From: Arachidicoccus sp.
GTDB taxonomy: Bacteria > Bacteroidota > Bacteroidia > Chitinophagales > Chitinophagaceae
Direction of reading: 5' to 3'
Length of the DNA stretch: 64,000 nucleotides
NCBI GenBank assembly: GCA_028283605.1
Contig: JAPWKH010000009.1
Span: 62,001-126,000, forward strand
Below are positions 1 through 64,000 of this stretch, piece by piece. Under the pieces are notes generated by a model. The model did not search any database. It had not been told where the DNA came from and saw only the letters and a list, made by a program, of their open reading frames with translations. Each line of letters begins with the position of its first letter. The first letter of the stretch is position 1. A program made the position numbers and the translations under genes.

Positions 1-279
1 AATCATTTCATTCCCGGTAAGAAATTCCGGAAATAACGGTTCTGCATCTGCAAAATTTATTTTCCGTTTATATATTGTTGGAAATTTTTTCAGGCTGATA
101 TTATCCAATAAAATATTTCCTTTAAAAGAAATCAATCCGGCAGCGGCTTTTATTAGTGTGCTTTTCCCTGAGCCATTAATTCCCTTCAGCCAATAAACAC
201 CTTTCTCTAACCTAAATTCTTTAGTCTTAATAACCAAGGCGTCGGAATATGATTTTTCAAAATTATTAAATACAAGCAT
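1..279 (-). CDS. ABC transporter ATP-binding protein, N-terminal part (runs off left edge)
   Basis: Reading leftwards from an ATG at 279, 93 codons stay open to the window edge. The start resembles an ABC ATPase: a short beta-strand segment, then the Walker A motif GINGSGKST near residue 33, then a Q-loop-like region. It would supply ATP hydrolysis for an export or import complex, but the permease partner lies outside the window. The Walker A match is strong. The substrate is unknown, and the signature motif and Walker B are not visible because the gene is cut. Confidence 0.8.
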   Translation of the reverse strand, partial: MLVFNNFEKSYSDALVIKTKEFRLEKGVYWLKGINGSGKSTLIKAAAGLISFKGNILLDNISLKKFPTIYKRKINFADAEPLFPEFLTGNEMI

Positions 280-432
280 TTTTGATTTTTTTAAACATGC
301 TAAAAATAGAACCCTTTATTTTTTAAAAAAGAGATAATATGTTGATTGGTTTCAAACTCGTATATACGGAAAATATAATCATTCGATTGCGCAGTTAAAA
401 ATGCTTTTTATTATTCAAAAAAATTAAATGAT

Positions 433-440
433 TAGATTTG
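433..440 (+). promoter_or_regulatory. -7 element of galE promoter
   Basis: TAGATTTG matches the Bacteroidota -7 consensus TAnnTTTG. It lies 36 bp before the ATG at 476, so transcription would begin near 446. The -33 region is poor. The position argues against the upstream in-frame ATG at 428 as the galE start. Confidence 0.4.
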
Positions 441-475
441 CATTCCGAAGTTCAAATTATAAATCAGAATTCTTT

Positions 476-1531
476 ATGAGTAAAATATTAGTTACCGGAG
501 GTTGCGGTTATATAGGTGCACATACAGTGGTGGATTTAGTAGAAAACGGATTTGAAGTTGTTTCAGTCGATGACCTTTCACGTTCTACAACTGTATTGAT
601 AGAAGGTGTACAGCGAATTACCGGCAAGCCTTTTAAAAATTATAAAGTAGATCTTAAAAATTTTGACGATACGCGGGCTGTCTTTCAGGAGAATGCAGAC
701 ATCGCAGGCGTTATACATTTCGCTGCCTATAAAGCAGTAGGAGAATCGGTAGAGCAGCCATTGGAATATTATGAAAACAATCTGGAATCGTTGATTAATG
801 TATTAAAATGTGTGCGGGAATTCAACATACCGAATTTTGTTTTTTCTTCTTCCTGTACTGTTTACGGAAGCCCTGATGTAATGCCTGTTACAGAAGATTC
901 GCCTATCAAAGAAGCTGAATCGCCTTATGGCGCAACCAAGCAAATGGGAGAGAAGATCGTTAAAGATTTTTCCGATGTTGTAAATACAAATGCTATTTTA
1001 TTAAGATACTTCAATCCTGTAGGCGCACATCCTTCCATACAAATCGGCGAAATTCCTTTGGGTAAGCCGCAAAATTTAGTCCCGGCGATCACACAAACAG
1101 CTATCGGAAAACTGCCAAAAATGACTGTTTATGGCAATGATTATGATACGCGCGATGGAAGTTGTATCCGCGATTTTATTCATGTTTCCGATATTGCTCA
1201 TGCACATACTTTGGCTTTGCAATATTTATTGGCTAATAAAAACCAAAGCAAATGCGAAGTTTTTAATCTTGGCACCGGAAACGGCGTTACGGTATTGGAA
1301 GCCATAAAAGCATTTGAAGCGGTAAGCGGAGAAAAATTAAATTATGTTATCGGAGCGCGCCGCCCGGGCGATATTGTTGCAATCTATGCTAATAATAAAC
1401 ATGCGGTAGAAACATTGCATTGGAATATAAAATACGATTTGAATGAAATGATGCGTACTGCATGGGAATGGGAACAAAAAATTCAGCGCGACGGGCTGTT
1501 AACAACAGAACAAAAATCTATTTTGAATTAG
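476..1531 (+). CDS. galE: UDP-glucose 4-epimerase
   Basis: NAD-dependent interconversion of UDP-glucose and UDP-galactose in the cytoplasm, for the Leloir pathway and glycan precursors. The Rossmann motif TGGCGYIG is at residues 7-14. The catalytic pair is in SPYGATK (Tyr151, Lys155) with an SSSCTVYG serine motif before it. At 351 aa it is close to the family's usual 340 aa. An in-frame ATG exists at 428, but its 16 extra residues precede the normal GalE start and a -7 box lies inside them, so 476 is preferred. It stands alone; the next gene is not sugar-nucleotide related. A relaxed-specificity UDP-GlcNAc epimerase is possible. Confidence 0.93.
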   Translation: MSKILVTGGCGYIGAHTVVDLVENGFEVVSVDDLSRSTTVLIEGVQRITGKPFKNYKVDLKNFDDTRAVFQENADIAGVIHFAAYKAVGESVEQPLEYYENNLESLINVLKCVREFNIPNFVFSSSCTVYGSPDVMPVTEDSPIKEAESPYGATKQMGEKIVKDFSDVVNTNAILLRYFNPVGAHPSIQIGEIPLGKPQNLVPAITQTAIGKLPKMTVYGNDYDTRDGSCIRDFIHVSDIAHAHTLALQYLLANKNQSKCEVFNLGTGNGVTVLEAIKAFEAVSGEKLNYVIGARRPGDIVAIYANNKHAVETLHWNIKYDLNEMMRTAWEWEQKIQRDGLLTTEQKSILN

Positions 1532-1598
1532 GTCAATTTAATACAAATGAATTAACTTGCGCTTCGTCAAATTATATTACGTTTAAACAGAAATTATT

Positions 1599-2567
1599 AT
1601 GCAATTAGAGGATATTCAGGTTCAGAATCAAAAAGAAACCCGCGCCGGTTTTGGAGAAGGGATTTATGAAATAGGAAAAGAAAACAAAGATGTTGTAGTG
1701 CTAACTGCAGATCTCGCAGGTTCTTTTAAATTAGGGCCTTACCAAAAAGAATTTTCCGACAGATACCATGAAGTTGGTATTGCGGAAGCCAACATGATGG
1801 GCATTGCAGCCGGCTTAACGATTGGGGGCAAAATTCCTTACACGACTACTTTTGCCAATTTCAGCACCGGCCGTGTTTATGACCAAATACGTCAGAGCAT
1901 AGCATATAGTGGTAAAAACGTAAAAATATGCGCAAGCCATGCAGGTTTAACATTGGGAGAAGATGGCGCTACACACCAGATTCTGGAAGATATAGGTATG
2001 ATGAAAATGCTGCCCGGCATGACGGTTATTAATCCATGCGATTTCAACCAAACAAAAGCGGCTACAAAAGCCATTGCAAGTTATAACGGGCCGGTTTATT
2101 TGCGTTTCGGCCGTCCGAAATGGCCCAACTTTACCAAAGAAGACGGAAGCGATTTCGTGATTGGCAAAGCGCAAATTCTTGCAGAAGGTACGGATGTATC
2201 TATATTCGCTTGCGGGCATTTGGTATGGAATGCTATCGAAGCCGCTAAAACTTTGGCACAAAAAGGAATACGCGCGGAAGTGGTAAATCTTCATACCATT
2301 AAACCTTTAGACCAGGAAGCTATTATAGCTTCTATTAAGAAAACTAAATGTGCTGTTACCTGCGAAGAGCATAATATTTGGGGAGGCTTGGGCGAAAGTG
2401 TAGCACATGTAGCATCTAACAATTTCCCTGTTCCAATTGAATTTATAGGTACGAAAGATACTTTTGGCGAAAGCGGTACGCCGGATCAATTACTTGAAAA
2501 ATACGGCTTGACACCACATTATATCGTAGACGCTGCGGAAAAAGTGATTGCAAGAAAAAACGCATAA
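1599..2567 (+). CDS. Transketolase, C-terminal subunit
   Basis: At 322 aa this matches the pyrimidine-binding plus C-terminal half of transketolase, which many Bacteroidota and Archaea encode as two polypeptides. It contains the EVGIAEANMMGIAAGL motif, whose Glu activates the thiamine diphosphate pyrimidine ring, and the THQILEDIGMM stretch. With its N-terminal partner it would transfer two-carbon units in the non-oxidative pentose phosphate pathway. The N-terminal subunit gene is usually adjacent, but here the upstream neighbour is galE and the downstream one an ECF sigma factor, so the partner must lie elsewhere. A DXS-like E1 beta role is less likely from the motifs. Confidence 0.88.
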   Translation: MQLEDIQVQNQKETRAGFGEGIYEIGKENKDVVVLTADLAGSFKLGPYQKEFSDRYHEVGIAEANMMGIAAGLTIGGKIPYTTTFANFSTGRVYDQIRQSIAYSGKNVKICASHAGLTLGEDGATHQILEDIGMMKMLPGMTVINPCDFNQTKAATKAIASYNGPVYLRFGRPKWPNFTKEDGSDFVIGKAQILAEGTDVSIFACGHLVWNAIEAAKTLAQKGIRAEVVNLHTIKPLDQEAIIASIKKTKCAVTCEEHNIWGGLGESVAHVASNNFPVPIEFIGTKDTFGESGTPDQLLEKYGLTPHYIVDAAEKVIARKNA

Positions 2568-2594
2568 TGCTGTTTTAAAAATATCGTTTTGTAA

Positions 2595-2621
2595 AAAACC
2601 TGTCGCTAATCGGCAGGTTTT
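2595..2621 (+). terminator. Rho-independent terminator after transketolase subunit
   Basis: AAAACCTGTCG (2595-2605) pairs with CGGCAGGTTTT (2611-2621) around a 5-nt loop, with one G-U pair and a T-rich 3' side. It lies 28 bp after the stop codon. Confidence 0.75.
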
Positions 2622-2665
2622 CCTATTTTTGAATCTAATATTACTATAAGAAATATATAATCCTT

Positions 2666-3211
2666 ATGTTGGAAGATGCGGAATTGCTGCAACAGTTTCG
2701 GAGTGAAGAAACCAAAGAAAAAGCCTTTACCCAAATTGTAAAAAAATACCAGGAAAAACTTTACTGGCATATCCGGCGAATGGTTGTTGATCATGACGAT
2801 GCAGATGATGTGTTGCAAAATGTATTTATTAAGGTATGGAATGCTCTTGGCAATTTTCGGGAAGATAGCCGCTTATATACATGGCTCTATAAAATTGCGA
2901 CCAATGAATGCCTCACATTTCTGGATCAGCAAAAACGGAAATCTGCCGTGCATTTGGATGAAGTAGACTCCGGTCTTTCCAATAAAATAAAAGCAGACGG
3001 CGGATTTGACGCTAATAAACTCGAATGGAAATTACAGCTTGCCATTCAGCAGTTGCCGGAAAAACAGCGGGTAGTGTTTAATTTAAGATATTACGAAGAA
3101 ATGCCTTATGAAGAAATGAGCCGTATTTTAGACACCAGTGAAGGCGCTTTAAAGGCAAGCTATCACCACGCAGCCAAAAAAATAGAAGAATTTATTCGCA
3201 GCGAATATTAA
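2666..3211 (+). CDS. ECF-type RNA polymerase sigma factor
   Basis: A 181-aa sigma-70 family protein of the ECF class. Region 2 is visible around residues 30-90 with DDADDVLQNVFIKVW and a LYTWLYKIATNECL segment; region 4 lies near 130-175 with the helix-turn-helix YEEMPYEEMSRILDTSEG. It would redirect RNA polymerase to a small regulon in response to an envelope or extracytoplasmic cue. The two following genes, a one-helix membrane protein and a small secreted protein, look like its anti-sigma and periplasmic sensor, so the three probably form one operon. Gaps of 71 and 61 bp separate them. Confidence 0.88.
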   Translation: MLEDAELLQQFRSEETKEKAFTQIVKKYQEKLYWHIRRMVVDHDDADDVLQNVFIKVWNALGNFREDSRLYTWLYKIATNECLTFLDQQKRKSAVHLDEVDSGLSNKIKADGGFDANKLEWKLQLAIQQLPEKQRVVFNLRYYEEMPYEEMSRILDTSEGALKASYHHAAKKIEEFIRSEY

Positions 3212-3282
3212 ACTTTATATACGGCGCATAGTCGTATAATAGGTTTTTCAGATAAAGAATTTAGAACGATATTTCGATAGAC

Positions 3283-3930
3283 ATGAATAAGAACAGCGAT
3301 TTCAAGATTTTTAATCCTAACGGCAATAAAGAAAATTTATATACCGTGCCGGCAAACTATTTTGAATCGCTCAGCAATATTATTCTCTCAAAAATAAAAT
3401 TAAGTTTAATCAGAAATAATACAGCTTTTTCGCTTCCGGAGCATTATTTTTCAGATTTTCCGAATAAAATTATTTCCCGAATAAAGCAGGAAGGGAGCGA
3501 AACGCCAATTCTGAATTCTATTTCAAAAGAAATGCTATACGTTGTTCCGCAAAATTATTTTAATGAACTTACTATAAAATTGTCCGATAAAAAGGCGGAA
3601 ATTGCGGAAACAAAAATAATTCCATTTGTACCGAAGCATAGAAATTGGAGAATGGCAATTGCCGCAGCTGTGGTTTCTGCAATTGTTTTAAGTGCAGGAT
3701 TGATATGGGAGAATAATAATACGGAACCCAAAATCAAGACTCAATATGCGAGTGTGCTTCAAAATGATTTGTCTTCATTAAGCAATCAGGAAATTGAAAA
3801 TTATTTAAATTACTCTGAAAGCTATGTTGATGATGATTCTGTTAATGTTGAACAAACCCAAAATGAATTAAAAGATATTTCCGGATCGGATGTAGAAACA
3901 TATTTAAATCAAACCCCGTCTACATACTAA
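3283..3930 (+). CDS. Putative anti-sigma factor, single-pass membrane protein with three N-terminal repeats
   Basis: This 215-aa protein has no obvious signal peptide and one hydrophobic helix (WRMAIAAAVVSAIVLSAGLIW, near residues 123-143), placing about 120 residues in the cytoplasm and about 70 acidic, N/S-rich residues outside. The cytoplasmic part holds three copies of a short motif: YTVPANYF near 20, FSLPEHYF near 48 and YVVPQNYF near 86, each followed by a basic helix. The topology and the position after an ECF sigma gene suggest an anti-sigma factor. There is no classical zinc-binding (ZAS) motif, so this assignment rests on context. Confidence 0.6.
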   Translation: MNKNSDFKIFNPNGNKENLYTVPANYFESLSNIILSKIKLSLIRNNTAFSLPEHYFSDFPNKIISRIKQEGSETPILNSISKEMLYVVPQNYFNELTIKLSDKKAEIAETKIIPFVPKHRNWRMAIAAAVVSAIVLSAGLIWENNNTEPKIKTQYASVLQNDLSSLSNQEIENYLNYSESYVDDDSVNVEQTQNELKDISGSDVETYLNQTPSTY

Positions 3931-3991
3931 TATTTGCCCTCGTTTACAGTAAAAAGAAAAATTAATATTACAACAGAATAGAGCATAAAAG

Positions 3992-4378
3992 ATGAAAAAA
4001 TTTTTATTTATATTATTTTTTTTCGCATTCAATAATTATCTTTGTAGCGCACAAAACAGACCTCTTTCCAATAACAACAAAATAGAAAAACTAAAAAAAG
4101 ACTATCTGACTCAAAAATTAGAACTAACGCCTTCTGAATCCAAAGCATTTTGGCCGCTCTATAAGTCGTATTTTGGCGAAATTAGTAAAGTATGGCAAGA
4201 AAACGACAATAAGCCAACTCGCGAATTTAAAGAAAGAGCCGCTGAAATTAGGGACACTTACCGTCCTGAGTTTTTTAAGGTATTGGGTTCTCATGCCAGA
4301 GCAAATAGTGTGTATATTTATGAAAAGGAATATAGGGATATGCTGAGGAAAACATTACAAGAAAGAGGAAAAAATTAA
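3992..4378 (+). CDS. Small secreted Spy/LTXXQ-like protein of the sigma locus
   Basis: A 128-aa protein with a clear signal peptide (basic start, FLFILFFFAFNNYLC, then SAQ), so probably periplasmic. The mature part is helical and charged, and contains LELTPSESKAFWPLYKSYF, reminiscent of the LTPEQ repeats of CpxP/Spy-type periplasmic chaperone-sensors. Proteins of this size often follow ECF sigma/anti-sigma pairs in Bacteroidota, where they may sense envelope stress. It ends 60 bp before a strong terminator that would close this operon. The exact function is not known. Confidence 0.65.
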   Translation: MKKFLFILFFFAFNNYLCSAQNRPLSNNNKIEKLKKDYLTQKLELTPSESKAFWPLYKSYFGEISKVWQENDNKPTREFKERAAEIRDTYRPEFFKVLGSHARANSVYIYEKEYRDMLRKTLQERGKN

Positions 4379-4438
4379 TTTATAAGATTATTATATAAGT
4401 ATTATATTTAAGATTTTAGGTGTTTTTCATAGGTTAGC

Positions 4439-4475
4439 AACAGCCGCGCGTTTCTACGCAATGGCTGTTTTTTTT
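4439..4475 (+). terminator. Rho-independent terminator closing the ECF sigma operon
   Basis: AACAGCC (4439-4445) pairs with GGCTGTT (4463-4469), with an inner GCG/CGC pairing, and is followed by a run of T. Confidence 0.8.
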
Positions 4476-4572
4476 ACTTAAAAATATTAAGCAATCGTTT
4501 GCAAAACAATTCATTATATATTTAACTGAACTTCGCAAATCTGCAATTTATTTAATTTAATATCTTCTCTGC

Positions 4573-5628
4573 ATGATTGGAAAAGAAATATTAGGGGCTT
4601 TTGGATTGGATAACACAAAATCTATTGAAAAAATTTCAAACGGATTAATAAATCTTACATATAAAGCAAAAGGATCGGATGGTAAAACCTATTTGTTGCA
4701 AAGGATTAATACAAAAATTTTCCCCAAACCAATAGAAATTCAGGAGAATTATCTCATAATACAGGATTGCTTATCGAAAAAAAACAGCTATCAATTACCG
4801 GCAATTATTTCTACTAAAAATGCAGAATTATTGCTGGAACAAGATCATCAGTTCTGGCGTTGTTTTGATTTTATTTCCGGAACACATAGTATGGAAAATG
4901 CCGAAGATATTAACCAGGCAAGGCAAGTCGCACATTGCTTCGGGAAATTTTCCGCCGATCTTTCTCAGCTGCAAAGCGGTAAGATTCACACAATTTTACC
5001 CAATTTTCATGATTTAAGATTAAGGTTTACCCAATTTGAACAAGCATTACAATATGCAAACGAGATTAGAAAAAAAGCAGTAAAATCTTTAATAGATGAA
5101 GTTTATAAAAACAAACAGTTGGTAGAATTTTACGATTATATAATTGCAAATAAAAATAAATTTCCGCTGCATATATTACATCATGATTGTAAGATGTCTA
5201 ATATACTTTTTAAATCCGGTACAAATGAGGTTTTTTCTCCGATAGATTTAGACACTACACAGCCGGGATATTTCTTTTCGGACTTAGGCGATATGATACG
5301 CTCTATCGTTCCTAATCTATCTGAAAATGAGACAGATATAAATAAAATGAAGTTACGGACAGATTTTTATCAGGCGATAAAAGACGGATATTTAGAATCG
5401 ATGCAGCAATATCTTACTATAGATGAATTGTCTCATATAGATCAGTCAGGAAAAATAATTATATACATGCAAGCGGTACGGTTTTTGACAGATTATCTGA
5501 ACAATGATATTTATTACCAAACAGATTATCCGGCACAAAATAAAGATCGCGCGGAAAATCAATTTAAATTACTATTTTTATTAAGCGATTATATAAATCA
5601 TTTATCAGATAAAACAATATATGCCTGA
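4573..5628 (+). CDS. Sugar kinase of the aminoglycoside phosphotransferase (APH) fold, NahK-like
   Basis: A 351-aa APH/choline-kinase fold protein. It has the nucleotide-lobe motif SNGLINLTYKA, the segment LLQRINTKIFPKP typical of the N-acetylhexosamine 1-kinase/MdsC group, the catalytic loop HILHHDCKMSNILF (Brenner motif HxDxxxxN) near residue 210, and the metal-binding PIDLDTTQPG with a following DLGD. The family phosphorylates GlcNAc or GalNAc at C1 in salvage of host or environmental glycans. That would fit the GH20 and GH31 enzymes elsewhere in the window, but it is not adjacent to them. The sugar specificity is inferred from similarity only. Confidence 0.75.
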   Translation: MIGKEILGAFGLDNTKSIEKISNGLINLTYKAKGSDGKTYLLQRINTKIFPKPIEIQENYLIIQDCLSKKNSYQLPAIISTKNAELLLEQDHQFWRCFDFISGTHSMENAEDINQARQVAHCFGKFSADLSQLQSGKIHTILPNFHDLRLRFTQFEQALQYANEIRKKAVKSLIDEVYKNKQLVEFYDYIIANKNKFPLHILHHDCKMSNILFKSGTNEVFSPIDLDTTQPGYFFSDLGDMIRSIVPNLSENETDINKMKLRTDFYQAIKDGYLESMQQYLTIDELSHIDQSGKIIIYMQAVRFLTDYLNNDIYYQTDYPAQNKDRAENQFKLLFLLSDYINHLSDKTIYA

Positions 5629-5785
5629 CATGACTGCAGAAAACATGCTTTACAAATAAATTAATAAAAATTTCTAATTTAATATTCGTAATTTTGCATA
5701 CTGAAATCGGAGGTTTTTTTATTTATGAAATTTTCAATAAATAATTAAAATTTTCGTTTATTATTTTAAATAAAGTCCAACAATT

Positions 5786-6643
5786 ATGAGGCAGCTAAAG
5801 ATTGCCACGCAGATTACCAACAGAGATTCACAGGCAGTAGAAAAATATCTTCAGGAAATTTCTAAGATTTCAATGATTACACCTGAAGAAGAAACTACGC
5901 TTGCACAAAAAATCAAGACCGGCGATCAAAGGGCTTTGGACAAATTGGTACAATCCAATTTGCGTTTTGTGGTATCTGTTGCTAAGCAGTACCAGCATCA
6001 GGGTTTATCTCTTAGCGATTTAATTAACGAGGGCAACCTCGGCTTAATCAAGGCCGCACAGCGGTTCGATGAAACCAAAGGTTTCAAATTCATTTCTTAC
6101 GCCGTATGGTGGATTCGCCAGTCCATTTTACAAGCGTTGGCAGAGCAGGGCAGATTAGTCCGCTTGCCGCAAAACAAAATTGGCACATACAACAAAGCAA
6201 ATAAAGCTTACATGGCTTTTGAACAGGAACATGAACGCGAACCAAGCACAGAAGAGCTGGCAAGCATTTTGGAAATGAGCGAAACGGAAATTAACAACAT
6301 TTTTCAGAGTAACACGCGCCATACGTCTTTGGATGCGCCGGTACACGAAGCGGAAGATGTAGCGATGGGCGACTTGCTTGAAGGCTCTGACGACACTGAC
6401 GATGATGTGATGAAAGATTCTTTGCGCGAAGAAATTCGTCGTGTATTGAAATCTCTAAGTCCGCGCGAAGCAGAAATCGTAAATGCTTATTTCGGCCTCG
6501 AAGGCGAAAACGGAATAACTATTGAACAGATCGGACAGAAGTACGATTTGACAAAAGAACGTATACGCCAGATTAAAGAAAGAGCTATTAAACGTTTACA
6601 AAAAGCGCGTTACAGCGGTTCATTGAAATCTTATCTCGGATAA
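5786..6643 (+). CDS. rpoD: Primary RNA polymerase sigma factor, Bacteroidota type
   Basis: At 285 aa this is the compact housekeeping sigma factor of Bacteroidota, which lacks the long region 1.1 of proteobacterial RpoD. Regions are seen in order: 1.2 (DSQAVEKYLQEISKI), 2.1-2.4 with NLRFVVSVAKQY, the DLINEGNLGLIKA core-binding segment and YAVWWIRQSILQAL, region 3 (IGTYNKANKAY), and 4.2 (LTKERIRQIKERAI). It recognises the divergent -33/-7 promoters found in several places here. It is flanked by its own terminator and appears monocistronic. A weak TAATTTTG -7-like box lies at 5689-5696. Confidence 0.95.
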   Translation: MRQLKIATQITNRDSQAVEKYLQEISKISMITPEEETTLAQKIKTGDQRALDKLVQSNLRFVVSVAKQYQHQGLSLSDLINEGNLGLIKAAQRFDETKGFKFISYAVWWIRQSILQALAEQGRLVRLPQNKIGTYNKANKAYMAFEQEHEREPSTEELASILEMSETEINNIFQSNTRHTSLDAPVHEAEDVAMGDLLEGSDDTDDDVMKDSLREEIRRVLKSLSPREAEIVNAYFGLEGENGITIEQIGQKYDLTKERIRQIKERAIKRLQKARYSGSLKSYLG

Positions 6644-6697
6644 ATATTTCCCACGCAAATTCCGGATATTATTTGCTTAAAGTAATTTAATTAAATA

Positions 6698-6731
6698 AAA
6701 AAGTATGACGATTTTTCATCATACTTTTTTA
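6698..6731 (+). terminator. Terminator after rpoD
   Basis: AAGTATGA (6701-6708) pairs with TCATACTT (6719-6726), extended by flanking A and T runs. The stem follows rpoD by 57 bp, and its A/T symmetry could make it bidirectional. Confidence 0.7.
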
Positions 6732-6951
6732 TTTATCATCAAACCAAAACGAATGCAATGCATATAAATAATTCAAAATTAAATTATAAACAGGCCTGAT
6801 TGCAGACATATTTGCCGAAACAGCGTTTTCCTGTTTCGGCATTGTCTCATAAGTTGCGAAATCTTTTGATAAAACATTAGAAAACAAGCTAAGAAGAAAA
6901 CTGCGGTTGTATGAGAAAAATTATCACGTACAGTTTCATCATTTGAATATC

Positions 6952-6982
6952 TTACATAATTCAGGCAGAATAAATATTTTTG
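6952..6982 (+). promoter_or_regulatory. Promoter of the lytS/lytTR-like operon
   Basis: TTTG at 6952-6955, a 19-bp spacer, then TATTTTTG at 6975-6982: both consensus elements at consensus spacing. Transcription would start near 6989, leaving a leader of about 29 nt before the kinase ATG. The rest of 6732-6951 shows no gene or structure. Confidence 0.7.
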
Positions 6983-7017
6983 CTGATGATTTTCTTTTTT
7001 AAATAGTCTATTGTAAT

Positions 7018-8073
7018 ATGCAAAGCAACAAAACGAGAATATCACAAATAACTTATGCACTTATATTTTGGGCATGCTTTCTGTTGCTTCCGTTCATATT
7101 TTTTCCTACAGGGCATAAAAAATCAGCGTTAGACAGTCCGCGGTTTGTGGAATTATATGTGTTTTCTGCATTGTATTTAACTGCATTTTATTATTTCAAT
7201 TCTGCCATACTTATTCCAAAGTTATTGGCCCACAAAAAAATATTATATTATACTTTAATCATAGTCGGCTTATTGCTTTTTTATCTTACAATTTTCCGGT
7301 TGATAGATTTGAACTCTTCGGAAACAGTTCAGTTTTTTGCAACGCATCCTAAGCGCCCTCCAAGAAATATGTGGCTGGTATTTTTTTCATTCGGCCCCAC
7401 ATTTATGTTTCTGCTCGCATTCACTTTCAGCAGTGTTTCAAAGATTGTATCACGTTGGTTTTCGGCGGAAGAAATCAGGAAAGAAATTACGAAGCAGCAA
7501 TTAGAAACAGAATTGTCTTTGTTGCGTTCGCAAATGAATCCACATTTTTTATTCAATTCGCTTAATAGTATTTATTCCTTAACAATCAGCGATAATGCTA
7601 AAGCATCCGACGCTGTGATGAAGCTATCGCGCATTATGCGATACACGCTGGAAGAATCTCAAAGCGAATATGTGCCTTTGGCTGATGAACTGGCGTTTAT
7701 TAACAGTTATATTCAGTTGCAGCGATTGCGCGCAACAGATAAAACGGATATTATTTACGAAGTTGATGAAGAGAGTAAAGATGTAAGTATTCCGCCGCTG
7801 CTCTTAATCCCGTTTATCGAAAATGCTTTTAAATTCGGTATCAGTGTAAGAAATACAACACAAATAAAAGTTGCCATTCAGGTAATCAATGATACATTGC
7901 ATTTTGTTTGTGAAAATGATATTGTGCCAAATATAGCTGCGCCGGAAGGAACCGGAACCGGAATAATAAATGTGAGAAGAAGACTCGAACTTTTGTATGA
8001 TAAAAATTACCACCTGGATATAGAGAAAAAAAATGGAAAATATAAAGTAGCATTAGAATTAAAAGTGATCTAA
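7018..8073 (+). CDS. LytS/YehU-family sensor histidine kinase
   Basis: A 351-aa membrane kinase. The N-terminal third has four hydrophobic helices (about residues 12-28, 45-65, 75-92 and 120-140). The His_kinase domain follows with LLRSQMNPHFLFNSLNSIYSL, the phospho-acceptor being His176, and the ATPase domain ends with an N-box (PFIENAFKFG) and a GTGIINVRRRL G-box. No periplasmic sensor domain is seen, so the signal is probably read within the membrane. The LytTR response regulator gene follows after 27 bp and is the likely partner. Confidence 0.9.
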   Translation: MQSNKTRISQITYALIFWACFLLLPFIFFPTGHKKSALDSPRFVELYVFSALYLTAFYYFNSAILIPKLLAHKKILYYTLIIVGLLLFYLTIFRLIDLNSSETVQFFATHPKRPPRNMWLVFFSFGPTFMFLLAFTFSSVSKIVSRWFSAEEIRKEITKQQLETELSLLRSQMNPHFLFNSLNSIYSLTISDNAKASDAVMKLSRIMRYTLEESQSEYVPLADELAFINSYIQLQRLRATDKTDIIYEVDEESKDVSIPPLLLIPFIENAFKFGISVRNTTQIKVAIQVINDTLHFVCENDIVPNIAAPEGTGTGIINVRRRLELLYDKNYHLDIEKKNGKYKVALELKVI

Positions 8074-8100
8074 CGTGATTCCTATAAAATACAATAAACC

Positions 8101-8799
8101 ATGAACGCAATTGCTATAGATGATGAACCTTTGGCATTGGAACTGATACAACAATACGCTAAAAAATTTGATAACCTTACCATACAGTCAGTATTTACCG
8201 ATGCATTGGAAGCAGAAGAATATCTGAAAACGAATGAAATAGATCTTATTTTTTTAGACATTCAAATGCCCGAAGTAAATGGCATTGAATTTTTTAAAAA
8301 TTTAAATAATAAGCCCGAAGTAATTTTTACTACTGCATACAGCCGGTATGCGGTAGAAGGTTTTACATTAAACGCTGTCGATTATTTATTAAAGCCCTTT
8401 GATTTCGAAAGGTTTTTGCAGGCTGTGGAAAAGGCTGAGGAACTAATTAAATTCAGACAAAATAAATCTGTAGAAGAAGGGTATTTATTGGTAAAATATA
8501 ATTATCAATGGCAAAAAATCGCTTATAAAGATATTGATTACATCGAAGCGCTGGATGATTATATAAAAATAGTCGGTATCAAAAAACCGTTATTGATTCA
8601 CATGAGCATGAAGTCAGCAGATGAAAAATTACCTTCGGAAAAATTTGTAAGAGTACATCGATCGTATATTGTATCGCTGGATAAAATTACAAGCTGGAAT
8701 AAAAATACTATTACCATTCATGAAAAATCTATTCCCATATCTTCTACTTACCAAAAACAGGTGCAGGATATTCTCAACAATTTAATGGAAGAAAGTTAA
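8101..8799 (+). CDS. LytTR-family response regulator
   Basis: A 232-aa protein with a receiver domain (residues 1-115; acidic DDEP at 7-10, phospho-acceptor Asp53 in LIFLDIQMPE, TTAYS switch, LKPF lysine) followed by a LytTR DNA-binding domain (about 130-228) with YIEALDDYIKI and FVRVHRSYIVSLDKI. It would be phosphorylated by the kinase encoded just upstream and act as a transcription factor. The DUF2520 gene starts only 9 bp after its stop, so the three genes may be cotranscribed. Confidence 0.92.
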   Translation: MNAIAIDDEPLALELIQQYAKKFDNLTIQSVFTDALEAEEYLKTNEIDLIFLDIQMPEVNGIEFFKNLNNKPEVIFTTAYSRYAVEGFTLNAVDYLLKPFDFERFLQAVEKAEELIKFRQNKSVEEGYLLVKYNYQWQKIAYKDIDYIEALDDYIKIVGIKKPLLIHMSMKSADEKLPSEKFVRVHRSYIVSLDKITSWNKNTITIHEKSIPISSTYQKQVQDILNNLMEES

Positions 8800-8808
8800 T
8801 CTGAAAAA

Positions 8809-9573
8809 ATGAATATAACCATCATTGGAACCGGGAATGTTGCAACCGTTTTGGGAAAAGTTTTCTTAAAAGGAAAGCATACTATTCTGCAAGTTGCAGG
8901 AAGGAGAGAGGAACTATTAAATGCATTGTCCAATGTGCTGCAATGCCCATATACATTGAGTTATAAGAATATTAATCAACAATCGGATATATATATTATT
9001 GCTGTTTCAGACAAAGCAATAGAAAGCATTTTGAGTGAGATAATAATTCCCGATGAAAGTATTATCGTTCATACGGCTGGCGGCGTTTCTGTAAAAGTGT
9101 TTGAGGATAAATTTAAAAATTACGGTGTATTATATCCGTTGCAAAGCCTGCGAAAAGAAAATAATCATCTTCCGGAAATTCCTTTTTTTATAGATGCAAA
9201 TAATGAAATAACAAAAAAGAATCTTTATGATTTTGCAAAAACGGTTTCGGATAAAGTTTTCTTTGCTGATGATGACAAGCGGCTGAAACTGCATATTGCA
9301 GCGGTTTTAACGAGCAACTTTACAAACTTTTTATACTCGCTTGCCGATGATTTTTGTGCTAAAGAAAATATCGATTTTAAAAATCTGTTGCCTTTGATGC
9401 ACGAGACGATTGATCGTTTACAGCAATTCCATCCTTCGGAAATGCAAACAGGCCCGGCATTTAGAAAAGATCTTTTAACGGTAGAAAGACATTTGAATAT
9501 CTTAAAAAGATATCCGCAAATACATGATGTTTATGAATTTCTTTCCAATTGTATTATGTCGGTTGAGCAATAG
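8809..9573 (+). CDS. Rossmann-like and DUF2520 domain protein
   Basis: A 254-aa protein with an N-terminal NAD(P)-binding motif (IIGTGNVATVLG), a central Rossmann domain (to about residue 125) and a C-terminal helical DUF2520 domain (NFTNFLYSLADDFC, then HPSEMQTGPAFRKD, which is typical of the family). This resembles ketopantoate reductase/6-PGDH folds, but the substrate of DUF2520 proteins is unknown. The last 20 bases overlap, tail to tail, the end of mfd on the other strand. Confidence 0.85.
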   Translation: MNITIIGTGNVATVLGKVFLKGKHTILQVAGRREELLNALSNVLQCPYTLSYKNINQQSDIYIIAVSDKAIESILSEIIIPDESIIVHTAGGVSVKVFEDKFKNYGVLYPLQSLRKENNHLPEIPFFIDANNEITKKNLYDFAKTVSDKVFFADDDKRLKLHIAAVLTSNFTNFLYSLADDFCAKENIDFKNLLPLMHETIDRLQQFHPSEMQTGPAFRKDLLTVERHLNILKRYPQIHDVYEFLSNCIMSVEQ

Positions 9574-12500
9574 TAGCCGGCATTGTTTTAAAAACACCCT
9601 TGTGCATTTGGGTTAAAAATGCAAGCATCTTGCCTGCATTTGATATATTATCAGCGATCAATAAAAAGTTTGTTCCAATTTGTTTTAGTTTTGCTTTGTT
9701 GGTTCCGGTTTGCAGGTAATCGAGAATATTTTTAAACGTATCGCTTTCAAAATACGGCGAGTCGTTTTTATTGATGAAGAAACACCGCAATACATTTTCT
9801 TTCAGCGTCATTTTCTCGAAACCTAATTCTACAGCAAGTTTTCGGCCTTGGATAACAAAAAATAAATCTTCCACCTGTTGCGGAATTGGGCCAAATCTGT
9901 CTATCAATTCCTGATGAAATTTTTGTAATTCTTCTTCATTTTCATAATGGTCAAGTCTTGTGTACAACGACAAGCGTTCCGTAATATTTTCAACATAACT
10001 GTCGGGAATTAAAATCTCTTGGTCAGTATCAATCGTACAATCAGAAACAAAATCATCCTGCCTGGAAATTTCTTCTTTGAACAAATCTTTAAAGTCTTTT
10101 CTTTTGAGTTCGCGGATAGCTTCTTCCAATACTTTCTGATACATTTCAAAACCAATTTCTGCCATGAATCCTGTTTGTTCTCCTCCCAATAAATTTCCCG
10201 CGCCGCGAATGTCCAAATCGCGCATCGCAATCTGGAAGCCGCTTCCGAGATCGCTGAATTGTTCCAGTGTTTGCAGGCGTTTGCGCGAATCTGGAGGCAA
10301 CGTACTCATTGGCGGAGCCAATAAATAACAAAAAGCTTTTTTATTATTTCTTCCGACTCTGCCTCTTAATTGATGCAAATCGCTCAGCCCGAAATGGTGC
10401 GCATTGTTGATGATAATCGTATTTACATTTGGAATGTCCACTCCGCTTTCCACAATATTTGTGGAAACCAATACATCGTATTTTCTTTCAACAAAGTCTA
10501 AAATTTTTCCTTCTAATTCTTTGCCGTCCATTTGTCCGTGCGCATAAGTAATGCTTAAATCGGGACAAAGCTGTTGTATCAAAGCTCTCATTTCTTTTAC
10601 GCCCTGAACTCTGTTATAAACAAAAAAAACCTGTCCGCCGCGTTCCACTTCAAAGTAAATGGCATCGCGGATAAAGTCTTGTGAAAATACCTGAACTTCT
10701 GTTTGGATCGGCTGCCTGTTTGGCGGCGGCGTATTGATGATTGATAAATCTCTTGCGCCCATCAAACTGAACTGTAATGTACGCGGAATGGGCGTTGCAG
10801 TTAATGTAAGACTATCAACATTGGTGCGCAGAGTTTTTAATTTTTCTTTGTGGCCAACGCCGAATTTTTGTTCTTCGTCAATTACCATCAAGCCCAAATC
10901 TTTGAACTTTACTTCTTTGCCCAATAAAGCATGTGTGCCTATAATAATATCTATTTTGCCTTCGGATAATTTTTGTAAAGTTTCCTTTTTTTCTTTCGCC
11001 GTTTTGAAACGGTTGATATAATCTACCGTTACCGGAAAATCTTTTAATCTTTCAGAGAAAGTTTGAAAATGTTGATATGCCAAAATCGTTGTAGGCACTA
11101 AAACTGCTGCTTGTTTTCCGTCTATAACTGCTTTGAAAGCCGCTCTTATAGCCACTTCCGTCTTACCGAAACCAACATCGCCGCAAACCAATCTGTCCAT
11201 TGGCGCAGGACTTTCCATATCTCGTTTTACATCTGCTGTTGCTTTACTCTGATCCGGCGTATCTTCATAAATAAAACTCGCTTCAAGTTCGGTTTGCATA
11301 TAATTGTCGGGCGAAAATGCAAAGCCTTTTTGCGCTTTTCTTTCAGCATAAAGTTTAATTAAATCGAATGCAATTTCTTTAACGCGCGTCTTGGTTTTTT
11401 CTTTCAGCTTGTTCCAGACATCGCTGCCGAGTTTGTTGATTTTCGGCTCAGTTCCTTCCTTACCTGTATATTTCGAAATCTTGTGCAGCGAATTAATATT
11501 CACATACAAAATATCGTTATCACGGTAAATAATTCTTACTGCTTCCTGCACGCTCCCATTGCTTTCAATCTTTTGCAAACCGCTGTAACGGCCAACGCCG
11601 TGGTCGATATGTGTTACAAAATCACCGGGTTGTAAATCGCGCAAAGTCTTTAACGATAAGGCTTTGCTCTTGTTATACGCCTGACGAATGTGGTATTTGT
11701 GATAACGCTGAAAGATCTGATGGTCGGTATAACAAACGATTTTTAAATCATCATCTACAAAACCTTCGTGAATCCCAATTGCTAATGGCGTGAATTGAAT
11801 TTCGGTATTTAAGTCAGCAAAAATGCTTCTTAATCTTTCTAATTGTTTTGCCTGCTCCGAGAAAAGATAGATGTCGTAATGTTTGCTTTCATAAGATTTT
11901 AAATCTTTAATCAGCAAATCAAAATTTCGGTTAAATGATGGCTGTTCTTTTGTTAAGAAATCAGAAGTAAAAAGAGAAAAGTGTGGTTGGTAACCAAATT
12001 CAATAATCGTTCTTTCTAAGATTTCTTCTTTGATAATTTCGGAAGAAAGAAAATCTTCTTGATTAATATTTTTTAAAATTTTAGTTTCTTCAAATTCATC
12101 ATTAATTTCTTCGGCAATATTTTCTTTATCTTTCTTGTTCAAAAAATCTTTTAAATCCTGGTTCTGACGATTGATTTGCTCTGCAATTACATCCCAGTCC
12201 TTCAGCCAAATGATTGTGTTTTCCGGCAGAAATTTGAACAAAGAAATTTTTTCTTCATCATCAAACTGCGTTTCCACATTCGGGATGATGGAAACCTGCA
12301 ACAGCTTGCGTTCGCTTAACTGTGTTTCCGGATCAAACAATCGGATGCTGTCCACATCGTTGCCAAAAAGTTCAACACGGTAAGGCTTGTCATTGCCGAA
12401 AGAATAAATATCGAGAATGCCGCCGCGTAAAGCAAACTGTCCCGGCTCATAAACAAAATCGGTACGTACAAAACCATAATCGATAAATAATTCCATCAAG

Positions 12501-12982
12501 CTGTCCACATTCAAAGTGTCGTTTACTTTGATGTGAATAATATTTCCGCTCAAAGTTTTTGGTAATACTACTTTTTCAAACAACGCTTCCGGATAAGTAA
12601 TAAGCGCTCCGGTTCGGTCGCCGCTTGGCGAAGAAAACCGCGTCAATGCTTCAGTTCGCAACATGATGTGCGACGAATTGAGCAGTTGAAAATTCTTCCT
12701 GTTTTTAAATGAAGACGGGAAATAAAACAGGTTCAAGGCATTTGTGAGATTCTCTAAAGTATTTTGAAAATACGCGGCTTCTTCCGAATCATTCAGCACA
12801 AAAACATGGTTGAACTGTTTCAGGGATGCATGCTGAAATAGCGATGCGGCAATAAATTCAGCGGAGCTGCCCTGTAAATTTTTTAAAAATATTTTTTCGG
12901 AGTTGGGCAGTAAAATCCTGTCCGCCAACTGTTTCAGGCGGGGAAAATCATTGTATTTCCCAAGTAGGGTTTGCAGATTCAT
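9554..12982 (-). CDS. mfd: Transcription-repair coupling factor
   Basis: At 1142 aa this is full-length Mfd, the translocase that removes stalled RNA polymerase and recruits UvrA. Visible in order are the UvrB-homology module at the N-terminus, the CarD-like RNAP-interaction domain beginning GDFVTHIDHGVGRYSG, and a RecG-like helicase with Walker A GDVGFGKTE near residue 600 and DEEQ near 700. The helicase motif VSTNIVESGVDIP, the QLRGRVGR motif and the C-terminal TRCF domain follow. Its 3' end overlaps the DUF2520 gene by 20 bp convergently. A -7 box sits almost on the start codon, so the mRNA may be close to leaderless. Confidence 0.97.
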   Translation of the reverse strand: MNLQTLLGKYNDFPRLKQLADRILLPNSEKIFLKNLQGSSAEFIAASLFQHASLKQFNHVFVLNDSEEAAYFQNTLENLTNALNLFYFPSSFKNRKNFQLLNSSHIMLRTEALTRFSSPSGDRTGALITYPEALFEKVVLPKTLSGNIIHIKVNDTLNVDSLMELFIDYGFVRTDFVYEPGQFALRGGILDIYSFGNDKPYRVELFGNDVDSIRLFDPETQLSERKLLQVSIIPNVETQFDDEEKISLFKFLPENTIIWLKDWDVIAEQINRQNQDLKDFLNKKDKENIAEEINDEFEETKILKNINQEDFLSSEIIKEEILERTIIEFGYQPHFSLFTSDFLTKEQPSFNRNFDLLIKDLKSYESKHYDIYLFSEQAKQLERLRSIFADLNTEIQFTPLAIGIHEGFVDDDLKIVCYTDHQIFQRYHKYHIRQAYNKSKALSLKTLRDLQPGDFVTHIDHGVGRYSGLQKIESNGSVQEAVRIIYRDNDILYVNINSLHKISKYTGKEGTEPKINKLGSDVWNKLKEKTKTRVKEIAFDLIKLYAERKAQKGFAFSPDNYMQTELEASFIYEDTPDQSKATADVKRDMESPAPMDRLVCGDVGFGKTEVAIRAAFKAVIDGKQAAVLVPTTILAYQHFQTFSERLKDFPVTVDYINRFKTAKEKKETLQKLSEGKIDIIIGTHALLGKEVKFKDLGLMVIDEEQKFGVGHKEKLKTLRTNVDSLTLTATPIPRTLQFSLMGARDLSIINTPPPNRQPIQTEVQVFSQDFIRDAIYFEVERGGQVFFVYNRVQGVKEMRALIQQLCPDLSITYAHGQMDGKELEGKILDFVERKYDVLVSTNIVESGVDIPNVNTIIINNAHHFGLSDLHQLRGRVGRNNKKAFCYLLAPPMSTLPPDSRKRLQTLEQFSDLGSGFQIAMRDLDIRGAGNLLGGEQTGFMAEIGFEMYQKVLEEAIRELKRKDFKDLFKEEISRQDDFVSDCTIDTDQEILIPDSYVENITERLSLYTRLDHYENEEELQKFHQELIDRFGPIPQQVEDLFFVIQGRKLAVELGFEKMTLKENVLRCFFINKNDSPYFESDTFKNILDYLQTGTNKAKLKQIGTNFLLIADNISNAGKMLAFLTQMHKGVFKTMPATIAQPT

Positions 12983-12990
12983 ATCCGCTG

Positions 12991-12998
12991 CAAAGGTA
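12991..12998 (-). promoter_or_regulatory. -7 element of mfd promoter
   Basis: On the minus strand the sequence reads TACCTTTG, matching TAnnTTTG. It ends 9 bp before the ATG, so transcription would begin about 2-3 nt from the start codon. The -33 region (CTTTTAG) is weak. Confidence 0.45.
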
Positions 12999-13057
12999 CG
13001 GAATTAATGGGCTAAAAGCGAGCAGTATTTATATCGTTGCATTCATTATCTTTTTTC

Positions 13058-14119
13058 TTATTGCCATTTACCGCGTTCGTATTGCGGAGGCCATTTAACA
13101 TCGTAACCCAATTCATGTGCCGCACGGAGCGGAAAGAATGGTTCGCGGATAATTTGCCTTGCGAGGGAAACAATATCTGCTTTGCCGGTTGTTATAATTT
13201 CATTTGCCTGCTGCGCTTCCGTTATCAATCCGACTGCACCGGTAAGAATGCCAGTTTGTCGAACAGCTTCCGCGTATTCAACCTGATAGCCAGGACCCAC
13301 CGGAATTTTTGCATGGGGAACATTGCCGCCGCCGGAACAATCAATCAAATCAACGCCTTTATCTTTTAATATTTTTGCGAGCGCAACGGAATCTTCGGTA
13401 TCCCATCCGCCATCCGTCCATTCTGTTGATGAAATTCTTACGAATAAAAGATTTTCCCAAACTGATTGAACATTATCAATTATTTCCAATAATAAAAGAA
13501 TGCGGTTTTGAAACGAGCCGCCATATTCATCGGTGCGTTGATTACTTAATGGCGATAGAAATTCGTGGAGCAAATAGCCATGCGCCGCGTGCAGCATAAT
13601 TACTTTAAAGCCCGCTTTTTTTGCTCGCTGAGCGGCAGCTCTAAAATCAGATTTTATTTTTTCTATGCCTGCCAGATCCAATTCTAACGGCGGTTCTTCA
13701 TTATCCGCAAAAGAAATGGCACTTGGCGCAAGCGTTTTCCATCCGTTTGCTTCATCTGATTTAATTTGTGCGCCGCCATCCCAAGGTTTTTGATGGCTTG
13801 CTTTTCTGCCTGCGTGCGCAAGTTGTATGCCTGCAACGGAATCGTATTCATGAATAAAATCGGTAATAGTTTTCAATCCATCGATGTGTTCATCTTTCCA
13901 GATGCCCAAGTCTGCAGCCGTAATGCGCCCTTCGGGCGAAATTGCAGTGGCTTCAAACATTACTAATCCAGCGCCTCCGAGTGCACGATTGCCGTAATTT
14001 ACCGTGTGCCATGTTGTAGCAAAGCCATCCACGGCGGAATATTCGCACATAGGCGAAACGGCGATTCGGTTTTTCAGGGTAATATTCTTTATGGTTAAAG
14101 GAGAAAATAAGTGTGGCAT
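13058..14119 (-). CDS. NADH:flavin oxidoreductase of the Old Yellow Enzyme family (YqjM-like)
   Basis: A 353-aa FMN-dependent ene-reductase. The N-terminus LFSPLTIKNITLKNRIAVSP begins the TIM barrel, and CEYSAVDG carries the Cys typical of the thermophilic-like YqjM/NamA subclass. HAGRKAS, then HAAHGYLLHEFLSPL, SNQRTDEYGGS and a late VSLARQIIREP phosphate-binding segment follow. It would reduce activated C=C bonds using NAD(P)H. The physiological substrate is unknown. It is transcribed in the same direction as mfd, 75 bp upstream of it, but mfd seems to have its own promoter. Confidence 0.9.
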   Translation of the reverse strand: MPHLFSPLTIKNITLKNRIAVSPMCEYSAVDGFATTWHTVNYGNRALGGAGLVMFEATAISPEGRITAADLGIWKDEHIDGLKTITDFIHEYDSVAGIQLAHAGRKASHQKPWDGGAQIKSDEANGWKTLAPSAISFADNEEPPLELDLAGIEKIKSDFRAAAQRAKKAGFKVIMLHAAHGYLLHEFLSPLSNQRTDEYGGSFQNRILLLLEIIDNVQSVWENLLFVRISSTEWTDGGWDTEDSVALAKILKDKGVDLIDCSGGGNVPHAKIPVGPGYQVEYAEAVRQTGILTGAVGLITEAQQANEIITTGKADIVSLARQIIREPFFPLRAAHELGYDVKWPPQYERGKWQ

Positions 14120-14147
14120 AATTTTTTGGTTAAAATTGAATAACTGT

Positions 14148-14155
14148 CAAAGTTA
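14148..14155 (-). promoter_or_regulatory. -7 element of the OYE-family gene
   Basis: The minus strand reads TAACTTTG, 28 bp before the ATG at 14119. No good -33 element is visible. Confidence 0.35.
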
Positions 14156-14326
14156 AGCAAGGAACTTGTAGAAATTTTGAAGAAGAAATGTGCATGTGAA
14201 TTTGCAAAATTTATGGATGTTGTCAATAAATTTTGCTGCAGTATATATTACTTTTTAAACCATTTTTTGCGAATTGAAACTATTGTACAATATTTGCATT
14301 TGAAATAATTATCAATTCATCAAATT

Positions 14327-14334
14327 TAAATTTG
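14327..14334 (+). promoter_or_regulatory. Possible -7 element of infC
   Basis: TAAATTTG lies 19 bp before the infC ATG. A TTTG at 14299-14302 is 24 bp upstream, longer than the usual spacing, so the assignment is tentative. Confidence 0.3.
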
Positions 14335-14353
14335 ATTCACCAAAAAACAGTGA

Positions 14354-14941
14354 ATGGCATTAGTAAATAGAAGAAATAACAGGCCTTTTCCAAGACAGCA
14401 AGAGCCAGAACATCGTATCAACGAGAGAATAAGAGTACCGGAAGTAAGGTTGGTTGGAGATAACATAGAAACAGGCATTTATTCGATTGACGCCGCCAGG
14501 CAAATAGCTCGTGAGCAAGGGTTAGACTTAGTAGAAATTTCACCGAATGCAAATCCGCCTGTATGCCGTGTAATAGAATATAAAAAGTTTCTTTACGAGA
14601 AAAAACGTAAGGAAAAAGAAATGAAGGCAAACAGCAAACAAAACGAAGTAAAGGAAATTCGTTTTACGCCTGGAACAGATGATCACGATTTTGACTTTAA
14701 AGCAAAACATGCAGAAAAATTTTTGCAGGACGGGAATAAAGTAAAAGCTTATGTTCAGTTTAAAGGCCGCGCGATTATGTTTAAAGACAGGGGGGAATTA
14801 CTGTTGCTGAAATTTGCAGAAAGACTTGCAGAAGTTGGGGCATTGGAAAGTATGCCGAAAATGGATGGTAAAAGAATGATGGCAATGTTTGCGCCAAAAG
14901 CTGTGAAGAAAAAAGAAGGCAAAGAAAAAACAGATAAATAA
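14354..14941 (+). CDS. infC: Translation initiation factor IF-3
   Basis: A 195-aa IF-3 that binds the 30S subunit, blocks premature 50S joining and monitors start-codon choice. Both domains are present: the N-domain (INERIRVPEVRLVGDNIETG through DLVEISPNANPPVCRVIEY) and the C-domain (KEIRFTPGTDDHDFDFKAKHAEKFL, with VQFKGRAIMFKDRGE). The extra N-terminal stretch and lysine-rich tail are usual in Bacteroidota. The start is a normal ATG, unlike the AUU of enterobacteria. rpmI and rplT, which normally follow, are absent, and a terminator comes 26 bp after the stop. Confidence 0.95.
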   Translation: MALVNRRNNRPFPRQQEPEHRINERIRVPEVRLVGDNIETGIYSIDAARQIAREQGLDLVEISPNANPPVCRVIEYKKFLYEKKRKEKEMKANSKQNEVKEIRFTPGTDDHDFDFKAKHAEKFLQDGNKVKAYVQFKGRAIMFKDRGELLLLKFAERLAEVGALESMPKMDGKRMMAMFAPKAVKKKEGKEKTDK

Positions 14942-14967
14942 TTTTTGCTATAATAAAAATTTATAAA

Positions 14968-14996
14968 GAAGCTGTCCGAAAGGGCGGCTTCTTTTC
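14968..14996 (+). terminator. Terminator after infC
   Basis: GAAGCTGTCC (14968-14977) pairs with GGGCGGCTTC (14982-14991) around GAAA, followed by TTTTC. Wobbles and one mismatch interrupt the stem, but the shape is typical. Confidence 0.7.
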
Positions 14997-15310
14997 ATTT
15001 TCCGGTATGTGGAAGCTACGCTTGAGATGAAAGTTTTTTATCCTATAAAAAACTTGTTGTATTTAAATCTGCAATGTTCTCGCCGTTTTTCGGTTCTATT
15101 ATACCACAAACAGCTTCATGCGATGCGCCATATCTGATCAAGAAAATATTTTTTTTCATTGAATTATTTAATTCAGATTTTTGGATAAATAGAATTATGC
15201 AATAAAATTTGTTGAACAAACAACAACATTCTGCAATCGGTAAAAAAAATTTTAAAATTGCATGTAACAATTTTTATCTGCATGCTACTAACTAATCAAA
15301 CGCTTTTAAT
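14997..15310 (+). other. Intergenic, no gene seen
   Basis: About 310 bp of AT-rich sequence between infC and an ECF sigma gene. No rpmI/rplT, convincing promoter or structured RNA was found. An antisense ORF at 15043-15270 has no recognisable features. Confidence 0.5.
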
Positions 15311-15808
15311 TTGAGCCGACGAGAACAAGAAGAAGCATTTGCAAAAACCGTAAAGGAGCACGAACTGCTGATAATGAAAGTCTGCCGTGTATATGCGTAC
15401 GACGTGCATGAAAGACAGGATTTATTTCAGGAAATCGTAATCCAGCTTTGGAAATCCTGGCAGAATTTTAAAGGGCAATCCAAAGTAAGCACATGGATGT
15501 ATAAAGTCGCGATATATACAGCCATTGCAGGTCTTCGAAAACAAAAATCTTTCATTAAGTACAGCGACCCGCAGGAACTTCCGCAATCCAATGTTTACGC
15601 CATATACGACGAAACAAGGGACAAGCAATTGGAAGAATTGTATCGCGCAATTGCGCAACTAAACGAAATAGAAAAAGCCATTGTGATGCTTTATCTCGAA
15701 GGAAAATCGTATGAAGAAATGGAAGAAATTATGGGTATTTCATCGGGCAATTTAAGAGTGAAAGTGAACAGGATCAAAGATAAATTGAAACAAATTATTA
15801 AACAATAA
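15311..15808 (+). CDS. ECF-type RNA polymerase sigma factor (TTG start)
   Basis: A 165-aa ECF sigma factor with region 2 (DVHERQDLFQEIVIQLWKSW, then STWMYKVAIYTAI) and region 4 (LYLEGKSYEEMEEIMGISSG with LRVKVNRIKDKL). The only plausible start is TTG at 15311: an in-frame TAA lies at 15293, and the nearby ATGs at 15262 and 15282 are out of frame. A rare start codon could keep expression low. The next gene begins 4 bp after the stop and encodes a membrane protein, probably the cognate anti-sigma factor. Confidence 0.85.
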   Translation: MSRREQEEAFAKTVKEHELLIMKVCRVYAYDVHERQDLFQEIVIQLWKSWQNFKGQSKVSTWMYKVAIYTAIAGLRKQKSFIKYSDPQELPQSNVYAIYDETRDKQLEELYRAIAQLNEIEKAIVMLYLEGKSYEEMEEIMGISSGNLRVKVNRIKDKLKQIIKQ

Positions 15809-15812
15809 CATT

Positions 15813-16445
15813 ATGGAACTGGATGACTTAAAGCAAGCCTGGCAACAGCAAACGCCCGAAGACATTGATGTCCGTAATGATAAAAATATTATAGACATGA
15901 TACAGAATAAAAGTTACGGGCCATTGGCAAGTTTGAAAGCAAAGTATGAAAGGAATTTTTATTTAATAGCAATTATTTATGGCATTTTAATAATAGAGTT
16001 TTCTACTTTACCCGGCAGATGGGGAAGATTAATTCATGGTAATAAATTCTTTTCGCCATTAGTATTGTGGCTGCTTCTTGCTATCAGCTTTGCTTCTTTA
16101 ATTAATCAAATTTGGTGTTATGTACTTGTACGAAAAATGCAAAATACCCAAACTCCTATCAAATTAGATTTAGAGAATAATCTTAGTTTTATAAATAAGA
16201 GTTTGAATATCCAAAGAATAGTTGGCATAATTACTTTGGTAGGAATTTGTGTGGTAATAGAATTTGTAACATACCGACAAAGAAATGGTGACATGAAAAC
16301 TTGGTATAATGTTTCTTTCTATCTTAGATACTTAGCTTACATAGGTTATGTAGCTCTTGGATATTTTATGAATAAATATTCTTATCAACGCCAATTCGGT
16401 AAGCATATAGACTACATGAAAGATATGCTGCGCAAAATGGAATAA
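15813..16445 (+). CDS. Four-helix membrane protein, putative anti-sigma partner
   Basis: A 210-aa protein with a soluble N-terminus (MELDDLKQAWQQQTPEDIDV and about 45 more residues) and four hydrophobic helices near residues 50-68, 87-110, 135-155 and 170-188. The opening ELDDLKxAW is common in Bacteroidota membrane proteins that follow ECF sigma genes. The spacing of 4 bp implies translational coupling. A role in holding the sigma factor inactive is inferred from context; there is no zinc-binding anti-sigma motif. Confidence 0.65.
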   Translation: MELDDLKQAWQQQTPEDIDVRNDKNIIDMIQNKSYGPLASLKAKYERNFYLIAIIYGILIIEFSTLPGRWGRLIHGNKFFSPLVLWLLLAISFASLINQIWCYVLVRKMQNTQTPIKLDLENNLSFINKSLNIQRIVGIITLVGICVVIEFVTYRQRNGDMKTWYNVSFYLRYLAYIGYVALGYFMNKYSYQRQFGKHIDYMKDMLRKME

Positions 16446-16459
16446 AAAAAATGTCTGCA

Positions 16460-16494
16460 CGTCATGCTGAACTTGTTTCAGCATCTCTTGGCAA
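16460..16494. repeat. Dispersed palindromic element, copy 1
   Basis: CGTCA is followed by the perfect hairpin TGCTGAA-CTTGT-TTCAGCA and then TCTCTTGGCA. A related copy with the same loop and a compensated stem (CCCTGAA/TTCAGGG) is at 58955-59017. This suggests a family of intergenic REP/MITE-like repeats. Confidence 0.6.
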
Positions 16495-16992
16495 AAATTC
16501 ATATGCAATTGCTTTGCAGGAAATATAAGCTACAATCAACGATATTTTAATATAATGATATATAGATATAATAATATCTTAAATTTGTCGCAGATTTTTT
16601 CTTGGTTTAAGTTTAACTGACCTTGTCGCAAAATTTATACCTTTTGCGATGTACAATCTAATTTTGCAAAACTCAATAAATCAACACTTTCTGATTCGCA
16701 TAATATTGTCGCAAAAATTATATGTAATTAATTAGAAGCCAGATGTTAAACTCTTTTTTATCTATATTCTTTCATTATAAAAAATAATCCCCGAAATATT
16801 TGGCGATAAGAGAAAATTGTATTAAGATTGTTTTAATAATTTTAGAAAGTCTTATGAAATAGCTTCTTTGAAGAAAGAATTAGTAGGCAGAGAAACAAAC
16901 CAAGATTTGCTGCATTCGAAGTTAACCAGGTTTTCCAGACAGATTTCAGTTGGCATGTTATTATTTCCTAGAAATAAAATAAAAAGTAGCTT
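16495..16992 (+). other. Long intergenic region with TTGTCGCA repeats
   Basis: About 500 bp of AT-rich DNA upstream of the Sel1/T9SS and RHS genes. It contains three direct copies of TTGTCGCARA (16585-16594, 16623-16632, 16706-16715) and one inverted copy near 16642-16650. They could be regulator sites. No gene or clear promoter was found. Confidence 0.4.
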
Positions 16993-18399
16993 ATGAAAAA
17001 ATGTCTACGCTCTTGCTATTATAATGTAATTGTTTGCAACATATACATTGTATTGTTGTTATCTACGATTAGTGTTAAAGGTCAGGTTCAATCAATGAGC
17101 AAAATTATTGCTCAAAGACAAGTAATAGATAGTAATAAACAAATTATCAATTCCGACAGTTTACGCTTAGCGGATATACATAAATACTACAGCTTAGCCA
17201 AGCAGTATAAAGATGGTAACGGCGTGGCTATTGATTATAGCAAGGCTTTCGATTTTTTTTCCAGGGCCGCAGCTTTGGGAGATGCACAAAGTACGTATGC
17301 CGTAGCTTATATGCACTATAAAGGCTTAGGCACTGCACAAGATTATACTATCGCTGCACAACTTTTTGCACAAGGAGCATACGAAGGCAGGGACAACAGT
17401 GAATACTTCTATGCCCTCTGCCTGCGAAATGGTTATGGTGTAATGCAAAATGAAGATTCTGCGCAATACTGGTTAAAAAAAGCCGCTTCTTTCGGTTACA
17501 AACAAGCCACACAGGAATTACAAATGAAAGTGCCGGAAAATAGTAACACGGCAGTAACACAATTAATTCAAAAAATACACAATGCAGCCATACCGGAAAA
17601 AGTAGCCTTAAACCAGTTCATTGCCGTACAGCCCAAAGCGCCTGATGCAAGTGTGATAGCCGGAGACTATGAAGGCTATGTCATCCAATACGACTGGAGT
17701 GGGCAGCATACGGTCAGCGCCAAGAAGCTGCATTTATTACTCCGGCCAAACAATGGGAATATAGCAACCGCTATCACAGCGAATAATACCGTTTCTTTTA
17801 CCGGAAAATGGATGGAAGAAAATGCAGATTCGGTTACTATCCATGCTTCTTTACAAAAAGATTCTCTTGTATTTGATAACACGCATTACCAACGGAAAGA
17901 CCATTACAGCCCCAACAGAGCGGTAACTTATGATTTTAGGAATGCTTCTCTGAACCTTGTAAGAAAAGGTAACAGCGTTTATCTCGCAGGTAATATCTAT
18001 ATGTTCTCTCCTGATAGGAAAGAACCTTCCAAGCCTTTATTAGTGGCGTTATCAAGAATAGCGGATGTAAATGGCAACAATGCTATCAATACACAGAACT
18101 ACCAAAACTTAAATGACAGCAGTAACAAAAAGATGGATGCTCATTTGTTGAATGTGTATCCTAATCCGTTTACAACCTATACGAATATAGAGTTTTTTGT
18201 GAATCGGGAAACTACGGTGGGTATTGAGTTATACAACATGGTTGGTCAGAAAGTATTTGAGAAAGTGGCACAACCATTAAATATCGGACTATATAAAATC
18301 CGTATTGAACCTTCCTTGCAACTCGCTGCTCAGACTTATGTGCTGAGGCTGGTGTTTAGTAATGGACAGGAGGTAATAAAGGTTATTAAAAAAGGATAA
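16993..18399 (+). CDS. Secreted Sel1-repeat protein with T9SS type A sorting domain
   Basis: A 468-aa exported protein. A long signal peptide ends near VKGQV (residue 32). Residues 65-170 hold three Sel1-like repeats (YKDGNGVAIDYSKAFDFFSRAA, YKGLGTAQDYTIAAQLFAQGA and RNGYGVMQNEDSAQYWLKKAA, each quoted in part). A beta-rich middle region follows, and the last 75 residues form a type IX secretion sorting domain (YPNPFTTYTNIEF through LYNMVGQKVFEKV to a lysine end). It should be surface-attached or released through T9SS. It precedes the RHS genes by only 15 bp, so it may be part of their operon. Confidence 0.8.
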   Translation: MKKCLRSCYYNVIVCNIYIVLLLSTISVKGQVQSMSKIIAQRQVIDSNKQIINSDSLRLADIHKYYSLAKQYKDGNGVAIDYSKAFDFFSRAAALGDAQSTYAVAYMHYKGLGTAQDYTIAAQLFAQGAYEGRDNSEYFYALCLRNGYGVMQNEDSAQYWLKKAASFGYKQATQELQMKVPENSNTAVTQLIQKIHNAAIPEKVALNQFIAVQPKAPDASVIAGDYEGYVIQYDWSGQHTVSAKKLHLLLRPNNGNIATAITANNTVSFTGKWMEENADSVTIHASLQKDSLVFDNTHYQRKDHYSPNRAVTYDFRNASLNLVRKGNSVYLAGNIYMFSPDRKEPSKPLLVALSRIADVNGNNAINTQNYQNLNDSSNKKMDAHLLNVYPNPFTTYTNIEFFVNRETTVGIELYNMVGQKVFEKVAQPLNIGLYKIRIEPSLQLAAQTYVLRLVFSNGQEVIKVIKKG

Positions 18400-18414
18400 A
18401 ATAAAATTTTTAAT

Positions 18415-20484
18415 GTGATAAAATATATATTTCTTTATTTATTATTATTTATAATGTGTATTCCAAATATACATGGTCAAGTTCCTTCTAGTTATCAACC
18501 GGGAGATGTTCCGATAGCTAAGCCTGCAATCCCTTCTTCTCTAGGGGACAAAACTAATATATCTGCTAATTTATATACTGGAGTTGCTAACATCAATATT
18601 CCTTTATATAATGTTTCTTATAAGACGTTGAATATTCCCATTTCTCTGGAGTACATTTCTGCTCAAGGAATTAAACCTGATGTAATGCCGGGAATAGCAG
18701 GAAATGGTTGGGATTTACCTGTTGGTGGGTATATCCAAAGAATAGAAAATAGTCTGGATGTTTCACAATTACCAACTTTTCTCCAACCTTTACCGGATGT
18801 AATGAATCCTACTGAAGAACAGGATTGGGCGTCAGATGAAAAAATGAAATCATATTGGACAAATATTTCATTACTGTATAGCAATAACGGGCAATATGAT
18901 ATATATTCCTTTAACTTTTTAGGTCTTTCAGGCACTTTTTATACAAATTATGATGGTCAAGTAAAAATAAAAAGCAACAATGGTGAAGACTTAAAAATAA
19001 TTAAGGGAAAGATGTCTAATGATCAAACGAATACAGTTTTTTACAACCAAGTTTACAACATTTTTCCTGCTGAAGATCAGGGGGATCAACCTTTTGGATC
19101 ATTTACTACTACAGCTGTAAATGATCCAACTGGAAGAGTTACTGTAACACCACCATTTGTCGGGGATTTCACAATAATTGATAGTAAGGGTATAAAATAT
19201 GTATTTGGTAATGATAGAAATGCGGTCGAATTTACCAGAGAGGGAATGCATTACTACGAAAACGATATAAATCATACAAAGATATTAGCAGATAAGTGGT
19301 TCTTGACTTTTGTTATTCTTCCAGATGGAACATCAATTGATTTTACCTATAAACGCGATAAGTTTTTTGTTTCAAATCAAATGGAAAATAGTGGCAATAT
19401 ACTTATATCTAATGGCACTAATCTAAATAAAGACCCAACAGGATTAACCATTTCGAGCGTATTAACAAATCCATGTTATCTTGACCATATCACTACACCC
19501 AATGAAATCGTTAACTTTTCTTGGAGTGAGGCAAAAAACCAACTTGGGTATAATTTTAATATACCTAATCCCCCAAACAACCCTCCCATATCTTCCGGAT
19601 TATATGATGTTACTTTAAATAATGTACAACAATTAGATTATCAAACAAGTACTTTCTATTTTTGTAAATACACAGACGTGGGAAATGCCCTTGTAACTAA
19701 CCGCTTCCCTAATAAATTAGATAAAATAAATATAACAACTCCAGACAACAAGCCATTTAAACAAATTTTATTTAATTACACAAATTCTACAAACACAAGA
19801 TTAAAATTATTGTCTTTATCCATTAATGATCAAAATAATAACCAAATCCAGCAATACCAATTTACTTATAATACAACGCCATTGCCTAGTTATTTATCCA
19901 TGCAAACAGATCATTTTGGTTTTTATAATGGGCAATCAGGGCTTCCGTTTTCAACGAATCCTACGGACTATCAGAGTTTTTTTGCATCGTCATTAAATAG
20001 GTCTTCCTATTATCAATCAAAAGAGCCTAATTCAAATTATGCAAAAGCAGAAATACTGCAAAAAATTACCCTTCCTACTGGTGGTTATAAAGTTTTTGAA
20101 TATGAGGGGAATACATATAGTAAGCATACACAAGATTGGCCAAATATCGTTTTGAATGATAATACAAATCTAAACACCTGTGGTTTGCGGGTAAGATCCA
20201 TTTCGTCATATGATGTAGATAATAATCTCATTGATAAAAAAAGCTATTTCTATAATACCAATTTCATAAACGGCTCTACTGTATCAAGCGGGATATTGTC
20301 TCATGTTCCGGTTTATTATGAAGATTATTTTGGCAGTTTGACGGATGAGCTAAATCACGTAGCTCAAACGAGGGGTTTGAATTATTTTAATTTCGACTTA
20401 AATAATACTTCTTGGTATCATTGGAGTACAAATACAATTAACCCTTTGAGATACGAGCAGGGTTCTTTTATCTGCTATTCCTGA
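18415..20484 (+). CDS. RHS/YD-repeat-like secreted protein, N-terminal part (frameshifted)
   Basis: A 689-aa reading frame beginning at GTG (an ATG two bases upstream is immediately stopped). It has a signal peptide (FLYLLLFIMCIPNIHG) and then the PGDVPIAKPAIPSSLGDKTN start typical of large Bacteroidota RHS-like proteins. It stops after RYEQGSFICYS, but the next frame continues the same family sequence (SAIPEVTEEDG...). A single extra base near 20465-20471 would explain this. The intact gene would encode about 1280 aa over 18415-22258. Its role may be as the partner or shell protein of the toxin-bearing RHS encoded downstream. Confidence 0.7.
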   Translation: MIKYIFLYLLLFIMCIPNIHGQVPSSYQPGDVPIAKPAIPSSLGDKTNISANLYTGVANINIPLYNVSYKTLNIPISLEYISAQGIKPDVMPGIAGNGWDLPVGGYIQRIENSLDVSQLPTFLQPLPDVMNPTEEQDWASDEKMKSYWTNISLLYSNNGQYDIYSFNFLGLSGTFYTNYDGQVKIKSNNGEDLKIIKGKMSNDQTNTVFYNQVYNIFPAEDQGDQPFGSFTTTAVNDPTGRVTVTPPFVGDFTIIDSKGIKYVFGNDRNAVEFTREGMHYYENDINHTKILADKWFLTFVILPDGTSIDFTYKRDKFFVSNQMENSGNILISNGTNLNKDPTGLTISSVLTNPCYLDHITTPNEIVNFSWSEAKNQLGYNFNIPNPPNNPPISSGLYDVTLNNVQQLDYQTSTFYFCKYTDVGNALVTNRFPNKLDKINITTPDNKPFKQILFNYTNSTNTRLKLLSLSINDQNNNQIQQYQFTYNTTPLPSYLSMQTDHFGFYNGQSGLPFSTNPTDYQSFFASSLNRSSYYQSKEPNSNYAKAEILQKITLPTGGYKVFEYEGNTYSKHTQDWPNIVLNDNTNLNTCGLRVRSISSYDVDNNLIDKKSYFYNTNFINGSTVSSGILSHVPVYYEDYFGSLTDELNHVAQTRGLNYFNFDLNNTSWYHWSTNTINPLRYEQGSFICYS

Positions 20485-20485
20485 A

Positions 20486-22258
20486 GTGACCGAAGAAGAC
20501 GGCGTTTCAAGCCATAATGGGCATACTGTCTACAAATTTAGTAATTACGATAATGGCTACTTAAATAAACCAGCCGTTAATAGTTACATGGATAATTCAG
20601 GCATAGGCATTGCATCCTGGCATAATGATCTTGAAAACAATTTAGACTTGGAAAGAGGAAAACTATTGGAACAAGATGTTTATAATATTAATAACGCTCC
20701 GGTATATAAGACAATCAATACATATAATAATGATGCAAACAGATTCGATGATAATGTCAGAATTTTAAATTTGGAGCCCAACGCATTCTTCTGTAATGAT
20801 GCGCCATCAATTCGCTATACTGCTACGCTGGCTTATACCTATTATCCTTTTTTAAAATCCCAAGATAAAATAAGTTATGATTCTTATGGAAATTCAATTA
20901 CAGAAACAACTAATTATACATATAACAATTACCGATTAGCCAAGTCTGTTACGACGATAGATAGTAAGGGAAAAACTTTAAATAATACTTTTTCTTATCC
21001 CAATGATGAAACCGGCGATCCTGTTTATGGAAACATGTTAAGCGCTCACATAGTTGCACCTATTGTTGAACAGTCTACCAGTAAAGACGGACAACAACTG
21101 ACTTATTCCAAAATAGTTTATTATAATCCTTTCCCTAATATTTTTGTACCAAAAGAATATTGGAGTCAAACAAGAAATAATCCAATAGAATTAAGAGATT
21201 TGTTTAATTCATATGATGCTCACGGAAATATTTTAGAGCATCAAAAAAACGGAGATTTTAAGGAAGTTTATCTGTGGGGATATAATAGTCAATTCCCAAT
21301 TGCAAAAATAATCGGATCAGATATTTCAACTGTAAACAGCGTAATATCCCCTTCACTAATTGATAACTCGATGGGCGATGACTTTGCTTTACAATCGATT
21401 TTTGATAATCTCAGAAATGATAGTCGAACAAAAAATGCATTAATAAACACTTATACATATAATCCTTTATTAGGTATGAGAAGCGAAACTAATGAAAATG
21501 CAAAAACCACTTATTATAGTTATGATGCTTTTGGAAGATTAGCGGCAATTCGGGATAATGACGGTAATATTTTAAAAACGATCTGCTACAATTATCAAAA
21601 TCAGCCAGTAGGATGTAGCGCAGGATCGTTAACCTTATATAAAAATACTGCTCAAAGTAAAACATATTATAAGAAAGGATGTGATCCCGGTTTGTATGGA
21701 ACATCCGTTACTTATACAGTACCGGCAAATAAATACTCTTCTTCTATATCCCAAGATGATGCCGATTTGCAAACATTTATAGAAATTGAGAAAAATGGTC
21801 AGGCTAATGCCAACAGCCTTGGGACTTGTATTTCTCCATATGCAAAGAGGGAATATGAAAATTTAGTAACAACTTCAGATGGAAATACTTATGGAGATGT
21901 GGTTGTTCACATTTATAGTGATGCAAATGCGACTATTCCTTTAGTTGTTGATAACATTAGTATTAATTTTTCTATTACAAATAATTGCCCCAATACTCCT
22001 GATATTACTCCTGGACAACCTAATCCACAAATAACTGGTAGCGGATCTTCCATAATTCTGGCACAAGGCATATTATTGTCTTCTTCTTATCAGAGCGACT
22101 GTATTTGGGTTTACCAGCCACCACCATGCCTTAATTGTCTTCCTGGGCAAGTGTCTGAGCCAGATGCACCTGGGGGAACTTGGGTACAATTATGTAACTC
22201 CAATTTTTGTTCAGTCGATTATACATTACTTCCTGGTAATTATGATATTATTTTATAA
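20486..22258 (+). CDS. RHS/YD-repeat-like protein, C-terminal part with DUF5977-like segment (frameshifted)
   Basis: A 590-aa frame continuing the preceding gene after a one-base frame change. It carries YD-type repeats (TNYTYNNYRLAKSVTT, TYYSYDAFGRLAAIRDNDG). A region beginning LYKNTAQSKTYYKKGCDPG, with YTVPANKYSSSISQDDAD, resembles DUF5977, a small domain found at the end of many Bacteroidota surface proteins. The nominal GTG at 20486 is unlikely to be a true start, since family sequence extends upstream of it in this frame. It is either a real mutation or a sequence error. Confidence 0.65.
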   Translation: MTEEDGVSSHNGHTVYKFSNYDNGYLNKPAVNSYMDNSGIGIASWHNDLENNLDLERGKLLEQDVYNINNAPVYKTINTYNNDANRFDDNVRILNLEPNAFFCNDAPSIRYTATLAYTYYPFLKSQDKISYDSYGNSITETTNYTYNNYRLAKSVTTIDSKGKTLNNTFSYPNDETGDPVYGNMLSAHIVAPIVEQSTSKDGQQLTYSKIVYYNPFPNIFVPKEYWSQTRNNPIELRDLFNSYDAHGNILEHQKNGDFKEVYLWGYNSQFPIAKIIGSDISTVNSVISPSLIDNSMGDDFALQSIFDNLRNDSRTKNALINTYTYNPLLGMRSETNENAKTTYYSYDAFGRLAAIRDNDGNILKTICYNYQNQPVGCSAGSLTLYKNTAQSKTYYKKGCDPGLYGTSVTYTVPANKYSSSISQDDADLQTFIEIEKNGQANANSLGTCISPYAKREYENLVTTSDGNTYGDVVVHIYSDANATIPLVVDNISINFSITNNCPNTPDITPGQPNPQITGSGSSIILAQGILLSSSYQSDCIWVYQPPPCLNCLPGQVSEPDAPGGTWVQLCNSNFCSVDYTLLPGNYDIIL

Positions 22259-22268
22259 AACTATTTAT

Positions 22269-22625
22269 ATGCCTAAGCTTTATATTTTATTGATTTTTAT
22301 ATGCTGCACAAAAATTGTTTTAGCTCAATCTAAAGACACAATTGCCCTTAGTAAGCAGGAGTATTATATTAAGAAGGGTTTGAATTTATCAGAATCACAG
22401 GCATTTTCTTTCTTCAATCTTGATAGAAAAAGGACGCTCGTAATAGATAGTATTTATAAGCACACAAAAAATACAAATAATGATAACGGTTACGAAAGGT
22501 CTTCATTAATAAAAAAAGCGAATGGATTTTATATAAGTAAAATGAAGGCAATTCTTAACAAGAATCAACTCACGATATATGAACAATTAGAAGAAGCAAA
22601 AAGAAAACAATATGATCATAAATAA
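22269..22625 (+). CDS. Small secreted protein, Spy/LTXXQ-like
   Basis: A 118-aa protein when started at the ATG at 22269, which gives a clean signal peptide (MPKLYILLIFICCTKIVLAQ). An earlier in-frame ATG would overlap the RHS gene. The mature helical part (LNLSESQAFSFFNLDRKR, then ILNKNQLTIYEQLEEAK) is reminiscent of LTxxQ periplasmic proteins. It sits between the two RHS genes, 10 bp after the first and 27 bp before the second, so it is probably cotranscribed. Function unknown. Confidence 0.6.
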   Translation: MPKLYILLIFICCTKIVLAQSKDTIALSKQEYYIKKGLNLSESQAFSFFNLDRKRTLVIDSIYKHTKNTNNDNGYERSSLIKKANGFYISKMKAILNKNQLTIYEQLEEAKRKQYDHK

Positions 22626-22652
22626 TTAATTGCTTTACCTAAAAAATATGAT

Positions 22653-25600
22653 ATGTTTTTTTTAAAATTTTTGATTACTTGCAAAATAAAGTATAGGTTC
22701 TGCTTCTTTGCATTATTTATATGTTTCATTATACACATTGATAGTATTGCTCAATCATCTTCTCAAAATTATATTGCCACCTGGACAGCGACAGCACCAG
22801 TGACTGATCCTGCTGTGCTAATCACAAAACCATTATCTGACGTAAAACTATCTGTAGCTTATTTTGATGGGCTTGGCAGACCATTACAATCCATAGCCAA
22901 ACAAGGGTCTTTAGTAACAGCAACAGGCGCTTCAGGAGATATCGTCACGCCGACTGCGTATGATGAGTTTGGAAGAGAATCGGTAAAATATCTGCCCTAT
23001 GTATCTACTATTTCTCAAGATGGCAGCTATAAATCCAATGCAGTTACTGAACAGCCATCTTGGTACGGTACAGCTGCAAGCCCTATTACAGGACAAGCAG
23101 GTGAAGACCCAAACACAGCTTTCAGTCAGATTGTTTATGAAGCTTCTCCTTTGAACAGGGTCTTAGAAACCATGGCTCCAGGTAAAAGCTGGGTAGGGAG
23201 CAGTGTGGGTGTATCTCAAGGCTATTGGATTAATACAGATGCAGATGGGGTACGAATTTGGGATATTGGTTATCAAACAACCTTGGGAACAGATGGCTTT
23301 ATTACGCCTACTTCCTCTAGAGCATATGATGAAGGTACATTGTATAAGAATATTACAACCGATGAAGCAGGGCATCAGGTCATAGAGTTTAAAGACAAGG
23401 AAAATCATGTTGTACTCAAGAAAGTGCAGTTAAAAGAGGGTGTTACGGACAATGGCAATGGTAGCGGACATGGCGATTGGGCTTGTACTTATTATATCTA
23501 TGATGATTTAGGTAATTTACGTTGTGTCATTCAGCCTCAGGGAGTAGATGCTATGAATACCGCCAATAGCTGGGTGCTTACATCTGATTTATTAACAGAA
23601 CAATGTTTTCGTTATGAATATGACGAACGCAATCGTATGATCATGAAACAAGTGCCTGGTGCCGATCCAGTGTACATGGTCTATGATAACAGAGACAGGC
23701 TCTGCTTGACACAGGATGGCAATATGCGTCCAGATAATAAATGGATCGGAACCGCTTATGATAACCTTAACCGTCCTATAGGTACGGCTTTCTATAATAG
23801 TGGGGGCAGTACCTTTAATTCTATTCTGCAAAATATAGGATCAACCTTTGATGTTCCTTATAATGTGGGCAATCTTCCTACAGGTAATGATTTACTCACG
23901 ATTACGCACTATGACAACTATGATGGATTGCCAGGAGGATTATCTGCTACTTATCTCCCTAACTGGAATAATTATTTTGATCAGAATACTGCTATTTATC
24001 CTTATGCTGAAATCCGTCCTCAAGCAACAAGCTCAACCAATGTGACTACACAAGGTTTGGTTACCTGGACATCGATTAATACATTCGGCAGCGCAACACC
24101 AACGATGTTGCATTCTGTATCTATCTATGACGACAAAGGAAGAATTATACAGGTGCAGAGCAAGAATATAACAGGAGGTACTGATGTAGCTACTACCCAA
24201 TACACTTGGACGGGTCAGCCTTATATCGTTATCAATCAAATAGAGAATGCTAAGCAACTGGGTGCGCAAACAACGGTAACTGTTACGAAGATGACTTATG
24301 ATGATTTAGGCAGAGTGGTAAAAACAGAAATGAAAGCGGCAAACAATTTGATTGGTACGGGAACTATGCCTAATGATTACGTTACGCTTTCTGAAATACA
24401 ATATGATGCTTTAGGAGAAGTACAATATAAAAAACTGGGCAATCAAAAAACGAGTGCTACAGTTTATAATAGCAATAATCCTTTAGAGACGCAAACCTAT
24501 GAATATAATATCCGTGGTTGGTTATTGGGGGTCAACAGGGCTTATGCAAGGGATGGCCAGACCACCGATAATTCAATGGGGATGACCGGTGATGGTGAAG
24601 CAATGACTGATTGTGGCAATTGTGGTACAGTTGCGGTTACTTATCTAGGTAATAACTATTTTGGGTTTGATTTGGGCTATGATAAAATAGATAACAACCT
24701 TATAAATGGAGAAAAATATGCGCACAGCCAGTTAACAGGTAATATTGCCGGTATGGTATGGAAGAGTGCTCAGGATAGAAAGGTGCGCAAATATGATTTT
24801 ACATACGATCCAATGAACAGGCTAACCGATGCAGAATTTAATCAATATACAGGCAGCACATTCAATCGAGATGAAGGAATCAACTATTCCATGAGTATTT
24901 CTCAATATGATAATAATGGAAATATTAAATATTTAAAACAAAATGGATTGATATCTTCAGGAAATTCTCCAATTATTGATGATTTAATTTATACTTATCG
25001 AAAAGGTGGGTTAAGCAACAAATTATCAAGTGTTGCAGACGGGATAATCAATAATGCGAGTGAGCGATTGGGAGATTTTCAGGATGGACATCAGGGTGAT
25101 GATGATTATGACTATGATCCTAATGGTAATCTAACAAAGGACTTGAATAAAAATATTACTTCTATTTCTTATAATGTATTAAATTTACCCATAGACATTA
25201 AAGTTGGTGATAATGGCAGCACAGGAATTATCCATTATATTTATGACGCAGCGGGCAATAAATTGCAGAAGCAGACAACAGATAATGCCTCTAATAGTAT
25301 AAAAGTTGCTACTTATATTGGCATGGAGGTGTTTGAAGCCTCTTATCCGATTAATGGTACACCAACCGAAGATGTCTTACAGTTCTTTGGCACAAGTGAA
25401 GGCAGGGCGAGGCCCAATGCGGCAAACAATGCTTTTGTATATGATTACTTCATGAAGGATCATCTGGGCAATACGAGAATGGTGATTACGGATGATTACA
25501 ATGTGGCTTCTCCCATTCTCGAAGCGACGAGTTATTATCCTTTCGGTCTCCAACAAAAGGGAATAGGACTCACACAACAAGCTAATCCGTTACACAATAA

Positions 25601-26609
25601 ATACACATATAACGGAAAGGAACTCCAAGAAGACCTTAATCTTGATGAGTACGATTATGGTGCACGCTTTTACGATGCGCAGATTGGGAGATTCTCTATA
25701 CAAGACCCGTCGGCAATCAAATATGCGCCCATGTCACCATATGCCTATTGTGGCGGTAATCCAATTAAATTTATTGACCCGACAGGAATGGATTATATAC
25801 CGGGTGGCGGTGAAGGTGGTGGAGACCTATATACTGGAGCAGATGCGCAAGCAGTTTTTATGCAACTTCAGCAAATGTATAGTGGTCAAAACAATGATGG
25901 AGGTGGTGATAAAGGAGAAAATGGAGACCAAGGAGGGGGTGGCGCATGGAAAGTTACTAATAAGTGGAACTCTAAATATATTTCACAATTCCAACAACAA
26001 CTATCAAGCGAGCTTAAAAAACTAATTTACTCTGACCAAACTTTTACATGTGATGATTTAGCCCTACAATTAGTAATTCAATTTGCAAGCAGTAATAATC
26101 TGCCCTTTAAATGGGTTACTGGTTCGGGAACATTTGATGCAACAGACAGTAAATACAGCAATATAAGTGATTTTCTTTCTGATATTAAGACACATTCAGG
26201 AGCTCCAGATTTTGCAAATGATGCAAATACAACATTAAGTTCTCTAAATGGTGCTCAACCGGGTACATTAGATGTGCTTACTGCAAAAGGCAATAAAGTA
26301 CCCAATCACATACAAGTAGTAACCTCTGTTTTAGGTAATGGACCTTCTATGTCAAATGGAATGCAAGAAAGCAGAAATGTTATAATGGCACAAGGAAATT
26401 ACACTACACAAATACCATTCACATGGAGAATTTTCGCAGGAAATAACCCCAATAGTTTTAATTATCCGGGAGTACCAATCCAGGCTGGTATATTTAATGT
26501 ATCAAGTAATACATGGGTATCACCTCAAACAGGAAGTACAAGCAATTTTCTTGGGGGACACTATTCAAACCAATTCAGAAACTTCAATTTTTTAAATTGG
26601 AATAAATGA
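22653..26609 (+). CDS. Secreted DUF6443/RHS repeat protein with C-terminal cysteine-hydrolase-like toxin tip
   Basis: A 1318-aa protein with a signal peptide ending IDSIAQ, a DUF6443 start (NYIATWTATAPVTDPA; LSVAYFDGLGRPLQSIAKQG), many YD repeats and the RHS core end (LDEYDYGARFYDAQIGRF, then SPYAYCGGNPIKFIDPTGM). A Gly-rich linker then leads to a variable tip of about 230 residues. The tip has TCDDLALQLVIQFA (Cys1133) and, about 86 residues on, NHIQVV (His1219), the Cys/His pattern of papain-fold NlpC/P60 or CHAP hydrolases. A role in cleaving peptidoglycan or protein of rivals is inferred. This is the only one of three tips here attached to a complete RHS body. Confidence 0.8.
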   Translation: MFFLKFLITCKIKYRFCFFALFICFIIHIDSIAQSSSQNYIATWTATAPVTDPAVLITKPLSDVKLSVAYFDGLGRPLQSIAKQGSLVTATGASGDIVTPTAYDEFGRESVKYLPYVSTISQDGSYKSNAVTEQPSWYGTAASPITGQAGEDPNTAFSQIVYEASPLNRVLETMAPGKSWVGSSVGVSQGYWINTDADGVRIWDIGYQTTLGTDGFITPTSSRAYDEGTLYKNITTDEAGHQVIEFKDKENHVVLKKVQLKEGVTDNGNGSGHGDWACTYYIYDDLGNLRCVIQPQGVDAMNTANSWVLTSDLLTEQCFRYEYDERNRMIMKQVPGADPVYMVYDNRDRLCLTQDGNMRPDNKWIGTAYDNLNRPIGTAFYNSGGSTFNSILQNIGSTFDVPYNVGNLPTGNDLLTITHYDNYDGLPGGLSATYLPNWNNYFDQNTAIYPYAEIRPQATSSTNVTTQGLVTWTSINTFGSATPTMLHSVSIYDDKGRIIQVQSKNITGGTDVATTQYTWTGQPYIVINQIENAKQLGAQTTVTVTKMTYDDLGRVVKTEMKAANNLIGTGTMPNDYVTLSEIQYDALGEVQYKKLGNQKTSATVYNSNNPLETQTYEYNIRGWLLGVNRAYARDGQTTDNSMGMTGDGEAMTDCGNCGTVAVTYLGNNYFGFDLGYDKIDNNLINGEKYAHSQLTGNIAGMVWKSAQDRKVRKYDFTYDPMNRLTDAEFNQYTGSTFNRDEGINYSMSISQYDNNGNIKYLKQNGLISSGNSPIIDDLIYTYRKGGLSNKLSSVADGIINNASERLGDFQDGHQGDDDYDYDPNGNLTKDLNKNITSISYNVLNLPIDIKVGDNGSTGIIHYIYDAAGNKLQKQTTDNASNSIKVATYIGMEVFEASYPINGTPTEDVLQFFGTSEGRARPNAANNAFVYDYFMKDHLGNTRMVITDDYNVASPILEATSYYPFGLQQKGIGLTQQANPLHNKYTYNGKELQEDLNLDEYDYGARFYDAQIGRFSIQDPSAIKYAPMSPYAYCGGNPIKFIDPTGMDYIPGGGEGGGDLYTGADAQAVFMQLQQMYSGQNNDGGGDKGENGDQGGGGAWKVTNKWNSKYISQFQQQLSSELKKLIYSDQTFTCDDLALQLVIQFASSNNLPFKWVTGSGTFDATDSKYSNISDFLSDIKTHSGAPDFANDANTTLSSLNGAQPGTLDVLTAKGNKVPNHIQVVTSVLGNGPSMSNGMQESRNVIMAQGNYTTQIPFTWRIFAGNNPNSFNYPGVPIQAGIFNVSSNTWVSPQTGSTSNFLGGHYSNQFRNFNFLNWNK

Positions 26610-26616
26610 TAACAAT

Positions 26617-26931
26617 ATGAAATGTATAATTGTAAAGCCTGTTAGTAAATTGATTTTTTTTAATTCTATTATACCTTTCTTTATTATTATTTTCAATTAT
26701 TTAGAAAACATATTAATCAATGGAGAGAGGTTCATATCAGTAAAGTATAGATTAATGATGTCTGATTATGGAGGCTATTTGATAATAGTTCAAATAATAG
26801 TTTCAATTGTATCTTTTTTTATATGGAAAAAAAGAAAGTACAGAGCAATAATCGTTATAATTTTTTTATTTTGGATTTTAATTGAATTTATTATAAACCG
26901 AGCCATACCAAATATGGGTATTTACGATTAA
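26617..26931 (+). CDS. Small membrane protein, candidate immunity protein of the intact RHS tip
   Basis: A 104-aa protein with three hydrophobic helices (about residues 10-28, 53-70 and 76-96) and a short basic loop. It begins 7 bp after the toxin gene, the position expected of an immunity gene. No family is recognised. A membrane location would suit protection against an effector acting in the envelope. Confidence 0.55.
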   Translation: MKCIIVKPVSKLIFFNSIIPFFIIIFNYLENILINGERFISVKYRLMMSDYGGYLIIVQIIVSIVSFFIWKKRKYRAIIVIIFLFWILIEFIINRAIPNMGIYD

Positions 26932-26966
26932 GCTGCAACCTTGCTCGGCGATAGTTCCGTTGCACC

Positions 26967-26996
26967 GCAACCTCTATGAACATTCTATAATGTAGC
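26967..26996 (+). repeat. Cassette tail sequence, copy 1
   Basis: GCAACCTCTATGAAC followed by an AT-rich stretch recurs, slightly diverged, at 29459 (GCAACCTCTACGAAC). Both copies directly follow a tip/immunity pair and precede a terminator. Confidence 0.5.
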
Positions 26997-27026
26997 TTTC
27001 TGCTATTCGCCACAAACATATACACG

Positions 27027-27052
27027 AGCCGCTTTACGAGCGGCTTTATCAT
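27027..27052 (+). terminator. Terminator after RHS/immunity cassette 1
   Basis: AGCCGCT (27027-27033) pairs with AGCGGCT (27039-27045), followed by TTATCATTTT. It may work in both directions, serving the HTH remnant as well. Confidence 0.65.
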
Positions 27053-27053
27053 T

Positions 27054-27191
27054 TTATTTTTTCTCGTGTAAAAGTTTTTCTATTAAAGCATCTTTTTCTT
27101 TGAGCATCCGTTCGTAGAGTTCAACAACTTTGTCGATGGGGTTAAATGTCGGGTTATAAAACACAACCTCTTCGATATTGTAAGTTCCCAT
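27054..27191 (-). pseudogene. Remnant of an HTH regulator C-terminus
   Basis: Forty-five codons (MGTYNIEEVVFYNPT... KVVELYERMLKEKDALIEKLL) look like the C-terminal tail of small XRE-type regulators of Bacteroidota, which end in a charged coiled coil. The helix-turn-helix part is missing. Upstream of 27191 the frame runs into antisense of an RHS gene, so the N-terminus was lost at a recombination junction. It probably has no function now. Confidence 0.5.
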
Positions 27192-28773
27192 GACACAGAA
27201 CGGATTATTGTCGACAGGTACGTCACAAACCATCGACAACCTCACTTACAGCTATAATACCAACAGCAACAAATTGGCAAAGGTGACCGATGCGGCAATA
27301 AACGACAGCGCAGAGCATCTGGGCGATTTTCAAAACGGGGTCAACACAGGCGACGACTACGCCTATGATGCTAATGGCAATCTAACGCAGGATCTGAATA
27401 AAAATATTTCCTCGATAGCATATAACTACTTAAATTTACCCAAGGTTATCACGGTAGCAAACAAGGGCGTTATCCGGTATTATTATGATGCTGCTGGCAA
27501 TAAGCTACAAAAGATTACTACTGACAATGTATCTAATACCAATAAGGTAACAACTTATATCGGTAGTGAGGTTTTTGAAAATAGTTATCCAGCCGGTGGT
27601 ACACAACGTGTAGATACCTTACGGTTCTTTGGCACGACAGAAGGCAGAGCAAGGATTAATAATGGCGGCTTTGTGTACGATTATTTCCTGAAGGATCATT
27701 TGGGTAATACCCGTATGGTGATTACGGATGACTATAACGTGGCAAGTCCGATATTGGAAGCTACCAGTTATTATCCATTCGGGTTGGTGCAATCAGGCAT
27801 TTCTCTCGCGGCTTCTGCACAAAATCAAAGAAATAAATATTTATATAACGGCAAAGAACTGCAATCACAGGAGTTTGCTGATGGTAGCGGTTTAGATGAA
27901 TATGATTACGGAGCAAGAATGCAAGACCCACAGTTAGGCGTTTGGCATAATCCTGACCCATTAGCTGATTTCTCTCGGAGATGGTCGCCATATGCCTACA
28001 CGATGGATAATCCCCTACGATTTATTGATGCTGATGGAATGTGGACTACTCAAGCAGATGGAAGTGAATATACAGAAGACCCGACAGATATAAGCAATCT
28101 TCTAAATAGCGTAAAAGACGGCTCTTTTGACGCAAATAGCTACGACTATAATGACAATGATAATACTCTCTCGCTTACGGTAACTTCAATCAGAGGAGAT
28201 GCGGATGGAACTTTAGGAGCATATAATACTGATTCTCAAAAAGGATTAGATAATAATTTAAACGCGAAACATAGTAAGATAAATCCTCGAACTCATAAAA
28301 GGGAATATGGGGATTTTTCAGAAAATGTTGTTGCTTTTGAAAATGGCAAACCCAAAATTTTTGATGGAGGAGATTTATTAGCTATGTCATCTTTGCATTT
28401 AAAAACAGGAAAAGATACGCCAGACCCCAGTAATTATCTTGACTCTCGATTATATCCCTATTTTGTTTTAACCGCAGATTTTGCGAAAAAGAATGGCATT
28501 AAAATTGGCGATATTGCAATGGTAGAAGACTTAGACCATGGCTACAAATTTTTTGCTATTTATGGTGATAACGGTCCGAATGTATTTACAGAGGGGTCAA
28601 TTAAACTGCAACAAAATTTGGGTCATAGCGAAATTACTGATGCAAGACACACTATAACTGGCAACTTTAGGTTTACCATCTTTAAGCAATCAGGTAAGGG
28701 GCAAGCACAGTACATATCTCCGTCTGAAATTCAAACTCTTGGGGCAAAATTAGAGGCACAATATTTAAAATAA
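27190..28773 (+). CDS. Headless RHS tip cassette with GH75 chitosanase-like domain
   Basis: A 527-aa frame beginning abruptly inside RHS repeats: its first residues (QNGLLSTGTSQTIDNLTY) match the interior of the 22653 gene near 24938. There is no signal peptide or DUF6443 region, so it is a displaced 3' fragment. The core ends GVWHNPDPLADFSRRWSPYAY...DNPLRFIDADG. The tip (about residues 385-527) has DGGDLLAMSSLHL, SRLYPYFVLTADFAKKNGIKIGD (in part), AIYGDNGP (Asp460) and TEGS (Glu468), the pattern of GH75 chitosanases. Such a tip could cut wall or capsule glycans. As it stands the fragment is probably silent unless recombined onto an RHS body. Confidence 0.7.
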   Translation: MTQNGLLSTGTSQTIDNLTYSYNTNSNKLAKVTDAAINDSAEHLGDFQNGVNTGDDYAYDANGNLTQDLNKNISSIAYNYLNLPKVITVANKGVIRYYYDAAGNKLQKITTDNVSNTNKVTTYIGSEVFENSYPAGGTQRVDTLRFFGTTEGRARINNGGFVYDYFLKDHLGNTRMVITDDYNVASPILEATSYYPFGLVQSGISLAASAQNQRNKYLYNGKELQSQEFADGSGLDEYDYGARMQDPQLGVWHNPDPLADFSRRWSPYAYTMDNPLRFIDADGMWTTQADGSEYTEDPTDISNLLNSVKDGSFDANSYDYNDNDNTLSLTVTSIRGDADGTLGAYNTDSQKGLDNNLNAKHSKINPRTHKREYGDFSENVVAFENGKPKIFDGGDLLAMSSLHLKTGKDTPDPSNYLDSRLYPYFVLTADFAKKNGIKIGDIAMVEDLDHGYKFFAIYGDNGPNVFTEGSIKLQQNLGHSEITDARHTITGNFRFTIFKQSGKGQAQYISPSEIQTLGAKLEAQYLK

Positions 28774-28792
28774 AAATCTTAAAAGTAACACA

Positions 28793-29431
28793 ATGAAGAA
28801 GTTTTTTTTAGTTCTTCTTATAATCTCTTCGACTTTATATAAAAGCTTTTCACAACAGCTATATCTTTTTCCAACACACGAATCTAAAGTGGAATATTCT
28901 GGAGTTATAAAGAAATCGATGGACAGCAGAATTGACACTACAAATTTTAGTTTTACAACAAAGTTTACTCCCGTTTACCTTGCTAAGAATTTAAAAATTA
29001 TCAAGTGCGTTAACCTGCCCTTGTTAATTGATTTTGATATAAAAAAAATCATAAAAGGTCAGTTTGATACCTCTTTTTTGGTTATCGTTGCAGATAGTGT
29101 ATATTATAGTTCTGAATATGACGACAAAGATGTATGCAATAGTTTAAAGGAATTATTAAGAAGGAAAGATTCGCAAGCGGAGGCAAATTTTATTAAACTA
29201 TTTAGTTACCCATTTTTGGATTTAAAAAGTGGAAATAAAATAGTATATAATGATGATGATGATTCGCAGATTACGGAAAAAATCACAGCAACTCTTTACA
29301 GAATATCTACCAAATCACACAATGATTATGCAAACTACTTTTTAGATTGTAATAATGGACTTTTTAAAATCATTTACCATTGGGAACGCATAAACGATTA
29401 TGAAATAGTCCTAACAAAAGAAAGAGGGTAA
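28793..29431 (+). CDS. Secreted protein, candidate immunity protein of the GH75-like tip
   Basis: A 212-aa protein with a signal peptide (FFLVLLIISSTLYKSFSQ), so probably periplasmic. The remainder is beta-rich with no recognised family. It starts 19 bp after the headless RHS cassette. A periplasmic location is what one would expect of an immunity protein against a glycan-cutting effector. It may be expressed from a downstream-facing cryptic promoter, but none was identified. Confidence 0.5.
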   Translation: MKKFFLVLLIISSTLYKSFSQQLYLFPTHESKVEYSGVIKKSMDSRIDTTNFSFTTKFTPVYLAKNLKIIKCVNLPLLIDFDIKKIIKGQFDTSFLVIVADSVYYSSEYDDKDVCNSLKELLRRKDSQAEANFIKLFSYPFLDLKSGNKIVYNDDDDSQITEKITATLYRISTKSHNDYANYFLDCNNGLFKIIYHWERINDYEIVLTKERG

Positions 29432-29458
29432 TGTTTCAAAGTTAGTGATGGACGCCCA

Positions 29459-29488
29459 GCAACCTCTACGAACTTTTCATAATAAAGT
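29459..29488 (+). repeat. Cassette tail sequence, copy 2
   Basis: GCAACCTCTACGAAC plus an AT-rich stretch, paralleling 26967-26996 after the previous cassette. It marks a conserved 3' end of the tip/immunity module. Confidence 0.5.
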
Positions 29489-29510
29489 ATTCGGATAAAT
29501 TTATAAATAC

Positions 29511-29530
29511 AAGCCCCGTGAGGGGCTTTT
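29511..29530 (+). terminator. Terminator between cassette 2 and the mobile unit
   Basis: AAGCCCC-GTGA-GGGGCTT followed by TT. The symmetric flanks suggest it also ends the convergent XRE gene. Confidence 0.75.
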
Positions 29531-29533
29531 GTT

Positions 29534-29896
29534 TTATACGTTAGTGAGAACATTACTCAGTGCATCTTTCATTTTCTTTTTGCCGAGAAAGGCATCCAGC
29601 ACGGCGAAGAAAGCGGTTTTTTCTTTTTTGTCTAACTGTTCAATGAGGGCGATTTTTTCCATGAGTGTTTTATCAAAAGAATTTACATCATTAAAAAGTT
29701 CATCGGCTTTAAACAAATCATACAACGGCACACCGAGCGCTTTAGCAATCTTCACCACAGAAGAAAACGCAGGGTCTGTTTTATTGTTTTCAATCTTGCT
29801 GTAATTGCTGTTATCAATCTTGCAGGCTAACGCCACTTCTTTTTGCGATAAGCCTTTTGCTTCTCTTACTTTTTTAATACTACTGCCCAAGTCCAT
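29534..29896 (-). CDS. XRE-family transcriptional regulator
   Basis: A 120-aa protein with an N-terminal Cro/CI-type helix-turn-helix (SIKKVREAKGLSQKEVALACKIDNSNYSKIEN, quoted in parts: GLSQKEVALACKID, NYSKIENNKTDP) and a helical C-terminal part that may dimerise. It is divergent from the ATPase gene. Two copies of a partly palindromic 12-mer overlap the ATPase promoter and are likely operators, making this the element's repressor. Its own -7 box is at 29920-29927. Confidence 0.9.
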   Translation of the reverse strand: MDLGSSIKKVREAKGLSQKEVALACKIDNSNYSKIENNKTDPAFSSVVKIAKALGVPLYDLFKADELFNDVNSFDKTLMEKIALIEQLDKKEKTAFFAVLDAFLGKKKMKDALSNVLTNV

Positions 29897-29919
29897 TATA
29901 TAAAGGTTTTAAACACAAA

Positions 29920-29927
29920 CAAAGCTA
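29920..29927 (-). promoter_or_regulatory. -7 element of the XRE gene
   Basis: On the minus strand TAGCTTTG matches the consensus and lies 24 bp before the ATG at 29896. A TTG is 23 bp further upstream, slightly too far. Confidence 0.4.
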
Positions 29928-29976
29928 TATTTTATTAGCGTATAAAACCACAACAAGAGATAAGGTGTAAAATATA

Positions 29977-30025
29977 TTTGGTAAATAAACCCATTTTATT
30001 ATTTTTGTAATTGGGTAAATAAACC
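29977..30025 (+). promoter_or_regulatory. ATPase promoter with twin operators
   Basis: TTTG (29977-29980), 19-bp spacer, TATTTTTG (30000-30007): a consensus promoter with its start near 30014. GGTAAATAAACC occurs twice, at 29980-29991 between the promoter elements and at 30014-30025 on the transcription start, 34 bp apart (about three helical turns). Binding by the divergent XRE protein would block initiation. Confidence 0.7.
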
Positions 30026-30038
30026 AAAAAATATTTTT

Positions 30039-31676
30039 ATGGACTTAAAGCTAAACATCAGCAATCCTGAAGCCATCACTTACCGCACCGAAGAAATCGC
30101 CTACACGATTTTAGGCGGGATAAGATTAGAAGGCTTGGACAGGCTGCGGGTAACGATAAAAGTTGAAGTGGTAAACCGCAAGTTCCAGCACTACTTAAAC
30201 AATCCCGATATTGCAGCATTGGCGATACGGCAGAACTTGGATTTATACAGCATCACGCAAACAGAAAAGCTGGCAAGATTAATCGCAGACCGTTTGGAAG
30301 TAGGCGTAACGGCAGTAAGCAAAGACTTATCCGACATTACCAACGAGTTGGAAAAATACAGGCTGCAACAAATAGAACAGCAACAACAAGAGCAGAGCAA
30401 AACCATTAAACCACTTACAGAACAAGAACGCAATGCAGCAACAGCATTTTTGCAAAGCAAAAACTTATTGCAAGCAACAAACGAACTCATCGGAAAATCG
30501 GGCATTGTAGGCGAAGAACTGAACAGACTTATTGCATGGTTAATTTTTACGAGCAGAAAAACCAACAAGCCTTTACATATCATCAGCATGGGCAGCAGCG
30601 GCACAGGCAAATCGCACTTACAAGAGAAAGTCAGCGAACTAATACCCGATGAAGATAAAATAGAAATTACAGCACTCACAGAAAATGCGTTCTACTATTT
30701 TGATAAAGCGGAGCTTGGACATAAACTTATTTTGATTGAAGATTTAGACGGCATCTGGAGCGCATTATATCCGTTGAGAGAATTACAAAGCAAGCAACGC
30801 ATCAGCAAAACAGTAACGATAAAAGATAAAAACGGCAACACCAAAACCATACATTTAAAAGTGTACGGACCTGTATGTATTGCAGGTTGTACAACGAAAG
30901 AGAGTATTTATGAAGATAACGCCAACCGATGCTTTTTAATCAATCTTGATGAAACAAGCGAGCAGGACGAAAGAATAATGCACTATCAACGGAAATTATC
31001 CGCAGGCAAAATCAACAGCGATGAAGAAACAAAAGCAAAGCAGTTGTTGCAAAATGTACAAAGAACATTGCAGCCTGTAACCGTTATCAATCCTTATGCA
31101 GAGTTGTTGCAGATACCCAAAGAAGTTTTTAAACAAAGAAGAACCAATGCACATTACTTAGCTTTTATTGAAGTCATCACTTTTTACAAGCAATACCAAA
31201 GAGAACAGAAAGTACATGAAGATACAGGCGAAGTGTTTATAGAAACAACCATTGAAGATATTGCAGAAGCCAACGAACTATTAAAACAAATCCTATTGAG
31301 AAAATCCGATGAACTGAACGGAGCGACCAGAAATTATTTTGAGCAGTTAAAACAAATGCTTGCAGCAACGCAACAGAGTGCTTTTACAAACACATCTATA
31401 CGCAATCAGTTAAGAATACCCGTCAGCAGCGTAAAGCGTTACCATGCGGCTTTATTAGCATCGGGAATGATACGCAAAGTAGAGAACAGAAACACAAGAG
31501 CTTTTTATTATGAAATCGTAACAGCCGAAGAATATGTACAACTGCAAAGCAGCATCAGCACTGCATTAGATGAAGCATTGCAACGGCTCAACAGTTCAAC
31601 AACAGCCCAAACGAAAAATGAGCCAAGAAAGACAAAGCAAATCAAAGCGTTAGAAGCACAGCCCACAACAGTTTAA
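30039..31676 (+). CDS. AAA+ ATPase/primase-helicase-like protein of the mobile unit
   Basis: A 545-aa protein. The N-terminal 130 residues resemble the module that precedes ATPases in Bacteroidota primase-like proteins, and end in a Gln-rich coil. The ATPase domain has Walker A GSSGTGKS (185-192), Walker B LILIEDLDG (Glu234, Asp235) and an ESIYEDNANRCFLINLD sensor/arginine-finger region. Near 430-490 a winged-helix segment follows (TNTSIRNQLRIPVSSVKRYHAAL). It may load or unwind DNA during transfer or replication of the element, or assist the recombinases. The precise family could not be named. The next gene starts 28 bp downstream. Confidence 0.65.
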   Translation: MDLKLNISNPEAITYRTEEIAYTILGGIRLEGLDRLRVTIKVEVVNRKFQHYLNNPDIAALAIRQNLDLYSITQTEKLARLIADRLEVGVTAVSKDLSDITNELEKYRLQQIEQQQQEQSKTIKPLTEQERNAATAFLQSKNLLQATNELIGKSGIVGEELNRLIAWLIFTSRKTNKPLHIISMGSSGTGKSHLQEKVSELIPDEDKIEITALTENAFYYFDKAELGHKLILIEDLDGIWSALYPLRELQSKQRISKTVTIKDKNGNTKTIHLKVYGPVCIAGCTTKESIYEDNANRCFLINLDETSEQDERIMHYQRKLSAGKINSDEETKAKQLLQNVQRTLQPVTVINPYAELLQIPKEVFKQRRTNAHYLAFIEVITFYKQYQREQKVHEDTGEVFIETTIEDIAEANELLKQILLRKSDELNGATRNYFEQLKQMLAATQQSAFTNTSIRNQLRIPVSSVKRYHAALLASGMIRKVENRNTRAFYYEIVTAEEYVQLQSSISTALDEALQRLNSSTTAQTKNEPRKTKQIKALEAQPTTV

Positions 31677-31704
31677 GAACACATACCGCTAAAAATATTT
31701 TACG

Positions 31705-32685
31705 ATGAAACAACTTGCTTTACAAAGCGAAGCGTACAGATATATCATTGCCTCTTTTAAAGAATGGCTGCAAACATTAGGTTACAGCAGGCAAATCGTT
31801 TATCAGTTGCCCAATTACATACAGGAATTTTTATACTATGCGGAAAGCAAAGGATATGCAGGCTTGTTCCAACTGGACAACGACCTGATGAAAGAACATT
31901 ATTACCGACTGAAAGAACGAACCAATCAAAGACGCGGCGGCGGGTTAAGCCCTGCGTACCTGAATAAGCATTTAGAAGCGTTGCAAAAGTTCGGCGATTA
32001 TCTACGGCAAAACGGAAGATTGCTGTTGCCGAAGTTAGACATACAAACCGAAGCCGCCCGCCATGAAATAACCGACCTACTTACCCAAGAAGAAATCAAA
32101 CAGATTTTTGCAGTAACACAGTTGCCGTATGAACAAAAGAAAAATGATAAAGGCATGGTGTTTTATGAAGCGATGCAGTTAAGAGATAAAGCCATGCTCA
32201 CCGTATTTTACAGTTGCGGCATGAGAAGAAACGAAGTGTATCACTTAGATATTGGCGACATCATTTTTGAAAAACACTTACTGCACGTAAGAAAAGCAAA
32301 GGGTTATAAAGAAAGGTTTGTTCCGCTAACCCAACAGAGTTTGCAGCACTTACAAAATTATTTATACGATGCAAGACCTTACTTCACGAGCGATAAGAAC
32401 GAAGCGTTTTTTGTAACGCATTACGGCAAACGATTAGGCGACCAGCAAATGTTCCTGCGGTTAAAAGCATTGATACAATTAACAGGGAATGCAGAACTGA
32501 TGCAAAAGAATATACATCTTCATACGTTACGGCACAGCATAGCAACACATCTTCTGCAAAACGGAATGAAGTTAGAACGCATCAAAGATTTTTTAGGACA
32601 CAGCAGCTTAGAGAGCACACAGATATACACACATTTTATTGAACATGAGAAAACAAATCATTATGAACAGGACATACAACTATGA
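31705..32685 (+). CDS. Tyrosine recombinase 1 (XerC/D-like)
   Basis: A 326-aa site-specific recombinase with an N-terminal SAM-like core-binding domain (residues 10-100) and a C-terminal catalytic domain. The catalytic set is complete: Arg in CGMRRNEV, the HTLRHS box (HxxR), the LGHSS histidine, and Tyr308 in STQIYTHF. It would cut and rejoin DNA through a 3'-phosphotyrosine intermediate. Its last 23 bases overlap the preferred start of the second recombinase, so the two are translationally coupled and may form a heteromeric complex like XerC/XerD. Confidence 0.92.
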   Translation: MKQLALQSEAYRYIIASFKEWLQTLGYSRQIVYQLPNYIQEFLYYAESKGYAGLFQLDNDLMKEHYYRLKERTNQRRGGGLSPAYLNKHLEALQKFGDYLRQNGRLLLPKLDIQTEAARHEITDLLTQEEIKQIFAVTQLPYEQKKNDKGMVFYEAMQLRDKAMLTVFYSCGMRRNEVYHLDIGDIIFEKHLLHVRKAKGYKERFVPLTQQSLQHLQNYLYDARPYFTSDKNEAFFVTHYGKRLGDQQMFLRLKALIQLTGNAELMQKNIHLHTLRHSIATHLLQNGMKLERIKDFLGHSSLESTQIYTHFIEHEKTNHYEQDIQL

Positions 32686-33595
32686 TAAGTTTAAAGAATG
32701 GCTTCAATTGAAAAAGTACAGCCCCGCTACCATCAAAAGCATTGTTGCAAGAGTGGATTACTTTAATCATTGGGCGCAAAGAGAAAATATCAGCGAACCC
32801 GAAGAAGCGCGTTATCAGGATGCCGTGCTGTTTATAGCCTGGTGCAGCAAGCACGGCGCATCACAAAAAACGATTGCCAATTACTTAACCCACATACGGA
32901 AGTTTTACCAGTTCTTAATCAGCGAAGGAACGATAAAGGAAAACCCTGTTGCACATATCAAAGTACAAGGCATTAAAAGAAAAGTGCTGCACGACATCTT
33001 AACACAGGAAGAACTGCAAACGCTCTGCAATCAATATCCGACAACGATTGAATATGAAGCGGGAAAAATCATACCGCCGCAAGAAAAAAATATTTTATCA
33101 AGGAAAAGAAATAAAGCAATCCTAAGCCTGTTAATTTATCAAGGGTTAAGAGTGGAAGAAGTTGCGGCATTGAATATACAAGACCTGCAGTTAAGAGAAG
33201 GAAAAATAACGATACACAGCCAGAGAAGAACGGCAGCAAGGACAATGAAATTAGAAAGCCATCAGGTGTATGAGCTGATGGATTATATACATGGAACAAG
33301 AAAATCTTTTTTACAAGCGCATGGCACAACGGATAAATTATTTTTGCAATGGCGCAGGAGCGGTAACTTTCACAGCATTACGCAAATGCTGTTGGTGCAT
33401 CTTAGAAAAATCAATCATCGTATAAAAAACATTGACCAGATACGCGCATCCGTAATTACCGCGTGGCTCAAACAATACGACCTTAGAAAAGTGCAATATC
33501 TGGCAGGACATAAATACGTCAGTTCAACGGAAGATTATAAAGTAAATGTGATAGATGAACTGCAAGATGATGTAACAAAATATCATCCGTTGTAA
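32663..33595 (+). CDS. Tyrosine recombinase 2, atypical catalytic box
   Basis: About 310 aa from the ATG at 32663 (an in-frame ATG at 32639 adds 8 residues with a deeper overlap). The core-binding domain begins YDKFKEWLQLKKYSPATI. In the catalytic domain the first Arg (GLRVEEVAAL), the box-II Arg (DQIRASVITAW), the LAGHKY histidine and a Tyr (STEDYKVN) are kept, but the usual His before box-II Arg is Asp and the His after it is Ala. It may be a regulatory or specialised partner of recombinase 1, or active with altered chemistry. Confidence 0.85.
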   Translation: MNRTYNYDKFKEWLQLKKYSPATIKSIVARVDYFNHWAQRENISEPEEARYQDAVLFIAWCSKHGASQKTIANYLTHIRKFYQFLISEGTIKENPVAHIKVQGIKRKVLHDILTQEELQTLCNQYPTTIEYEAGKIIPPQEKNILSRKRNKAILSLLIYQGLRVEEVAALNIQDLQLREGKITIHSQRRTAARTMKLESHQVYELMDYIHGTRKSFLQAHGTTDKLFLQWRRSGNFHSITQMLLVHLRKINHRIKNIDQIRASVITAWLKQYDLRKVQYLAGHKYVSSTEDYKVNVIDELQDDVTKYHPL

Positions 33596-33607
33596 GAAGA
33601 AATTGGA

Positions 33608-33626
33608 GGTCACAAATTGTGATACC
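33608..33626. promoter_or_regulatory. Palindromic operator-like site upstream of the ORF6N gene
   Basis: TCACAA-A-TTGTGA is a perfect palindrome (33610-33622) followed by TACC. The same TCACA...TGTGATACC sequence occurs inside the ORF6N coding region at 33885-33909. Confidence 0.5.
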
Positions 33627-33674
33627 CAATTATAAGAACAATTACTTTTACACATCGATAAAAGCATTGAAAAG

Positions 33675-34235
33675 ATGGCAAAGCAGGAATTACAGGCATT
33701 GGTAGCGGAACAAAAAATATTGAATAAAATCTATGTGGTACGCGGGGAAAAAATTATGCTGGACAGAGACCTTGCGGAATTGTACGGCGTAGAAACCAGA
33801 GTTTTAAAGCAAGCTGTCAAAAGAAACATAGAACGCTTCCCGAAAGATTTTATGTTCGAGATGACAAGCAAGGAAATCGACGGCATGGTATCACAAAATG
33901 TGATACCATCAAAAAGTTATTTTGGCGGTGCAACGCCCTTTTGTTTTACGGAGCAGGGCGTAACCATGTTATCCTGTATTTTAAACAGTAAAATCGCTAT
34001 TGAAGTAAACATACGCATCATAAGAGTTTTTGTGAAGGTGCGCGAGTATGCGCTTACCCATAAGGAAATCCTGATGCAGCTTGCGAAAATGGAAAAAGAA
34101 ATCGTGAGCAGTAACAAGAATATTGAGCGCAACAGCAAAGACATTGAAAATATTTTTATGGTGCTGAAAGAGCTGATAGAAAAGCAAAGCGCCAATCCGC
34201 CCAGAAATAAAATCGGCTTTAAGCCAAACGATTAA
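33675..34235 (+). CDS. ORF6N-domain DNA-binding protein
   Basis: A 186-aa protein with an N-terminal ORF6N (KilA-N-related) domain: YVVRGEKIMLDRDLAELYGV, the TRVLKQAVKRNIERFPKDFMF stretch (quoted in parts) and TPFCFTEQGVTMLSCIL. A C-terminal coiled coil with EKEIVSSNKNIERNSKDIEN follows. ORF6N proteins are common cargo of phages and integrative elements and are thought to regulate or modulate DNA transactions; a precise role is not known. A palindrome before the gene recurs inside it. Confidence 0.85.
   Translation: MAKQELQALVAEQKILNKIYVVRGEKIMLDRDLAELYGVETRVLKQAVKRNIERFPKDFMFEMTSKEIDGMVSQNVIPSKSYFGGATPFCFTEQGVTMLSCILNSKIAIEVNIRIIRVFVKVREYALTHKEILMQLAKMEKEIVSSNKNIERNSKDIENIFMVLKELIEKQSANPPRNKIGFKPND
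33885..33909. repeat. Perfect inverted repeat inside the ORF6N coding region
   Basis: ATGGTATCACA (33885-33895) and TGTGATACCAT (33899-33909) are perfect 11-bp arms around AAA. It encodes residues around MVSQNVIP and resembles the palindrome in front of the gene. Confidence 0.6.
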
Positions 34236-35083
34236 TCCCAACCCACGCACGGCACGGCTTGCAGCAAGCTGACGCACAAAACCAAAGTGTTGCTGCCCTG
34301 CAGTCTTGCCGCCCCGCTGATTATTTTTTGCCGCTTGCCTTTGCTTCGTGCGGCACATTGCCTATCGTCAAAGAGCCGCACAGCCCACGCTTCACAAGCC
34401 GCAAAAAAGCCCGCACACAGGCGGAAGCTACGTTAAACATAAGGTTGCCTTATAGGAGCATCCACCCTGTGCGCAAGCCCTGCGGGACTTGTCTGCGCTG
34501 TGTCTGTCCTATAAGAACCTTATGTTAAGTAGCCAAGATCGCAGACAACAAAAAAAATAAAACGCCTTTTCACAGAACCAATGCTGTGTTTTATTTTTTG
34601 TGGAAGCCGTGCCCTCGCTGGCGCTGCAAAGAAGCGGTGTGGCAAAGCCACGAGTGAGCAGTACACCTCACTCCGTTCAGGCAAGTGTAAAGCCTGCGGC
34701 AGCAAGGCATGGCGAAGCCATTGCATTTTATTTTTTAAATGATGCAAGTTGCTGAATACTGTCGCAGCCGCCGCAGGCTGCATCAATGTTGAAGTGCGTA
34801 CAGGCGGCTTTGACCGCACAAAAAACAATAACGATTGCCTGCATGATGAGTAAATAAAGGCAAACAATCGGGCGTCAATCATTATTATTTTTATGTGCCC
34901 CGATTTTTATTCTGATATTGAAATAATTTTATCGGAATGATAAAAAGAATTATTTTTATCAAAGTTCTTTGATGCTGGAGGTACGCAGGAAAAATTTGTT
35001 GTTTGTTGGAAGCAAGAGCATGTAAAAATCGTAATTTTTTTGAAAGGGTACTTGGCAAAACGGAAAATCTGTTGAAAAGTGTG
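34236..35083. other. GC-rich, hairpin-rich non-coding end of the mobile unit
   Basis: About 850 bp with visibly higher GC than its surroundings and no convincing gene. Short palindromes abound (for example GTGGCAAAGCCAC near 34638 and GCAGCCGCCGCAGGCTGC near 34767). The open frames at 34259-34528 (+) and 34520-34882 (-) have no recognisable domain and look incidental. It may be an origin, transfer site or structured RNA, or recombination end DNA. Confidence 0.5.
34433..34528. repeat. Long imperfect inverted repeat in the non-coding end
   Basis: The arm at 34433-34457 (containing AACATAAGGTT and CTTATAGGA) is mirrored at 34507-34528 (TCCTATAAG, AACCTTATGTT) with a 2-nt bulge. The 49-bp centre is itself partly self-complementary, so a cruciform or long stem-loop could form. 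Confidence 0.6.
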
Positions 35084-35090
35084 AGTTAAC

Positions 35091-36047
35091 TATTATCCAT
35101 TCGGGCTACAACAGAAGGGAATAGGATTAACGCAACAAACTAATCCACTGCACAATAAGTATACTTATAACGGTAAGGAACTTCAAGAAGACTTAGGTCT
35201 TGACCAATACGATTATGGCGCAAGAATGCAAGACCCACAACTCGGCGTTTGGCACAATCTTGACCCGCTTGCTGAAAACAATCGTCGGTGGACACCATAT
35301 GCTTATGCCGCAGACAATCCGATTAAATTTATAGACCCTGACGGAATGGATTATACCACAAGCGACCCGAATGAGATTGCACAAATTCTTAATCAGGTAC
35401 AAAATGGAACTTTTAATGCTGCCGATTATGATAAAGGAGATGATAACCCAATATCTCCAACAATGAGGAGTATGCTTGATTATATTTATGATAAGGAGGG
35501 AAGAGGTTTTGAAGACGAATCATCCCACCCGCCAACAGACCAGCCGACAAAATTCGGTATAGATATGGCAACATTTAAGTTGAGTGCTAAAAGTATTTTA
35601 GGCATTGACCCGACACTTGAAAATTTACAGAAATTAACACAAGACCAAGCAGATGCTTTTTATGTTAAGTATTATTTTCAAAGATTTAATTTAGATAAGA
35701 TAAATAATTTACCTGTTTTAAAAGCGCTCTTTTCTCAAGAGCCACTTGGAGAATACAGAATGGTAGTAAATGCTAAGAAAGCATTAAACGATATTACGCA
35801 AAGCAATTACTCAACAAATGCGCAGGCGTTTAGTGATGCAGAAGTTTCGGCTTTAAATTCCGTAGATGCAACACCTTATATTTACTCGTTTGCAACATAC
35901 CAATACCAAAGTTATGAGAGCATTTATGATGGCAATCCTGCAAAATACGGAGCATACATAGATGGATGGATAAATAGGCTTAATGAGTTGTTAGATGATA
36001 AACAAAAAAACTTTACATCCCCTAAGCAAAAAAAATCAGGCAAGTGA
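35091..36047 (+). pseudogene. Headless RHS tip cassette with GH108 muramidase-like domain
   Basis: RHS homology starts abruptly near 35084-35091 (YYPFGLQQKGIGLTQQ, same frame as the following 273-codon ORF from 35226) and runs through the core end (QYDYGARMQDPQLGVWHN, DNPIKFIDPDGM) into a tip. The tip has DYIYDKEGRGFED, TKFGIDMATFK, LTQDQADAFYVKYYF and YIDGWINRLNELL, the order seen in GH108 N-acetylmuramidases plus their PG-binding tail; the catalytic Glu would be Glu91 counted from 35226. No start codon, signal peptide or RHS body remains upstream. It is probably silent unless recombined. Confidence 0.65.
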
Positions 36048-36544
36048 AAAGAGTAACATTATTTTTAAGTTGTGTATTATTTATTTGTTGTTCTACTAAG
36101 AGTAGTTCAAAGAAAACAAATAGTTTTTCGATTAAACATACTGCGGAAAAGAAATTAGATTCTTTTCCAATTAGTAAATTGGCAGGTGGTTGGTGTTGGA
36201 GTGTTAAAGATTCTATTGATTTCAGTATTACTCTCGTTGTCAAACATGATAGTATTTTTGGCGAATACTCCAGCATTGTATCCAATGGTAAGTACTTAAA
36301 TACTGATGATGACCAAAAAATATGGGCATTTAAAATTCCATATACTATAATACTTGATACGTCAAAGTATTTTCCAATTACCAATTTTTATGATAATTCA
36401 ACGGCTCATTTAAAAATTGAGTTTGATGAAAAAAATGACGTATTAATATGGAAATTGCAAGAAGACAATGACAATACTCCATTTTTGCCACATTACGCCA
36501 CACTTCATCGTTGCAAAGAAGCTAATGTTGATGGGTTTCAGTAG
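36044..36544 (+). CDS. Putative lipoprotein, candidate immunity protein of the GH108-like tip
   Basis: A 166-aa protein starting at GTG, which overlaps the stop codon of the RHS cassette (GTGA), implying translational coupling. The start is a lipoprotein-like signal (LFLSCVLFICCS). The mature part is beta-rich (SKLAGGWCWSVKDSIDF, HDSIFGEYSSIV) with no recognised family. An envelope anchor and tight coupling to a muramidase-like tip support an immunity role. Confidence 0.55.
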   Translation: MKRVTLFLSCVLFICCSTKSSSKKTNSFSIKHTAEKKLDSFPISKLAGGWCWSVKDSIDFSITLVVKHDSIFGEYSSIVSNGKYLNTDDDQKIWAFKIPYTIILDTSKYFPITNFYDNSTAHLKIEFDEKNDVLIWKLQEDNDNTPFLPHYATLHRCKEANVDGFQ

Positions 36545-36716
36545 AGTGTAGATAGATAAATTTTAGATAAACGATATAACCAAAATCACTCCATCGAGCG
36601 GCTTTTTTTGTCTTTAAATCATCTGCAATAAAAAAGTTTTCCACATTTTATATTTTTCGGCTGTAACCCTTTCTGCGCTTGCGTTTCAGCCGTTTTTTAC
36701 GTTCTCTTTGTCCACC
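36545..36716 (+). other. Region between cassette 3 and the inverted-repeat block
   Basis: No gene. CGGCTG (36658-36663) pairs with CAGCCG (36687-36692), followed by six T, a terminator-like hairpin with a long loop. GAGCGGCTTTTTTT near 36595 looks like the right half of the terminator used after cassette 1, with its left arm missing. Confidence 0.4.
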
Positions 36717-37657
36717 GCCCGCACTGTCTGCATTTGAACGATTTTGGAGCGGGTTTTTTGGTGGTTTTGGCGGGTGTTTCCGTGTAATTTTTGTGTGGTT
36801 GTTTTTTATGGTTTGCGGTGTTCTTCTTTTTATTTTTTCGGGGGCTTTTTCTGCGGACTGTTTGCAGTCCGTTGTTTAAATTTTTGTGCCTTTGACACGC
36901 CGTTTTTCGGGGCTTTTTTCGGGGGCTTTTTCTTTTTTTATTTCCTGCTCCGCAGGAAAACGGGGCCTTTCGTTTGGCGGAATTTCCGCCGAATATTTTT
37001 TATTGGTTTCGCCATTAGCGCACATTCATCCCGAAATTTCAAGATGAATTTTTTAGTTTTTAGTCGGTCAGTTTTTACAGAAAAATTATTTTTCTGTTCC
37101 ACCGCAAGCGGACAATTTTTTCGGGGGCTTTTTTCGCTGCAATACAGATATATTTTTTGTTTTTCAATCGCCTGAAAGCATTATAAAATTTAACACTTCG
37201 GACATTTTGACGGCTGTTGTTTTTCTTTGTTTTTAATCGTTGTTTTTTATAAATTTTCTTTGCCGAAAATCGGCAAAACAGGTTGCTCTTTGCTCCGACA
37301 CGGAGCAAATTTTTTCGGGGCTTTTTTCTTTCCCACGCCAAAGGCGTGAATGTTTTTTCGGGCTGTTGCAATCCGTATTTTTATTGTATCGTGGCTTCGA
37401 CACTCTTTTTTTTCGGGGGCTTTTCTTCGCTCCGTTGGAGCGATATATTTTTGTTTTGGTGTATGCTGTCGGGCTTTGTTTTCGGAATGTTTTTTTCGAG
37501 TTTTCAGATGCAGTTTTCGGCTCGCTTTCCGTTGTTGCTGCCTTTGGCTTTTCGGGGCTTTTTTTATTTTTTTCGGGGGCTTTTTTCTTTCTTCTTTGTT
37601 TGGTTTTTTGTAGTCTGCCGCCCGCTCCAAAATCGTTCAAATGCAGACAGCGCGGGC
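36717..37657. repeat. Non-coding block bounded by 37-bp inverted repeats, with hairpin and T/G-rich repeat array
   Basis: The 37 bp at 36717-36753 recur as the reverse complement at 37621-37657 with one mismatch. The 941-bp block is T/G-rich on the plus strand and holds about nine copies of TTTTTCGGGG(G)CTTTTTTC (near 36834, 36903, 36915, 37116, 37311, 37352 partial, 37406, 37549 and 37567). Many are next to short perfect hairpins such as CGGACTG/CAGTCCG (36854-36871), TTTCCTG/CAGGAAA (about 36940), TTTGCTCCG/CGGAGCAAA (about 37289) and CACGCC/GGCGTG (about 37334). Reading frames across it are low-complexity and change frame between repeats, so no protein is supported. It may be a non-autonomous element or a structured RNA/DNA region. 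Confidence 0.65.
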
Positions 37658-37774
37658 ATTTTGCTTTTTTCTGTATGTTGATAATTATTTTTTCTTGTTC
37701 CTTATTTACTGCTTTTTTTATTCCTGTTTTCTTATCACTAAACCTTTTATCTATAGTTAAATCAGAATAAACCG

Positions 37775-38602
37775 TCATAAATCAGTGTAAATAAAAAGTT
37801 CTTCAGGAGTATATCCAAATTTCCTTCTGATACTTTTGGCCTGTGCCCATTTCTTTTCTATTGGATTAAGGTCGGGGCTGTAAGGTGGGAGAAACTCCAA
37901 AGGTATGTCCTTGCTTTTGCACAGCCCGCAAAGCATCATCCCGCTTGTGAAATGTTGCATTGTCAAGTACAATAACCGAGTTTGGAGCAATAGCAGGTAA
38001 TAATTGCTGTGTAAGCCAGCCATAGAATACATCGGCATCTATGTTACAATCAAATAAACATACATTGAGTAGCTTGAAGTTTGTTATCGCTCCGATAGCG
38101 TTTAGCCTTCCTCTTGCGTGCCAGTCTTTACAGCCATAACATTTCTTCCCTTTTTGGCTGTAGCCATTTCCTCTGGGCGCATCTACCGAAAACCCACTTT
38201 CATCTAAATAAACAACAGGTCTTTTTTCGATCCGCTCATAGCGCAATAATTTAAGTTGGAAGATAAGCCTGGAGAGTTCATCTGCTTTGGGATGAAACAG
38301 CGTTTTTTTTAGCTGATTCCCAAACGCTTTAGGGCATAAAATATCGTGCTTTGCCCTACCCCAAACTTCCTCGCTCTCTCATATTGATAATGATCCGGAT
38401 GTTGCTCAACATCTTTTCGCAATGCTTCCATATCTATTTTTGTTGAAGGTTTGTTCCGCTTTGTTTTAGGATTTATACATTTTTACCATCTACTCAACGT
38501 CCTTATGGGAATACCAAATCTTTCTGCAGTTTCTTGAAATGTGAGCTTTTCCTGACGCTTAATCTTAAATAATTGTTTGCGGAAATCTATAGAATACGAC
38601 AT
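37775..38602 (-). pseudogene. Degenerate IS630-family transposase
   Basis: From the ATG at 38602 the protein begins SYSIDFRKQLFKIKRQEKL, an IS630-type HTH. It is interrupted by an in-frame TAA at 38483-38485 where Lys is expected, then continues (INPKTKRNKPSTKIDMEAL). A stop and frame change follow near 38309, then the catalytic core (VVYLDESGF, VIVLDNATFHKR). Another frame change near 37918-37926 precedes the end (PPYSPDLNPIEKKW). All three DDE residues are still recognisable, but at least three lesions make it non-functional. Its upstream end is cut by the IS3 element at 38603. Confidence 0.85.
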
Positions 38603-38664
38603 TGGACTTCCCCCCCAAAAGTTGGAGACAGATTTAAGTATTTTAAAAATTAAATTTGTATCCA

Positions 38665-38967
38665 ATGAGAACAAGATTATTTACAGAAGAATTCAAGAAA
38701 AAAGCCGTAGTTCTTTCTGTCAGTAGGGGGAGTGTTAAAGAAGTTGCGGAAGAATTAGGTATCCGAGCCGAATTGTTAAGCAAATGGCGCAGCAATCCTT
38801 TATACAATGGCGGTCATCTACTTGCAGACAACCTCAAATTAAGTGAGGAGCAGTTAAAAATCCGTCGTTTGGAAAAGGAACTCCGGGAAATAAAACTGGA
38901 AAGCGAAATACTAAAAAAAGCACTGGGCATTTTCTCAAGAAACGAACGGAATACTACGCATTTATAA
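38665..38967 (+). CDS. IS3-family transposase OrfA
   Basis: A 100-aa HTH_Tnp_1-type protein (TEEFKKKAVVLSVSRGSVKEVAEELGI, quoted in parts: SVKEVAEELGI, LLSKWRS) with a C-terminal leucine-zipper-like helix. It binds the element ends. Near its end the tract CTA AAA AAA G (38911-38920) is a classic -1 slippery site that would fuse it to OrfB. ATG 38665 is preferred over the TTG at 38656. A TAAATTTG -7-like box lies just before it. Confidence 0.88.
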   Translation: MRTRLFTEEFKKKAVVLSVSRGSVKEVAEELGIRAELLSKWRSNPLYNGGHLLADNLKLSEEQLKIRRLEKELREIKLESEILKKALGIFSRNERNTTHL

Positions 38968-38993
38968 AACCCAATGAAAAGGATTATTCCGTT

Positions 38994-39824
38994 ATGATGC
39001 TGTGTAAAGTATTACATATAGGAAGTAGTACTTATTACAGATGGAGAAAATGCCCTGAGAAGAATCAAATAGCAGAAAAAAAAGAGTTGGAACAACAAGT
39101 ATTCCAAGAATATGACCGTAGCCATAAAAGATACGGGAGCCCACGTATAAAAGTGGAACTAAACAAAAAAGGACTATTTGTATCTTTAAAAACGGTCGCT
39201 ACCATCATGCGCCGCAAAGGCTTGAAAAGTATTATCAGAAAACGTTACCGCGTAAGCACAACCGATTCCAATCATACTTACAAAGTAAGTGACAACCTGT
39301 TGAATCGTTGTTTCTCCGCTGATTTGCCTTCCCAGAAATGGGTGAGCGATATAACTTACATACCAACTTACGAAGGTTGGCTGTATTTAACAATAGTCAT
39401 GGATTTGTTTGACAGAAAAATAATCGGTTGGTCATTTTCATACGACATGACAGCGTTAAATACCACGGTAAAAGCATTGCAGATGGCATTTGTAAACCGT
39501 CCTCCCGGTAAAGGACTGCTCTTTCATTCCGATCGCGGTATACAATATGGCTGTGAAGCATTCAGGAGCAAACTATCAAGCCGTAAGATAACCCAAAGCA
39601 TGAGTCGGAAGGGCAACTGTTGGGATAATGCGCCGTCAGAAAGTTTCTTCAAAACCTTAAAAGCAGAATTGGTGTATCATGAAACTTTCCGCACAAGAAA
39701 AGAAGCAGAATCTGCTATCTTTGACTTTATTGAGATTTGGTATAACAGAAAAAGAAGACATTCTTTCCTTAATTACCAAACTCCTTGTGAAAAAGAAATG
39801 GAATATCTTAAGCAATATGCATAG
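38994..39824 (+). CDS. IS3-family transposase OrfB (DDE integrase core)
   Basis: A 276-aa frame (open further upstream to the slippery site) with an HTH_21 domain (YGSPRIKVELNKKG) and an rve integrase core. The catalytic residues are D in WVSDITYIPT, D in LLFHSDRGIQYG and E in NAPSESFFKTLKAEL. It is in the -1 frame relative to OrfA, so the active transposase is probably the OrfAB fusion made by frameshifting at 38913-38920. It is intact, and the element may still be mobile. Confidence 0.92.
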   Translation: MMLCKVLHIGSSTYYRWRKCPEKNQIAEKKELEQQVFQEYDRSHKRYGSPRIKVELNKKGLFVSLKTVATIMRRKGLKSIIRKRYRVSTTDSNHTYKVSDNLLNRCFSADLPSQKWVSDITYIPTYEGWLYLTIVMDLFDRKIIGWSFSYDMTALNTTVKALQMAFVNRPPGKGLLFHSDRGIQYGCEAFRSKLSSRKITQSMSRKGNCWDNAPSESFFKTLKAELVYHETFRTRKEAESAIFDFIEIWYNRKRRHSFLNYQTPCEKEMEYLKQYA

Positions 39825-39919
39825 CTTTTCTTTTCACCAAAGAATATCTGTCTCCAGCTTTCGGGGTTAAGTCCAGTTAATTTTAAATCTATGTTGTGCA
39901 GTTAGTTATAATATTCTTT

Positions 39920-39927
39920 TACTTTTG
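39920..39927 (+). promoter_or_regulatory. -7 element of panB
   Basis: TACTTTTG matches the consensus and lies 24 bp before the panB ATG. A TTG at 39894-39896 is 23 bp upstream and only about 20 bp from the IS3 end, so the insertion lies at the edge of this promoter. Confidence 0.4.
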
Positions 39928-39951
39928 CTAAAGAAATAATCCAGCAAATAA

Positions 39952-40770
39952 ATGTCATCTGCAACACAGGAAATAAAACGGATAACTACACATACTTTAC
40001 AAAAAATGAAAGCCGCAGGAGAAAAAATTTCCATGCTCACGGCGTATGATTTTTCTTTTGCAAAAATATTTGATGAAGCGGGTCTTGATGTCTTGCTTGT
40101 CGGCGATAGTGCAAGTAATGTTATGGCCGGCCATGAAACCACTTTGCCCATTACCTTGGACCAAATGATTTATCATGCGCAGTCAGTTGTTCGCGGCGCA
40201 AAGAGATCTTTAGTTGTAGCGGATTTGCCTTTTGGCGCTTATCAGTCAAACGAAGAAATTGCTTTATCCTCCGCCATACGTATGATGAAAGAAGCCGGTG
40301 TTCATGCATTGAAACTGGAAGGCGGTATTGAAATTTGCAGCAGTGTAAAGAAGATCGTATCGGCGGGTATTCCTGTAATGGGGCATTTAGGATTAACGCC
40401 GCAAAGCATTTATAAATTCGGCACGTATGCCGTACGGGCGAAAGAGGAAGCGGAAGCGGAAAAATTAAAATCCGATGCATTGGCGTTGCAAGATGCTGGC
40501 GTATTTGCTGTAGTATTAGAAAAAATTCCGGCAGCATTGGCAAAAGAAGTTTCGCAATCTTTACATATTCCTTCCATCGGTATCGGTGCGGGCGGCGATT
40601 GTGACGGACAAGTATTGGTAATGCACGATATGCTTGGGATCAACAATGAATTTAATCCAAGGTTTGTAAGAAAATATCTGAATCTTTATGATGATATTAA
40701 GGATGCAGCTCAGCAATATATAAGCAACATAAAAGCCAAAGATTTCCCGAATCAACACGAATCATATTAA
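39952..40770 (+). CDS. panB: 3-methyl-2-oxobutanoate hydroxymethyltransferase
   Basis: At 272 aa this matches PanB, which transfers a hydroxymethyl group from methylene-tetrahydrofolate to 2-oxoisovalerate, giving ketopantoate for pantothenate and CoA. Typical motifs are [19 protein letters not shown] (with the metal-binding region following as [19 protein letters not shown]), [26 protein letters not shown] and [21 protein letters not shown]. It lies just downstream of the IS3 element and is followed after 42 bp by xth. Confidence 0.96.
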
Positions 40771-40812
40771 TATTGAAGAACAGCATATTTTTTATTCAGT
40801 AATAATTTATTT

Positions 40813-41589
40813 ATGCGTATCATTTCATATAATGTAAACGGTATTCGATCGGCCATAAAGAAAGGATTTATCGAATGGCTGGCTACCCATCCTGCAGATA
40901 TTATTTGCCTTCAGGAAACTAAAGCAAGCAAAGGAGATGTAGATATTCAGCAAATAGAAAAGCTGGGGTATGAAACCTATTGGTTCTCGGCGCAAAAAAA
41001 AGGATATAGCGGCGTAGCTGTTTTAACGAAGATAAAGCCGGAAGAAATCGTATATGGCAATAAACTTGAACAAAGCGATTTTGAAGGGCGAACCATACAG
41101 TTGAAGTTTAAAGATTTTACTTTAATCAATGCTTATTTCCCTTCCGGAACAAGCGGAGATGAGCGGCAAACCTATAAATATCAATGGCTGGATGAATTCC
41201 TTGAGTTTATTAATTTATTAAAAAAGAAAGATTATCATTTGGTGATTACGGGAGATTATAATATTGCGCATGAAGCAATAGATATTCATGATCCTAAGGG
41301 CAATAAAAATTCTTCAGGTTTCTTATCCAAAGAGCGTGAATGGATGACGAAGTTTTTGAAGCATGGTTTCGTTGATACTTTTCGTTACCTGCATCCGGAA
41401 GCTACAGGCGCTTATAGCTGGTGGAGCCAGCGGTTTCCTACTGTACGATTGAATAACAAAGGCTGGAGAATAGACTACATCAGCGTTACGGAAAATCTTA
41501 CGTCAAAAATTAAAGATGCGCGAATATATCCCGATGTAAAACACAGCGATCATTGCCCTGTTTATCTTGAACTTGATTTTAAAGAATAA
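40813..41589 (+). CDS. xth: Exodeoxyribonuclease III
   Basis: A 258-aa AP endonuclease/3'-5' exonuclease of the EEP fold for base excision repair. Motifs: ISYNVNGIRSA (with Asn), CLQETKA (metal-binding Glu), INAYFPSG, VITGDYNIAHEAIDIHDPKG (Asp and Asn), and the C-terminal RIDYISVT and KHSDHCPV (Asp-His pair). The length and motif order fit bacterial ExoA/XthA. The gene lies 42 bp after panB and 27 bp before the DUF4286 gene, possibly in one transcript. Confidence 0.94.
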   Translation: MRIISYNVNGIRSAIKKGFIEWLATHPADIICLQETKASKGDVDIQQIEKLGYETYWFSAQKKGYSGVAVLTKIKPEEIVYGNKLEQSDFEGRTIQLKFKDFTLINAYFPSGTSGDERQTYKYQWLDEFLEFINLLKKKDYHLVITGDYNIAHEAIDIHDPKGNKNSSGFLSKEREWMTKFLKHGFVDTFRYLHPEATGAYSWWSQRFPTVRLNNKGWRIDYISVTENLTSKIKDARIYPDVKHSDHCPVYLELDFKE

Positions 41590-41616
41590 AAATAATACCG
41601 CTCAGCCAATCTCCGT

Positions 41617-41922
41617 ATGTACTTATACAATATCACAATTAAAATTGAGCAGTCGATTCATGAGGATTGGCTTGCATGGATGAAAGATATATACATTCCA
41701 AAACTATTATCGTTTGCCCGGTTTACGGGTTATAAATTTTACAGGATACTGCAATTAGACGACACAGACGGGCCTACTTACGCGCTGCAATTATTTGCTG
41801 ATGAAATGAAATGTTACGATGAATTTATCACGCTCCATCATAAGGAAATTGAACACATGCAGCAACAGGCGTGGGGTTCACATATGCTTACCTTTTCTAC
41901 ATTGATGGAAATTGTGCATTAA
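41617..41922 (+). CDS. DUF4286 family protein
   Basis: A 101-aa cytoplasmic protein (MYLYNITIKIEQSIHEDWLAWM; YALQLFADEMKCYDEFI) matching the small DUF4286 family common in Bacteroidota. Its fold is probably a dimeric ferredoxin-like alpha/beta barrel, but no function is known. It lies 27 bp after xth. Confidence 0.8.
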   Translation: MYLYNITIKIEQSIHEDWLAWMKDIYIPKLLSFARFTGYKFYRILQLDDTDGPTYALQLFADEMKCYDEFITLHHKEIEHMQQQAWGSHMLTFSTLMEIVH

Positions 41923-42141
41923 ATGTGGACATTTTTAATTTAATTATTTATTATAATTTAAAAATAACTATATTCTCAAATACACGCGCAGCCAATGTTT
42001 TGAGAGTTTAATACGCTGAAACCCTTTATTTATAAGCATTTCAAAGATGTATTGTTCAAAAAAATATTTCAAAGAAGATGGATAATCTCTTAAAATCCAC
42101 GCTGCGCGTGCATTCGGAAGAAGTTAAAAAGATAAAAAATA

Positions 42142-42172
42142 TTTTGCCATCTCGCAAAAGCCGATAAATTTG
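42142..42172 (+). promoter_or_regulatory. Promoter of the HU gene
   Basis: TTTTG (42142-42146) and TAAATTTG (42165-42172) are separated by 18 bp, close to consensus, 32 bp before the ATG. The remaining upstream DNA (41923-42141) holds only a small CACGC/GCGTG palindrome at 42101-42113. Confidence 0.65.
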
Positions 42173-42204
42173 CCACTGTTATTAACTCATAAAAAATAAA
42201 AACT

Positions 42205-42474
42205 ATGAACAAAGCTGAATTAGTAGCTAAGATTGCTGATGATGCAGGCATTACAAAAACACAAGCAAATGCTGCATTGGATTCTTTTACAACAACAGTG
42301 CAAAAAGTATTGAAAGCCGGCGACAAATTGACTTTAGTAGGCTTCGGTACATTTTCTGTTTCTAAACGCGCAGCACGTACAGGACGCAATCCTCAAACAG
42401 GTGCGCCTTTGAAGATCAAAGCAAAAAAAGTTGCCCGCTTTAAGGCTGGTAAAGAGCTTTCATCAAAAATCTAA
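42205..42474 (+). CDS. HU-family DNA-binding protein
   Basis: An 89-aa histone-like protein. It has the HU fold: helical N-terminus (MNKAELVAKIADDAGITKTQA), the GFGTFSVSKRAARTGRNPQTG DNA-binding signature (quoted in part: FGTFSVSKRAARTGRNPQTG) and a KKVARFKAGKEL end. It bends and compacts DNA as a dimer. It has its own promoter and terminator, as expected of an abundant monocistronic gene. Confidence 0.95.
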   Translation: MNKAELVAKIADDAGITKTQANAALDSFTTTVQKVLKAGDKLTLVGFGTFSVSKRAARTGRNPQTGAPLKIKAKKVARFKAGKELSSKI

Positions 42475-42499
42475 ACTACGTATAAGCAACTTTTCAAAG

Positions 42500-42528
42500 G
42501 CAGAAGAAAAACATCTTCTGCTTTTTTT
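42500..42528 (+). terminator. Terminator after HU
   Basis: GCAGAAGA (42500-42507) pairs perfectly with TCTTCTGC (42514-42521) and is followed by seven T. Confidence 0.85.
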
Positions 42529-42586
42529 ATTAAAAAATAAAATGCATTTTTGCAATAATTAATTATTTTAATAAACATCATTCAAA

Positions 42587-42700
42587 ATGGGAAGAGGAGA
42601 TAAAAAAACAAAAAAAGGAAAAATATTTAAAGGCTCGTTTGGAAAAGCAAGGCCTGCAAGAGTTGCAAAACCTAAAAAGGAAGACGCAAAAAAAGATTAA
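42587..42700 (+). CDS. 30S ribosomal protein bTHX
   Basis: A 37-aa basic protein beginning MGRGDKKTKKGKIFKGSFGK, the signature of the small ribosomal protein bTHX (Thx), which sits in the head of the 30S subunit in Thermus and is widely encoded in Bacteroidota. The Bacteroidota form has an added lysine-rich tail (KPKKEDAKKD). Such a short gene is easily missed. A strong terminator follows at 42725-42762. The gene lies between HU and an esterase gene. Confidence 0.9.
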   Translation: MGRGDKKTKKGKIFKGSFGKARPARVAKPKKEDAKKD

Positions 42701-42724
42701 TAGCTGAAAATACTCTTTCAAATC

Positions 42725-42762
42725 AAACATCAAAACTGCCTTAAGTGTTTTGATGTTTTTTT
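42725..42762 (+). terminator. Terminator after bTHX
   Basis: AAACATCAAAAC (42725-42736) pairs perfectly with GTTTTGATGTTT (42747-42758), followed by more T. It ends only about 12 bp before the esterase ATG. Confidence 0.85.
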
Positions 42763-42773
42763 ATATTTGATGA

Positions 42774-43589
42774 ATGATAACAAAAGCCACATCATTATTC
42801 ATCGCAATACTTTTCTTTTATGTAAATTCATTTGCTGCTACAACAGATACCATAAGCATATACAGCAATGCCATGCATAAAAGCTATAAATGTTCAATAT
42901 TTTTTCCCGATGATTATTCCGCGCAAAAATCTTTTCCCGTTGTTTATTTATTAAACGGATATAGTGGTGGCTATCGCGACTGGATAAATAATAAAAACCT
43001 TATAAACTGCGTAGACGCTTATCATATTATTGTTGTTTGCCCGGATGGCGGATTTTCAAGCTGGTATTTTGACAGTCCGAAAGATAGTATCTGGAAATTT
43101 GAAACATATATTGCCAAAGAAGTTCCTGCTTATATCGATCAACACTATCATACTATTCCCGACAGGGAACACCGCGGTATTGTGGGATTAAGCATGGGCG
43201 GCCACGGCGCTATGTATCTTGCAATAAAACATAAAGATTTTTTCGGCACCTGCGCAAGCATGAGTGGCGGAGTTGATTTTACACCATTTCCGGACAACTG
43301 GGAAATAGCCAAACACTTAGGAAAATATGAAGACAACAAAGAATTGTGGGAACAGAACACAGTAAATTACTGGTCAGGTTTTTTAAAAGACAAAGAACTT
43401 GCCATAAGTTTTGAGTGTGGCACAGATGATTTTTTCATCAATGTAAACAGGGCATTGCATCAAAAATTGCTGTCATTAAAAATCACGCACGATTATGCAG
43501 AACGCCCGGGCGGGCATACATGGGAATACTGGACAAATGCAATTCAGTACGAAATGCTATTCTTCCATAATTATTTTTCAAGGAAATAA
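42774..43589 (+). CDS. Secreted esterase of the alpha/beta hydrolase fold (esterase D/feruloyl esterase-like)
   Basis: A 271-aa protein with a signal peptide (SLFIAILFFYVNSFAA). The putative esterase domain has PVVYLLNGYSGGYRDW, the nucleophile elbow GLSMGGHGA (catalytic Ser), a late Asp in CGTDDFF and a His in RPGGHTWEYW. Related proteins hydrolyse feruloyl, acetyl or S-formylglutathione esters; the export signal favours carbohydrate ester substrates. Its 3' end overlaps aroQ, on the opposite strand, by 19 bp. Confidence 0.85.
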   Translation: MITKATSLFIAILFFYVNSFAATTDTISIYSNAMHKSYKCSIFFPDDYSAQKSFPVVYLLNGYSGGYRDWINNKNLINCVDAYHIIVVCPDGGFSSWYFDSPKDSIWKFETYIAKEVPAYIDQHYHTIPDREHRGIVGLSMGGHGAMYLAIKHKDFFGTCASMSGGVDFTPFPDNWEIAKHLGKYEDNKELWEQNTVNYWSGFLKDKELAISFECGTDDFFINVNRALHQKLLSLKITHDYAERPGGHTWEYWTNAIQYEMLFFHNYFSRK

Positions 43590-43990
43590 ATAAGGGCCAG
43601 TTCATATCCTTTCAGCCCAAGGCCTGCAATAGTTCCCTTTGCTTTGGCAGAAATATAAGATATTTTTCGAAATTCTTCACGAGCATGCACGTTGCTGATG
43701 TGTACTTCAATTACCGGCGTAGTAATCGCCGCAATGCAATCTCCCAGTGCTACTGAAGTATGCGTATATCCGCCCGGGTTTAAAATAATGCCATCAAAAG
43801 AAAATCCCGCACGCTGCATTTCATTGATCAGTTCGCCTTCCACATTTGATTGAAAATAATGAAAAGAAATTTTAGGGTATTTTTCTTTTAAAGTTTCAAA
43901 ATAATTTTCGAATGTCTGTGAACCGTAAATGCCGGGTTCTCTCGTTCCGAGTAAATTAAGATTTGGCCCATTGATGATGGCTATTTGCAT
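43571..43990 (-). CDS. aroQ: 3-dehydroquinate dehydratase, type II
   Basis: A 139-aa type II dehydroquinase that converts 3-dehydroquinate to 3-dehydroshikimate in the shikimate pathway. Motifs: INGPNLNLLGTREPGIYG (Arg and catalytic Tyr), NPGGYTHTSVALGDC, VEVHISNVHAREEFRK (with the catalytic His) and a final GLGLKGYELAL. The ATG at 43990 gives the standard start; an upstream ATG would add 11 atypical residues. Its end overlaps the esterase gene convergently. Confidence 0.95.
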   Translation of the reverse strand: MQIAIINGPNLNLLGTREPGIYGSQTFENYFETLKEKYPKISFHYFQSNVEGELINEMQRAGFSFDGIILNPGGYTHTSVALGDCIAAITTPVIEVHISNVHAREEFRKISYISAKAKGTIAGLGLKGYELALIYFLEK

Positions 43991-44046
43991 ATTGTTTTTC
44001 AATTTTAAACAAATGTAAAACAATCCAAAAAATCAACATCTCTTAA

Positions 44047-44077
44047 TTTGTTTTTAAAGATACATTTATTATCTTTG
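44047..44077 (+). promoter_or_regulatory. Promoter of the rimP-nusA-infB operon
   Basis: TTTG (44047-44050), a 19-bp spacer and TATCTTTG (44070-44077) match both consensus elements. The start would be near 44084, giving a leader of about 62 nt that contains a strong hairpin. Confidence 0.75.
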
Positions 44078-44097
44078 CGGACGAAATTGAGGCAGAG

Positions 44098-44122
44098 GAA
44101 GGGAACGAGCAACGTTCCCTTC
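44098..44122 (+). promoter_or_regulatory. Leader hairpin of the rimP-nusA-infB operon
   Basis: GAAGGGAACG (44098-44107) and CGTTCCCTTC (44113-44122) form a perfect 10-bp stem with the loop AGCAA, followed by TCTTATTTTC. It lies between the promoter and the rimP ATG and could act as an attenuator (the operon encodes NusA, which affects termination) or stabilise the mRNA. Confidence 0.6.
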
Positions 44123-44145
44123 TCTTATTTTCAAAAGTTTTTATT

Positions 44146-44616
44146 ATGTCCATTCAGGAAAAAACGGCAGTAGCAGAGCATTTATTGGATGAATTATTGT
44201 TGAACGAAAGCGAATATTTCAAAGTAGGATTTAAGGTAAAACCTACCAATAATTTTAAAGTGTATATAGATGGAGATGCCGGAATTACGATTGAGCAATG
44301 CATCAAATTCAATAGGGCATTATATAAAATGATTGAAGAAAAAGAATTGTTTCCTGATGGTGATTTTTCTTTGGAAGTTTCCTCGCCGGGAATAGACGAG
44401 CCTTTAAAAAATATTCGTCAATATAAGAAGAATGTAAACCGCTTGGTGGAAACAACTTTGAATGACAGTACTAAACATACAGGCATCCTTAAACAAGTTT
44501 CCGACGAAGGAATTATTTTGGAAATACATACAGGAAAAGGCAAAAAAGCTGTAACAAATGAGTTGTTTCAGCCGTTTCAGGATATAAAAACAACAATTGT
44601 ACAAATTCAGTTTTAA
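44146..44616 (+). CDS. rimP: Ribosome maturation factor RimP
   Basis: A 156-aa RimP, needed for 30S subunit assembly. The N-domain contains FKVYIDGDAGITIEQCIKFNRAL and the C-domain follows FSLEVSSPGIDEPLKNIRQYKKNVNR (quoted here in part). It is the first gene of the conserved rimP-nusA-infB operon and precedes nusA by 38 bp. The linked promoter and hairpin lie directly upstream. Confidence 0.92.
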   Translation: MSIQEKTAVAEHLLDELLLNESEYFKVGFKVKPTNNFKVYIDGDAGITIEQCIKFNRALYKMIEEKELFPDGDFSLEVSSPGIDEPLKNIRQYKKNVNRLVETTLNDSTKHTGILKQVSDEGIILEIHTGKGKKAVTNELFQPFQDIKTTIVQIQF

Positions 44617-44654
44617 AAAACGCTAATACTAAAGCGCTTAAAAGGTTTAAATAT

Positions 44655-45899
44655 ATGGCAAGTATCAATTTAATTGAGGCATTCCAGGAATTCAAGGACG
44701 CAGAAAATATAGATCGTCCTACGATGATGAAAGTTGTAGAAGATGTATTTAAAACGTTGTTGCGTAAAAAATACGTAAGTGACGAAAATTTTGACGTCAT
44801 CGTTAATGCCGAACAGGGAGACTTGGAAATTTTCCGCAGAAGAATGATTGTGGGAGATGGTGAAGTAGAAGATCCGTTAGCGGAAATAGCATATAGCGAG
44901 GCTATAAAAATTGAACCGGATTTTGAAGTAGGCGAAGAATTGATCGAGCCTTTAGATCTATACGATTTTGGGCGTCGCGCTATTTTGGCTGCTAAGCAAA
45001 CCCTGGCAAGCAGAATCGGCGATTTGAAGAAAAATGTTTTGGTTCAAAAATATGAAGAACGTTTAGGAGAATTAATTACTGCTGAAGTATATCAGGTTTG
45101 GCGCAAAGAAGTTCTTTTGTTGGATGATGACGGCAATGAACTGATTTTACCGAAATCCGAACAAATACCGCAGGATTTTTTCAAAAAAGGAGAAAGTATT
45201 CGTGCTATTATCAGCCGAGTGGATGTTAAGAATAATACGCCGGTAATCATCCTTAGTCGTACAAGTACTGTTTTCTTGGAAAAACTAATGGAAATGGAAG
45301 TGCCGGAAATTGCAGAAGGATTGATTACTATTAAAAAAATCGTTCGCGAACCGGGAGAAAGAGCAAAAGTTGCAGTGGAAAGTTATGATGACAGGATAGA
45401 TCCGGTTGGAGCCTGCGTAGGCATGAAAGGAAGCCGTATTCATGGTATTGTCCGCGAGTTAAAAAATGAAAACATAGATGTGATTAACTTTACAAACAAT
45501 ACTCAATTATTAATTCAGCGCTCTTTGACTCCGGCAAAAATCAGTTTTATGGAATTGGACAATGAGAAAAAATACGCTGAAGTATTTCTTCCTCAGGATC
45601 AGGTTTCTTTAGCAATTGGCCGCCGAGGTGTGAACATAAAATTGGCCTGCGAATTGACAGGTTATAATATTGACGTATTCCGTGAAGATCAGGAAAGCGA
45701 AGAATTTGATATTGACCTTGATGAATTTAGCGATGAAATAGATCAATGGGTTATCGATGAACTGAAAAGAGTAGGCTGTGATACAGCCCGCAGCGTATTG
45801 GCGCTCAGCCCGCAGGAATTGGAAAGAAGAACAGATTTAGAAAAAGTTACCATTCAGGATGTTAGACGCATTCTTGAAGAAGAATTTGAAAAAGAATAA
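44655..45899 (+). CDS. nusA: Transcription termination/antitermination factor NusA
   Basis: At 414 aa this has the RNAP-binding N-domain (residues 1-130), the S1 domain (around 135-200, GESIRAIISRVDVKNNTPVIILSR, in part), two KH domains (DPVGACVGMKGSRI and the second around LAIGRRGVNIKLACEL) and a short acidic C-terminal region. It modulates pausing, termination and antitermination. It lies between rimP and infB and may regulate its own operon through the leader hairpin. Confidence 0.96.
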   Translation: MASINLIEAFQEFKDAENIDRPTMMKVVEDVFKTLLRKKYVSDENFDVIVNAEQGDLEIFRRRMIVGDGEVEDPLAEIAYSEAIKIEPDFEVGEELIEPLDLYDFGRRAILAAKQTLASRIGDLKKNVLVQKYEERLGELITAEVYQVWRKEVLLLDDDGNELILPKSEQIPQDFFKKGESIRAIISRVDVKNNTPVIILSRTSTVFLEKLMEMEVPEIAEGLITIKKIVREPGERAKVAVESYDDRIDPVGACVGMKGSRIHGIVRELKNENIDVINFTNNTQLLIQRSLTPAKISFMELDNEKKYAEVFLPQDQVSLAIGRRGVNIKLACELTGYNIDVFREDQESEEFDIDLDEFSDEIDQWVIDELKRVGCDTARSVLALSPQELERRTDLEKVTIQDVRRILEEEFEKE

Positions 45900-45943
45900 G
45901 CTAACTTAATTAAAATCAAACAGTTAGTTTATGAAAATAATAT

Positions 45944-48900
45944 ATGGCAGAAGTAAAATTACCACGATTATTGGCAGCTGCCAAGGAGTTTAATATCGGT
46001 CAGGAAACCCTTATTGAATTTCTTGAAAGCAAAGGATTTAAAAAAGAAGATTTAAAGCCGACAGCAAAATTGTCGGAAGAGCAGTATTATGCACTTCAAA
46101 AAGAATTTCAGGGCGATAAGTTAGCAAAAGACAAAGCAAACAAAATAGAAATTCCAAAAAGTGCGGCAACGGCGGCGCAGCAAACCGAGAAAAAGAAAAA
46201 AGAAGAAATTACTGAAGTTTCCGATGCATTACCGCAAGAGATTCTTCCGCCTGTAAATGAAATTCCGGAAGAAGAAAAAAATATTATAGCAGAAAAGGAA
46301 ATTCTTCCCGAACCGGAAGTGATAAAGGAAATTCCTCCTGTTATCGAAGAAAAAATTGTTCCAACAGAAGAGAAGCCGGAACTCGTAAAAATTGAGGCGC
46401 CCGAAATCGAAGCGCCGAAAATTATTAATAAAATAGATTTGTCGGCAATTGATTCATCTACTCGCCCCAAAAAAGCGGCTGTTAAAAAAGTACAGGAACC
46501 AAAATCGGCAGAAAAAACAGAGAATAAAAAACCTGAAAAAGAGGTAATTGAAGAAAAAAAGGAAACGGTAGAAACAGTAAAAACTGAACAGCCAAAGCCT
46601 GAAATTAAAGCTGTACCGGAAATTACAGAACCCGTAATTGAGAATATCCGTGCGGAAAAAATTGAAGGTCCCAAAATTCTTGGTAAAATTGAATTGCCCA
46701 AAGAAAATGATGTAAGACCAAAGCCCGGCAATGATGCTTCCCGCAAACGGAAGCGTATTCCCATAGAGAATAAAAGACCCGGAGGCGGCGATAACAGGCC
46801 CAATTTTCAGCCTCCGAATAACAATAATAACAACAATAATAACAGGCCTAATTTTCAGCATTCCAACAATAATAACAACAATCGCAGTAATAATCAGGAT
46901 AATTCCCAGCAGAGGCATAATCCCGGCGAGCGGAATGGTTTTCAAAGAAATAATCAGCAACAGAACGACCACCGTCCGGGAAATCGTCCGGTAGCAAGGC
47001 CAAATAACAGGTTTGCACCTCAAGAAACAAATAGTGAAATAGATCAAAAGCGTATTCAGGATAAAATCCGCGAAACACAGGCCAAATTAGCCGGTACCAC
47101 CGGTTCCAAAGCCAAAAGCAAAGCCAAGTACCGCCGCGAGAAAAGACAGGAAATGGCTGAAGCAATGGAAGCGCTGGAAGGCCAGGATAAAAAATTATCC
47201 GTTACAGAATTTATTACCGTAAGCGAGTTGGCAAATCTGATGGATGTAAACTTTGCAGACGTTATCAGTAAATGTATGGGCTTGGGTATAATGGTTTCTA
47301 TCAATCAGCGGTTAGATGCGGAAGTCATTGAATTGGTTTCTGAAGAATTTGGCTATGAAGTAGAATTTATCGGTCTTGAAGATGCTGATGAGCTTGATGA
47401 AGAAGACGAAGAAGATGATGCTGAAAACCTGAAACCAAGAAATCCTATCGTTACTATTATGGGTCACGTGGATCATGGTAAAACATCTTTGCTCGATTAT
47501 ATTCGCCGTACAAAAGTTGCGAGCGGCGAAGCCGGCGGTATTACTCAACACATCGGAGCGTACGTTGTAAATGTGGGAGATGATAAAAAAATTACATTCC
47601 TGGATACGCCGGGACACGAAGCATTTACGGCTATGCGCGCACGCGGTGCAAAAGTTACCGATATTGCTGTAATCGTAATTGCAGCAGACGATGCCGTGAT
47701 GCCGCAAACAAAAGAAGCCATCAGCCATGCGCAAGCGGCGGGGGTTCCAATGATTTTCGCAATTAATAAAATAGATAAAGACGGTGCAAATCCGCAAAAA
47801 ATATACGAACAACTTTCGCAAATGAACATTCTTGTAGAAGAATGGGGCGGAAAATTCCAAAGCCAGGAAATATCTGCAAAGCAAGGATTGAATGTAGATG
47901 CATTATTAGAAAAAATATTGCTCGAAGCAGAAGTGCTGGAATTAAAATCCAATCCGGATAAAGAAGCCACAGGTTCTGTGGTAGAAGCCTCTTTAGATAA
48001 AGGACGTGGTTATGTTGCTACTTTATTGATTCAAAATGGTACGTTGCATCAGGGCGATCTGGTAGTTGCGGGTCAATACTATGGCAGAATGAAAGCAATG
48101 TTCAATGAATTAAATCAGCGTATAGATATTGCTGGGCCTTCAACCCCGGTACAGATACTTGGATTGAACGGCGCGCCGCAAGCCGGCGAAAAAATAAAAG
48201 TTTATGCTGATGAAGCAGAAGCAAAAGATATCGCCTCCAAACGTGCGCAAATAATGCGTGAACAAGGTTTGCGTACACGCAAACACATCACGCTTGATGA
48301 AATAGGACGAAGGTTGGCTTTGGGTAATTTCAAGCAATTAAACATTATTATCAAAGGTGATGTGGATGGTTCTGTAGAAGCGCTTAGCGATTCTTTGCAA
48401 AAATTATCAACCGAAGAAATTGCAGTAAGCGTTGTACACAAAGCAGTTGGGCAAATTTCCGAAAGCGATGTGCTTTTGGCAACAGCTTCCGATGCAATTA
48501 TTCTTGGATTTAATGTGAGAGCTTCTTCTCAGGCTTCTAAATTGGCCGACACAGAAGGCGTGGAAATAAAAACATACTCCATTATTTACAATGCTATCGA
48601 AGAAATCAAGAGCGCAATGGAAGGTATGTTGGAACCGAAGGTTGAAGAAAAAGAAGTGGCTACAGTTGAAATCCGTGAAGTCTATAAATTTGATAAAGCT
48701 ACAGTTGCCGGATGCTATGTATTGGAAGGCAAAATAAAACGTGACCATAAAATACGTTTGTTCAGAGACGGTATATTGGTGTATCCGAGAACGGAAGGCG
48801 CTTATGCAGAATTAGGAAGTTTGAAGCGTTTTAAAGATGATATGAAAGAAGTGGCACAAGGTTATGAATGCGGCCTTACTTTAAAAAACTTTGCCGATAT

Positions 48901-48958
48901 ACAAGTAGGTGATAATATCGTAGCTTATGAACAGGAAGAAGTAAAACGGACTCTATAA
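45944..48958 (+). CDS. infB: Translation initiation factor IF-2
   Basis: A 1004-aa GTPase that brings initiator tRNA to the 30S subunit. The N-terminus has a small IF2_N-like helix domain ([20 protein letters not shown]) and then a long charged, low-complexity region, rich in Pro/Glu/Lys to residue 260 and in Asn/Gln/Arg to 370 ([15 protein letters not shown]). The G domain has GHVDHGKTS (P-loop), DTPGHEAF and NKID. Domains II, III and IV follow to the C-terminus. The Asn-rich insert is typical of Bacteroidota IF-2, but this one is long. Confidence 0.97.
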
Positions 48959-48991
48959 AGGTTGGAATTTTATCAATATATAAATTAAATT

Positions 48992-49037
48992 AACGGGCTA
49001 AATTGTACAAGATTTTTCGAGAACAATTTAGCCTGTT
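48992..49037 (+). terminator. Long hairpin after infB
   Basis: Fifteen-base arms (48992-49006 and 49023-49037) pair with only one wobble around a 16-nt loop. No T run follows, so it may be a processing or mRNA-stability element rather than an intrinsic terminator. Confidence 0.5.
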
Positions 49038-49139
49038 GAATATATCCCAATATTTAATTTGTTAAATTGATAGGATAAAGGCACAAACCCGATTTGAATA
49101 TTTATTTTTGAAACAATAAATTTTATTACTCAGATAGAA

Positions 49140-50561
49140 ATGAAGAAATATATATTAAAAATATTCCTTGTATTATTTACAGTTCCTGTTTTTGCACAAG
49201 AACAAAATAAAGTAGTGGTAAATAAAATTATTGCTCAGATAGGCGATGAAATAATTTTGAAATCCGATATAGATAATGATCTTTTGCAAATGAAGTATCA
49301 GGCCGGAAACCAGGCATTGCCGGCGAATATCGATTGTGAATCCATCAAACAACAGATTATTTTAAAAGCCTTGGCTTTACAAGCTCAGCGAGTAGATTCC
49401 CTGACTGTCAGCGACGATGAAGTAGAGAATAATTTCCAAAATAGAGTGAGGTATTTTACGTCTCAGTACGGAAGTAAAGACGCGCTCGAAAAAGCAATGG
49501 GAAAAACAGTGGATCAATGGCGCCACGAAGTAATTCCAAGCTTGAAAGAAAATCTTTTGGCGCAGAAAGAACAGACACAGATTACACAAAATGTAAATGT
49601 TACACCGGCAGAAGTGCAGGCATATTTTAACACAATACCAAAGGACAGCCTTGCTTATTACGAAAGTCAATATCAGGCGAGTCAGATCGTAATGTATCCG
49701 GTACCAAACCAGGAAGTGGTAGATAATTTAAAAAAACAACTGGATGATTGGAAAAAGCAAGTAGAAGCGGGTAAAGCCAATTTTGCAGAGCTTGCAAAAA
49801 ACAATTCCGACGAGCCGGCTGCAAAACAAACTTTCGGGCAAATGACTATTAATAGAGAGGATGATAAAGGCAGGTTAGATCCGGATTTTATGAAAGCTGC
49901 ATTTCTTTTAAGAGAAGGCCAAATATCACCTATTGTTAAATCGCAATTCGGCTATCACATTATTCAAATGGTAAGCCGTGTAGGCAACGAAGCCATCGTT
50001 CGGCATATTATAAAAATACCGCCTGTAACCGATGTGGAAATAAAGGGAACAATCAGCAGAATGGATAGCTTGCACGAGCTTTTGAGCAGCAATAAAATAG
50101 ATTTTAATCAGGCGTTTAATTTATATAACGAAGATAAAAACGCCAAATTCAACGCAGGCGCTGTCATTGGTATGGCCAACGGATATCCTGTTACGCCTTT
50201 TGCGCTCGATCAATTGCAAGATAAAGATCTTGTAAATTTATTGCCAAAGATGAAAGATGGAGAATATTCAGACCCGCAGGTTTTTACAGACCCAAGCACG
50301 CAAAAAGTTGGCACAAGAATTATATATTTAAGAAGCCATACTTTGCCGCATAGAGAAAATATGCAGGATGATTATGATAAAATCGCTGCAGATGCTTTAG
50401 CAGCAAAAAAACAAAAAGTAACTGAAGACTGGATTACCAACCACATGCAGGATTTTTATATAACCATTGATCCGTCTTACGGGCATTGTATTGAACTTGC
50501 CAAATGGAACAAAAATTCAACTGATAGAGTGCAGCATTTTTCTGCAAGTAATGTGAAATAA
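49140..50561 (+). CDS. SurA-like periplasmic peptidyl-prolyl isomerase
   Basis: A 473-aa protein with a signal peptide ending PVFAQ. The N-terminal SurA-like chaperone segment (VNKIIAQIGDEIILKSDIDN) is followed by a helical part. A parvulin rotamase domain lies at about residues 180-285 (ASQIVMYPVP... FAELAKNNSDEPAA, then FMKAAFLLREGQISPIVKSQFGYHIIQ, both quoted in part). A second, degenerate domain may follow (IIKIPPVTDVE). It assists outer-membrane protein folding. It stands alone, 182 bp after infB. Confidence 0.88.
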   Translation: MKKYILKIFLVLFTVPVFAQEQNKVVVNKIIAQIGDEIILKSDIDNDLLQMKYQAGNQALPANIDCESIKQQIILKALALQAQRVDSLTVSDDEVENNFQNRVRYFTSQYGSKDALEKAMGKTVDQWRHEVIPSLKENLLAQKEQTQITQNVNVTPAEVQAYFNTIPKDSLAYYESQYQASQIVMYPVPNQEVVDNLKKQLDDWKKQVEAGKANFAELAKNNSDEPAAKQTFGQMTINREDDKGRLDPDFMKAAFLLREGQISPIVKSQFGYHIIQMVSRVGNEAIVRHIIKIPPVTDVEIKGTISRMDSLHELLSSNKIDFNQAFNLYNEDKNAKFNAGAVIGMANGYPVTPFALDQLQDKDLVNLLPKMKDGEYSDPQVFTDPSTQKVGTRIIYLRSHTLPHRENMQDDYDKIAADALAAKKQKVTEDWITNHMQDFYITIDPSYGHCIELAKWNKNSTDRVQHFSASNVK

Positions 50562-50664
50562 TGTATCTCATAGTTTTTACTTTCAGTAATTAGTCCTACA
50601 CAATCGTTTTCGTAAAAGAGTGATTTATGTTAGTGTTATTTTATTTTTACGAAAATAAATTTAC

Positions 50665-53600
50665 ATGCGCATAAGGAATTTTATCCCTCTTTTTTTATTA
50701 TTTACATTCTACACAGCTTACAGTTATTCTCAGCAAAATAACATTCGGGTTTCCCCTACAATAATTAGCGTTGCAAAAATCAATGCTACTACAGCAGAGA
50801 TAAAACTTTCCAATCATCAGCATTTTCTTTTTGATTTTTACGGAGAAAATATATTCCGGCTTTTGCAAGACAGCTTAAAAAATACTTTTACTGATCCTTA
50901 TGCAAATCCACCGGCAAAAATTCTAACGGACAATCCGAGAAAGAATATATCATTATTGAATCTAATTGAGAATGATAGTGCAGTAAAAATATCAAGCGCA
51001 GATATATTGATCTATATACAAAAATCTACCTCCCAAATAAAGATTTTTAATAAAAAAGATAACAGCCTGATAACCGAAATCATTGAACCGGCTGACATAC
51101 AGAATAATAACTGCGTACTTAAATTAACAGCAAAAGCCAATGAATATTTCTACGGCGGCGGCGTTCAAAACGGAAGGTTTTCACACAAAGGAAATATTAT
51201 CCAAATCGAAAATCAAAACAATTGGGTAGATGGCGGCGTAGCTTCTCCGAATCCATTTTACTGGTCAACCAATGGTTACGGTTTTATGTGGTACACTTTT
51301 AAAAAGGGCAAATATGATTTTGGAAAAACTCACAAAGAACAAATAAAGCTTTCTCATGAAGATAATAAATTGGATGTCTTTTTCATGATTGATAAACATC
51401 CGGCTGAGTTGTTGGGAGATTATTATCAACTAACAGGCCATCCTGTTCTTCTGCCAAAGTTTGGATTTTATGAAGGGCATTTGAATGCCTATAACCGCGA
51501 TTACTGGAAAGAAGATTCGCTTGGTATTTTATATGAAAACGGCAAAAAATACAAAGAAAGCCAAAAGGATACGGCCGGTATAAAAGAGTCGTTAAACGGA
51601 GAAAAAAACAATTATCAATTTTCAGCTCGAGCAGTAATAGACAGATATAAAAACAACGATTTGCCTTTGGGCTGGATTCTTCCAAATGACGGATATGGCG
51701 CGGGTTACGGACAAACAAGCACATTGGACGGCAACATACAAAATCTAAAATCATTCGGTGATTATGCACGAAAAAATGGCGTGCAAATAGGCTTATGGAC
51801 GCAATCGGATTTACATCCGAAAAAAGATATTCCTGCGCTGTTGCAAAGAGATATTATAAAAGAAGTAGGAACAGCAGGTGTGCGTGTTTTAAAAACAGAT
51901 GTTGCCTGGGTTGGCGCAGGATATTCATTTGGATTAAACGGAATTGCCGATGTTTCTCATATCATGTCGCAATACGGAAATGATGCGAGGCCGTTTATCA
52001 TAAGCCTTGATGGCTGGGCCGGCACGCAACGTTATGCAGGCGTATGGACGGGCGATCAAACGGGCGGATTATGGGAATATATCCGTTTTCATATTCCTAC
52101 TTATATTGGTTCCGGATTATCCGGCGAGCCCAATATTACATCCGATATGGACGGAATTTTCGGTGGCAAAAATCCGGTAGTAAACATCAGGGATTTTGAG
52201 TGGAAGGCATTTACGCCAATGCAGTTAAATATGGATGGATGGGGCGCAAATCCTAAATATCCTTCTGCTTTGGGCGAGCCGGCTACATCGATCAACAGAA
52301 GCTATTTGAAATTAAAATCAATGTTATTGCCATATACATACAGTATTGCCAAACAAGCAACAGACAGTTTGCCAATGATAAGAGCAATGTTTTTGGCATA
52401 TCCTAATGAATATACTTACGGAAAAAGTACACAATACCAATACATGTTCGGGCCGTACTTTTTGGTTGCGCCGATATACCAGTCTACACAAGCGAATGCA
52501 AATGGCGATGATATAAGAAATGGAATTTATCTGCCAAAAGGAGAGTGGATAGATTATTTCTCCGGAGATAAATACGAAGGAAATTGTATTCTCAATAATT
52601 TTGATGCTCCATTATGGAAGTTGCCTTTATTTGTAAAAAATGGCGCTATTATTCCAAGAACAAATCCTAACAATAATGTTTCTGAAATAAATACGGCTTT
52701 ACGTATTTACGAAATATATCCTTACAAAAAATCCTCTTTTACAGAATATACTGACGATGGATTTACTCAACAATATAAATTTAATAAATACGCTACAACA
52801 TACATAGAATCTGATGTTCAGGGAAATGAAGCCATTATTAAAATCTCTCCTGTGAAAGGAGATTTTGAAGGTTTTGTAAAACAAAAAGCAACAAGGCTTA
52901 TCGTCAATGTAACACAAAAGCCGGTCTTTATTGCTGCTCAAAAAGGAAGTGCAAAAATTTCTCTGAAGGAAGTTTTTACGATGAAAGATTTTTTGAATAC
53001 ACAAAATGTATATTATTATAATGCGGCTCCCGATCTGAATCAGTTTGCAACGAAAGGCAGCGCTTTTGAAAAAACAGCTATTATAAAAAATCCGCAGATA
53101 TGGATAAATGTTGAACCTGTTGATATTACAAAATATGCAATTACTTTGGCAATCGGCGGATTTCGTTTTGCACCATTAGACAAAACAAAAAATAATATAG
53201 GTATATTATCGTCGCCACATGCAGAAATACTTGATTCTAATGTCAATGCTTTTTCCGTAAAACCTGTTTGGGGAAAAATTAAAAATGCCGATTATTATGA
53301 ACTATTATTCAACGGGCAAACTTATACAACGATAAAAGATACGTTGCTGCCATTTACGGATTTAACGCCGGAAACTGATTATACATTTCAAATACGCGCA
53401 GTAAACAAAAGTGGCAAATCTGCCTGGAGTGAGTTTACAGCAAAAACAAAAAGCGATCCACTGAGATATGCAATTAAAGGTATCACAGCTTCTACAACCG
53501 CAGAAAATCAAAGTGGCGAAGGAATAAAAAATTTATTTGATTTTGACGAAAGCACTTTATGGCACACAAAATGGGGACAAAAGGCTGTGCCATTTGATAT

Positions 53601-54480
53601 TGTGATAGATATGCATTCCATCAATGCGCTTGATAAAATACAATATTTTCCACGTAGCAGAGGCAATGGAATTTTGTTAAGCGGAATAGTTTATTATAGC
53701 AATAATAAAAAAGACTGGCAGCTTGTTGATACTTTTCATTGGGCAAATGATGACAAAGCAAAATCTGTTTATTTTACAAAACATCCGGAAGCGAGATATT
53801 TAAAAATTGCTGTAAAAGAAGGCGTAAACGGCTTTGGATCAGGAAGGGAATTATATATCTTCAAAGTGCCGGAATCCAAAAGCATTATTCCGGGAGACAT
53901 TAATAACGATCTTGTGATTGATGATAATGATCTTACCTCTTATCTTAATTATACAGGCTTAAGAGATGGAGATGCCGATTTTGAAGGCTATGTGAGCAAT
54001 GGAGATGTAAATAAAAACGGCATTATAGATGCGTATGATATTTCTAATGTAGCTATACAATTAGAAGGCGGTGTAGATAACAATGAAGCAGATACGCTGA
54101 GCGGAACAGTTTCCTTAAGCTCTTCAAAAGCCTCGTACAAAAAAGACGAAACTGTAGAGCTTTTGGTTAAAGGAATATCTTTGAAAGATGTAAATGCATT
54201 AAGCTTTGCAATACCTTATAATTCGCAGGATTATGAATACACAGGCATTCAGCTGCTCAATATGAATGAAATGAAAAATATGACGAATGACAGGCTGCAC
54301 ACAAACGGCGCGAAAGAATTGTGCCCCACATTTGTAAACATTGGCGATAACGAGCTGCTGAACGGCAGCAAAGATTTATTTATTATTAAGTTGAAAGCAA
54401 AGCACGATCTGAATTTTAATTTAAAATTTATTGATGGAATGTTGGTCGATAAAAATTTAAATACGTTGATTTTTAAATAA
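50665..54480 (+). CDS. Secreted multidomain GH31 glycosidase with FN3, F5/8 (discoidin), dockerin-like and cohesin-like domains
   Basis: A 1271-aa exported enzyme. After a signal peptide and an N-terminal beta-sandwich, the GH31 TIM barrel (about residues 230-620) has GWILPNDGYGAGYG, nucleophile Asp412 in LKTDVAWVG and acid/base Asp464 in VWTGDQTGG. FN3 (about 849-932) and F5/8 type C (about 933-1069) follow. Two dockerin-like calcium loops (DINNDLVIDDNDLTSYL; DVNKNGIIDAYDISNVA; about 1076-1138) precede a cohesin-like sandwich (about 1146-1271). The NDGYGxGYG loop resembles GH31 alpha-N-acetylgalactosaminidases, so an alpha-GalNAc substrate is possible but unproven. No PUL or SusC/D genes are adjacent. 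Confidence 0.85.
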   Translation: MRIRNFIPLFLLFTFYTAYSYSQQNNIRVSPTIISVAKINATTAEIKLSNHQHFLFDFYGENIFRLLQDSLKNTFTDPYANPPAKILTDNPRKNISLLNLIENDSAVKISSADILIYIQKSTSQIKIFNKKDNSLITEIIEPADIQNNNCVLKLTAKANEYFYGGGVQNGRFSHKGNIIQIENQNNWVDGGVASPNPFYWSTNGYGFMWYTFKKGKYDFGKTHKEQIKLSHEDNKLDVFFMIDKHPAELLGDYYQLTGHPVLLPKFGFYEGHLNAYNRDYWKEDSLGILYENGKKYKESQKDTAGIKESLNGEKNNYQFSARAVIDRYKNNDLPLGWILPNDGYGAGYGQTSTLDGNIQNLKSFGDYARKNGVQIGLWTQSDLHPKKDIPALLQRDIIKEVGTAGVRVLKTDVAWVGAGYSFGLNGIADVSHIMSQYGNDARPFIISLDGWAGTQRYAGVWTGDQTGGLWEYIRFHIPTYIGSGLSGEPNITSDMDGIFGGKNPVVNIRDFEWKAFTPMQLNMDGWGANPKYPSALGEPATSINRSYLKLKSMLLPYTYSIAKQATDSLPMIRAMFLAYPNEYTYGKSTQYQYMFGPYFLVAPIYQSTQANANGDDIRNGIYLPKGEWIDYFSGDKYEGNCILNNFDAPLWKLPLFVKNGAIIPRTNPNNNVSEINTALRIYEIYPYKKSSFTEYTDDGFTQQYKFNKYATTYIESDVQGNEAIIKISPVKGDFEGFVKQKATRLIVNVTQKPVFIAAQKGSAKISLKEVFTMKDFLNTQNVYYYNAAPDLNQFATKGSAFEKTAIIKNPQIWINVEPVDITKYAITLAIGGFRFAPLDKTKNNIGILSSPHAEILDSNVNAFSVKPVWGKIKNADYYELLFNGQTYTTIKDTLLPFTDLTPETDYTFQIRAVNKSGKSAWSEFTAKTKSDPLRYAIKGITASTTAENQSGEGIKNLFDFDESTLWHTKWGQKAVPFDIVIDMHSINALDKIQYFPRSRGNGILLSGIVYYSNNKKDWQLVDTFHWANDDKAKSVYFTKHPEARYLKIAVKEGVNGFGSGRELYIFKVPESKSIIPGDINNDLVIDDNDLTSYLNYTGLRDGDADFEGYVSNGDVNKNGIIDAYDISNVAIQLEGGVDNNEADTLSGTVSLSSSKASYKKDETVELLVKGISLKDVNALSFAIPYNSQDYEYTGIQLLNMNEMKNMTNDRLHTNGAKELCPTFVNIGDNELLNGSKDLFIIKLKAKHDLNFNLKFIDGMLVDKNLNTLIFK

Positions 54481-54496
54481 AAAATATGCAGCTTTA

Positions 54497-54527
54497 ATGG
54501 TTCGTGTCTCACGAACCATTTCTATTT
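54497..54527 (+). terminator. Terminator after the GH31 gene
   Basis: ATGGTTCGTG (54497-54506) pairs perfectly with CACGAACCAT (54510-54519), followed by TTCTATTTT. Confidence 0.8.
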
Positions 54528-54572
54528 TAAATTGTCGTAAAATAGTATCTTAGAAGCAATTTGTAATATCTT

Positions 54573-54883
54573 ATGGAAAGAATAGAAAAGTTGCTTGAGT
54601 TTTTAAATGAAAATCCTAAGGATAATTTTGTTCGTCATGCGCTTGCCATGGAATACCTCAAGTTGGAGAGAACAGATGAAGCACGGCGCTTATTAGAAAT
54701 ATTATTAAATGATTTTCCTGAATACATCGGCTCATATTATCAGTTAGGTAAAATTTTTGAAAAAAAGGAGACGAAACATCTGCGATAAAATGGTATGAGC
54801 AAGGAATTAAATATGCAAAACAGGTCGGCAATCGGCATACGCTTAATGAACTGCAATCTGCTTTGGACGAATTGATATATTGA
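54573..54883 (+). CDS. Small TPR protein interrupted at a slippery A7G (frameshift or programmed)
   Basis: The first frame gives 71 aa (IEKLLEFLNENPKDNFVRHALAMEYLKL, in part; TDEARRLLEILLNDFPEYIGSYYQLGKIFEKK) and then reads ETKHLR and stops at 54788. In the -1 frame the family sequence continues: GDETSAIKWYEQGIKYAKQVGN and LNELQSALDELIY, ending at 54883. The switch point is GAA AAA AAG G, which contains the canonical -1 heptamer A-AAA-AAG. The complete protein would be about 103 aa with two or three TPR helices pairs. It could be programmed frameshifting, a real mutation, or a homopolymer sequence error. Confidence 0.7.
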
Positions 54884-54957
54884 TTATTTGCAATTGTTGC
54901 TACAATTTGTTTATGATAATTATTGTTAGTAAATTTAATTCACTAAATCAAATTGTT

Positions 54958-55356
54958 ATGATCAATATTCATGAATTAAAGCAAAATAATTATGTTGAAG
55001 TAAACAATGAAGGTCAATTGCGCCGTGGCTATGTTGCTGCAATTTCTCCTGAAGAACATTCGGTACAAGTTGTAACCGATGAAGGCAATCAGGATTTTTG
55101 GTACGATGCAAATGATGTTTATGGCATTGAATTGTCTGATGCTGAATTGGGTCATTTAGGTTTTGAAAAAGAAGATCTGGAAGATGATGCAGTTAAGTAT
55201 AAAAAAGATGCATTTCGTTTAGTCATACCAAAACGTGATGATTTTTCTTCTGTAGATATTTGGTATAGGGAAGATATTCGCAGGCAACCCAAAGTTCAAT
55301 ATATCCATCAGTTGCAAAATCAGTTTCATGATATGACGAAAATATATTTGGAATAA
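54958..55356 (+). CDS. Conserved hypothetical protein
   Basis: A 132-aa acidic cytoplasmic protein starting MINIHELKQNNYVEVNN. The ATG at 54958 is chosen because the longer frame adds 26 residues of translated intergenic DNA. The first 60 residues (GYVAAISPEEHSVQVVTDEGN, in part) look like a small beta-barrel as in short regulator or structural proteins of Bacteroidota. No domain of known function is recognised. A terminator follows at 55381-55420. Confidence 0.6.
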   Translation: MINIHELKQNNYVEVNNEGQLRRGYVAAISPEEHSVQVVTDEGNQDFWYDANDVYGIELSDAELGHLGFEKEDLEDDAVKYKKDAFRLVIPKRDDFSSVDIWYREDIRRQPKVQYIHQLQNQFHDMTKIYLE

Positions 55357-55380
55357 AAAAGATCGCAGCCGTATGCTGAG

Positions 55381-55420
55381 CAGTTGTTCTTTCTCTCTTC
55401 ACAGAAAGAGCAACTGTTTT
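55381..55420 (+). terminator. Terminator after the hypothetical gene
   Basis: CAGTTGTTCTTTC (55381-55393) pairs with GAAAGAGCAACTG (55404-55416), with one wobble, followed by TTTTC. Confidence 0.8.
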
Positions 55421-55513
55421 CATTTATACATGCTATTTACCGGTTATATAATTTGTTGCAGGGTGTAAAATTTCTTTCGCTATCTTGTTGATGCCAATAT
55501 AAAATTACAAAGC

Positions 55514-56404
55514 ATGACGGCTTTATCCATACATAATATTTCTAAAAAATATGGCGCTATTACTGCGCTGAACGATGTGTCTTTCGATGTGCCGGAAGGC
55601 AGCATTTTCGGTATTCTCGGACCAAACGGAAGCGGCAAAACTACTTTGCTCGGCATAGTTACCAATGTTCTTTTTCCTGATAGCGGTTCTTGCGAAATGT
55701 TCGGGAAACCTATTGAGGCTATGATGCGCAAAAAGACAGGTACGCTGCTGGAAACGCCGAATTTTTATCATTATTTATCGGCAGAGAAAAACCTGGAAAT
55801 CACTGCTTCGATCAAAGGATATGATTATTCTACCATTGAACCGGCACTCCAGCGCGTAGATTTATACGATCGCCGCAAAAGTAAATTCAGTACTTTTTCT
55901 TTAGGAATGAAACAGCGTCTGGCTATTGCTGCTGCCATGATTGGCGATCCTTCCGTTTTGATTTTGGATGAGCCTACAAACGGATTGGATCCGAACGGCA
56001 TTGCAGATATCCGCAACCTTATAAAGAATCTCGCCAAAGAAGGAAAAACAATTGTAATGGCAAGCCATTTGCTTGATGAAGTTGAAAAAGTTTGTACAGA
56101 TGTTGCCATTCTTAAAAAAGGAAATGTATTAGCCGCAGGCAATGTAAATAATGTTTTAAGAAATGAAAATACTATAGAGCTGGCGGCAGAAGATTTACAT
56201 CAACTTAAAAATGTATTGCAGCATTTTCAGGGATATACTTCTATAGAAGAGATGGGCGGTTTGCTGTTGCTGCATCATGAACCGGGCAAAATTTCTTTAT
56301 CTGAACTGAATAAATATTGTTTTGAAAACGGAGTGGTATTGACTCATTTAAACATCCACAAAAAATCTCTGGAAACAAAATTTCTTGAAATTACAAATCA
56401 ATAA
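55514..56404 (+). CDS. ABC transporter ATP-binding protein
   Basis: A 296-aa ABC ATPase with Walker A GPNGSGKTT (near residue 39), signature FSLGMKQRL, Walker B VLILDEPTNGLDPNG, an H-loop (ASHLLDEVEK) and a C-terminal extension typical of ABC-2 drug/antibiotic-type or gliding (GldA-like) exporters. The permease gene starts one or two bases after its stop, so they are coupled. The substrate is not predictable from sequence. Confidence 0.9.
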   Translation: MTALSIHNISKKYGAITALNDVSFDVPEGSIFGILGPNGSGKTTLLGIVTNVLFPDSGSCEMFGKPIEAMMRKKTGTLLETPNFYHYLSAEKNLEITASIKGYDYSTIEPALQRVDLYDRRKSKFSTFSLGMKQRLAIAAAMIGDPSVLILDEPTNGLDPNGIADIRNLIKNLAKEGKTIVMASHLLDEVEKVCTDVAILKKGNVLAAGNVNNVLRNENTIELAAEDLHQLKNVLQHFQGYTSIEEMGGLLLLHHEPGKISLSELNKYCFENGVVLTHLNIHKKSLETKFLEITNQ

Positions 56405-56405
56405 A

Positions 56406-57197
56406 ATGATAAACAGTTTGAAAATTGAATGGCTTAAGATGCGCAATTACCGAACGTTTTGGGTATTGGCTGTATTATTCGTGTTGTGTATTGTGGGGCT
56501 TAATTTCAGTATGAATTTTAATTTAAACAATTCGCATACAAAAGGGCCTAATCCTATTTCGATGATAATAGGAAACCCTTTTGATTTTCCTGATGTATGG
56601 CAAACAGTAACTTTTTGGAGCGGCCTTGTTTTATTTATTCCGGGATTGCTGATGTTGATATTAATTACAAATGAATACAATTTTAAAACGCACAGGCAGA
56701 ATATAATTGATGGTACAAGCCGTTTTGATTTTGTTTTTAGCAAGATTATTTTGGTATTGTTATTTTCCGTTATTTCTACGTTGATAGTTGCGCTTACGGC
56801 ATTAGCTGCAGGATTTATAAAAGGCAATATGCCGTTTTCTACAGACAAAATTGTTTATGTATTTTATTTCTTTCTGCAAGCGGTTACATACATATTATCC
56901 GGCGCGTTATTTGGTTTTGTATTAAAGCGGGCAGGCTTAGCCGTTTCGCTCTATCTTATTTATATTTTCTTATTAAAGTATATTTTATCTGCTTTCTTAA
57001 ATAGAATATATTCCGGCGTGGGAGATAATTTCCCTGTAAGAAGCGCGGATAATCTGATTCCGTTTCAGCTGTGGCAAAAAGTTGGCGGCCAGTTTTTTAA
57101 AGAGCCAAATGCTTCAATATTAATTTCGACTACGATAGTTTATATTGTATTATTCTATTTTATAATTGTCAGAAAATTTCAAAAAGAAGATTTATAA
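56406..57197 (+). CDS. ABC-2 type permease
   Basis: A 263-aa membrane protein with about six hydrophobic helices. It begins MINSLKIEWLKMRNYRTFWVL, common to ABC-2 permeases with an amphipathic start; an in-frame ATG at 56385 would overlap the ATPase gene by 20 bp and add 7 residues. It should pair with the upstream ATPase. The TNEYNFKTHRQNIIDGTSR loop matches Bacteroidota relatives. The next gene, GH20, lies 82 bp away. Confidence 0.8.
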   Translation: MINSLKIEWLKMRNYRTFWVLAVLFVLCIVGLNFSMNFNLNNSHTKGPNPISMIIGNPFDFPDVWQTVTFWSGLVLFIPGLLMLILITNEYNFKTHRQNIIDGTSRFDFVFSKIILVLLFSVISTLIVALTALAAGFIKGNMPFSTDKIVYVFYFFLQAVTYILSGALFGFVLKRAGLAVSLYLIYIFLLKYILSAFLNRIYSGVGDNFPVRSADNLIPFQLWQKVGGQFFKEPNASILISTTIVYIVLFYFIIVRKFQKEDL

Positions 57198-57279
57198 GAA
57201 TGATTTTTTTACAAAATCTTTTAGCAATAGTTGATTTATATTTGAAAAATTATATTATTACTAATGCTAAAATCCTACA

Positions 57280-58896
57280 ATGAATTTTTCTCGCAGAAAA
57301 ACCATTACTCTTTATTTATTATTATTTACGTCACTGTTTGCAGGTGCGCAAACTTGTCCGGTTATTCCGTTACCAAATGCTTTTACAAAGAGTGAAGGAA
57401 CTTTTATTTTATCAAATACTACGAGTATAAAATCGACAAGTGAACAATGTAAATTCCTTGTGGATTATTTTATTCAGCGTACATATTCTATTAAAAAAAT
57501 TAAAATAAACGCTGCAAAACATAATAGTACAAGCATTGAAATAAAACTTATTCCTGCAAAAAATACAGCAAATGAAGAAGCTTATTCTTTAATAATAAAT
57601 CAAAAAACGGTTACGCTCACATCTTCATCCTTGCATGGATTATTTAACGGCGTTAATTCATTATTGCAAATCATCTTACGTGCAAATGTTGCCGGTGATA
57701 ATAAATTGCAGTTAGCATGCTGGAATATACAAGATGCTCCGGCTCAGGAATGGCGCGGCTTTATGCTCGATGAATCCCGTCATTTTTTCGGAAAGAAAAT
57801 TGTAGAACAGTTGCTGGATGAAATGGCATTTTATAAATTAAATTATTTTCACTGGCATTTGACCGATGAGCCGGCATGGCGAATAGAAATTAAAAAATAT
57901 CCCAATCTTACAGCCATAGGTTCTGCAGGAGATTATGAACATCGTAACGGAGCGAAGCAATTTTATACGCAGGAAGAAATCAGGGAAATAGTAGCTTATG
58001 CAGCAAAACGATTTATAACCATCATTCCCGAAATAGATATGCCGGGACACGCTACTGCTGCAAACAGAGCGTATCCGCAGTATTCCGGCGGCGGTACAGT
58101 ACAGCATCCGGAGTTTACATTCAATCCCGGATTGGATAGTACTTATTCTTATTTAACCAATATCCTTAAAGAAGTTGCTGCATTATTCCCTTCAAAAATA
58201 ATACATATCGGCGGGGATGAAGTGAGCTTTGGAAACGAAAAATGGGCGTCGGATGTTCATATAAAAGAATTGATGCAGCGAGAGCATCTTACCGCTTTGA
58301 CAGATGTAGAGCATTATTTTATAAAGCGTATGGCGGATAGTATAATTAAAATGGGTTGTACAGCAGCAGGTTGGGACGAAGTTGCAACTTCAGGGTTATC
58401 AAGTAAAAATACTTTAATTTTCTGGTGGCGGCACGATCATCCTGAACAACTGAAATATGCCTTGGATAAGGGTTTCCGTGTGGTAGAATGTCCGCGTCTT
58501 CCTTTTTATTTTGATTTTGTGCAAAGGCCGCAAGACAAGCAAGGCAGAAGATGGGGAAAATCTTTTAATACAATAAAAAATATTTATAATTTTAATTCGG
58601 ACAGTATATCTGCAAGTAAAAATATCAAAGGCTATCAAGCCGCTTTATGGACCGAACAAGTTAGAAGTGTAGATCGATTATATTATATGATTTTTCCGCG
58701 CATCGTTGCAGTAGCTGAAGCCGCATGGACGAAGAATGCTAATAAAAACTTCTATGATTTTAATAACAGAATTGATGCGCTTTTTCCTTATTGGCACGCG
58801 AGAAACATTTCATTTTGTAATTACAAAGATGATGCGCAAAAGGAAATTATCGACAAGATCGTCCCTGTAAAATATCTTGATAATAAAGCAAAATAA
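57280..58896 (+). CDS. Beta-N-acetylhexosaminidase, GH20
   Basis: A 538-aa exported enzyme: signal peptide (LYLLLFTSLFAGAQ), an N-terminal GH20b-type domain (VIPLPNAFTKSEGTFIL), and the TIM barrel from about residue 160. The barrel has FMLDESRHFFGK, YFHWHLTDEPAWRIEI, IIPEIDMPGHA and the catalytic pair HIGGDEVSFGNEKW (Asp-Glu). It releases terminal GlcNAc or GalNAc from glycans, chitin fragments or wall material. It follows an ABC transporter and lies 2.8 kb after the GH31 enzyme. Confidence 0.92.
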   Translation: MNFSRRKTITLYLLLFTSLFAGAQTCPVIPLPNAFTKSEGTFILSNTTSIKSTSEQCKFLVDYFIQRTYSIKKIKINAAKHNSTSIEIKLIPAKNTANEEAYSLIINQKTVTLTSSSLHGLFNGVNSLLQIILRANVAGDNKLQLACWNIQDAPAQEWRGFMLDESRHFFGKKIVEQLLDEMAFYKLNYFHWHLTDEPAWRIEIKKYPNLTAIGSAGDYEHRNGAKQFYTQEEIREIVAYAAKRFITIIPEIDMPGHATAANRAYPQYSGGGTVQHPEFTFNPGLDSTYSYLTNILKEVAALFPSKIIHIGGDEVSFGNEKWASDVHIKELMQREHLTALTDVEHYFIKRMADSIIKMGCTAAGWDEVATSGLSSKNTLIFWWRHDHPEQLKYALDKGFRVVECPRLPFYFDFVQRPQDKQGRRWGKSFNTIKNIYNFNSDSISASKNIKGYQAALWTEQVRSVDRLYYMIFPRIVAVAEAAWTKNANKNFYDFNNRIDALFPYWHARNISFCNYKDDAQKEIIDKIVPVKYLDNKAK

Positions 58897-58954
58897 TTTT
58901 ATACATTTTATATTACTAAAATAGTCTGTTATGATAAATTGTTTAGGACTCACC

Positions 58955-59017
58955 CGTCACCCTGAACTTGTTTCAGGGTCTTGTGCCAAGAGACGCCGAA
59001 CTAAATTTGGCATGACG
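58955..59017. repeat. Dispersed palindromic element, copy 2
   Basis: A 63-bp unit framed by CGTCA and TGACG. It contains the perfect hairpin CCCTGAA-CTTGT-TTCAGGG and a second pair TGCCAA/TTTGGCA. The first hairpin is a covarying version of the one at 16460-16494. It sits between the converging GH20 and efflux genes. Confidence 0.6.
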
Positions 59018-59068
59018 CGATACTAATATTACAGACTATCTATGTTTTATAAATAATTTTATTATAAA

Positions 59069-60484
59069 TTATTTCCATCCGCCGCCAAGCCCGACGTATA
59101 AAGAAACAACAGCCTGCAATTGCTGCAACTTATCTGTAATACTGTTCAGTTGGGCAGATAACAAATTTTGTTCGGCCGTTAAAACATTTGTATAATTATA
59201 GTTTTGATAACTGTTTTTCATAAGCTCTTCCGTATAATCAACAGCCTTGAGTAAGTTGCTTATTTCATTTGAACGCACGGCAATTTTATCTTGCGCACTT
59301 TGATATTGATATAATGCATCCGAAATTTCCTGGCCGGCGGTCAGCCATGTTTTTTTATAAGTTGCAAGATATTCTTCTTGTACTGCACGGGCCTTTGCAA
59401 GCCTTTGTTTGTTTAATCCTTTATTAAAAATAGGTTGTGTAAGTCCGCCGATTATATTTGCGAAAAAATATCCCGGCGAGAAAAAACCTGATAAAACATT
59501 TTTATACCATCCGCCTTCTGCGGTAATAGTTAGAGCCGGATAAAAATAGGAGCGCGCTACATTTGTTAATTCAAATGCGTTCTGCAATTGAAATTCAGCT
59601 TCCTGAATATCAGGCCTGTTGGCTAATAATTGCGAAGGAACACCGGCAGGCAAATCGGACACAACGGTTTCGTGCGATAAGCTATCCCGGTCTATTGTTC
59701 CCGGCGTTCTTCCTAATAATACGCAAATAGCATTTTCCGCCTGACGAATATTTTGCTTAATATCAGGAATAGTTACTTCAGCAGAATACCTGTTTGCTTC
59801 TGCCTGTACAACGTCTGCACCGGTAGCAGCATCGCTATTCTTCAAAGCCTGAACAGTTGATACATCTTCTTTTCTGTTGGCAACTGTTTTTATAGTTACA
59901 TCAAGCTGCGCATCATAAGCCAGTAACGAATAATAATTTATGGCAATTTGCGAAATCAATTGTGTTTGTACATATCTTTTATAAGCTTCACTTTGCAATA
60001 AAGCAGCAAGTGCAGCGCGTTTCGAGCTTTTCAGTTGTCCCCAAATATCCGCTTCCCATGAAGCGCTTGCATATAACTGGTAAATGTGTGTTCTGGAAAT
60101 GGTATTATTGGTTGTTTGGCCTTGTTGTGCATCGGAAAGCTTTTGTGCTTCTGCACTTGCATTTGCATCGAGTGATGGAAGAAACGCCAGTTCACTTTGT
60201 TTAAAATCGGCTTGGGCTTGTTTAATCCGCGCTTCCGCTACTTTTAAATCGTAATTGTTTTGAATAGCTTCTCCAATTAATACTTTCAATTTTGGACTGA
60301 ATAATTGCCGCCAGGATAAGTTGGCTATATTATTGGAATCTTTATTATTCACATCTCTGTACAATGAATCTGTATTTACATCTTGCGGAGGCGTATGATA
60401 CATTTGAGTAACCTTGCACGCCTGCAAAAATATGAATGCGGAAATGAGAATAATTATTACGCCTTTTATCTTATATCTATTCAT
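59069..60484 (-). CDS. RND efflux outer-membrane lipoprotein, NodT/OprM family
   Basis: A 471-aa TolC-like channel. The signal peptide ends with a lipobox (FLQAC), so the mature protein is lipid-anchored. Two OEP repeats of alpha-helices are seen (DLKVAEARIKQAQADFKQSE; NVARSYFYPALTITAEGG, and LLANRPDIQEAEFQLQNA). It is the last gene of a leftward adaptor-pump-channel operon (gap to the pump gene 36 bp) and completes the export path for drugs or other toxic compounds. Confidence 0.92.
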   Translation of the reverse strand: MNRYKIKGVIIILISAFIFLQACKVTQMYHTPPQDVNTDSLYRDVNNKDSNNIANLSWRQLFSPKLKVLIGEAIQNNYDLKVAEARIKQAQADFKQSELAFLPSLDANASAEAQKLSDAQQGQTTNNTISRTHIYQLYASASWEADIWGQLKSSKRAALAALLQSEAYKRYVQTQLISQIAINYYSLLAYDAQLDVTIKTVANRKEDVSTVQALKNSDAATGADVVQAEANRYSAEVTIPDIKQNIRQAENAICVLLGRTPGTIDRDSLSHETVVSDLPAGVPSQLLANRPDIQEAEFQLQNAFELTNVARSYFYPALTITAEGGWYKNVLSGFFSPGYFFANIIGGLTQPIFNKGLNKQRLAKARAVQEEYLATYKKTWLTAGQEISDALYQYQSAQDKIAVRSNEISNLLKAVDYTEELMKNSYQNYNYTNVLTAEQNLLSAQLNSITDKLQQLQAVVSLYVGLGGGWK

Positions 60485-60520
60485 TTTATAAATTCGATAT
60501 ATAAATTAATTATTTTTTTA

Positions 60521-63500
60521 TCAGGCATTGTTTGCTTGCACAATTAAATTTCCATCGGCATCGTACTTTTTCTTTCCGATTTTTTCCTGCAGCCCCTGAA
60601 ATAAAATGTACAATGCGGGAATTACAAAAACACCCAGACATGTGCCAAACAACATTCCGCCTATGGCGCCAAAGCCGATTGAGTGATTTCCGTTTGCGCC
60701 TACACCGGAAGAAAATATCAATGGGAGCAAGCCGCAGACGAATGCCAGCGAAGTCATTAAAATTGGTCTTAATCTTGCTTTTGCACCTTCAAGCGCAGAC
60801 TCTACAAGGCCCATTCCTTTTTGCCTTCTTTCTAAAGCAAATTCAACAATCAGGATTGCATTTTTTGCCAAAAGGCCGATGAGCATCACAAGCGAAATCT
60901 GTATATAAATATTAAAATCAAGCCCTGCTAATTTTGTAAATACAAATACGCCAGATAACCCAACCGGAACAGATAGCAACACAGCAAAAGGCAGCAGGTA
61001 ACTTTCGTATAATGCGCTTAATAAAAGATAGACGAACGTTAAACTCAATATGAAAATGTATATTGTTTGCGAGCCGGCGTTTTGCTCTTCACGGCTGATG
61101 CCTGAATATTCATAACTATAACCTTGCGGCAAAGTTTCTTTAGCTACTTCGTCTATAGCCTGCATAGCTTGTCCTGTGCTGTATCCGGTATTTGGCGATC
61201 CGTTTACAGACATTGCATTGTACATATTAAAGCGTGCCAGCTGATCGGGGCCTTGCATTCTACTAAGTGTAATAAATTCAGAAACAGGCGCCATAGTTCC
61301 GCTGGAAGTTTTTACCTTAATATTATTTAATTGCTGTACAGATGCTGTATAATTTGTATCGGCCTGAATAATGACCTGATATTGCTGGCCAAATTGATTG
61401 AAATTATTCACATATAAACTTCCATAAAAAACTTGCATGCTGGTGAGTAAATCGCTTACTGCAATACCTGCATCTGCACATTTTGCAATGTTTACATCCA
61501 GGCGGTATTGAGGAAAGTGCGGATTAAAAGGCGAGGCTGCATATTGAATTTCCGGCCGCGCATTTAACGAATCTAAAAACCTTGAACCAACTTTATAAAA
61601 TTCTTCGTTTGTATGTGCTGCTCTATCCTGTATCTGAAATGTAAAACCACCGCTTGTACCGAAACCGCTGATGGTAGGCTGTTGCATAAAAGTAATGCTC
61701 GCGCCACGAATTTTCGACGCTTTCTTTTGTAGTTTGGCAATTATATCCAGATCTTTTACTTTTGACCGTTTATCCCAGGGTATTAAACGAATAATAATCA
61801 TCCCGTAAGCGCTGCCATTGCCTGCAACATAATTTCTTCCTAATGTCTGCATGCTGGATTGCACTTCCGGAATAGTGTGTACAATGCTGTCTAATTCCTG
61901 GTTGATAGCGCTTACTCTTTCCATCGTGGAAGATGGCGGCAAAGTAACATTGGCAAATATTGATCCCATGTCTTCACTCGGCACAAAGCTGGAAGGAGAA
62001 GATTTCATTAAAAAATAAAGTAAAGCAATAAATGCTGCTACAATCACCAGGCACATCCACCAGAATTTAGAAATCCCTTTCACAGCTTTCATATATCCAG
62101 TCGTTAATTTATCATATCCTCTATTGAATGATACAGAGAATCTGTGCATCAATGTTCCTTTTTTTTCTTCATTATGCAACACGGGCGGTTTTAAAACCAT
62201 CGCTGCTAATGCAGGGCAAAGCGTAAGTGCATTAATTGCGGAAATAACGATAGCTATTGCCATTGTAACACCGAATTGCCGGTAGAAAACCCCTGCGGAA
62301 CCGGATAAAAATGTAACTGGAAGAAATACGGAAGACATGACTAAAGTAATGGAAACAATAGCCGGCGCAATTTCTCCTATTGCATCCATCGCTGCTTTCC
62401 GGGGGGAAGTATATCCGCTTTCAAGTTTTGCATGCACAGCTTCAACTACCACAATTGCATCATCCACCACAATTCCTATTGCCAGCACTAATGCAAATAA
62501 TGTAAGCATATTAATACTAAAACCAAAGAGATACAAAAAGAAGAATGTTCCTATAATAGCAACCGGTACAGAAATTCCATGTACTACGGTAGAACTAAAA
62601 TCCTGTAGAAAAATTAATATTACCAGAAATACGAGAAGAAAACATTCAACCAATGTATGTACTACTTTTTCAATAGATGCATTCAGGAAGTCGTTGATAT
62701 TTACCAAAGGCGAATAATGAATTCCATCCGGGAAAGATTTTGACGCTTCATCCATCGCTTTTAAAGATTTAATAATTACATCGTGCGCGTTTGATCCCGG
62801 TGTCTGACTGATTGCAATGGCAACCGCCTGTTTTCCATTTATAATAGAAGATCCTGTATAGGTTTGCGCGCCTAATTCAACACGTGCAATATCTCTCAGT
62901 TTTAAATATTGGCCGTTGCCGGTGGCTTTAATAATAATATTCCCGAATTGATCCGGAGAGGTAAGTGTGCCCGGATAAACGATTACATAATTGAAAGACT
63001 GATTATCATTTAACCCGAATGTGCCCGGCGCAGCTTGTATATTTTGCTGATTCAACGCATTTGTTACATCGGCTGTTGATACGCCGTAAGTTGCCATTAC
63101 ATCGGGCTTTAGCCATATACGCATTGCATACGTCATTTGCGAGCCGAAAACATTGGCAGCACCTACACCCATTACGCGGGAAAGTTGTGGAGTAACATTT
63201 ATGTACGCATAGTTTTGCAAAAAAGTTTGATCATACTCCGGCTTGTCGCTGTATAAAGAGAGGATTAATAAATTGCTTGACTGTTGTTTGCGCACAGTAA
63301 CGCCGCTTTGTACAACTACGGCAGGCAATTTTCCCAGCACTGCAGATATACGATTAGATACATCTACAGCCGCCTGATCGGGGTCTCTGCTTACATCAAA
63401 ATAAACGCTTATGTTGGCTTGTCCTGTATTTGTAGCTGTGGAAGTCATGTACGTCATACCTTCCACGCCATTTATTTGTTGTTCTAACGGAATAATGACT

Positions 63501-63679
63501 GTATTTAAAACCGTTTGTGCATTGGCTCCTCCATAGGATGCGCTCACCTGAATGGTAGGCGGCGCTATGTTTGGGTATTGTTCTATAGGTAATTTTACTA
63601 ATCCTAATACTCCTAATAAAACTATTAAAACAGAAATGACCGTACTTAATACAGGGCGTTCTATAAATTTTTTAAGCAT
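60521..63679 (-). CDS. RND efflux pump permease (HAE1 family, AcrB-like)
   Basis: A 1052-aa inner-membrane proton-driven pump. It begins MLKKFIERPVLSTVISVLIVLLG, with the first TM helix. Two large periplasmic loops and twelve TM helices are present. The proton-relay Asp pair is in ALVLAIGIVVDDAIVVVE, and the motif GLLAKNAILIVEFA is in the second half. It exports hydrophobic and amphipathic compounds with the adaptor and channel encoded on either side. The adaptor gene stops 7 bp upstream of its start. Confidence 0.96.
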   Translation of the reverse strand: MLKKFIERPVLSTVISVLIVLLGVLGLVKLPIEQYPNIAPPTIQVSASYGGANAQTVLNTVIIPLEQQINGVEGMTYMTSTATNTGQANISVYFDVSRDPDQAAVDVSNRISAVLGKLPAVVVQSGVTVRKQQSSNLLILSLYSDKPEYDQTFLQNYAYINVTPQLSRVMGVGAANVFGSQMTYAMRIWLKPDVMATYGVSTADVTNALNQQNIQAAPGTFGLNDNQSFNYVIVYPGTLTSPDQFGNIIIKATGNGQYLKLRDIARVELGAQTYTGSSIINGKQAVAIAISQTPGSNAHDVIIKSLKAMDEASKSFPDGIHYSPLVNINDFLNASIEKVVHTLVECFLLVFLVILIFLQDFSSTVVHGISVPVAIIGTFFFLYLFGFSINMLTLFALVLAIGIVVDDAIVVVEAVHAKLESGYTSPRKAAMDAIGEIAPAIVSITLVMSSVFLPVTFLSGSAGVFYRQFGVTMAIAIVISAINALTLCPALAAMVLKPPVLHNEEKKGTLMHRFSVSFNRGYDKLTTGYMKAVKGISKFWWMCLVIVAAFIALLYFLMKSSPSSFVPSEDMGSIFANVTLPPSSTMERVSAINQELDSIVHTIPEVQSSMQTLGRNYVAGNGSAYGMIIIRLIPWDKRSKVKDLDIIAKLQKKASKIRGASITFMQQPTISGFGTSGGFTFQIQDRAAHTNEEFYKVGSRFLDSLNARPEIQYAASPFNPHFPQYRLDVNIAKCADAGIAVSDLLTSMQVFYGSLYVNNFNQFGQQYQVIIQADTNYTASVQQLNNIKVKTSSGTMAPVSEFITLSRMQGPDQLARFNMYNAMSVNGSPNTGYSTGQAMQAIDEVAKETLPQGYSYEYSGISREEQNAGSQTIYIFILSLTFVYLLLSALYESYLLPFAVLLSVPVGLSGVFVFTKLAGLDFNIYIQISLVMLIGLLAKNAILIVEFALERRQKGMGLVESALEGAKARLRPILMTSLAFVCGLLPLIFSSGVGANGNHSIGFGAIGGMLFGTCLGVFVIPALYILFQGLQEKIGKKKYDADGNLIVQANNA

Positions 63680-63686
63680 AATAAAA

Positions 63687-64000
63687 TTACTTATTGGAAT
63701 TAGTAGTATCTACAGAATTGTATAAACTATCTACATTCAATGGCAGCGTTTTTACCTCAAAGCCATCTTTGAGATTGCTTGCGCCCAAGACTACTCTGTC
63801 TCCGATTTTTAATCCGTCAGATACAATATAAAACTGTCCGTCCATAGTCGGGCTTACTGTAATAGTTTTGCTTACAACTTTATTACTGTCGTTCAATGTA
63901 TAAGTAAGTATTTTATCCTGAATCTGGAACGTACAGCTTTGCGGTATTATCAGCGCTGAATCAAACGTGTGCGGAATACGTACCGTAGCGCTTGCACCAC
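63687..64000 (-). CDS. RND periplasmic adaptor (MFP/HlyD-family), C-terminal part (runs off right edge)
   Basis: The frame is open from the right edge to the stop at 63687, giving the last 104 residues of an AcrA/MexA-type adaptor (GASATVRIPHTFDSALIIPQ, in part; TMDGQFYIVSDGLKIGDRVVLG). These correspond to the beta-barrel and membrane-proximal domains. It begins the adaptor-pump-channel operon. The lipobox and hairpin lie outside the window. The ATG at 63896 is internal and not a start. Confidence 0.9.
   Translation of the reverse strand, partial: GASATVRIPHTFDSALIIPQSCTFQIQDKILTYTLNDSNKVVSKTITVSPTMDGQFYIVSDGLKIGDRVVLGASNLKDGFEVKTLPLNVDSLYNSVDTTNSNK

Follow-up and report, generated by a model that had tools for sequence, protein, structure and literature searches.

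Both elements bounded by inverted repeats and large structured RNAs are familiar from bacterial genomes. MITEs and foldback elements are non-coding and have inverted ends that match within each copy, and REP/BIME mosaics are arrays of short hairpins that follow a gene. Among the large RNAs, GOLLD, ROOL and OLE are patchy in their occurrence. These three are large, ornate bacterial RNAs with many hairpins and no encoded protein (PMC12286853). Rhs loci carry exchangeable C-terminal cassettes (PMC3967940, PMC10539506). As far as literature listings on Rhs, long inverted repeats and bacterial foldback elements go, they mention no structured non-coding block.

We analysed a 64,000-nucleotide stretch of Arachidicoccus sp. 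DNA (the window), in which an earlier sequence-only reading had pointed to a non-coding block at 36717-37657. The near-perfect 37-bp terminal inverted repeats described there are present: they pair in 36 of 37 positions, with one mismatch and 867 nt between them, and include a perfect stretch of 30 nt that is the longest perfect inverted repeat of the window for arms up to 3 kb apart (the runners-up have 17 nt). Between the arms the plus strand is T-rich, with an AT skew as low as -0.76 in 200-nt windows, in agreement with the strand asymmetry claimed before. The many short perfect hairpins were likewise recovered. With a stem of at least 6, at least 3 G-C pairs and a loop of 3-5, the block holds 7, compared with a mean of 0.2 and a maximum of 2 in 200 shuffles and a maximum of 2 in 61 other stretches of the window; three-nucleotide loops are found in six of the seven. 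The block also contains eight copies of an unpaired motif resembling TTTTTTCGGGGGCTTTTTT, three of these one G shorter (Table 1). All five exact matches to TTTTTCGGGGNCTTTT in the host genome fall inside the block. Of the four matches with one mismatch, two are likewise inside it and the remaining two are isolated elsewhere. The block, present in one copy in this genome, looks like a real yet unexplained genetic element of ~1 kb with inverted ends and a hairpin-rich interior.

Table 1. Parts of the element and the genes before it, in window positions. L074 is the locus that holds the related element.
Feature	Position	Strand	Remark
Rhs core (35091-35348) and C-terminal region matching Glyco_hydro_108	35091-36047	+	
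Small gene after the Rhs gene	36044-36544	+	putative immunity gene by position alone; no family match
Left outer arm	36600-36716	.	decayed in the window; homologous to L074 arm; contains TTTTCCACA (36637-36645)
Left terminal inverted repeat	36717-36753	+	37 nt
Motif copy 1	36834-36849	+	TTTTTCGGGGGCTTTT
Hairpin	36854-36871	.	CGGACTG-TTTG-CAGTCCG
Motif copy 2	36903-36917	+	one G fewer
Motif copy 3	36915-36930	+	
Hairpin	36941-36959	.	TTTCCTGC-TCC-GCAGGAAA
Hairpin	36976-36990	.	GGCGGA-ATT-TCCGCC; stem core identical in L074
Hairpin of 11 pairs	37024-37049	-	full closure on the minus strand only (2 G-U pairs)
Motif copy 4	37117-37132	+	within 20 nt, starting at 37116, that L074 shares unchanged
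Conserved unpaired core	37184-37211	.	15 nt at 37197-37211 (TTCGGACATTTTGAC) identical in L074
Hairpin	37259-37277	.	TTTGCCGA-AAA-TCGGCAAA; same stem in L074
Hairpin	37289-37309	.	TTTGCTCCG-ACA-CGGAGCAAA; same stem core in L074
Motif copy 5	37311-37325	+	one G fewer
Hairpin	37334-37348	.	CACGCC-AAA-GGCGTG; L074 counterpart has another stem, CTGTGC-TTC-GCACAG
Module	37353-37457	.	80% match to L074:2072-2176; differently placed in the order
Motif copy 6	37409-37424	+	
Hairpin	37427-37443	.	TCGCTCC-GTT-GGAGCGA
Motif copy 7	37549-37562	+	one G fewer
Motif copy 8	37569-37584	+	
Right terminal inverted repeat	37621-37657	-	37 nt
Right outer arm	37658-37715	.	decayed and shortened; approximate limit

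An exact scan of a species-genome collection with a 19-nt motif returned 44 loci, one of which was a true relative and the sole one found: L074:1791-2907, from a Flavobacteriaceae MAG (isolate Pmx449_bin11), where it too is single-copy. Its nhmmer score was 989 bits, against at most 16.3 bits for the other 43 loci, which were rejected. The best blastn piece between the two elements reached 120 bits, whereas the window element shuffled 100 times never exceeded 40.1, and 609 of 989 aligned positions agree in the full alignment. The L074 element has 9 hairpins, two being its terminator-like end hairpins (shuffle mean 0.4), and arms of 170 nt that are 98% complementary, outside which lie further terminator-like arms of 31 nt (84%). 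The order of parts is largely common to both: a motif and hairpins come first, then a motif, the unpaired core, two hairpins whose stems are almost alike in both elements, a motif, a hairpin and a last motif. It is broken in one place, where a module stands elsewhere in the sequence of parts (Table 1), and modules have therefore been duplicated or moved. Identity is complete around the fourth motif copy and in part of the core. At one hairpin position, by contrast with the conserved stretches on either side, L074 carries a different stem.

The two hosts are very distant, at about 80% 16S identity by proxy: the window host is 79.8% identical, over a 1573-position aligned stretch covering the 16S, to a genome chosen as a relative of the L074 host (G790), the 16S of the L074 host itself not having been found. 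A relative with matching anatomy in so distant a host supports the presence of a real element. The comparison also suggests that the element extends beyond the block first outlined, to ~36600 on the left and ~37715 on the right; the terminal repeats of the earlier reading stand, and what it overlooked are the outer arms, recognisable and decayed in the window. That each host has a single copy speaks against a simple multi-copy MITE, and the copy number, hairpin excess and non-coding interior support the earlier opinion that the block is too large and ordered for one.

Long open frames occur in the element since stop codons are rare on a strongly skewed strand, A being scarce on plus and T on minus. 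A minus-strand protein gene, decayed or of an unusual kind, would account for an open frame of 181 aa, and in one minus frame the two elements give similar peptides ending in KKAPEK (25/43 residues). However, across a 130-nt ungapped segment common to both, substitutions are spread 14/9/9 over the codon positions, without codon-phase bias, and peptide identity hardly differs among the six frames (22-26 of 42-43). The L074 frame is moreover interrupted by a stop inside the shared segment, motif spacing disrupts the frame, and the 181-aa ORF has no Pfam match. The codon-position test of the shared segment thus largely refutes a protein gene, a reading we consider very improbable, and agrees with the original statement that nothing inside looks like a gene.

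The genomic setting had been overlooked in the sequence-only reading. The block sits after an Rhs gene, at the end of a toxin-gene (Rhs) cluster, and both elements come after an Rhs gene plus a small downstream gene. In L074 these two lie to the left and the genes on the right read towards the element, with Rhs cores confirmed at both flanks. Immediately ahead of the L074 element, the small gene has a Peptidase_M23 match that barely exceeds the cut-off (28.8 bits vs 28.7), and for this reason we do not call it an immunity gene. Over L074:1-8000, Rhs and small genes converge on the element, two of them with Peptidase_M23 matches.

Several features of the surrounding window were recorded alongside. 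Three Rhs cores stand in a row, since 22653-28773, upstream, encodes a large Rhs protein (DUF6443) and holds another Rhs core. Between two Rhs cores, 29500-35090 appears to be a separate mobile element, with a 545-aa protein lacking a Pfam match, two tandem tyrosine recombinases, an ORF6N protein and a segment that seems to be non-coding; where it ends on the right, the next Rhs fragment begins. Adjoining the ORF6N gene, ~850 bp at 34235-35086 show no clear gene and, by eye, seemingly many inverted words. To the right of the block a transposon end starts near 37752, with a DDE_3 match behind it; six further copies of this end are scattered over the genome, and we take it to be IS630-like. Within 37752-38246, which takes in this end and the DDE_3 transposase piece, the reading is split over several overlapping short frames, and this is therefore probably a broken copy.

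Another reading is a transcription stop or an insulator that ends the Rhs locus, with the unit of hairpin and T-run repeated many times on the plus strand. The L074 element lies between converging genes with Rhs cores on both sides, and terminator-like sites exceed the shuffle mean in both cases: 9 for the window (8 on plus; mean 2.5) and 15 for L074 (13 on plus; mean 4.1). Yet with so much T on this strand any hairpin will look like a terminator, the redundancy would be unneeded, and the arms, the G-rich motif and the core would be left unexplained. We regard a stop or insulator as improbable.

We then asked how widespread the element is. No third member was found across the genome searches made, whose genome sets overlap. 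The exact 17-nt motif gave none in 396 genomes of the order (three had one isolated match each) and none in 296 relatives of the L074 host, both counts including the host; a search of this exact kind passes over any member whose motif had changed. Across the phylum (395 genomes), allowing one mismatch in the 18-nt motif gave 1-2 isolated matches in 19 others and no member, and the core pattern with up to 3 mismatches gave one weak match in each of 3 others, compared with matches in 4 for the reversed control. Of 234 family genomes, 198 had a match at E<=1 to a sequence model (R1) that gave the window element itself 169 bits; the best place elsewhere scored 23.9 bits (E 1.2e-4) and no member was seen. 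Fourteen other R1 loci were rejected at no more than 8.9 bits by nhmmer, and all four of those examined further span an open frame of 314-410 aa in mid-locus. Motif, arm and core patterns had 0 matches in viral contigs, 15 + 1 further viral-contig loci gave no nhmmer match above 0.8 bits, and neither element was matched in plasmids and phages.

Individual candidates were rejected on inspection. The four weak DNA matches in relatives (L014-L017) had, by eye, neither a motif cluster nor a hairpin array. Two or three motif copies (up to 2 mismatches) are held by 8 of the 43 loci other than L074 from the motif scan. L037, when read, proved to be a tandem repeat; L049, read individually, is not a relative; and the T-rich stretches of L054 and L067 appear by eye to be coding. 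An AT-skew screen flagged none of three loci with weak core-pattern matches (L076-L078).

We also surveyed Rhs regions. Among 199 genomes related to the L074 host, 112 have an Rhs core. In 40 hand-picked regions from 30 of these 112 genomes, two of the regions coming from the L074 host, no relative was seen, and nhmmer listed none of the loci L100-L169 (70 in all). Seven of these loci stood out in a skew scan, and block-like sequence was absent from the parts read of two of the seven. Other Rhs regions fetched from the window's own genome had no comparably skewed block. These negative surveys mean that Rhs loci do not regularly include the block, and with n=2 members its association with Rhs could still be chance.

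The chief competitor of an RNA reading is a non-autonomous mobile DNA element of foldback type with long terminal inverted repeats. Its arms would be recognised by a transposase or recombinase from elsewhere, or would pair when single-stranded, and its interior would be DNA signal or filler. Such an element accounts for the arms and for the patchiness: the arms are alike within each element (97% of 37, 98% of 170) and identical at 23 of 37 inner-arm positions between elements, and the two hosts are very distant, with no member in the searched relatives. A 170-nt arm at 98%, furthermore, exceeds the needs of a closing stem and suits DNA better. On the other hand, each host has one copy, both copies follow Rhs genes, and the order of the interior and its unpaired sequence are conserved. 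No target duplication was seen by eye flanking either the window block or the L074 element, the outer limits being uncertain, and no transposase with matching ends was found, the only arm copies in either genome being the element's own. We hold mobile DNA to be a possible, if unlikely, explanation.

The arms speak to more than one reading. At 13 of the 14 inner-arm positions that differ between the elements, the change is present in both arms, which argues that the element works as a folded single strand; n=2 elements are too few for covariation statistics, DNA would give the same pattern, and selection for pairing, arm-to-arm conversion or a shared binding enzyme could each be the cause. Each L074 arm also contains TTATCCACA and TTTTCCACA, which we take to resemble DnaA boxes, and the first of these aligns with TTTTCCACA at 36637 of the window. 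This alignment, together with the T-rich strand, would fit a DNA site for replication or recombination, whether origin-like or an anchor for Rhs-cassette exchange. The DnaA-box-like pattern TTWTCCACA is enriched in L074, occurring twice per arm and 5 times in 8 kb vs 0.27 expected. In the window, however, its number is at chance level (2 vs 1.78 expected), and there is one copy only of the element in each host, so that we judge a site of this kind quite improbable.

Folding was compared with that of 20 shuffles each. RNA folding gave z values of -3.8 (plus) and -3.05 (minus) for the window and -3.06 (plus) and -7.9 (minus) for L074. DNA folding also beat its shuffles, with z of -2.98 and -6.65 for the two elements, and RNA is therefore not singled out. 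Wobble pairs in the hairpins lean to the minus strand, with 4 G-U pairs on minus and 1 on plus summed over both elements, and those in the arms are split between strands: the one mismatch of the window arms would be G-U on minus, and of the three in the L074 arms two would be G-U on plus and the third on neither strand. Read on the minus strand, the linkers would be A-rich and the hairpins free-standing. No promoter stands out above chance. The parts best conserved in sequence are the unpaired motif and the core, some hairpins having kept their sequence too; in the arms and in at least one hairpin the sequence changed and the pairing was kept. Conserved unpaired parts beside paired parts of altered sequence are the pattern that would be expected of a folded strand read by a partner.

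Our preferred reading, to which we give a probability of roughly 35%, is that of a non-coding cassette, placed behind an Rhs gene and acting as a folded single strand, most likely a minus-strand RNA. RNA is preferred because of the A-rich minus-strand linkers with their free hairpins and the 4 vs 1 G-U pairs. The terminal arms would close a long stem, within which short hairpins would space out six to eight unpaired copies of the motif (resembling TTTTTTCGGGGGCTTTTTT on plus and AAAAAAGCCCCCGAAAAAA on minus). The motif copies and the one conserved unpaired core would form a putative binding surface for a partner, the minus-strand RNA may be a scaffold or a sponge, and Rhs loci would take the cassette with them from species to species. 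Action in the folded form, the RNA nature and its strand, the partner and the travel with Rhs are in this way inferred. More tentative is the wider proposal of a new ~1-kb class, of structured non-coding RNA or single-stranded DNA, travelling with polymorphic-toxin (Rhs) loci and combining a long closing stem, insulating hairpins and six to eight nearly identical unpaired binding sites in a putative scaffold or sponge for a protein or an RNA. As for the nature of the block, which the sequence-only reading had placed among a transposon, a structured RNA and a decoy or origin, a non-coding, ordered, real element is what stands, and none of those three is singled out.

If the folded strand is functional, some Rhs loci would carry a non-coding component that was not found described in the literature searched, and its repeated unpaired motif would provide a handle on the partner. 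If the element is mobile DNA, it would be a long-terminal-repeat element with an unusually ordered interior at toxin loci. On either reading, two very distant hosts have in common a structure that ordinary annotation would leave blank.

The window had 0 Rfam matches above gathering score, both elements giving sub-threshold ones only at E<=10, so that the known Rfam RNAs, including GOLLD, ROOL and OLE, were rejected for want of a covariance-model match above gathering score. Like REP/BIME mosaics, the block is an array of short hairpins after a gene, but its hairpins differ from one another, it has terminal arms, and there is one locus per genome; REP/BIME was rejected as an identity, since nothing else in the genome matches the block and the hairpin sequences are not repeated. 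With MITEs and foldback elements it shares a non-coding interior and inverted ends alike within the copy; it differs in being single-copy in both hosts, with no duplication seen, and in its ordered and conserved interior. The cassette-exchanging Rhs loci offer a parallel in position, both elements sitting after an Rhs gene. GOLLD, ROOL and OLE share with the block its large size, its many hairpins, its lack of an encoded protein and its patchy occurrence, whereas the block has no Rfam match and is set apart by very long closing arms and a repeated unpaired motif.
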